Assembly: GCA_001768195.1 (NCBI GenBank)
Contig: MENI01000089.1
Span: forward strand, 1-32,028
Reading direction: 5' to 3'
Source of the DNA: Bacteroidetes bacterium GWA2_40_15
GTDB taxonomy: Bacteria > Bacteroidota > Bacteroidia > Bacteroidales > VadinHA17
Length of the DNA: 32,028 bases
Shown here: piece after piece, positions 1 to 32,028 of the stretch
How positions within the stretch are numbered: the stretch's first letter is position 1
Layout: every line of letters starts with the position of its first letter
Translations under genes and position numbers: made by a program
Notes under the pieces: model-generated
Database searches by the model: none
What the model saw: the letters and a program-made list of their open reading frames with translations, nothing else
Told to the model about the DNA's origin: nothing

Positions 1-64
1 AGGAGATGTATTGAGGAATCACCTTCTTACAAGCAGGATAAATAAAGATGTGATGAAAGATTAG

Positions 65-413
65 CTTTTGAAGGAGGGGTGGCCGGGAGTATTGATTATC
101 TGATTATTACAAAGTTCATTTCCCGTCCGGGGTGGTTGATTTAATTGACTTGACAAAACATCCTATGCAGATTGTAAAAAACTACAGAAAGTTGAAGACA
201 AGAATAATTACAAGTGAACTTAGGATATATGGTATTAAGGTTTGAAAACAGATTTGTATTCCAGGAATCTGAATATATAAAAAGTGTTATAAGTAAAGTT
301 TTTAAAAAACAAGAATGGATCTGATAAAAAATCAACCACCCCGGCCGCAAGCATACTTTGCAATACATTAACTATCAATGTACTGCGGCCATCCCCTCCT
401 TCAAAAGGAGGGG
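65..413. repeat. Large imperfect inverted repeat (intergenic element, no transposase)
   Basis: Positions 65-142 and 329-407 form arms of about 78 bases that are imperfect reverse complements of each other. The outer ends (CTTTTGAAGGAGGGG against CCCCTCCTTCAAAAG) and inner ends (GGGGTGGTTGATTT against AAATCAACCACCCC) match exactly. The right arm ends in its own hairpin at 393-413, with 9-bp arms CCCCTCCTT / AAGGAGGGG and loop CAA, and holds a second hairpin closed by GGCCGCA / TGCGGCC at about 342-389. The same 393-413 sequence recurs exactly at 24196-24216, so this belongs to a dispersed repeat family. The roughly 185-base loop is AT-rich. Short open frames here follow the repeat and show no protein-like features. 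The rest of 1-505 shows nothing else I can support. Confidence 0.75.
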
Positions 414-505
414 AAAGTGTTATAGAAGAATTTATTTCCAATCGGATTTGTACTTATTCTGAAAGATTCCTGACAGTCAAATAAAACTTTATTCAGAATC
501 TTTGA

Positions 506-1117
506 TCATTTCTTTTCCAGGAACCTCAGCTTTAATCCATCAATGCGTGATAATCTTCCAATTATTTTTTCTTGCGATACAAGCCTGAAATTTATTATCA
601 TCCGGCATTCAAGATCAAATGTCTGGTCTGACTGACCTGCTGCTTCATCTTTAAGGATTTTCATCACATCGTTCATCGATGAATATGGAAAGGTTATTTC
701 GTAATAATCCTGAACAGTACATTCAATAATTTCAGCACCGGATATTGCCTCTGCTGCTGCACTTCTGTAAGCATTTATCAGTCCCGGGACTCCCAGAAGT
801 GTACCTCCGAAATACCTGATAACAACGATAAGAACATTTGTAAGACCATGCGAATTGATCTGACCCAGAATTGGTTTTCCTGCTGTGCCCGAAGGTTCAC
901 CGTCATCATTAACTCTCCATACTGTTCTTTCATGTCCAATCATATACGAATAGCAATGATGACGTGCATCATGAAACTCCTTGCGTAATCCATCAACTAT
1001 AGGCTTAACTGATTCAGGGTCAGAAACAGGATAGGCATTAGCTATGAACCGGCTTCCCCTGTCCCTGAAAATTCCCTGCGAAAAAGATTTTATTGTTTTG
1101 TAACTGTCAGATTCCAT
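506..1117 (-). CDS. yigZ: YigZ/IMPACT family protein (UPF0029)
   Basis: A 203-residue protein, the usual length for bacterial YigZ. The N-terminal IMPACT domain shows the family motifs: RFIANAYPV near residue 23, HHCYSYMIG near 53, the DDGEPSGTAGKPIL signature near 71-84, and VVIRYFGGTLLGVPGL near 97-112. The C-terminal part is the small alpha/beta domain (DUF1949-like). The biochemical role of the family is not firmly settled; proposals centre on translation or nucleic-acid binding. It starts with ATG at 1117 and is transcribed divergently from the GroES-like gene. Family assignment is secure from the signature; function is not. Confidence 0.93.
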   Translation of the reverse strand: MESDSYKTIKSFSQGIFRDRGSRFIANAYPVSDPESVKPIVDGLRKEFHDARHHCYSYMIGHERTVWRVNDDGEPSGTAGKPILGQINSHGLTNVLIVVIRYFGGTLLGVPGLINAYRSAAAEAISGAEIIECTVQDYYEITFPYSSMNDVMKILKDEAAGQSDQTFDLECRMIINFRLVSQEKIIGRLSRIDGLKLRFLEKK

Positions 1118-1225
1118 TTAAGATAAGCTCGAAAATAAATTGGTTTACAATATTAATTATTATTATTGTCAGGGTGCTGAATTAAAGCTAAAATTGATAC
1201 TTTTGTTTTGAATACATAAATACTT

Positions 1226-1609
1226 ATGAGCTTACTATTAGACGAGAAGGATTTAAAGAAACTGATAGTTATCGGCGACAGGGTGCTTGTTAAACCAAAA
1301 GTGCCCCAGTCAAAAACTAAAAGCGGACTATTACTTCCCCCGGGGGTGAATGAAAATGAGAAAGTCCTTATCGGATATGTTGTCAAAGTAGGACCCGGAT
1401 ACCCCATTCCTTCGGTAAATGATACCGACGAACCCTGGAAGAACAGATCTGACGAGCCAAAATATGTTCCGCTTCAGCCTAAAGAGGGTGATCAGGCTGT
1501 TTATCTTCAGAACAGCGCCATAGAGGTTGAATTCAATATGGAAAAATACGTTATAGTTCCCCATTCGGCGATTTTATTATTGCTAAGGGATGATGGATTG
1601 TTCGAATAA
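1226..1609 (+). CDS. Divergent GroES/Cpn10-like co-chaperonin
   Basis: A 127-residue protein with a Cpn10 core. VIGDRVLVKP (residues 15-24) matches the first strand of GroES, followed by a mobile-loop-like segment (SKTKSGLLLPPGV) and IGYVVKVGPG, the start of the roof-loop region. Where normal GroES (about 97 residues) is short, this protein has an insertion rich in Pro, Asp, Asn and Glu (about residues 60-88) before the closing strands GDQAVYLQ and EKYVIVPHSAILLLL. No groEL lies beside it, so it is probably a paralogue of the housekeeping co-chaperonin. A Bacteroidota -7-type box TACTTTTG lies at 1198-1205, about 20 bases before the ATG, with no convincing -33 element. Whether it still caps a chaperonin is not visible. 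Confidence 0.8.
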   Translation: MSLLLDEKDLKKLIVIGDRVLVKPKVPQSKTKSGLLLPPGVNENEKVLIGYVVKVGPGYPIPSVNDTDEPWKNRSDEPKYVPLQPKEGDQAVYLQNSAIEVEFNMEKYVIVPHSAILLLLRDDGLFE

Positions 1610-1627
1610 TTTGCTAAAATATTCGAA

Positions 1628-2803
1628 TTATTCTTTATAAAGAGAATATTCCTTAAATTCTGTCTTGAATATCTCAATCTCATGGGCCCATCTTTGCTTT
1701 TCAAGCCTGAGATCTCCTCTCCGGATAAGTACCTCTCGGATTCCGGAATCCCCTGAAAGTATATCAAACGGCATAAGTTTTCTCTCATATTCGTATGGCG
1801 GGGGGATAAAGCTGAGAGACTCCGGAGCAGATGTCTCAATAATTGCATCAAAAATCTCAACTGCAGTCTCAACCGGTTTGAAAATGGAAATATCTGTAAC
1901 GTGAATCTGCATGCCGTTGCAAAGTTGTCCGCAGAATTTATGAAATGTAGGAATATAGTTGTGAATGCGGAATGCACATCCATTTATCTTTCTGTTAATC
2001 AGGTTTCTTCTTAATTTTTCAGAATTGATGAAGGGTGCCCCGAATAATTCAAATGGTAATGTTGTACCTCTGCCTTCGGAGAGATTCAGTGCCTCTATGA
2101 GCACAGTCCCCGGATATACAATCGCTGTCTGAAGTGTTGGCATATTAGGGGAGGGGAGTACCCATGGCAGTCCGGTTTCGGAATAGAGTAATGATCTCTT
2201 CCAGTTTTCCATACGGATTATTTTCAGATCACAGGAAGGATGATATTTATCCTTTATCCACAATGCCATTTCTCCCATTGTCATTCTGTGACACAATGGG
2301 ATGCAGGCGCCCCCTACAAATGTAAAGAATGCCTCCTTCAGAACCGGTCCGTCACAGGGCAACCTGCCAACAGGATTTGGCCTGTCAAGCACCCAGATTG
2401 GAATACCGGCTTCAGCGCAGGCTTCCATACATAGCTTTACGGTCCATATATATGTGTAAATACGCGTGCCCGTATCCTGGAGATCAACTATCAGGGCATC
2501 TAATTCATTCAGCATTCCACGTGTTGGCTTCCTGTGCTCACCATACAGACTAAAAAGAGGAATATCATATTCCGGATGCCTCTCGCTCTGCCATTCAATC
2601 ATATTATCCTGGGTCTGTCCGTGCAATCCGTGCTGTGGCCCAAAAACTGCTGAAAGCTTAAATTCTTTCAGATCATGGAATACATCAATAACATGTGAGA
2701 AATCGCTCGTGATGCTTGAGGAATGGCACAGAACGCCTGCTCTTTTGCCTTTCAGCTCTGACGGAATATTATTCAGGAATGATTCAAGTCCGGTCGTAAC
2801 CAT
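1628..2803 (-). CDS. namZ: NamZ-like exo-beta-N-acetylmuramidase (DUF1343, GH171)
   Basis: The family's motifs are clear: FGPQHGLHG near residue 55, VDLQDTGTRIYTYIWT near 105, LDRPNPVGR near 138, PSPNMPTLQTAIVYPG near 220, and EALNLSEGRGTT near 238. Characterised members (NamZ, formerly YbbC) remove terminal N-acetylmuramic acid from peptidoglycan fragments, which fits cell-wall recycling or salvage. No signal peptide is visible, so a cytoplasmic form is likely. The frame opens with TTG at 2821, but I prefer ATG at 2803 (391 residues): the ATG is preceded by an A-rich leader, and the predicted -7 promoter box overlaps the TTG. No MurQ or MurNAc transport gene is adjacent. Confidence 0.88.
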   Translation of the reverse strand: MVTTGLESFLNNIPSELKGKRAGVLCHSSSITSDFSHVIDVFHDLKEFKLSAVFGPQHGLHGQTQDNMIEWQSERHPEYDIPLFSLYGEHRKPTRGMLNELDALIVDLQDTGTRIYTYIWTVKLCMEACAEAGIPIWVLDRPNPVGRLPCDGPVLKEAFFTFVGGACIPLCHRMTMGEMALWIKDKYHPSCDLKIIRMENWKRSLLYSETGLPWVLPSPNMPTLQTAIVYPGTVLIEALNLSEGRGTTLPFELFGAPFINSEKLRRNLINRKINGCAFRIHNYIPTFHKFCGQLCNGMQIHVTDISIFKPVETAVEIFDAIIETSAPESLSFIPPPYEYERKLMPFDILSGDSGIREVLIRRGDLRLEKQRWAHEIEIFKTEFKEYSLYKE

Positions 2804-2818
2804 AATATTTTTTTCTGA

Positions 2819-2850
2819 CAAATATATGATTAACCCATAGAAATGATCAA
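2819..2850 (-). promoter_or_regulatory. Possible Bacteroidota-type promoter for the NamZ gene
   Basis: Read on the minus strand, TATATTTG (2826 down to 2819) matches TAnnTTTG and ATTG (2851-2848) lies 21 bases upstream, near the usual TTTG-N19-21 spacing. The predicted start of transcription near 2812 would leave only a short leader before ATG 2803. Confidence 0.4.
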
Positions 2851-2919
2851 TAACATGATTTCAATTAATCAAAAAATGATTATTCTTTCATAAGTTTGAA
2901 GTTTTAAAAAATATTACAT

Positions 2920-4686
2920 ATGATTTCAAGGTCATTAAGGCCGGTCTGCGGGTTTCTTCTGGTTGTTCTGCTTCTGGTTTCCTGCATAAATCAGGGAAGT
3001 AAGCATTTAAGTATAGTTGAAACAACTGACATTCATGGAGTAATTTTGCCTTATGATTATGTTGAAAAAGAGGAACTCAATGTTTCCCTTGCATCTTCAT
3101 TTACATATATTAAGCAATTACGTAAAGAAAAGGATGCAGTGGTACTTCTTGACAACGGGGATAATCTTCAGGGTCAGCCTGCTGTTTATTATTATAATTT
3201 AGTTGACACTGTTTCCCCGCATCTGCTGGCTGAAGCTATGAACTACATGGAGTACGACGCCGTAACGGTTGGAAATCATGATATTGAGACCGGACACCAG
3301 GTTTACGACAGGCTCGTAAAAGAGTACAATTTTCCGCTTCTGGCAGCAAATGCTGTGAATCTCGCCACAGGCAAGCCTTATTTTAAACCTTATGCAATTA
3401 TTAAGAAAAGCCGACTGAAGATTGCTGTATTGGGATTGGTGACTCCGACAATACATAACTCATTGCCTAAAGAGCTCTATAAAGGCATTGAATTCAGGAA
3501 CATGTATGAAACTGCAAAAGAATGGATGCCGGAAATAATTAAGGAAAAACCTGATCTGATTATAGGTCTGTTTCACACAGGATGGGATAATCCGAAATCC
3601 GACTCTTATCAACCTGATACCAGACCTGATGAAGGTTCAGCTGAGATTGCTTTCAATATTCCCGGGTTTGATATTATTTTCACCGGACATGATCACAGAA
3701 TAGCAAATGAAAAGATTGTAAATATTTCCGGAGACACAGTTCTTATACTTAACGGAGGAAGCCGTTCAATGAACCTTGCACAGGCTGATGTGACATTTGA
3801 AAGAGATAAAAAAGGGAAATTCAAAAAAGCGGTAAACGGAATTATTATAAAAGTTGCAGATCATAAACCGGATGCCGGATTTATTGAAAAATTCAATGAT
3901 AATCATAATGAGGTTCTTTCCTATGTCAATGAGGTACTGGGAAGCTCTTCAAATACAATATCTTCGCGCGACTCATATTTTGGTTCGTCAGGATTTATTG
4001 ACATGATGCATTCATTACAGCTTGATATTACGGGTGCTGATATTTCATTTGCGGCCCCGCTCTCATTTGATGTTAAGATTTCTGAAGGACCTGTAACTGT
4101 AGGCGATATGTTTAAGCTGTACAGATTTGAGAATATGCTTTATACAATGTCCATGTCCGGCCTTGAGGTTGAAAAGTATCTCGAATATTCCTATGCAGGA
4201 TGGTTCAATACAGTTAACGGCCCTGATGATTATTTGCTTAAATTAAGAACTGATAATGAAGGAAAACTTATACTGACTGATGGTAAGGCCTGGCTTAAAA
4301 ATCAGGCATACAATTTTGATTCGGCAGCAGGAATAAACTATATCGTGGATGTAACAAAACCAGAAGGATCAAGGATTACAATTACAGGTTTTTCTGATGG
4401 AACACTTTTTGAAAAGAACAAAATATATAAGGTAGCTGTTAATTCTTACAGAGGCAATGGAGGAGGTGGTCATTTTTATAATGGAGTCGGAATTGATAAA
4501 AATGAATTGATGTCAAGAGTAATGGAATCTACAGAAAGGGATCTGCGATACTATATGATAGAAAAGATAAGAAATAAAAAAACAATTGATCCGCTGAAGC
4601 TGAATAACTGGAAGATAATACCTGAAGCAGTTGTAAATGAAGTATTTGAGCGTGAATATAAATTGCTCTTCGGAGAAAAAAAGTAA
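2920..4686 (+). CDS. 5'-nucleotidase / 2',3'-cyclic phosphodiesterase family lipoprotein
   Basis: A 588-residue metallophosphatase of the UshA/CpdB type. A lipoprotein signal ends in LVSC with the lipid cysteine at residue 22. The N-terminal calcineurin-like domain carries the metal-binding motifs in order: TTDIHG (D37, H39), DNGDNLQGQP, VGNHDIETG, LFHTGWDN and FTGHDHR. The C-terminal 5'-nucleotidase domain contains the substrate-site region NSYRGNGGGGHFY. The family hydrolyses nucleotides or cyclic nucleotides outside the cytoplasm and frees nucleoside and phosphate. It lies 200 bases before a PhoA-type phosphatase, which suggests shared work in phosphate or nucleotide scavenging. A TAAGTTTG box at 2891-2898 is a candidate -7 element. 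Exact substrate cannot be read from the sequence. Confidence 0.92.
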   Translation: MISRSLRPVCGFLLVVLLLVSCINQGSKHLSIVETTDIHGVILPYDYVEKEELNVSLASSFTYIKQLRKEKDAVVLLDNGDNLQGQPAVYYYNLVDTVSPHLLAEAMNYMEYDAVTVGNHDIETGHQVYDRLVKEYNFPLLAANAVNLATGKPYFKPYAIIKKSRLKIAVLGLVTPTIHNSLPKELYKGIEFRNMYETAKEWMPEIIKEKPDLIIGLFHTGWDNPKSDSYQPDTRPDEGSAEIAFNIPGFDIIFTGHDHRIANEKIVNISGDTVLILNGGSRSMNLAQADVTFERDKKGKFKKAVNGIIIKVADHKPDAGFIEKFNDNHNEVLSYVNEVLGSSSNTISSRDSYFGSSGFIDMMHSLQLDITGADISFAAPLSFDVKISEGPVTVGDMFKLYRFENMLYTMSMSGLEVEKYLEYSYAGWFNTVNGPDDYLLKLRTDNEGKLILTDGKAWLKNQAYNFDSAAGINYIVDVTKPEGSRITITGFSDGTLFEKNKIYKVAVNSYRGNGGGGHFYNGVGIDKNELMSRVMESTERDLRYYMIEKIRNKKTIDPLKLNNWKIIPEAVVNEVFEREYKLLFGEKK

Positions 4687-4690
4687 CAAA

Positions 4691-4873
4691 ATTAAAATAA
4701 ATTATGACTATCGGTAATGATACATACAAAATCCAAAAACGCTTGAAAATCAATTTATTTACCCCAGCCCCGAGGGGAGTAAATTGATTTTCTTCGCTCC
4801 CCTTGGGGTCGGGGTAAACGAAGAAAATCATTGAAGTTATATGTATGATTCCTGATACTCATTAAATAAATTA
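4691..4873. repeat. Palindromic intergenic element between two phosphatase genes
   Basis: Two interlocking inverted repeats are present. Positions 4758-4779 pair with 4797-4818 over 22 bases with a few mismatches (outer ends TTTACCCC / GGGGTAAA). Positions 4746-4757 (AAAATCAATTTA) are the perfect reverse complement of 4780-4791. Further out, about 4709-4727 and 4842-4858 are also imperfect inverted matches (TAATGATACATA against TATGTATGATTC). AT-rich near-duplicates ATTAAAATAAATTA (4691-4704) and ATTAAATAAATTA (4861-4873) flank the structure and could be a target duplication, although chance is possible in such sequence. It fills the gap between the phosphatase genes and could also act as an RNA hairpin. 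Confidence 0.65.
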
Positions 4874-4885
4874 AAGAACATAATT

Positions 4886-5986
4886 ATGGAAAGTAAAAGA
4901 CTCAGGTTATTATTTATAATGCTGGTAATAATTGTTTCCGGCTGTACAAATGTAAGTAACTCCGAATCCGGAAAATCTGCTGACAAACCAAAAAATATTA
5001 TTCTGTTTATTGGTGATGGAATGGGTGTTCCTCATTTACAGGCAAGTATGACTGTCAGCAGTCAGCCTCTTAATCTTGAAAGATTTCCCTATTCAGGTCT
5101 TTCCAAAACCCATTCTGCAGACAGCTACATAACTGATTCCGGTGCAGCGGGAACAGCAATTGCCTGCGGGGTTAAGACAAATAATGGAATGATTGGAGTA
5201 AGGCCTGATGGCACTCCTGTCAGTTCAATTACAGAGATCGCTAAACGAAACGGACTTGCTGCCGGGGTAATAAGTACCAGTGCAATAACACATGCCACAC
5301 CTGCTTCATTTGTGGCTCATAATTCCGGAAGAGGGAATTATGAAGAGATTGCAGCAGACTTCCTTAATGGTACTATTGACCTGTTTATAGGAGGAGGAGA
5401 GAATCACTTCCGTAAAAGGAAAGATAGCGTTGATCTGACTCTGAAACTGAAAGAACAGGGGTTCGATGTTGTTTACACGATGGAAGAAATGAAGAAATCA
5501 GAGTCTGCGAAATTAGCTTCCCTGCTTGCAAAGGATCATATGCCATCAGTAACTGACGGAAGGCAGGGGCTTCTTGCTGACATGACCCGAAAAGCCATTG
5601 AAACACTTGGCAAAAACAAGAATGGATTTGTTCTTATGATTGAAGGATCAATGATTGACTGGGCCGGGCATGAAAATAATCTTGAATATCTTATTGCAGA
5701 GATGATTGACCTTGATCAGGCTGTTGGTGCTGCTCTTGATTTTGCTTCAGCTGACGGAAATACACTGATCGTCGTTACTGCCGACCATGAAACCGGAGGT
5801 TTGGTGCTTTCAGGAGGAGACAAATCCGGCCATAAGGTAGAAGCAATATTTGCCTCTACTGATCATTCAGCCGTTATGGTACCTGTTTTCTCTTACGGTC
5901 CGGGTGCTGAGAGATTTTCAGGGATTCATGATAACACATTCTTCTTTGGTGAATTCATTGAACTGCTTGGGCTTAAAAAAGATTGA
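4886..5986 (+). CDS. PhoA-type alkaline phosphatase lipoprotein
   Basis: A 366-residue alkaline phosphatase with a lipoprotein signal ending VSGC (lipid cysteine at residue 20). Active-site motifs are complete: IGDGMG with metal ligand D44, TDSGAAGTA with the phosphate-accepting S85, ITHATPAS near 134-141, IEGSMIDWAGHENN near 253-266, TADHETGG near 299-306, and a final metal-site histidine in STDHSA. It hydrolyses phosphomonoesters outside the cytoplasm. At 366 residues it is compact compared with E. coli PhoA, as is common for Bacteroidota members. Its stop codon overlaps a possible TTG start of queE, so the two may be co-transcribed although their functions are unrelated. No Pho-box was identified. 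Confidence 0.93.
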   Translation: MESKRLRLLFIMLVIIVSGCTNVSNSESGKSADKPKNIILFIGDGMGVPHLQASMTVSSQPLNLERFPYSGLSKTHSADSYITDSGAAGTAIACGVKTNNGMIGVRPDGTPVSSITEIAKRNGLAAGVISTSAITHATPASFVAHNSGRGNYEEIAADFLNGTIDLFIGGGENHFRKRKDSVDLTLKLKEQGFDVVYTMEEMKKSESAKLASLLAKDHMPSVTDGRQGLLADMTRKAIETLGKNKNGFVLMIEGSMIDWAGHENNLEYLIAEMIDLDQAVGAALDFASADGNTLIVVTADHETGGLVLSGGDKSGHKVEAIFASTDHSAVMVPVFSYGPGAERFSGIHDNTFFFGEFIELLGLKKD

Positions 5987-6003
5987 AGGTTTTCCCGAAA
6001 ATA

Positions 6004-6639
6004 ATGACTATTGAATTAGATTCAGTAAACCAGCTACCAGGAAGGAAGCTACCTCTTGTAGAGGAGTTCTTAACATTACAGGGAGAGGGTTATCACACGG
6101 GACGTGCAGCATATTTCATCCGGTTAGGCGGATGCGATGTCGGCTGCAGCTGGTGCGATTCCCGTTTTTCATGGAACCCCGATCTGCATTCTCTGGTTGA
6201 TACTGATATGATAATTGAACATGTTATTGAGTCTGGCACGGATTCTGTGGTTGTAACAGGCGGAGAACCACTGATGTGGGATCTTGATTATTTATGCAGG
6301 CAACTTAAACTAAAGAATATAAATACTTTCATAGAAACATCCGGAGCATATAAATTAAGCGGAGTCTGGGACTGGATATGTCTTTCACCAAAAAAAAATA
6401 TGCCGCCGGAAGGTAAAATATGTGAAAAAGCTCATGAACTTAAAGTTATAATCCAGAATAAGAATGATTTTGAATGGGCAGAGAAATATCGTAAGCTGGT
6501 TAATGATGAATGCAGATTATTCCTCCAACCTGAATGGAGCAGATTCCAGATTATTATCCCTGAAATTGTTGAATATGTCAAGAAAAATCCGGCATGGCGC
6601 GTTTCGCTTCAGTCGCACAAGTATATGCATATCCCCTGA
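6004..6639 (+). CDS. queE: 7-carboxy-7-deazaguanine synthase (radical SAM)
   Basis: QueE converts 6-carboxy-tetrahydropterin to 7-carboxy-7-deazaguanine in the pathway to preQ0 and queuosine. Seen here: the substrate-pocket motif EEFLTLQGEG, the [4Fe-4S] cluster motif GGCDVGCSWCDS (Cys-x3-Cys-x2-Cys, the QueE form), TGGEPLMW for SAM binding, ETSGA, LSPKKN, and the family end VSLQSHKYMHIP. The C-terminus is therefore complete. I chose ATG 6004 (211 residues) over TTG 5983, which overlaps the previous stop codon, because family members begin close to the LVEEF motif. No other que gene is in the window. Confidence 0.94.
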   Translation: MTIELDSVNQLPGRKLPLVEEFLTLQGEGYHTGRAAYFIRLGGCDVGCSWCDSRFSWNPDLHSLVDTDMIIEHVIESGTDSVVVTGGEPLMWDLDYLCRQLKLKNINTFIETSGAYKLSGVWDWICLSPKKNMPPEGKICEKAHELKVIIQNKNDFEWAEKYRKLVNDECRLFLQPEWSRFQIIIPEIVEYVKKNPAWRVSLQSHKYMHIP

Positions 6640-8581
6640 CAGAGTTTCAAACTTCAGGCTGCTGATCTTTGCTGTAATCTTTCTGTTTGTGGTGACTTCT
6701 GCAGGATATTCTCAGGGATTTCATACAACTTCCAGCAGAGCCATGAAAATTTATAATGAGGGTGTTTCTGATTTTGATCATCTTTATTATGAAGCTGCAG
6801 AATCTAATTTTAAAGAAGCTGTCAGCACTGATCCCGGATTCTTAGAGGCTCATATGATGCTTGGTGAGTTGTATTTTAAGCAAAAAAAGTACGCTGAAGC
6901 ATCATCCAGTTACCTGGCAGCAGTAAAAATTGACTCCCTCTTCTATAAACCGGTATTTTTCAATCTTGCTACATCAGAAATGATGTCAGGAGATTATTCA
7001 AATGCATTGATCCATTACAGAGTTTACCTTGCTCAGAGTGGTATTTCTGAAAAAAACAAAGCTATTGCCATAAAAAATCTTCGTAACTGTGAATTTGCAA
7101 TTGAAGCCATTAAAGACCCGGTGGCATTTAATCCTGAAAATGCCGGCTCCGGGATAAACACAGCTGATGATGAGTACTGGCCATCCATAACTGCAGATGG
7201 CCAGACCATGATCTTCACCAGGCAAGCTGCAGTTAATGGTAATAGCTCTAATAAAAGGCAATCCCACGAAGACTTTTATATAAGCACATGGTCAGATGGT
7301 TCCTGGAATACGGCAATTAATGCAGGTCCTCCGCTGAATACCCCGCAAAATGAAGGAGCGCAAACTTTAGCATCAAATGGGAACTATATGTTTTTTACCG
7401 CATGCGACAGGCAGGGGGCACTGGGGAGCTGTGATATTTATTTTTCAGCATTTTCAGATGGCAGATGGTCACAGCCTTTTAATCTTAATGCACCTTTGAA
7501 TTCAGCTTATTGGGAATCACAACCATCAATTAGCGCCGACGGCAGAGTATTATTCTATTCAAGCAGCCGACCAGGTGGTTTTGGCGGAAAGGATATATAT
7601 TATTCAGTCCTTGACAACACCTCTATCTGGGGAAATCCGGTAAATATGGGTAAAGTAATTAATACCGAAGGAGATGAAATGTCCCCATTTATACATTTTG
7701 ACGGACAAACCCTCTATTTTTCCTCAGACGGACGTCCCGGGATGGGTGGATTTGATATGTATATGACAAGAATGAACAAAGATAGTACCTGGTCTGAACC
7801 ACAAAACCTTGGTTATCCCATTAATACGTACAACGATGAGATGGGGCTTATTATTGAATCAGGAGGTCAGAAAGCATTTTTCTCTTCAGCCCGGGATAAG
7901 TCAAAAGGTAAAGACATTTTCTATTTCTATCTTCAGGAATCAATAAGACCTAATCCTGTATCATATCTTAAGGGCAGGGTTTTTGATAAAGAAACCGGAG
8001 GAGTTATCAAAGCTGAATATGAGCTGATAAACCTATCGACCAATACCGTGACAATAAAGAGCTCTACAGATTCAAGGGGAAATTTTCTTGTATGTCTTCC
8101 TTCAGGATTCAATTATGGTCTAAACGTGAGCAGGCCAGGTTACCTTTTTTACTCGGAGAACTTCTTATTCGAAGGGATCCACTCAGTTGCTGAGCCTTTA
8201 ATTAAGAAGATAATTCTTAATCCAATAAAAGTAGGAGAGAAGATGCTTCTTACAAATGTATTTTATGAAACAGATTCGTGGCAGATCAAAGATGAATCTA
8301 TTACTGAGTTATTAAATCTGGTGAAACTGTTGAACGATAATAAGGATCTTATTATGGAAATCGGAGGTCATACAGACTCAACCGGATCGGCAGAATATAA
8401 CCGGACATTATCGGAAAAAAGAGCTCTCTCTGTTATCAACTTCCTCAAAGGTAAAGGAATTAATCAAACAAGGCTTAAGTATAAGGGCTATGGAAATACA
8501 ATGCCAATTGGTAATAATGAGACTCCCGAGGGCAGACAATTGAACAGAAGGACAGAAGGCCTGATCATTGAAAGAAAATAA
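6575..8581 (+). CDS. TPR / PD40 beta-propeller / OmpA-domain envelope protein (PorE-like architecture)
   Basis: From ATG 6575 the protein has 668 residues. After a long basic N-region it has a hydrophobic signal segment (RLLIFAVIFLFVVTSAGYSQ, ending near residue 47), TPR units at about 55-150, and PD40/WD40-like propeller repeats at about 190-455 (DDEYWPSITADG, QPSISADGRVLFYSSSRPGG, EMSPFIHFDGQTLYFSSDG). A carboxypeptidase-regulatory-like domain follows at about 460-545, then an OmpA peptidoglycan-binding domain with GGHTDSTG...NRTLSEKRA near 590-620. This order and length match PorE of the type IX secretion system, although many Bacteroidota have paralogues and no lipobox cysteine is visible. 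The start overlaps queE by 65 bases; the only ATGs in this frame upstream of the signal segment lie inside queE, so the start is uncertain. Confidence 0.82.
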   Translation: MSRKIRHGAFRFSRTSICISPDRVSNFRLLIFAVIFLFVVTSAGYSQGFHTTSSRAMKIYNEGVSDFDHLYYEAAESNFKEAVSTDPGFLEAHMMLGELYFKQKKYAEASSSYLAAVKIDSLFYKPVFFNLATSEMMSGDYSNALIHYRVYLAQSGISEKNKAIAIKNLRNCEFAIEAIKDPVAFNPENAGSGINTADDEYWPSITADGQTMIFTRQAAVNGNSSNKRQSHEDFYISTWSDGSWNTAINAGPPLNTPQNEGAQTLASNGNYMFFTACDRQGALGSCDIYFSAFSDGRWSQPFNLNAPLNSAYWESQPSISADGRVLFYSSSRPGGFGGKDIYYSVLDNTSIWGNPVNMGKVINTEGDEMSPFIHFDGQTLYFSSDGRPGMGGFDMYMTRMNKDSTWSEPQNLGYPINTYNDEMGLIIESGGQKAFFSSARDKSKGKDIFYFYLQESIRPNPVSYLKGRVFDKETGGVIKAEYELINLSTNTVTIKSSTDSRGNFLVCLPSGFNYGLNVSRPGYLFYSENFLFEGIHSVAEPLIKKIILNPIKVGEKMLLTNVFYETDSWQIKDESITELLNLVKLLNDNKDLIMEIGGHTDSTGSAEYNRTLSEKRALSVINFLKGKGINQTRLKYKGYGNTMPIGNNETPEGRQLNRRTEGLIIERK

Positions 8582-8583
8582 GA

Positions 8584-8614
8584 AATGGCCGTTTAAAACA
8601 TGAAAACGGCCATT
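8584..8614. terminator. Hairpin between convergent genes, likely bidirectional terminator
   Basis: AATGGCCGTTT (8584-8594) and AAACGGCCATT (8604-8614) form a perfect 11-bp stem with a nine-base loop, just after the OmpA-type gene and before the end of the convergent kinase gene. There is no strong T-run on either side, so intrinsic termination is likely but not certain. Confidence 0.6.
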
Positions 8615-8662
8615 CACCTCCACGAACGCGGGAGACAGACATTGCTATAGAAGTTTAATTTA

Positions 8663-9499
8663 TCAACTTGAGATAATCGAATTAATGTATTTATTTATGG
8701 TTATTTCGTTATTGGGTCGCAATCTTACAGGTATTGAAAAATATATACCGCTTCCGCTTGTTCCATTGCACTGGATGTTGAAGGTACCGCCCAAAAGTTG
8801 AATCAGCTTTTTGGCCAGCGTTATGTTCACAGCTGAACTCAGATCGTGATACTGTGAAAGTGAATCAGCAAGATCATTTGTATTAAGAAATTCCCTGGTC
8901 TTCAAATAACCCTGGCCGGAATCAAGTACATAAAAAGTAACTTCGTTTTCACTGCTGAAGTAGCCTGTTTTAATATACCCTGAATCTGTATTTTGTAAAG
9001 AATTCTGAAAAAGACACCTCAAAATCCTGTAAACCCTTATTTTATCAATGAAAATATTATGTGATTCTGAAAACTGAATTTCAGTAACAAGTTCAATGCT
9101 CTCTTTTCCCGTTTTTCTTAATACTTCCCTGAATTCCGAAAAAAGACCATCCAAAAGATTATTATGATTACAGATTAATTCATCACTTTTAGGTATGCCG
9201 GTATCAACTATTGCTGATTCAAGATAATTCTCAAATAATGCAATAAGTTGTTCACATGTACTATATATCTGATTAACAAATTCATCACGTTCAGGTTCTA
9301 CAAGCGATTTATCCTTAAGCAGAAATGCAAGAGAGATAATGGAATTCATCTGGGTTCTCATCTCATGAGACATTCCATTTAATACGGAAGTGTTAAACGC
9401 AATTGTCCTGGAAAAAGGATTTATTCCAGTATCCTTCTGCCTGGTATTGGTTCCCGAAGTATCTTCCGAGGCAATACTATTTCCTTGAATTTCAAACAT
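8663..9499 (-). CDS. Soluble histidine kinase lacking an obvious sensor domain
   Basis: A 278-residue protein with a dimerisation/phospho-acceptor domain (about 30-105) and an ATPase domain (about 115-260). The H-box is MSHEMRTQMNS with H45; the proline usual after the RT is Q50 here. The N-box LFQNSLQNTDSG keeps its asparagine (N166), G1 is LDSGQG (D193), and SGSGIYFSIP near 248 is the final glycine-rich motif. No membrane helix, PAS or receiver domain is visible, and no response regulator is adjacent. It begins 18 bases after the stop of the upstream TPR-membrane gene on the same strand, suggesting an operon. I infer a signalling role in the locus; its input and partner are unknown. Confidence 0.8.
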   Translation of the reverse strand: MFEIQGNSIASEDTSGTNTRQKDTGINPFSRTIAFNTSVLNGMSHEMRTQMNSIISLAFLLKDKSLVEPERDEFVNQIYSTCEQLIALFENYLESAIVDTGIPKSDELICNHNNLLDGLFSEFREVLRKTGKESIELVTEIQFSESHNIFIDKIRVYRILRCLFQNSLQNTDSGYIKTGYFSSENEVTFYVLDSGQGYLKTREFLNTNDLADSLSQYHDLSSAVNITLAKKLIQLLGGTFNIQCNGTSGSGIYFSIPVRLRPNNEITINKYINSIISS

Positions 9500-9517
9500 A
9501 AGTAGTGATTAATAATG

Positions 9518-10264
9518 TCACTTTAATCTTCTTAGAACCTTTCTGGCTTCTTTGCTGTAAATACCTCCATCATTTTTTATTGATACGAGCAATTGAGCAG
9601 CCCTGTTATTATCTTCAGTCTTTACATAGCATAATGCGAGATACCATCGGGCCGATTCAATATAGAGGTTGTTGTTGTCATCTATCACTGTAGTAAAAGA
9701 ATTCCTGGCTTCGTTGAATTGCTTCACTTCCATATTTGATACGCCGGAAAGAAGATGAGTCTGCATGTCATCCGGATTACTTTCAAGTACTTTGGCAAAC
9801 TGAGAGGCCGCATTTCTGTAATCCTGCTCATTATAGTATTTTAGTCCCAGAATATAATCAGTGTTTGCTTCTGAAGCAGCTGATCGCTGTGCGGATGGGG
9901 CTTCATAGGATTCATAGAACTGGGATACAATCTCCTCACTCGTTAGTGTTTGTCCGGTGAAAAGAATGAGGCCTGTTATGATTGCAACTCCTGCAAAAGC
10001 AGCAGCATATTTCAATAAATTCATTCTCAGGAACATACGGCTCTTCTTCTTTTCAAATCGTATCCTGTCTATATCAGACAGCTTAGTCCGCAATGACATA
10101 ACAGATTGCCTTTTAAGAATTTCATCAGTATGCTTCCTGGTCTCTGTCTCTTTTTTCAGTTGTTCATTTCCTTCTATCTCCTTCAGGAACCACTGCCTTT
10201 CTGATTCGGTCATTTCAAAGGCATTATACCTTTCAATGAAATATGAAAAATCTCTTGTCTTCAT
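9518..10264 (-). CDS. Single-pass membrane TPR protein with anti-sigma-like N-terminus
   Basis: 248 residues in three parts. The highly charged N-terminal part (1-82) includes FEMTESERQWFLKEIEGNE, resembling the helical N-termini of Bacteroidota anti-sigma-type proteins. One membrane helix follows (about 83-103, LLKYAAAFAGVAIITGLILF). The rest is an extracytoplasmic TPR region (about 136-230; for example YILGLKYYNEQDYRNAASQF, and ESARWYLALCYV). Basic residues before the helix predict the N-terminus inside the cell. The gene lies between the GG-leader peptide gene and the kinase on the same strand, and an ECF-like sigma gene is 3.6 kb away in the locus. An anti-sigma role is inference: there is no zinc finger or FecR domain. 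Confidence 0.78.
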   Translation of the reverse strand: MKTRDFSYFIERYNAFEMTESERQWFLKEIEGNEQLKKETETRKHTDEILKRQSVMSLRTKLSDIDRIRFEKKKSRMFLRMNLLKYAAAFAGVAIITGLILFTGQTLTSEEIVSQFYESYEAPSAQRSAASEANTDYILGLKYYNEQDYRNAASQFAKVLESNPDDMQTHLLSGVSNMEVKQFNEARNSFTTVIDDNNNLYIESARWYLALCYVKTEDNNRAAQLLVSIKNDGGIYSKEARKVLRRLK

Positions 10265-10426
10265 TTGATATAAATTTATAATAATTCACTGTTATACAGA
10301 CAATTATCGTATTAACTTAAATAATCCATAATTTAAGCTGCATCTTAAATGCAGACTGACCCGACTTTCATCAACTTCAGCAGCACATTTCTCTCATAGC
10401 TGCTTTTTGAGAGTAATAATCCAATT
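10265..10426 (-). other. Spacer between GG-peptide gene and TPR gene with small hairpins
   Basis: No gene seen in 162 bases. On the minus strand just after the peptide stop, CTCTCA (10413-10408) pairs with TGAGAG (10396-10391), and further on CTGCAT/ATGCAG flank a short loop (around 10337-10353). Neither is followed by a clear T-run, so they may be partial terminators or RNA-processing hairpins that set different expression of peptide and downstream genes. An overlapping AGCAGC / GCTGCT pair at 10379-10404 is followed by TTTT on the plus strand. Confidence 0.35.
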
Positions 10427-10561
10427 TTATATCTTGGTTGGAGGAGGGGTAGGCCAGTCATCATTTCCGGCATCTCCGCCACGAACAGTAATCATTTCTT
10501 CGTTTGTAAGTTCAAATGCATCAAAAATGTCTTTTGTCAATTCAAAATTCTGAGTTTTCAT
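10427..10561 (-). CDS. Double-glycine leader peptide (putative secreted peptide precursor)
   Basis: A 44-residue open frame. The leader (residues 1-29) starts MKTQNFELTK and ends FELTNEEMITVRGG. This is the pattern of GG-type precursors cleaved by C39 peptidases: acidic helical leader, hydrophobic residues at spaced positions, Gly-Gly at 28-29. Cleavage would release a 15-residue core, DAGNDDWPTPPPTKI, which is acidic, proline-rich and cysteine-free. A C39-containing ABC exporter and HlyD partner lie 4 kb away. ATG 10561 is preceded by an A-rich leader typical of Bacteroidota. It resembles the GG-Bacteroidales natural-product precursor class (TIGR04149-like, from memory). No lanthipeptide, radical-SAM or other modification enzyme is in the locus, so the product may be unmodified. 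Activity is unknown. Confidence 0.75.
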   Translation of the reverse strand: MKTQNFELTKDIFDAFELTNEEMITVRGGDAGNDDWPTPPPTKI

Positions 10562-10780
10562 GGTTTCTTTTTTTTATATTTATACTGATTCAGGGTTATT
10601 CGTTTTATATAGTACATGTCAGAAGATGCCATTTTGTGACACAAAAAAATCAACTATTTTTAAATTATTTTTTAAATAACATATAATCAGATATATACAA
10701 ATCCCGTTTCAAATAGAAAATTAACCACTCTTTTCTATATTTGAAATAAAAACAGGTTTTTTCCTCAATAGTAAGAATAA
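10562..10780. promoter_or_regulatory. Divergent regulatory region between GG peptide and TPR-CHAT gene
   Basis: 219 AT-rich bases separate the start codons of the minus-strand peptide gene and the plus-strand TPR-CHAT gene, so both promoters should lie here. TATATTTG at 10736-10743 matches the Bacteroidota -7 box and sits 37 bases before the CHAT ATG, but no TTTG is placed at the right distance upstream. That leaves room for use of an alternative sigma factor. No clear -7 box was found for the peptide direction. Confidence 0.45.
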
Positions 10781-13700
10781 ATGATCATTTCTGTTAGTAG
10801 CCGGATATTCACCATTATTATGATTTCAGTCTGGCTGGTTATCATTGAAACTACTGAGGTAATAAATGCAATTGATTCATGTGTAGTGGATTATTCAGGT
10901 CTCTTAATTGCAGATGAAACTCCAAAAATGCAGTCCGCAGCTTCGTCAGATCTTGTCAGGCTAACCGATTTGCTTAAAGAACAATTGATCAGTGGCAGAT
11001 ACGACCATGGGAGAAAAACAGTCAGTGAGATTATCTCCTTAATCGTATCAGATAATCTGGATAGTGCGATAGTTGCTGATTCTTATTATTATATTGGAGT
11101 ATATTACAAATTGATCGAGGATTATGACACTTCGATTCAATTTCTGGACCGGTCGGTATCTCTGAAGGAAAAACTCTCAATATTTGATGATAATTATGCA
11201 AAAGCTCTTTATAATCTGGGCGGAAATTATGCAAATATTGGAGTTTTTAAGAAGCACAAAGATTATACTCTGAAATCACTTGATATAGAAAAGCAGATCT
11301 ATGGCGAGAATAACTATGCTCTTATCAGTACTTATGCGAGTCTAATTACTGCTTATATTGAACTGAAAGACTATGAAAAAGCTTTGGATCTGGTTGATAT
11401 TGTATATAGTATCATTGATCATAATTCATCAACTGCAGATCCACAATTCGTTGCCTTTTTGTACCACAATATCGGATTCCTTTATAATTCATCAGGAGAT
11501 TATTCTAAAAGTAAGATGTTATTCGAAAAAGCAGAAGAATTCTATATTAAAGCCGGAAAAACTACAGAGGAAGGTTATATTAATCTTATGAACAGCATGG
11601 CAGTTGCATTAAGGAACCTTGGTCTGCTGGAAAAATCTGGTGAATATTATAAAAAGGGTATTGAACTTGCAAAAAGGAGTAATTCATCATCTTCCTATCT
11701 GATGTTGAGTTCTTATGCAATAACACTGGGAAAAGCCGGAAAGGTGACAGATGGCGAATCAGTTTTAGCTGATCTTCTGAAACGGACCAAAACAACAAAC
11801 AGTTCAGGTTCGCATAATTACTATGAAGTCTTAGGTTATTATGCAAATTACCTTCGTGAGTTTAATATCGATAAAGAAAAGTCTCTTGAATACTTCTCAC
11901 AATGCATTGAGTATTTCGATAAGCAGGGAGATTCATTTCTGAAATACCCGGTTAAAGAAGGATATGCAATAATTCTCTCTGAGAACGGTGAATATGAAAA
12001 ATCACTGAAGATTTTGCAGACACTGCTTTTTTCTGAGAATTCAGGTTCAGGAAGGGAAAATATATTTTTAAATCCGGATATTGACAACATCAATGCCGAT
12101 AAGGATTATCTGGGAGCTCTTAGAACCAAATACCAGATACTTAAAACTTTTTATAAGAATTCACACGACCTGAAGATACTTGAATCATGCGCAAATACTG
12201 CTGAATTGATAATTTCCCTCCTTGAGAAAATAAGAATAAATATTAGTGAGGAGGAGAGCAGGCTGCTTCTTGGAGACCGTTATCGCGATTCATATCTTGC
12301 CGTGATCAGAGATTTCTATCTGCTTTATAACAATACATTCAACACGTCATATCTCAATAAAGTATTTGAATATTCTGAGAAGAGTAAGATTGCAGGACTG
12401 CTTACTGCGACTCGCGAATTAAAGGCAACACAGTTTCATATCCCTTCTGAACTGGCCGGGATGGAACATAGTCTTCAACAGGAAGCCGCTATTCTTAACG
12501 ACCGTGTCGCCGGCAGGTCGGAGTTTGGCAGCGCATCTGTCGATATTGTAGCTATATGGAAGAAAAATCTGTTCAATACAATCCGTAAGCGGGATTCGCT
12601 TATAAAAGTTTTTGAAAAGGATTACCCTGATTACTATTCAATTAAATATAATACGCAGGTTATAAGAGCTGATGAGATCCCTGGTATCATTGGCAAAAAA
12701 AACAATTATATAAGCTATGTGGCATCTGATTCAAATATATTTATAAGTATTGTGAACAAAAGATATCAGAAAACAATTGCCATAATTGTTGATTCGTTAT
12801 TTTATGCCAAAATAAGAAAGTTCAGAAGCCTTCTTACAATGCCTGACTTTAATAATGCCAGAAATGAATTAAGGGATTACTATACAACAGGATATGAATT
12901 GTATACCACTTTGATTGCTCCGGTAAAACCTTACCTGATATCTGAAAGGGTTATGATATCTCCTGATAATTTATTGTCGTACATACCATTTGAAACGTTA
13001 CCGGTCGCTACAGGGAATATTGAGAATTTATCGTACCATAATATTGAATACCTGATGAAGGAATTGGATATTTCATATACATATTCTGCAACATTCATGG
13101 CTGAAAATATCAGGCACGGTTATCAGGAGGGAAATATTGCGATTGCATTTGCTCCTGACTACTCTGAACCGGTGGAAATCAACTCACTGTTTCAAAAACG
13201 GCAGAAAACCGGAAATATTCTCTCAAATCTTCCTTTTGCAAAGAAGGAGGCTGAATATGTATACGAATTAATGGGAGGTAAACTTCTTGTAAATGATTTT
13301 GCAGTGGAATCACAGTTCAAGAAAGAGGCGGGGAATTATGATATAATTCATCTTGCAATGCATACTGTTATCGATGACAATGATCCTATGTATTCCACTT
13401 TAATCTTTAGTCCTGAAAACTCTGGTGAAGAGGACCGGTATCTGAGAACATTTGAGATTTATGATATTCCTCTTAAGGCTAAGATGGTTGTATTGAGTTC
13501 CTGTAATACAGGTATCGGGAAACTTTATTCAGGTGAAGGTATCTTAAGTCTGGCAAGAGGTTTCATCTATTCAGGCAGTGAATCAGTTGTAATGTCAATG
13601 TGGGAGATAGAAGACAGAACCGGTACTGAAATTGTTAAATCATATTATGATAATCTGAAGAAGGGATATTCGAAAAGTGTATCATTGAAAAAAGCAAGAG

Positions 13701-13882
13701 TTAAATTTCTCGAAACTGCCGACCAGTTAAGGGCTCATCCATATTTCTGGTCAGCCCTGGTAATTTATGGAGACAACTCTCCTTTGATCAGACGAAGGTT
13801 GATCTGGCCGGTTATTTTAACAATTGTTCTGATATTCTCAATTCCGGCTTTTTACTACTTCAGGAAGCGCAGGTATTCGTGA
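10781..13882 (+). CDS. TPR-CHAT protein (caspase-like protease), membrane-associated
   Basis: 1033 residues. An N-terminal hydrophobic segment (about 9-25) is a signal or anchor. TPR units run from about 95 to 470 (for example ADSYYYIGVYYKLIEDYDTS and ALYNLGGNYANIG), then a helical linker, then a C-terminal CHAT domain (about 690-1000). The presumed catalytic dyad is intact: H861 in IIHLAMHT and C908 in VVLSSCNTG, followed by GEGILSLARGFIYSG and SVVMSMWEI, which are typical of the family. A last membrane helix (about 1008-1027) is flanked by RRR and RKRR. CHAT proteases are caspase/separase relatives, and in known systems the TPR part senses a signal and activates proteolysis. The convergent sigma gene overlaps its 3' end by 28 bases. 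Target and topology are unknown. Confidence 0.88.
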   Translation: MIISVSSRIFTIIMISVWLVIIETTEVINAIDSCVVDYSGLLIADETPKMQSAASSDLVRLTDLLKEQLISGRYDHGRKTVSEIISLIVSDNLDSAIVADSYYYIGVYYKLIEDYDTSIQFLDRSVSLKEKLSIFDDNYAKALYNLGGNYANIGVFKKHKDYTLKSLDIEKQIYGENNYALISTYASLITAYIELKDYEKALDLVDIVYSIIDHNSSTADPQFVAFLYHNIGFLYNSSGDYSKSKMLFEKAEEFYIKAGKTTEEGYINLMNSMAVALRNLGLLEKSGEYYKKGIELAKRSNSSSSYLMLSSYAITLGKAGKVTDGESVLADLLKRTKTTNSSGSHNYYEVLGYYANYLREFNIDKEKSLEYFSQCIEYFDKQGDSFLKYPVKEGYAIILSENGEYEKSLKILQTLLFSENSGSGRENIFLNPDIDNINADKDYLGALRTKYQILKTFYKNSHDLKILESCANTAELIISLLEKIRINISEEESRLLLGDRYRDSYLAVIRDFYLLYNNTFNTSYLNKVFEYSEKSKIAGLLTATRELKATQFHIPSELAGMEHSLQQEAAILNDRVAGRSEFGSASVDIVAIWKKNLFNTIRKRDSLIKVFEKDYPDYYSIKYNTQVIRADEIPGIIGKKNNYISYVASDSNIFISIVNKRYQKTIAIIVDSLFYAKIRKFRSLLTMPDFNNARNELRDYYTTGYELYTTLIAPVKPYLISERVMISPDNLLSYIPFETLPVATGNIENLSYHNIEYLMKELDISYTYSATFMAENIRHGYQEGNIAIAFAPDYSEPVEINSLFQKRQKTGNILSNLPFAKKEAEYVYELMGGKLLVNDFAVESQFKKEAGNYDIIHLAMHTVIDDNDPMYSTLIFSPENSGEEDRYLRTFEIYDIPLKAKMVVLSSCNTGIGKLYSGEGILSLARGFIYSGSESVVMSMWEIEDRTGTEIVKSYYDNLKKGYSKSVSLKKARVKFLETADQLRAHPYFWSALVIYGDNSPLIRRRLIWPVILTIVLIFSIPAFYYFRKRRYS

Positions 13883-14424
13883 TATTCGGGGTCCTCTTTT
13901 ATCAGATCCATTAGTACTTCCTTGCACAAATATTTCTTCCGCCTGGCGTATTCTTCACTGTTAAAATTCATTATTTGTGCTATCTCTTCATATGAGGTTC
14001 CTTCTGCAAAAAGGTTCAGAACAGTCTGCTGATCCGGTTTCAATTTTGTGAATGCCCTGCTCACTATCTTTTCAAGAAGAAGGTTATTGCTCTCTTCAAG
14101 GCCATCATCATCAGGATAGTCAGTCAGCAGTTCAGTTGTCTTCTGTTTTCTTCGGAGCTGGGTATTCCATATATTTCTGGCAATACCAAAAAAATATCCT
14201 TTAAGATCTGTTTCCAGTTTCAGCTTATTATCAAGAATCTGTTCGTATAATACAATTATCGAATCCTGAAGAACATCAGATACGTCATCATCAGACCCGC
14301 TATTCATCATAACATGATCCCTTACTATCCGGTAATAGTTGTCGTATATCCAATTAAGAATCCTGTCATCCTGCTTTCGGATGCCTTCAATAATTTCAGT
14401 ATCGTTGTATTTCTTAAATAACAC
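13855..14424 (-). CDS. ECF-like sigma-70 family RNA polymerase sigma factor
   Basis: A 189-residue sigma factor with region 2 at about 15-95 (DVSDVLQDSIIVLYEQI and DLKGYFFGIARNIWNTQLRR) and region 4 at about 125-180 (LKPDQQTVLNLFAEGTSYEEIAQIMNF, whose EEIAQIM helix is the -35 recognition type). Regions 1.1 and 3 are absent, as in ECF factors. The start codon is GTG at 14424. It is transcribed towards the TPR-CHAT gene and the two coding ends overlap by 28 bases. Bacteroidota ECF factors are usually paired with a membrane anti-sigma factor; no FecR/SusC pair is present, so the TPR membrane protein at 9518-10264 or the CHAT protein are the candidate partners by inference. Confidence 0.88.
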   Translation of the reverse strand: MLFKKYNDTEIIEGIRKQDDRILNWIYDNYYRIVRDHVMMNSGSDDDVSDVLQDSIIVLYEQILDNKLKLETDLKGYFFGIARNIWNTQLRRKQKTTELLTDYPDDDGLEESNNLLLEKIVSRAFTKLKPDQQTVLNLFAEGTSYEEIAQIMNFNSEEYARRKKYLCKEVLMDLIKEDPEYHEYLRFLK

Positions 14425-14577
14425 TCTGGTGAGAAAATCTCAGCCGCAAATATAATACTTCCTTAATCCAAAATATTTGTATTCTGTTTAGTGCCCCTAT
14501 TTTATAACTCAGATAGATTCTGCATTATCAAAATATAAATATCTTTACTCGAAATAATACTTTTCCCTTCTCAAGAA

Positions 14578-16764
14578 ATGTCATTCCCATTTGTAAAACA
14601 ACCTGATGCAATGGACTGTGGCCCTGCCTGCCTCAAGATGATTGCAGGGTATTATAAAGTAAATCATTCACTTGAGTCATTGAGGAAGAAATGCTACATT
14701 ACCAGGGAGGGTGTGTCATTTCTTGGATTGTCTGAAGCGGCTGATTCTATCGGATTCAGGACAATCGGAGTAAAAATTCCCTTTGGGATGCTGAATGAAA
14801 ATGTACCTTTACCATGCATTGTTCACTGGAAACAGAAGCATTTTGTTGTTGTTTACAAAATCAGAAAGGAAATTCTCTGGGTAGCTGACCCGGGTCTTGG
14901 CCTCATTAAATATAAACGTGAAGAATTTGTAAAAAACTGGGCTGCTACTACTCAGGAAGGAGAGCCTGCCGGACTTGTTCTCATTCTTGAACCAACTCCT
15001 GCCATTTTCAGGAATGAAACCAATCCTGAATCAGGAAGAGGATTCGGGTTTCTATATAAGTATTTCCGGATTTACCAGAAGTATTCATTCCAACTGATTC
15101 TTGGATTAATTCTGGCAAGCTGCATCCAGCTTGTAATACCTTTTCTGACACAATCTGTTATTGATATCGGATTAAACAATAATGATCTGGGATTTATTTA
15201 CCTGATCCTTTTTGCCCAGCTTGCACTGGTATTGGGACGGATGTCGGTTGAGTTTATAAGGGGATGGTTGCTTCTTCATATAGGCTCGAGGGTCAATGTG
15301 GCTGTAATATCTGATTTCCTGCAGAAACTAATGTCAATGCCTGTTTCCTTCTTTGAAACTAAGCTGACAGGCGATATTTTGCAGCGGATTGAAGACAATA
15401 GCAGAATAGAAGATTTCCTCACCTCTGCCAGCCTGAGCATAATGTTTTCTTTCTTCAATCTTATTGTTTTCGGGATAGTACTTGCCATATATAGTTTGAA
15501 GATACTGTTAATCTTTCTTTCTGGTGCTGCGCTATATATCTTATGGGTCTCACTTTTTATGAAATCACGGGCAAGACTTGATCATTTACGCTTCAGGAAA
15601 ATGTCTGAATCAGGCAGTAAGCTTATCAACATCGTTAACGGTATGCAGGAAATCAAGCTTACCCAGAGCGAACTAAGTATGAGATGGGACTGGGAGAAAA
15701 TTCAGGCATCACTTTTCAGTCTGAAGGTAAAGGGGTTGTCTATTATTCAATTCCAGTCTGCCGGAGCAACTCTGATTAATGAGGTAACAAATATCTTTAT
15801 TACCATAATTGCTGCAACTGCTGTTCTGAAAGGTGATATGACCCTGGGTATGATGCTTGCTGTTCAGTTTATTACCGGACAACTGAATGTTCCTTTGAGT
15901 CAGATGATTGGATTTTTCAAGATGTCGCAGGATGCAAAAATCAGTCTTGACCGCCTTTCCGAAGTTCACCATATGGAAAATGAAGAGGCAAATCCGGAAG
16001 CAAAAGTGCGGAAACTCCCTGTCAATAAGGATATTTTTGTAAATAACATTTCATTTCAGTACGAAGGTCCTCATTCACCTTTCGCATTAAAGGATATTGA
16101 CCTTTTTATTGAAGGGAATAAGAAAACTGCTATTGTCGGTTCAAGCGGAAGCGGAAAGACTACTTTGCTCAAGATGCTGTTGGGATTTTATCAGCCGGTA
16201 AACGGAGAGATCATGATAGGCGATACACGATTATCAAACATAAGTCTCAAACTCTGGAGAAACAGAGTTGGTGCTGTTATGCAGGATGGATTTATATTCC
16301 CTGATACAATTGCAGCTAACATTGCTCCCGGTTCCGGAGAGATGGATGAAGCAAGACTGGTCTACGCAGCAGAAATTGCGAATATCCGGGGATTTGTTGA
16401 ATCATTGCCACTGGGATATAATACAAAAGTAGGGGCAAATGGTCACGGACTTAGTGAAGGACAGAAACAGAGGCTTCTCATAGCCAGAGTGGTTTATAAG
16501 GATCCGGATGTAATTGTATTCGATGAAGCAACGAATTCCCTCGATGCTTATAATGAAAAAGTAATAGTGGAAAACCTTACAACTTTCTTTGATGGAAAAA
16601 CGGTAATTATCGTTGCCCATAGACTCAGTACAGTAAAAAATGCAGATAAAATTGTGGTCATTGACAATGGCCGGATTGTTGAGACAGGAACGCATAACAG
16701 CCTTATTGAAAAACGGGGAGTATATTTTAATCTCGTAAAAAACCAGCTTGAACTTGGAAACTAG
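14578..16764 (+). CDS. Peptidase-containing ABC exporter (C39 peptidase-TMD-NBD)
   Basis: 728 residues with all three expected parts. The N-terminal C39 peptidase (1-135) has KQPDAMDCGPACLKMIAGYY with catalytic C14, H88 in QKHFVVVY and D104 in VADPG. The membrane domain (about 165-440) has several hydrophobic helices. The ATPase domain (about 485-728) has Walker A GSSGSGKTT (521-529), signature LSEGQKQR (625-632), Walker B VIVFDE (645-650) and H681 in VAHRLST. Such proteins cut a precursor after Gly-Gly and export the core. The peptide at 10427-10561 is the obvious local substrate. The HlyD partner starts 10 bases after the stop codon, so these two form an operon. Confidence 0.95.
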   Translation: MSFPFVKQPDAMDCGPACLKMIAGYYKVNHSLESLRKKCYITREGVSFLGLSEAADSIGFRTIGVKIPFGMLNENVPLPCIVHWKQKHFVVVYKIRKEILWVADPGLGLIKYKREEFVKNWAATTQEGEPAGLVLILEPTPAIFRNETNPESGRGFGFLYKYFRIYQKYSFQLILGLILASCIQLVIPFLTQSVIDIGLNNNDLGFIYLILFAQLALVLGRMSVEFIRGWLLLHIGSRVNVAVISDFLQKLMSMPVSFFETKLTGDILQRIEDNSRIEDFLTSASLSIMFSFFNLIVFGIVLAIYSLKILLIFLSGAALYILWVSLFMKSRARLDHLRFRKMSESGSKLINIVNGMQEIKLTQSELSMRWDWEKIQASLFSLKVKGLSIIQFQSAGATLINEVTNIFITIIAATAVLKGDMTLGMMLAVQFITGQLNVPLSQMIGFFKMSQDAKISLDRLSEVHHMENEEANPEAKVRKLPVNKDIFVNNISFQYEGPHSPFALKDIDLFIEGNKKTAIVGSSGSGKTTLLKMLLGFYQPVNGEIMIGDTRLSNISLKLWRNRVGAVMQDGFIFPDTIAANIAPGSGEMDEARLVYAAEIANIRGFVESLPLGYNTKVGANGHGLSEGQKQRLLIARVVYKDPDVIVFDEATNSLDAYNEKVIVENLTTFFDGKTVIIVAHRLSTVKNADKIVVIDNGRIVETGTHNSLIEKRGVYFNLVKNQLELGN

Positions 16765-16773
16765 ACCATCTTT

Positions 16774-18063
16774 ATGAGAGAGAAAAAACCTGACATAATT
16801 TATTCAGAACCCGTTAAAGAGATAATGGGAAACCCGCCATCAGGGATACTCAGGTGGGGTAATCTGGTTTTATTATCGGTTTTTATCCTGTTTATAATCT
16901 TTGCATGGATTATAAAATATCCTGACACAATACCGGCTCCTGTTGAGATTACCACAGTCAATCCCCCCGCTACTCTCGTTACGAAAATCACAGGCAGGAT
17001 CAGATATCTTTATGTTGAGGATAAGGACAGTGTTTATTCCGGTCAGCTTCTGGCTGTTATGGAAACCACTGCGTCTGTTGAAGAGATAGAATTATTAAAG
17101 AAGACCATAGATGCAATAATCAGGCCTGAAGAGACAGAATATAGCCAACTTCCTCATTTATCTCAACTTGGAGAACTGCAGAATGTATATGCCGGTTTCC
17201 TGAAAAATCTGTCTGATCTTACATCTTATCTGTCGAATGATTATTATGGAAATAAAATAATCTCACTCACTGCCGAGATTGATGCAATTGGTGAATATAT
17301 GAACCGATTGAAGGTCAAGGAAAAATTGTTTACTGATAACCGCCGGCTTGAAGCAAACAAATACCGGAGAGATTCATTGCTTTTTATCAACAAGGTCATT
17401 CCTGAAAGTGAGTATGAAAAATCACATCAGGCCTTGATAAGAAATAATATAGAACTGCAACAGGTAAGACTTGACTTTTCTGAGAAATCGATAGAAATGG
17501 CCGGGAAGGATCAGATGCTTCGGGATTACCGGATTAAGCGCATTGAGGAAAAGGAAAAACTCTTCGCGGTTTTAAACGAGTCCTTTCTCAATCTGCAGGC
17601 TCAGATAAAAATATGGGAGAATACATACCTTCTTCGCTCACCTTTTGACGGATTTGTGACTTTTACGCGCTATTGGAATGAAAATCAGGTTGTAACAAAA
17701 GATGATCCGGTTTTGAATGTTGTACCTCATGAAACAGGTAGTTACCTTGGGAGAATAAATCTTAAGATGCAGAGATCGGGAAAAGTCAAACCAGGGCAAA
17801 AAGTCAATATCAAATTAAGTAGTTATCCATATCTGGAATATGGAATGGTCAGAGGAATTATTAAAACAAAATCGCTTGTACCCTCAGGCGATACCTATGT
17901 AATTGAGATTGATCTTCCTGATGGTCTGACCACTCTTTATGGAACTAAGCTGGAATTTACTCAAAACATGAGCGGAACTGCAGAAATCATCACAGAAGAT
18001 CTTCGTTTGCTTCAGAAGCTTATTAATCCATTCAGGTATCTTATTTCAATAAACAAGGAATAG
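16774..18063 (+). CDS. HlyD-family membrane fusion protein of the peptide exporter
   Basis: 429 residues: short cytoplasmic N-terminus, one membrane helix (about 28-47, LVLLSVFILFIIFAWIIKYP), first lipoyl half (TGRIRYLYVEDKDSVYSGQLLAVME), a long alpha-helical hairpin (about 100-280, rich in Glu, Lys and Leu), second lipoyl half (LRSPFDGFVTFTRYWNENQVV), and a beta-barrel region with VKPGQKVNIKLSSYPYLEYG near 345. Family members link an inner-membrane ABC exporter to the outer membrane. The gene follows the C39 exporter by nine bases. No TolC-like outer-membrane gene is adjacent, so a shared one would be needed. Confidence 0.93.
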   Translation: MREKKPDIIYSEPVKEIMGNPPSGILRWGNLVLLSVFILFIIFAWIIKYPDTIPAPVEITTVNPPATLVTKITGRIRYLYVEDKDSVYSGQLLAVMETTASVEEIELLKKTIDAIIRPEETEYSQLPHLSQLGELQNVYAGFLKNLSDLTSYLSNDYYGNKIISLTAEIDAIGEYMNRLKVKEKLFTDNRRLEANKYRRDSLLFINKVIPESEYEKSHQALIRNNIELQQVRLDFSEKSIEMAGKDQMLRDYRIKRIEEKEKLFAVLNESFLNLQAQIKIWENTYLLRSPFDGFVTFTRYWNENQVVTKDDPVLNVVPHETGSYLGRINLKMQRSGKVKPGQKVNIKLSSYPYLEYGMVRGIIKTKSLVPSGDTYVIEIDLPDGLTTLYGTKLEFTQNMSGTAEIITEDLRLLQKLINPFRYLISINKE

Positions 18064-18224
18064 TCAAATCCTGAATAACTGAAGACTCAGCAGCAGGCCT
18101 GCAGATTAATTTCTGTAAATCTTTGAGTTTTAATAAATATTTCAATATTTTCGTACTCTGAAAAATCCATGGAATGCCATGGTGCTTAACTTTGAAAAAG
18201 AGCTGAACCATAAAAGGATTGAAA

Positions 18225-20219
18225 ATGACAAAAACAAATCCGGATGACTCTGTTCGTTTAGAACAATCCGCTACGCCTGAGAACGTTGCCGGAACTGAGG
18301 ATAACATGCACGAAAAAATAGAGCCGGGAGCTGAATCATCAGAGGCTTCCGAAGCTTTAACTGATGATGCCGAACACGAGAATGTCGGCAAAACTGAGAA
18401 ACCAAAGAAAAGAAAACGTTCAATAGTCAGGAAAGATGATGAAATTCCTGTTGAGGAGAGCGATGCCGTTTCTGTTGACAGTGACCTTCCACCCGTTGAT
18501 TATAGCGGATTGACTAAACATGATCTTGTTGAAACCCTTGTTCTTCTGGTCGAAAACAGACCTCCTTCGGAGATCAGGGATGATATTGAAAGGATTAAAG
18601 GTTTATTTTACAGGAAGCTTAAACAGGAAGCCGAAGAACGTAGAAATAAATTTCTGGAAGATGGCGGTAAAATTGAAGATTACAGACCATGGGTTGATCC
18701 CGATGATGCAAAGGTAAAACACCTCCTTGAAAAATTCCGGGAGAAAAAAACCGATTACAGCAAAATTCAGGAAGCTGAAAAATATGAGAACCTGAAAAAG
18801 AAATATGATATTATTGATAAAATAAAAGATCTCGTAAACAGGGAAGAGTCAATAAATAAAACCTTTCATGATTTCAGGTCACTTCAGAATGAATGGCATA
18901 CTGTTGGTGTTGTCCCTCAGGCTTCTCTTAAAGATCTCTGGGAAAATTATCATCACACGGTTGAATTATTTTATGATTATATTAAGATAAATAAGGAATT
19001 GCGGGATCTTGACCTGAAGAAAAACCTTGAGTCAAAAGTCCTTCTATGCGAAAAGGCAGAAGCTCTTCTTTTAGAACCTAATCCTGTCAATGCATTCAGG
19101 GATCTTCAGGATTTCCATAACCAATGGCGCGAGATCGGACCTGTACCGCAGGAATCAAAAAATGATATCTGGGAAAGATTCAAGGAGGCAACTGCACAGA
19201 TTAACAAAAGGCATCATGAGTATTTTGAGAAGCAGAAAGATGACCAGAAGAAGAACCTTGATTCAAAAATAGCCCTGTGCGAGGAGGTGGAAGCCCTGAT
19301 TCAGAATGAAATGAAGAATTTCAGGGATTTTGATGAAAAGGCCGACAAGGTTGTTGAATTGCAGAAAATATGGCGGACAATTGGTTTTGCCCCTAAAAAG
19401 CAGAATAATAAGGTCTACCAGCGATTCAGAGATGCCTGTGATGCTTTTTTCGAGAAAAAAAGGGCATTCTATGCAGATAATAAGGAGATCCAGCTCAATA
19501 ACCTCCAGAAAAAGATTGAACTCTGTATTCAGGCTGAAGCATTACAGGAAAGCACTGAATGGAAAAGTACTTCAGATGCCCTGATTAAACTACAGAAAGA
19601 GTGGAAGGAAATCGGCCCGGTACCACGCAAACAGTCAGAAAGATGCTGGAAAAGATTCCGAAAAGCCTGCGACCAGTTTTTTAACAGGAAGACAGAGTTT
19701 TTCAATGATCTTGATACCTCTTATGAAGACAATCTCAAGGCTAAAATCTCAATTATTGAAGAACTTGAGAATTTTACTCATGGAGGGGATGTACATGTCG
19801 CTTTTGAAAGATTAAAGGAACTTCAGCGTAAATGGACAGAGATTGGTTTTGTTCCTTTCGAAAAGAAAGACGAGATTGCAAACAGGTACAGAAATGCACT
19901 TAATACCCAATTCGACAAACTAAAGATTGGCGATGAGGATAAGAGCATATTAAAATATAAAACCAAGCTTGATACCCTGAAAGCAAATCCCAAAGCATCA
20001 AGAAAGGTAAGGAATGAGAGAGATAAATTCTTTACTAAGATCAAACAACTTGAAAGCGATATAGTTCTATGGGAAAATAACATCGGCTTCTTTGCAAAAT
20101 CGAAAAATGCCGATACGATGATCAGGGAAGTGGAGGATAAAATAGAAAGTGCCAAAAAACTTATAAAAACACTTGAAGAAAAAGTCAGAATGATTGACCA
20201 GTCTGGTCTGGATGATTAA
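18225..20219 (+). CDS. DUF349-repeat protein
   Basis: 664 residues. The first about 80 are acidic and low-complexity (Glu, Asp, Ser), followed by a basic patch PKKRKRS. The rest is helical and contains five DUF349 units, marked by the repeated tryptophan motif: NEWHTVGVVP, NQWREIGPVP, KIWRTIGFAP, KEWKEIGPVP and RKWTEIGFVP. The C-terminus is coiled-coil-like. DUF349 proteins are common in Bacteroidota and their function is not established. I chose ATG 18225, preceded by AAAAGGATTGAA, over TTG 18219. It lies 38 bases upstream of pyrG on the same strand. Confidence 0.9.
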   Translation: MTKTNPDDSVRLEQSATPENVAGTEDNMHEKIEPGAESSEASEALTDDAEHENVGKTEKPKKRKRSIVRKDDEIPVEESDAVSVDSDLPPVDYSGLTKHDLVETLVLLVENRPPSEIRDDIERIKGLFYRKLKQEAEERRNKFLEDGGKIEDYRPWVDPDDAKVKHLLEKFREKKTDYSKIQEAEKYENLKKKYDIIDKIKDLVNREESINKTFHDFRSLQNEWHTVGVVPQASLKDLWENYHHTVELFYDYIKINKELRDLDLKKNLESKVLLCEKAEALLLEPNPVNAFRDLQDFHNQWREIGPVPQESKNDIWERFKEATAQINKRHHEYFEKQKDDQKKNLDSKIALCEEVEALIQNEMKNFRDFDEKADKVVELQKIWRTIGFAPKKQNNKVYQRFRDACDAFFEKKRAFYADNKEIQLNNLQKKIELCIQAEALQESTEWKSTSDALIKLQKEWKEIGPVPRKQSERCWKRFRKACDQFFNRKTEFFNDLDTSYEDNLKAKISIIEELENFTHGGDVHVAFERLKELQRKWTEIGFVPFEKKDEIANRYRNALNTQFDKLKIGDEDKSILKYKTKLDTLKANPKASRKVRNERDKFFTKIKQLESDIVLWENNIGFFAKSKNADTMIREVEDKIESAKKLIKTLEEKVRMIDQSGLDD

Positions 20220-20227
20220 TATAATAA

Positions 20228-21859
<1,632 letters not shown>

Positions 21860-21931
21860 ACAATCATCATTAAACGGAGAAGTCATAAAATATCATAATC
21901 AAGTCATATAATTTAAAATTAAACTTTACGA

Positions 21932-23905
21932 ATGGATCGAAATACTATAACTGGCATTATCCTGATCTTTTTAATCTTTATTGGGTTTAGCATTTATAAT
22001 AACAGCCGTCTGAATAAGGGTTATGAGAGTGCAATTTCTGTTGCAGAATCATTTTATGCCAAAGGGGAGCTTGAAAATGCCAGAGCAGAATATATTAATG
22101 CATTACGGTTTAAACCAAATAATCCGGATGCAATTACTAAAATCAATGAACTGAACCTAAAACTTGGGATTGTTACAGATAAGCCGGTGACTGATTCCGT
22201 TGCAGTTCAGGAGAAAAAAGCTGAATCTGAAGTTATTTCTTCAGCAGGGCAGAATATACCTTCGGATATAAACCAGTATGGTGTCTTTGCTTCTTCTGCT
22301 ATTGGAGATGATGAATTTATAACACTTGAAAACAATAAGGTTGAGCTCAAAATATCATCAAAGGGAGGAAGAGTCTATTCGGCCAGGTTAAAGGACTACC
22401 GGACACACGATTCACTTCCTCTTATACTATTTTCAGGTGATTCAACTGTATTCGGATTTAACTTTTTCACATCTGATAACAGAGCTGTACAGACCAATAA
22501 TCTTTATTTTAAGCCTGTAAGTGAGCAAAAAAACTTTAGTGTCATCTCGGAACCCCAGAGCGTGATTCTAAGACTTATGGCAGGCACTGAAAAGTATATA
22601 GAGTATAAGTATACCCTTGCTCCTGATAAATACATGCTCGATTTTGATGTGACATTCAAATCAATGGATGGAATTATTGCTTCCAACCAGAACAGTCTGA
22701 CACTTGACTGGAAAATGTATATACCGCAGCAGGAGAAAGGTCGTCAGAACGAAGAGAATTATTCCACGATCCGATACAAGTACTTTCAGGATGATGTAGA
22801 TGGATTAAAAATGAACTCAAAAAAGGAGCTTGATGAAGTTGATATAACAACCAAACTCAGCTGGGTTGCATTTCAGGATCAATTCTTTTCATCAGTTGTC
22901 GTGTCGAATGATTTCTTTCTGAATGGTTCAGTATCATCTACACGAACGCTGACATCTGAGAAATACATACGCTACTATACTTCAGAACTTGGAGTCCCGT
23001 TTAATCCGGCTTCTTCAAATGCATTGAGCATGAAGCTTTACTATGGACCTAACTCATTTACTACGCTTAAAAAAGAAGGCCTTGAACTTGATAAACTGGT
23101 ATTTCTTGGTCGCAATATTATTGGATGGATCAACAGGTTCATGATCATACCGGTATTCAACTGGCTCGACAATTATATCGGTAATTATGGTATAATTATC
23201 CTTATCCTTACAATTATAATAAAAATTGTCCTTTTTCCTCTGACTTTCAAATCCTATCAGTCAACTGCCAAGATGCAGGTGCTTAAACCTCAGGTTGATG
23301 AACTGGGGAAAAAATTCCCGAAGAAAGAAGACGCTCTCAAAAAACAGCAGGCAACTATGGATCTGTATAAGAGGGCAGGAGTCAATCCGATGGGTGGATG
23401 TCTTCCGATGCTTCTTCAGATGCCGATTCTTTTCGCGATGTTCAGATTCTTTCCTGTATCTATCGAATTAAGGCAGGAGCATTTCCTCTGGGCAACCGAT
23501 TTATCAACGTATGACTCAATACTGGCACTTCCGTTCACAATACCCATGTACGGAAGCCACGTGAGTCTCTTTACTCTTCTGATGACAGCATCTACATTGC
23601 TTACGATGAAGATGACCGGTTCGACACCTGGTTCCGACCAACCCGGAATGAAGGTGATGATGTATATGATGCCGGTTATGTTTATGCTGATTCTGAATAA
23701 CTTCTCATCAGGTTTAACATATTATTACTTCCTGGCAAATATGCTGACATATTTGCAGAATATTATATCGAAAAGGTTTATTAATGCAGATGCCGTTCTG
23801 GCAACTCTTGAAGAGAATAAAAAGAAACCTGTCAAGAAATCAAAATGGCAGCAGAGGCTTGAAACTGCTGCCAGGCAAAGAGGAATTAATCCTCCTAAAA
23901 AATAG
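21932..23905 (+). CDS. yidC: Membrane protein insertase YidC with TPR-like N-terminal stretch
   Basis: 657 residues. TM1 is at 7-22 (TGIILIFLIFIGFSIY), a large periplasmic beta domain at about 110-370, and the conserved insertase core starts near 400 (GIIILILTIIIKIVLFPLTF, then KSYQSTAKMQVLKPQ, then AGVNPMGGCLPMLLQMPIL), ending in a basic tail (KKPVKKSKWQQR). It inserts inner-membrane proteins with SecYEG or alone. Unusually, residues about 30-79 after TM1 read as a TPR-like helical pair (SFYAKGELENARAEYINALR, then FKPNNPDAITKINEL), where Bacteroidota YidC normally has a short charged linker. It follows pyrG by 72 bases. Confidence 0.95.
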   Translation: MDRNTITGIILIFLIFIGFSIYNNSRLNKGYESAISVAESFYAKGELENARAEYINALRFKPNNPDAITKINELNLKLGIVTDKPVTDSVAVQEKKAESEVISSAGQNIPSDINQYGVFASSAIGDDEFITLENNKVELKISSKGGRVYSARLKDYRTHDSLPLILFSGDSTVFGFNFFTSDNRAVQTNNLYFKPVSEQKNFSVISEPQSVILRLMAGTEKYIEYKYTLAPDKYMLDFDVTFKSMDGIIASNQNSLTLDWKMYIPQQEKGRQNEENYSTIRYKYFQDDVDGLKMNSKKELDEVDITTKLSWVAFQDQFFSSVVVSNDFFLNGSVSSTRTLTSEKYIRYYTSELGVPFNPASSNALSMKLYYGPNSFTTLKKEGLELDKLVFLGRNIIGWINRFMIIPVFNWLDNYIGNYGIIILILTIIIKIVLFPLTFKSYQSTAKMQVLKPQVDELGKKFPKKEDALKKQQATMDLYKRAGVNPMGGCLPMLLQMPILFAMFRFFPVSIELRQEHFLWATDLSTYDSILALPFTIPMYGSHVSLFTLLMTASTLLTMKMTGSTPGSDQPGMKVMMYMMPVMFMLILNNFSSGLTYYYFLANMLTYLQNIISKRFINADAVLATLEENKKKPVKKSKWQQRLETAARQRGINPPKK

Positions 23906-23931
23906 ACTTGGTTATTGTTCTGATTATTAAA

Positions 23932-24323
23932 GGGCTGTCTCATAAGCCTCTTTTTTAAAATCCACCCCTAAATCCCCCAGCCTTGCTCCGCCGAAGCGGC
24001 TACACGAAGGCGAAGGGAAGACTTATTGAAAGTCAATGATTTTAAAAGCCCCCCTTGGGGGCATAGCCGTCAAGTTAAGGAGTCTGAAAAAGGTTTAACA
24101 GGGAGAATCAATAAAGGCAAACGGATTTTAATATCGAAATTCAGTTCGTGTATAATAGTTTGGGGGTGGTTGATTTGATGAAATAAACAAAGTTTCCCCT
24201 CCTTCAAAAGGAGGGGAAACTTCATCTGACTTCATCTGATCTCTGTATTAATATTACTACTCTTAGCTTGACGGCTATGCCCTTGGGGGGGTTGGGGGTA
24301 AGATCAGTCTTATGAGACAGCCC
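23932..24323. repeat. MITE-like element with 15-bp terminal inverted repeats
   Basis: GGGCTGTCTCATAAG (23932-23946) and its perfect reverse complement (24309-24323) bound 392 bases with no credible open frame. Inside, a second inverted pair of about 22-28 bases (24049-24079 and 24263-24290, core GGCATAGCCGTCAAG) is nested. A 15-bp perfect stem, AAGTTTCCCCTCCTT with loop CAA, lies at 24190-24222; its core is identical to the hairpin at 393-413. GGGGGTGGTTGATTTGAT at about 24163-24180 also matches a motif of the first repeat. No clear target duplication was found. The terminal sequence looks like an insertion-sequence end, so a non-autonomous transposon remnant is likely. The rest of 23906-24400 holds no gene. 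Confidence 0.78.
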
Positions 24324-24400
24324 CTTTTTAGTTAAAAAACTTTAAAAACCCGGCCAGATATTAAAAATGTATTATTTTTAATCCCATATCATTTAGGGAA

Positions 24401-25435
24401 ATGGGGAAAAAATTCAAGAATAAAGATTTAGCCGCAAGGCTTGGTGTCTCCGGTACATTAGTCTCACTCGTTTTAAATAATAAGGCTGATGAGCAGGGCA
24501 TCAAAAAGGATACACAGGAAAAAGTGCTTATTATGGCAAAGCAGATGGGCTTTTTCGGATCACCACAGATCGGGAAAGAATCATATCCGGTGGAAGAAAA
24601 GCCTGGGATACTCGGGATGGTTGTCCCTTGCCTGAACGATCCTTTTGTTATTCAGATTACGCCATTTCTACAGAAAGCTTTTTCAAGCATCGGAGTGGGG
24701 TTTTCAATTATAACTAAAGATACTGATGATCAGCGTTATGACAGGCTGGTTGGTGCATTCAGAAAATTTTATTCGGGTTTGATATTATTTGGTGAGGCTG
24801 CCGATGACAATACAATAAGGTCACTTCGGGCTGTTGATTATCCCTTTATTATTCTTGAAAATAACAATAAGACTCTCCGGCTCAATACTATATCTACAGA
24901 TAATTCTGCCGGAGCATCTCTTGTTATTAATCATATTACCAAACTCGGCTACAGGAATATTATAGTAGTTGCTGACAAAAAATCTCATTTAAAATCATCA
25001 TCTGAAGTTCAAAGCATTACTGATTTAATAAGCAAATATCAATTTCTAAACAAACCGGTAATTGTTGAACTTGATAATTCACTTGTTAGTGATGACATGG
25101 ATTTTAGTAACTTTGAGAATTTGCTTCGCCCTCCTTACCGGGCCGATGTTATGATAGTTATGAATTCAGGGCTTGTTTATCCGCTGATGTCTCTCCTGAG
25201 AAGGAAAAACATCCGTATTCCGCAGGATATAGCGATAATTTCCATGGAGGAGGGTATTGGTTTCGATCTTATGTTCTCTCCTGTAACATCATTAAAGAAA
25301 CAGCTTGCCGGAATGGCAGTTAAAGTAGTAAATATGATGTGGAGCGAAGTAAAAAATTCAGGTAAGGGCAAGTTTAAACGTCAGGTATCATTACCTCCGG
25401 AACTTGTTATTCGTAGTTCTTGTGGGACTATCTGA
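24401..25435 (+). CDS. LacI/GalR-family transcriptional regulator
   Basis: 344 residues. The N-terminal helix-turn-helix is FKNKDLAARLGVSGTLVSLVLNNKAD (about 5-30), with hinge region DTQEKVLIMAKQMGF. The effector domain is a periplasmic-binding-protein fold (GILGMVVPCLNDPFVIQI near 69, ISTDNSAGASLVINHI near 165, RIPQDIAIISMEEG near 272, and a C-terminal LPPELVIRSSCG). Members usually respond to a sugar or its phosphate. It precedes the transglutaminase lipoprotein gene by 14 bases and is probably co-transcribed with it; no sugar-use gene is beside it, so ligand and targets are unknown. Confidence 0.92.
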   Translation: MGKKFKNKDLAARLGVSGTLVSLVLNNKADEQGIKKDTQEKVLIMAKQMGFFGSPQIGKESYPVEEKPGILGMVVPCLNDPFVIQITPFLQKAFSSIGVGFSIITKDTDDQRYDRLVGAFRKFYSGLILFGEAADDNTIRSLRAVDYPFIILENNNKTLRLNTISTDNSAGASLVINHITKLGYRNIIVVADKKSHLKSSSEVQSITDLISKYQFLNKPVIVELDNSLVSDDMDFSNFENLLRPPYRADVMIVMNSGLVYPLMSLLRRKNIRIPQDIAIISMEEGIGFDLMFSPVTSLKKQLAGMAVKVVNMMWSEVKNSGKGKFKRQVSLPPELVIRSSCGTI

Positions 25436-25449
25436 CAAAAAAATACACA

Positions 25450-28083
25450 ATGAAACAGGTAAGTGTATTTCTGATTTTTCTGATATTATTAGTATTTACC
25501 GGTTGTAAAGAAGATCATCTTATAATCAGCAAGGATTACAGGGATCTTGTTGATGAAACTTTTAGTAAACGTAAGCAACTGGCAATAAACAGAGAAAAGG
25601 TTCTCTTTTCAGTCTTTGAAAAAGGCCTTACAACAAGGCAAAGTGAAGCTCTGAAGTTCCTTTTTGCATTTATGCCACTTAGCGATCTTGCCGATTATAA
25701 TGGTGAGTTCTTCCTGTTAAATGCCAAAATCGCCCTTAAGGCAAAGGAAGAAACAAAATGGGGCAAATCAATTCCTGACGATATTTTTCTTCATTATGTG
25801 CTTCCGGTAAGGGTAAATAATGAAAACCTTGACTCATTCAGAATTGTTTATTATGATGAAATTATTTCCAGAGTCAGATCACTTGATCTAAAACAAGCTG
25901 CACTTGAGATTAACCACTGGTGTCATGAAAAAGTATCCTATCAGCCTGCGGATATACGCACATCATCACCCATATATACAATTCTTTCTTCAAGGGGCAG
26001 GTGTGGTGAGGAGTCAACACTTACTGTTGCAGCCCTGAGAACTGCCGGAATACCTGCCCGCCAGGTCTACACACCACGTTGGGCACATAGTGACGATAAC
26101 CACGCTTGGGTGGAAATATGGGACAAGGGTGAATGGTTCTACCTGGGAGCCTGCGAACCGGAACCCGTTCTTGACAGAGGATGGTTCACTGAACCTGCCA
26201 GACGGGCTATGCTGATCCATACAAAATCCTTTGGTGCACCATATGGCAATGAAAATACAATTACCAGACATCAGAATTATTCCGAAGTCAATAATCTGGC
26301 CAAATATGCAATCAGCAAACAGATATGTGTTAAGGTTACTGATGAACAGGGTAATCCTCTTGAGAATGCAAGTGTTGAATACAAATTATACAACTATGCC
26401 GAGTTTTATCCTCTGGCTATGGTTCCTACAGATGCAAACGGAATCAGCCTGTTTGAAACAGGTCTTGGGGACCTGCTAATCTGGGCAAACAAGGATGGAA
26501 GATTTGATTTTTCAAAAATCACGGTTGACGATACTGATACTGTTCTGTTGAAACCGGGCAGGAATATTGAAAAAGGCACAACCATTGACCTTGATTTGGG
26601 AGTACCCATTGCCAGGACACCTTTGCCCGGAGTATCACCTGAAATGGTAAAGGAAAATGAGAGAAAAATAAACCAGGGGAACCTGATCAGACATGAGTAT
26701 ATTAACACCTGGATCCAACCTGATGAAGTGCTGGCCATTTCGCAAAGCAGAAATATAGATTCTGTCCGGCTGAATACTGCGTTTGCCCGCAGTATGGGTA
26801 ACTATAATGAAATAATGGCTTTTATTACTCTGGTTCCGGATTCATTTATGAATAAGGCACTGTCTCTGCTTGAGGTTCTGGCCGACAAGGATATGCGGGA
26901 CATAACATCAGTTGTGCTTACTGATCACCTCTATTATTGCTCATTGCCTGATATCCTTTTTAAGTACTCTGTTAACAGACAAAATTCAGAATATTTACTT
27001 AATCCAAGGATAAGTAATGAAATGATTGTTCCCTGGCGAAGCTATTTCAGAACAGCACTTCCTGATAGTATTGCTCAAAGATCACACTCTGATCCTTCAA
27101 TCATTATCAGCTATCTTAATGATCAAATCCGAATAGAAAATGATGAGAATTACTATAAAACACCATTGACTCCTGTAGGAGTACATGAATTGAAAGTATC
27201 AGACTCCTGGTCGCGATCAATCTGCTTCGTTGCAATCTGCAGAAGCCTTGGCATTCCTTCACGGCTTGAGGAAGGACGGCTTATCCCGCAGTACTTTTTC
27301 AACGGTTCATGGCACGATGTTTATTTTTCAGATCAGACCCGGCCATCGGACAAAAAAGGATACATAAGATTTAAAACAAATGAAATGAGACCGGTTCCTG
27401 AATATTATGTTCACTTTACACTTTCCAGGTTCGAAGATGGAAAATACAACACTCTTGCATATGACTATAACAGGAAGGTTACTGATTTCAGGGAAGATAT
27501 CGCCCTCCCTCCCGGAAAATACATGCTGCTTACAGGAAACAGAATATCAGATAACAGGATATTGACCAGTATGTATTTCTTCGACCTGGGCGAGAATGAA
27601 CATAAAGACCTGATAATAACATTGAGAAAACATGTGCCGGAAAAAAACATTACAGGAAAACTTGATCTGGCTGGAACTGCAGAGCTTTTTAGCAATACTA
27701 AAGATTTACCTTCGAACATAAAGAAGAAAGGAGTGGTGATAATCTGGATTGACCCTGAAAAGGAACCTACCCGACATATATTTAATGACCTTCCATTACT
27801 TAAATCAGAGCTGGATTCCTGGGGCGGATATTATCTTTTCCTCGCTGGAAAGGCTCCAGCAGCCAGTGGTTTCGATCCTTCGGCCCTGAAAGGATTACCG
27901 GAAAATTCCCTGTTTGGAAATGACCAGGACCTTGAATTCCTGAACAGGTCAACAGATGTGACAAAATTACCGGACGATAAACTGCCATATGTGTTAGTTT
28001 CAGATAAAGATAGCAATATTATATATACTTCCACAGGGTACAGAATAGGCATAGGAGAACAGATCCTTAAGCATTTAGATTAG
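25450..28083 (+). CDS. Large lipoprotein with transglutaminase-like domains and a thioredoxin-like end
   Basis: 877 residues from ATG 25450; the frame also opens at TTG 25420 inside the regulator gene, but the ATG gives a proper lipoprotein signal (FTGC, cysteine 19). Domain order: an N-terminal helical region, a transglutaminase core with C185 in GRCGEES and H218 in DDNHAWVEIW followed by FYLGACEPEP, and a carboxypeptidase-regulatory-like beta domain (about 295-365). A second transglutaminase-like segment (about 580-640, DSWSRSICFVAICRSLGIPS) lacks cysteine at the nucleophile position. The C-terminal segment (about 755-877) resembles a thioredoxin fold without a CxxC motif. A cell-surface peptidase or protein-binding role is plausible; the substrate is unknown. 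Confidence 0.82.
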   Translation: MKQVSVFLIFLILLVFTGCKEDHLIISKDYRDLVDETFSKRKQLAINREKVLFSVFEKGLTTRQSEALKFLFAFMPLSDLADYNGEFFLLNAKIALKAKEETKWGKSIPDDIFLHYVLPVRVNNENLDSFRIVYYDEIISRVRSLDLKQAALEINHWCHEKVSYQPADIRTSSPIYTILSSRGRCGEESTLTVAALRTAGIPARQVYTPRWAHSDDNHAWVEIWDKGEWFYLGACEPEPVLDRGWFTEPARRAMLIHTKSFGAPYGNENTITRHQNYSEVNNLAKYAISKQICVKVTDEQGNPLENASVEYKLYNYAEFYPLAMVPTDANGISLFETGLGDLLIWANKDGRFDFSKITVDDTDTVLLKPGRNIEKGTTIDLDLGVPIARTPLPGVSPEMVKENERKINQGNLIRHEYINTWIQPDEVLAISQSRNIDSVRLNTAFARSMGNYNEIMAFITLVPDSFMNKALSLLEVLADKDMRDITSVVLTDHLYYCSLPDILFKYSVNRQNSEYLLNPRISNEMIVPWRSYFRTALPDSIAQRSHSDPSIIISYLNDQIRIENDENYYKTPLTPVGVHELKVSDSWSRSICFVAICRSLGIPSRLEEGRLIPQYFFNGSWHDVYFSDQTRPSDKKGYIRFKTNEMRPVPEYYVHFTLSRFEDGKYNTLAYDYNRKVTDFREDIALPPGKYMLLTGNRISDNRILTSMYFFDLGENEHKDLIITLRKHVPEKNITGKLDLAGTAELFSNTKDLPSNIKKKGVVIIWIDPEKEPTRHIFNDLPLLKSELDSWGGYYLFLAGKAPAASGFDPSALKGLPENSLFGNDQDLEFLNRSTDVTKLPDDKLPYVLVSDKDSNIIYTSTGYRIGIGEQILKHLD

Positions 28084-28171
28084 TTTATTCTCTCATAACT
28101 GACCCTTATTCAATATACGCATGAGCTCAATCACGATTGTTAACAACTTGTTATATCATTTGAAAATCAGT

Positions 28172-28202
28172 TTTGACTGAATTGAAAAATCATATATATT
28201 TG
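28172..28202 (+). promoter_or_regulatory. Bacteroidota-type promoter of the cobalamin operon
   Basis: TTTG at 28172-28175 and TATATTTG at 28195-28202 are separated by 19 bases, matching the TTTG-N19-TAnnTTTG consensus. Transcription should begin close to 28209, just where the riboswitch begins, which supports the call. Confidence 0.65.
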
Positions 28203-28206
28203 TAAT

Positions 28207-28403
28207 GTTTTGGTGTTGCAGTGAAATAAAATCATTGCAATGAAAAGGGAATGCGGTTAGAATCCGCAACAGTACCCGCTGCTGTGATGCCCGATCCCGC
28301 GTAACGCGGGATGATGGTTTTGTGAACTACCTGCCACTGTCCCGAATACCCGGGATGGGAAGGCTTCAGAAAACCGGGATAAGTCAGAAGACCTGCCATA
28401 CAT
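28207..28403 (+). ncRNA. Cobalamin (B12) riboswitch
   Basis: Conserved elements appear in order: a P2 stem TTGCAGTGA / TCATTGCAA, AAAAGGGAATGCGG followed by TTAGAATCCGCAACAGTACCC, GCTGCTGTGATGC, CTGCCACTGT, ATGGGAAGGC, and the closing AAGTCAGAAGACCTGCC at 28381-28397. These match the B12 riboswitch core including the GCCACTG box. A peripheral arm holds a perfect hairpin ATCCCGCG-TAA-CGCGGGAT at 28294-28312. It lies upstream of a BtuB-like gene and should lower its expression when cobalamin is bound. The following 28404-28536 is the likely expression platform, with a weak hairpin AAGGA / TCCTT around 28435-28460; control of translation rather than termination seems more likely as no strong terminator is seen. 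Confidence 0.93.
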
Positions 28404-28536
28404 GCCGATATTCAAAGCTTTCGGGAAGAAAAGCAAGGATCATTAACTGATTCCCTCCTTGAAATTTCCCATTTAAGCTGAATGTTGTAAACGGCCGCAA
28501 AGACCGGTTAAGTATTTTAAATGGAGATTACGATAG

Positions 28537-30486
28537 ATGGGTAGTTACAGGCACAGGATGCTGACTCTTAAAGTTTACATAACAGGATTACTGCTTCTGA
28601 CCGGTATTTCTATTAAAGCCCAGATATCATCTGAACTGGATACTATTGAGATAAAAGAAGTTATTATTACACATAAGAAAGTTCCGGCTGACCTGATTGG
28701 ATTTAAGAGTATTGCAATTGATTCATCAGTAACCGGTAATTTCAGTCATGAAACACTTGCTGATTTATTGGCACAGAGCTCAGATATTTCTGTAAAGAGC
28801 TATGGTGTCGGTGGATCTGCAACCCCCTCTTTCAGGGGAACAAGCGCAAGTCAAACCCAGCTTCAGTGGAACAATATATCAATTAATAATCCCATGTTGG
28901 GTCAGGCAGATCTTTCACTTATTCCTGTCGGACTGATTGATAAGATAGATATTTATTATGGCGGCTCTTCAATGCCGGCAGGAAACGGAGGAATAGGAGG
29001 CACTATTAATCTGCAAACAAAACCAGTGTGGAATAATAATACAACTATTACCTTAAACCCCGGAGCAGGCAGTTTTGGACATTACTCCGGAGTCGTAAAG
29101 GTAAGAACCGGTAGTCTTAGTTTCCAGTCTGTGACAAAAGCATACATGCAATATGCGGAAAACAATTTCAGCTTTTTAAATGATGTAAGCTCCGCAGAGC
29201 CTGTTTGGGAGATAAGAAGAAACAATCAGACTTTTCAGAAGGGACTTCTTCAGGAACTTTACTACAGGAAATTAAAAAATGTTCTTTCAGCCAGATTATG
29301 GTATCAGTCTGCAGACCGTAACCTTCCGGCATCAATTCTGATTCAGCAACCTGACGGGAATGAAAAACAGCTAGATGAATCGTTAAGAACAATTATTAAT
29401 TACGACGGATTCAAAGGATTAACTGAATATTTTATTGCAGGATCGTTTTCAGTTTCAAAACTTGATTATTCAAATAAGCTGGCTTCAATAGATTCCCGTA
29501 ATCTCTCAGAAATGCTGATACTAAAAGCCGGCCTGGTAAATAATATTGGTCAATATGTCCGTACTAAAATTACAATTGACAATGAAAATACACTGGTTAA
29601 ATCAGAAAACTATGAGGATAACAGGACCGGAAGAAATGTGGTATCAGTGACTGCTTTAGCTGAGGTGAATGGTTCCGGCAGATTTGGTGCAACCTTTTTA
29701 TTCCGTGAGATTATTAACAATAATTCTATATTGCTGCCAGATTATTCAACTGGGCTGCAGATGCAGATTGCCGCCGGCAGGGAATATTATCTTAAAGCAA
29801 ATTATTCCAGAAATTCAAAGCTCCCGTCTATGAATGATTTATACTGGGCCCCGGGAGGGAATCCTTCACTTATGAACGAATCTGCAAATATGTTTGAGAT
29901 CATCTATGAAATGAAAGAGCAGATCTACTCACCGCTTTATTTGAATTTCGATATTGCACTTTATCATAACACAATAAAGAATATGATTCAGTGGCTTCCA
30001 GGTAATTATGCTTATTGGATGGCCGAAAATGTAAAGAGTGTTAATACATCAGGATTGGAGTCTGAATTATCTTTCAGTTACACACATAACAAAATTTCAT
30101 CGATTCTAAAACTAAGTTATACTTATACAAGGGCAACCACGAAAGATTCAGAAATTACTAATGATGAATCTATTGGTAAACAGCTGATTTATGTACCGGA
30201 GAATCAGGCAAATGCTGCCTTAAGGTTCAACTATTCCGGGTTTTATTCAAATTGGATTTCTTCCTTTACCGGCAGGAGATATACTACTTTAGATAACACC
30301 TCTTACCTTCCTGCATATTTTATTAATTCATTGTCAGTCGGCTATGGTATAAACCACAAGGATAATCTTTACAATTTAAGTCTCACTGCAGATAATATAT
30401 TCAGTACAGGATATGAAGCAATAGCATACTATCCCCAGCCCGGACGTTCATTTTCTTTAAAACTTTTAATTCAATTTATAAAATAG
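28537..30486 (+). CDS. btuB: TonB-dependent vitamin B12 receptor (BtuB-like)
   Basis: 649 residues. A signal peptide ends near TGISIKAQ (residue about 28). A TonB-box-like stretch (DTIEIKEVIITHKK) is followed by the plug domain (about 65-165, with SHETLADLLAQSSDISVKSY, the FRGTSASQTQLQWN motif, and AGNGGIGGTINLQT). The remainder is beta-barrel strands ending in SLKLLIQFIK. The B12 riboswitch just upstream and a BtuG-like and BtuF-like gene downstream identify cobalamin or a related corrinoid as substrate. ATG 28558 (M8) is an alternative start that would still leave a signal peptide. Outer-membrane uptake, powered by TonB, is expected. Confidence 0.92.
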   Translation: MGSYRHRMLTLKVYITGLLLLTGISIKAQISSELDTIEIKEVIITHKKVPADLIGFKSIAIDSSVTGNFSHETLADLLAQSSDISVKSYGVGGSATPSFRGTSASQTQLQWNNISINNPMLGQADLSLIPVGLIDKIDIYYGGSSMPAGNGGIGGTINLQTKPVWNNNTTITLNPGAGSFGHYSGVVKVRTGSLSFQSVTKAYMQYAENNFSFLNDVSSAEPVWEIRRNNQTFQKGLLQELYYRKLKNVLSARLWYQSADRNLPASILIQQPDGNEKQLDESLRTIINYDGFKGLTEYFIAGSFSVSKLDYSNKLASIDSRNLSEMLILKAGLVNNIGQYVRTKITIDNENTLVKSENYEDNRTGRNVVSVTALAEVNGSGRFGATFLFREIINNNSILLPDYSTGLQMQIAAGREYYLKANYSRNSKLPSMNDLYWAPGGNPSLMNESANMFEIIYEMKEQIYSPLYLNFDIALYHNTIKNMIQWLPGNYAYWMAENVKSVNTSGLESELSFSYTHNKISSILKLSYTYTRATTKDSEITNDESIGKQLIYVPENQANAALRFNYSGFYSNWISSFTGRRYTTLDNTSYLPAYFINSLSVGYGINHKDNLYNLSLTADNIFSTGYEAIAYYPQPGRSFSLKLLIQFIK

Positions 30487-30493
30487 AAATTCT

Positions 30494-31537
30494 ATGAAAA
30501 AACTGTTTATTTCCATATCAATCGTGATAATTTTCATATCATGTGACAAAAATTCAGATGATCGTAACGGATCATTTCTATCCGGAAGCGGAGCTTTTAT
30601 AATAAATGAAGGAAACTTCATGGGAGGCAACGGGTCCTTATCTTTTTACTCATATGATTCTCTGAAAATCTATAATGACATATTTATTAATGCCAATGGA
30701 CGTCCGCTTGGTGATGTGCCGAATTCACTCGCTATTTCAGGTGAAAGGATTTATATTGTTGTTAATAATTCAGGTAAAGTCGAAGTGGTTGATAAGAATA
30801 CTCTTGAATCAGTCAAAACAATTACCGGATTAATTGCTCCCCGTAATATCTCAATCGTCAGTAGCACAAAAGCCTATGTGTCAAGTATTTATTCCGATTC
30901 AGTAACCGTTCTTGATCTGACTGATAATTCAATCTCGGGGTTCATTAATCTGCGTAGGTCATCAGAAGCTATTGCTGTAATCAGAAACAAAGCTTTTATC
31001 TCAAACTGGGTTGGGGGAGCAGAGGTTTTGGTGATTGATACCGATAGGGATAAAGTAATAGATTCTATCTCGGTAGCAATGGAGCCTGAAAGTATGGTAA
31101 TTGACAAGAATAAGATGCTGTGGGTTCTTTGCAACGGAGGATGGAAAAGAGAGTTTTATGCCGAACTGATAGGTGTTAATACTTCAACAAACGTTATTGA
31201 AAAACGACTGGTTTTTCCGACAAAACTGGCCTCGCCAAGCTGTTTGCAGATTGACGGTGATGGATCTACACTATATTACCTTGAAAGTGGATTAAGGAAA
31301 ATGAAAACTGATGCTGAAACAGTCCCTGCAACTCCTTACATTGCTGAATCAGGTCACTATTTTTATAAAATGGGTATAAATCCCGTCAATGGAGACATTC
31401 TGGTGACAGATGCAGTTGACTACCAGCAGAAAGGTCATTTACTGATATATGACAGTGCAGGGAAACTCCTTTCAGATGAAATGGCTGATATAATTCCGGG
31501 TATGGTCTGTTTCAAACTGAATTCTGATTTCAATTGA
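30494..31537 (+). CDS. btuG: BtuG-like YncE-type beta-propeller surface lipoprotein
   Basis: 347 residues with a lipoprotein signal ending FISC (cysteine about 17). The mature part is a repeated YVTN/YncE-type propeller (for example GDVPNSLAISGERIYIVVNN, GKVEVVDKNTLESVKTI, and SDSVTVLDLTDNSISG), close to DUF5074 proteins. In Bacteroides, BtuG is a surface propeller lipoprotein that binds B12 tightly and caps BtuB. The gene follows btuB by seven bases in the riboswitch-controlled operon, so this role is well supported by context. Binding residues cannot be judged here. Confidence 0.85.
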   Translation: MKKLFISISIVIIFISCDKNSDDRNGSFLSGSGAFIINEGNFMGGNGSLSFYSYDSLKIYNDIFINANGRPLGDVPNSLAISGERIYIVVNNSGKVEVVDKNTLESVKTITGLIAPRNISIVSSTKAYVSSIYSDSVTVLDLTDNSISGFINLRRSSEAIAVIRNKAFISNWVGGAEVLVIDTDRDKVIDSISVAMEPESMVIDKNKMLWVLCNGGWKREFYAELIGVNTSTNVIEKRLVFPTKLASPSCLQIDGDGSTLYYLESGLRKMKTDAETVPATPYIAESGHYFYKMGINPVNGDILVTDAVDYQQKGHLLIYDSAGKLLSDEMADIIPGMVCFKLNSDFN

Positions 31538-31539
31538 AA

Positions 31540-32028
31540 ATGAAGCAAGCTTCTATTTATGTTCTGAGAATTGGAATCTATATTCTTATTTTGTGGTTTC
31601 TTGCACTGAATGTGTCATGTCGTGGCAAAAAAGAACCACCCTTTAAGGCAGTACAATCATTTTCTGATAATGTGGTTAATACAGCACATGGGTTTAGTAT
31701 CGAAAGAAAAGACGATTATTCTGTTGTTACAATTACAAATCCATGGCAGGGGGCTGATAATATAATAATGTCTCACTATCTGGTCAAAAGAGGGACCAGA
31801 CTACCGGAAGGAGTGGATTCAGTAAATGTGATCTTTGTCCCTGTGTCACGAATAGTTTGTATGTCATCAACCCATATCGGAATGATACTGGCAATGCGAG
31901 AGAAAAATTCGATCATAGGATTGTCGGGAACAGGATTTGTATATTCCGATGAAATAACTGACAGAATTACCAGGGGTTTCGTTGAAGAAGTCGGATATGA
32001 AACAAGTCTCAATCAGGAGCTTATTATA
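31540..32028 (+). CDS. btuF: BtuF-like corrinoid ABC substrate-binding lipoprotein (partial)
   Basis: The first 163 codons of a gene cut by the window end. ATG 31540 is two bases after the btuG stop. A lipoprotein signal ends in NVSC (cysteine about 27). Residues about 100-160 show the start of the helical-backbone binding fold (VSRIVCMSSTHIGMILAMRE, then SIIGLSGTGFVYSDEI). With btuB and btuG upstream under a B12 riboswitch, cobalamin binding for an ABC importer is the likely job. The first about 90 residues, with NPWQGADNIIM, are the extension seen in Bacteroidota members of this family. Confidence 0.85.
   Translation, partial: MKQASIYVLRIGIYILILWFLALNVSCRGKKEPPFKAVQSFSDNVVNTAHGFSIERKDDYSVVTITNPWQGADNIIMSHYLVKRGTRLPEGVDSVNVIFVPVSRIVCMSSTHIGMILAMREKNSIIGLSGTGFVYSDEITDRITRGFVEEVGYETSLNQELII

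Follow-up and report, generated by a model that had tools for sequence, protein, structure and literature searches.

A conserved Bacteroidales locus that probably places a secreted peptide under the control of a protease-gated ECF sigma factor

Gene content and conservation of the locus

The window analysed, a 32,028-nucleotide stretch of DNA from Bacteroidetes bacterium GWA2_40_15, carries seven genes between positions 8663 and 18063 (Table 1), all of them open and intact. The claim of an earlier note on this DNA that the seven lie together was borne out, with domains assigned by Pfam and NCBIfam. Scores above the Pfam cut-offs were obtained for CHAT (PF12770; 170.9 bits, cut-off 24), Peptidase_C39 (127.5 bits), ABC_tran (101.9 bits) and HlyD_3 (41.3 bits), and further Pfam assignments comprised HisKA (36.8 bits), Sigma70_r4_2 (27.6 bits) and TPRs; Sigma70_r2 and HATPase_c, at 19.6 bits each, fell below their cut-offs. 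The NCBIfam sigma70-ECF model was passed by the sigma factor SIG (55.2 bits, cut-off 42.9), the 3' end of which overlaps the CHAT gene by 28 nt.

Table 1. Positions in the window of the genes and sequence features of the locus
Feature	Position	Strand	Basis or remark
Histidine kinase (HK)	8663-9499	-	HisKA; same operon as PEP and TPRm
TPR membrane protein (TPRm)	9518-10264	-	Predicted anti-sigma factor
TPRm Arg127-Ser128 codons, predicted CHAT cleavage site	9881..9886	-	Linker disordered
44-aa GG-leader peptide (PEP)	10427-10561	-	Family alignment
Element TGTCACAAA-N12-GACATGTA	10613..10641	-	Before PEP-TPRm-HK operon
TPR-CHAT protease (CHAT)	10781-13882	+	Pfam, topology prediction
His861 codon of CHAT, catalytic by analogy	13361..13363	+	Invariant in 21/21 rows
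Cys908 codon of CHAT (SSCNTG), catalytic by analogy	13502..13504	+	Invariant in 21/21 rows
ECF sigma factor (SIG), GTG start	13855-14424	-	Pfam, NCBIfam
C39-peptidase ABC exporter	14578-16764	+	Pfam; DCGPACL active-site motif present
HlyD-type adaptor	16774-18063	+	Pfam HlyD_3

The genome encodes two C39 peptidase domains, one of them in the exporter, which combines C39, membrane and ATPase domains in a single chain, as in PCAT exporters. The earlier picture of the individual genes was upheld, and differed from the present one on two points: no sensor domain was seen in HK, and the predicted location of CHAT is extracytoplasmic (see below). When four of the locus proteins were compared with anti-phage defence models, a generic TPR match was the sole result, and a simple sigma-70 scan gave 42 sites against a shuffle mean of 33.0 (sd 5.8), which is no excess.

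All seven genes were present together in 33 of the 56 loci of the window's family that were fetched around peptide matches, a count in which several loci are cut by contig ends and from which L083, L089, L090 and L091 were set aside as not being this locus. Individually, TPRm was present in 56, CHAT in 55, the peptide in 52, HK and C39 in 50 each, SIG in 49 and HlyD in 40 of these loci; no HlyD gene was found at the locus in eight fetched loci of the genus g14. Gene order and chromosomal place are constant across the family, as is the synteny of the flanking genes, and the seven genes can be regarded, as had been supposed, as one conserved unit.

PEP consists of a leader ending in VRGG followed by a 15-residue Pro-rich cargo devoid of Cys (DAGNDDWPTPPPTKI). 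As a short open reading frame with a conserved leader up to the GG and a place beside a C39 exporter, it has the attributes of a GG-leader peptide; no NCBIfam model was matched. Residues L18, E22, M23, G28 and G29 were invariant in all 24 rows of the family alignment, and P40, near the cargo end, was kept in at least 90% of family rows. Matches at E ≤ 1 were recorded in 86 of the 118 family genomes, with a handful of the poorest matches, located in long frames, appearing spurious, and usually one copy was found per genome. Given this copy number, and with no gene of an immunity type noticed in the locus, a reading of PEP as a bacteriocin became less likely. Between families the cargo differs strongly, being Pro-rich, Asp-rich or WPEPEV-ended. 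The stretch between PEP and TPRm was also considered as a possible RNA element, and its fold proved ordinary (z = -1.03, with 27 of 200 shuffles as good).

Predicted topology of the protease and its candidate partner

CHAT comprises a signal peptide, a TPR part (residues ~54-460), the CHAT domain (704-998) and a C-terminal membrane helix (~1008-1032), and is predicted to be an extracytoplasmic, C-terminally anchored protein. Among its out-of-family relatives the His motif was present in 81 of 82, the Cys motif in 79 and both in 78; the dyad is intact and, by analogy, the peptidase role is putative. The closest solved folds of CHAT include Csx29 of Craspase (the top match) and separase. The TPR part resembles in fold, in a generic manner, the RRNPP receptors NprR and Rap. 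RRNPP receptors are cytoplasmic and have no CHAT domain; here CHAT stands in place of the HTH or phosphatase part by which they are recognised.

TPRm has the layout of a single-span anti-sigma factor: an N-terminal part of some 80 residues, one membrane helix, detected by hydrophobicity in 55 of the 56 relatives from the family and in 62 of the 65 from the order, and then a TPR domain. The N-terminal part would be cytoplasmic and the TPR domain is predicted to lie outside. No Pfam anti-sigma family was among those listed for 24 members for the N-terminal part, and the Foldseek rows obtained with the structure model of the protein all fell on its TPR half, none of them reaching the N-terminal fold. 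Outside the family, the sigma and TPRm genes were adjacent on one strand, with a median gap of -11 nt, in 50 of the 58 loci possessing both, an arrangement consistent with TPRm being the anti-sigma factor of SIG. Just outside the membrane lies a disordered linker (pLDDT <50 at residues 126-131) in which Arg127 is near-invariant, occurring in 56 of the 57 rows from the family and 54 of the 57 from outside it, and Ser128 in 54 and 40 of 57, respectively; Arg127 is the point at which CHAT may cut TPRm.

The promoter-like element and the variable cargo

The genome (4.77 Mb) has just two exact sites, one of them being the element before the PEP-TPRm-HK operon, which has a fixed spacing and ends ~50 nt 5' of the PEP start codon; GTCAC-N16-ACATG was recorded in 45 of 53 peptide/CHAT intergenic regions of the family. 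Some distal copies of the family element stand at the head of C39 exporter operons elsewhere; of 20 stretches at the remaining distal sites, 15 have unrelated or truncated genes, or no clear gene, behind the element. A promoter common to peptide and exporter was sought at the locus without success: of the ten best PEP-region dyads, none occurred in the 50 SIG/C39 regions of the family, and the family element was not seen before SIG or C39 at the locus.

Other families have a GGTTACC-type element in front of the sigma gene as well as of its cargo, with copies that match each other within a locus; of 57 out-of-family loci, 24 had this element ahead of SIG. It was first found by eye and then counted with a -35 regex drawn up after the peptide and T9SS-type upstream regions had been read, so that only the rows for SIG, HK, TPRm, CHAT, C39, HlyD and other genes are free of choice. 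The -35 type preceded none of the 23 out-of-family C39 genes in loci with a sigma gene; the proposal that the sigma factor drives the exporter as well is not supported at this locus, although the family element does head C39 operons elsewhere. In loci devoid of a sigma gene the -35 type was still found before T9-class genes (2/6) and the peptide (1/6). The exact TGTCACAAA form was absent outside the family (two three-mismatch matches in 1.37 Mb), and because of this, and of its absence before the family SIG and C39 genes, it is by analogy that SIG may be taken to read the family element.

Elsewhere in the Bacteroidales the core of sigma factor, TPRm and CHAT occurs with a GG-leader peptide gene divergent from CHAT, often accompanied by a C39 exporter; alternatively, the peptide is replaced by a T9SS-type secreted protein encoded upstream of CHAT. 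Within the stretches fetched, C39 was present in 16 and HK in 15 of 67 out-of-family loci, and in 13 the CHAT relative lacked sigma and TPRm genes. The T9SS-type class was at first defined by position and length only (28 same-strand upstream neighbours, 20 of them carrying Por_Secre_tail by Pfam); as several of the others were unrelated genes, recounts were made with a strict class of 19, picked by eye for size and a signal-like start, with the Pfam scan of the 28 made only afterwards.

The neighbourhood check envisaged in the earlier note gave a mixed outcome: the core occurs out of family mostly without the exporter, yet C39 accompanied the peptide beyond chance (13/27 loci with a peptide vs 3/40 without, p = 2.5e-4), and strict T9SS-type neighbours excluded both C39 (0/19 vs 16/48, p = 0.003) and the peptide (0/19 vs 27/48, p = 1e-5). 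From that association and this exclusion it follows that cargo is swapped around a core, and chance adjacency is rejected despite the scarcity of the exporter.

A possible circuit, its alternatives and its significance

Gene set, synteny, topology prediction, promoter element, conserved Arg and folds were all obtained by computation; we read them, with a probability of about 0.6, as a protease-gated ECF sigma module controlling a secreted peptide. SIG would be kept at the inner membrane by TPRm, and the extracytoplasmic TPR-CHAT protein would act as both receptor and first protease. On binding of a cue by its TPR part, most likely a peptide and perhaps exported PEP, CHAT would cut TPRm after Arg127, and further proteolysis would free SIG to transcribe the PEP-TPRm-HK operon from the TGTCACAAA-N12-GACATGTA promoter and, in some genomes, other peptide-export operons; C39 would cleave the leader at the GG and export the cargo. 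With SIG transcribing this operon, the peptide and its own anti-sigma factor would rise together, giving a positive output with built-in feedback. The earlier suggestion that CHAT cleaves an anti-sigma partner and that the sigma factor drives the peptide fits the topology, the promoter element and the near-invariant linker Arg.

The nature of the cue is a matter of inference. Possibly, though at less than even odds, the cargo acts as a pheromone to which the TPR domain of CHAT binds, in a self-sensing or quorum-type loop whereby a periplasmic caspase-fold protease cuts a membrane anti-sigma factor at the near-invariant Arg and the ECF sigma factor yields more peptide. Equally tentative is the same switch with the peptide as output only (an exported effector, or a surface or antagonistic peptide), CHAT responding to another cue, for instance envelope stress or a block in a secretion route. 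The strong variation of cargo between families, and the frequent T9SS-type neighbour where the peptide is missing, as for a swappable output slot, speak for output only; the cargo end kept within the family, the usual single copy per genome, which suits a signal better than a weapon, and the absence of any noticed immunity-type gene speak against it.

That a bacteriocin locus and an unrelated sigma-CHAT module are merely held together by chromosome-wide synteny is improbable: the syntenic flanks within the family and the core mostly without exporter outside it would agree with this, but the peptide is divergent from CHAT in many families having other flanks, is associated with C39, and carries a promoter element of the sigma gene's type, matched within loci. 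Separase is held by securin, and a securin-like inhibitor or substrate role for the peptide would suit the separase-like fold and the divergent neighbouring genes, but is very improbable given the GG leader and C39 exporter, which point to export, and the many cargos judged by eye to be without a suitably placed basic residue.

The proposed module shares features with several known systems. In type III-E CRISPR, Craspase joins Csx29 (TPR-CHAT), Csx30 and CASP-sigma, an example of a TPR-CHAT protease controlling an ECF sigma factor within a CRISPR setting (PMC10028731). Protease, sigma inhibitor (here predicted) and ECF sigma factor recur at the locus; unlike the system in that account, it is without CRISPR genes, has a CHAT protein predicted to lie outside the membrane and a membrane-bound TPR protein in TPRm, and counts a secreted peptide and its promoter among its parts. 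No Cas7-11 effector gene was found among the genes of 8663-18063 or their neighbours, and CHAT scored 16.7 bits against the 300 needed for the Csx29 equivalog.

In DegS-RseA/RpoE an ECF sigma factor is released once its single-span anti-sigma factor has received a first, extracytoplasmic cut (PMC10028731); the circuit proposed shares this logic, with a caspase-fold protease bearing a TPR receptor replacing DegS and an anti-sigma factor different from RseA. The transmembrane DdvA (PDB 8rw5, 8rot) is, in the entries available, itself the anti-sigma factor, whereas here receptor-protease and anti-sigma factor would be separate. Proteolytic control has been proposed for the ECF54 group, with ECF sigma genes near CHAT, subtilase or carboxypeptidase genes (PMC8999054); at the present locus the sigma gene has a tightly linked membrane partner, and the proposed output is a GG peptide. 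In the PorA-PorXY-SigP system of Porphyromonas gingivalis a secreted C-terminal-domain protein feeds back on the secretion-controlling ECF sigma factor, through a two-component link and, in the available excerpt, without CHAT (PMC7712824), and bears on the T9SS-type variant only. The EACC2 neighbourhoods place a caspase-domain gene near ECF sigma and TPR genes with other domains (TRADD-N, EACC2, DUF1822), GG peptide and exporter going unmentioned in the excerpt available (PMC8195603). No description of the peptide/C39/CHAT/sigma/TPR combination was found in the open-licence literature.

The locus suggests a widespread non-CRISPR use of TPR-CHAT control of ECF sigma factors, in which an extracytoplasmic caspase-fold protease would act on a membrane anti-sigma candidate having one predicted cut site, with a secreted peptide or protein as output. 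In these uncultured Bacteroidales the sigma factor that would switch on a tiny secreted peptide is probably set free by a caspase-like protease on the outer side of the inner membrane; if true, this would be a new route linking secretion to gene control in these bacteria. The function of its chromosomal CHAT proteases becomes testable at one residue in each of two proteins and at one promoter. Peptide signalling of the pheromone-CHAT-sigma kind is, to our knowledge, known in no Bacteroidota; were the loop to prove true, it would have a sister design with a T9SS-type protein in the peptide's place, and if the peptide is the cue, these Bacteroidales would possess a peptide-signalling pathway.

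Gene set and its conservation in the family

Pfam, NCBIfam and frame checks confirmed all seven genes of the earlier note in place on contig C89 of G000, a Bacteroidales genome. They form two divergent pairs: the 44-aa GG peptide (PEP), the TPR membrane protein predicted to be an anti-sigma factor (TPRm) and a sensor-less histidine kinase (HK) on the minus strand opposite the TPR-CHAT protein (CHAT) on the plus strand, and the ECF sigma factor (SIG) on the minus strand opposite the C39 exporter and HlyD on the plus strand. Named relatives of CHAT were proteins of uncultured Bacteroidales or Bacteroidota MAGs.

Within the family, matches were recorded to PEP in 86 of 118 genomes (E ≤ 1) and to CHAT in 101 (E ≤ 1e-60), each part being present in 40 to 56 of the 56 family loci and the complete set of seven in 33; such synteny is little proof of association, because the flanks are syntenic as well. 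HK was absent from six loci (L084, L085, L088 and L092, plus L035 and L067, where contig ends may be responsible). A peptide above threshold was not found in four of the 56 loci (L081, L082, L084, L093), three of whose genomes had weak peptide matches together with the promoter element. No HlyD gene was found between the C39 and DUF349 genes in eight loci of genus g14 (L072, L073, L074, L076, L079, L080, L082, L093), which retains the C39 exporter, so that peptide cargo may there remain confined to the periplasm.

Coordinates of additional features in the window and in fetched locus stretches
Feature	Location	Strand	Remarks
CHAT/SIG overlap	13855-13882		Tail-to-tail, 28 nt; overlap of equal length in L034
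Cobalamin riboswitch	28193-28414	+	Rfam, 92.8 bits; precedes gene at 28537
Paralogous set, own genome	L090 (G000:C84), 6201-11416		HK of 507 aa, sigma, TPRm of 340 aa, CHAT truncated by contig end
Second exact family element, own genome	C56:5228-5256		
HTH ORF behind that element	L274:4229-4513 (G000:C56)		Runs to contig end
Conserved protein of unknown family, MASTTETGHAKNVANF...	L282:6086-6829	-	~60 nt downstream of distal element
The same protein	L286:1559-1924	-	Shorter frame; ~60 nt downstream of distal element

The core outside the family

With the own genome counted in, CHAT relatives (E ≤ 1e-80) were present in 127 of the 344 genomes examined for the order, and a phylum-wide sample of 247 genomes gave 21. 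Counts of neighbouring genes used 67 of the 80 out-of-family stretches fetched, those reaching more than 3 kb beyond CHAT on its upstream side. SIG and TPRm were each present in 54, C39 in 16 and HK in 15; 27 had a GG-type peptide ORF, and 28 had a T9-class neighbour (a putative T9SS-type gene upstream of CHAT, assigned by position and length). SIG and TPRm were same-strand neighbours in 50 of the 58 loci having both (median gap -11 nt), and the peptide was nearly always divergent from CHAT, mostly at 90-500 nt.

C39 accompanied the peptide in 13 of 27 loci as against 3 of 40 lacking one (p = 2.5e-4), and was present in none of 28 T9-class loci compared with 16 of 39 others (p = 6e-5); a strict T9 class of 19, picked by eye, still excluded both C39 (p = 0.003) and peptide (p = 1e-5). 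Twenty of the 28 T9-class genes matched Por_Secre_tail, the Pfam model for the T9SS sorting domain, and several of the remaining eight are ordinary unrelated genes. Variant modules (L182-L212 and L232) carry upstream of CHAT a secreted protein of ~400 aa with T9SS sorting, dockerin-like and prealbumin-like parts. In L194, four tandem GG-peptide genes with near-identical cargo ends lie upstream of CHAT.

Promoter elements

The element GTCAC-N16-ACATG was present in 45 of 53 family peptide/CHAT intergenic regions, the top dyad count in block-shuffled controls never exceeding 9; the eight regions lacking an exact dyad (L042, L049, L059, L060, L063, L070, L074, L080) appeared degenerate by eye or, in L080, shortened. 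It is oriented toward PEP, its end lying mostly 45-70 nt upstream of the start codon. The own genome holds two exact sites, at PEP and on contig C56, and 18 further matches at three mismatches are background, a reversed control yielding 15. Allowing at most one mismatch, 75 of the 118 family genomes held 102 sites (counted from rows; control, 1). No such element was found in any of the 17 family genomes without CHAT, a co-absence that is partly one and the same fact, since most sites lie at PEP.

From 27 surplus sites, 20 were fetched. One marked a second full locus copy with its own peptide (L277), and four lay upstream of C39-containing operons (L275, L278, L281, L288), those of L275 and L288 also carrying HlyD and an HTH gene; as the own genome has just two C39 domains in total, four of 19 distal sites is far above expectation. 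The HTH ORFs of L274 and L281 are similar. The remaining distal stretches had genes for secreted proteins, had in two genomes a conserved 247-aa protein of unknown family, or lacked any clear gene.

Out-of-family peptides and T9-class genes were preceded by a two-box element, the first box reading GGTTACCTTTT, GGGTAACGTTT, CGGCTACCTTTT or TTGTCACGTTT and the second lying ~16 nt on. In loci with SIG this element preceded SIG in 24/57 cases (p = 4e-16 against other genes) and HK in 5/13 (p = 7e-5), together with 13/35 peptides and 11/22 T9-class genes, the two classes in which its form had been noticed before being counted; corresponding values were 2/63 for TPRm and 14/447 for other genes, and it was not found upstream of CHAT (0/56), C39 (0/23) or HlyD (0/12). 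Loci without SIG gave 1/6 for peptide, 2/6 for the T9 class, 0/20 for CHAT and 5/157 for other genes. The GGTTACC-type element was not found upstream of sigma or HK in the paralogous set L090.

Within one locus, SIG and cargo elements are alike: L229 has TGGGACATTTT at both, and in L232 and L200 the second boxes are identical. Across 23 pairs from 19 loci, some of one family, mismatches averaged 2.74 against 4.98 when shuffled (0/2000 shuffles). This match, the best evidence on the point, suggests that the sigma factor reads the cargo gene as well as its own. No element was found before SIG in the window's family, so that SIG reading the PEP element here would be by analogy.

Precedents and proposed mechanism

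No description of CHAT, GG peptide and exporter in combination was found in the open-licence literature searched. Among known systems, the TPR-CHAT protein Csx29 of Craspase cleaves Csx30, inhibitor of CASP-sigma (PMC10028731); ECF54 sigma factors have CHAT genes nearby, and a review proposed their proteolytic control without an anti-sigma factor (PMC8999054); caspase-ECF-TPR gene neighbourhoods are on record (PMC8195603); and PorA, a T9SS-type protein, affects PorXY-SigP (PMC7712824).

The place of PEP in such a circuit is tentative: it may be the cue or, with about equal probability, output only. The preferred reading, with a probability of about 0.6, is that TPRm would keep SIG bound, that CHAT would act as sensor and cleave TPRm on the outer side of the membrane, and that SIG would then drive production of PEP, TPRm and HK.
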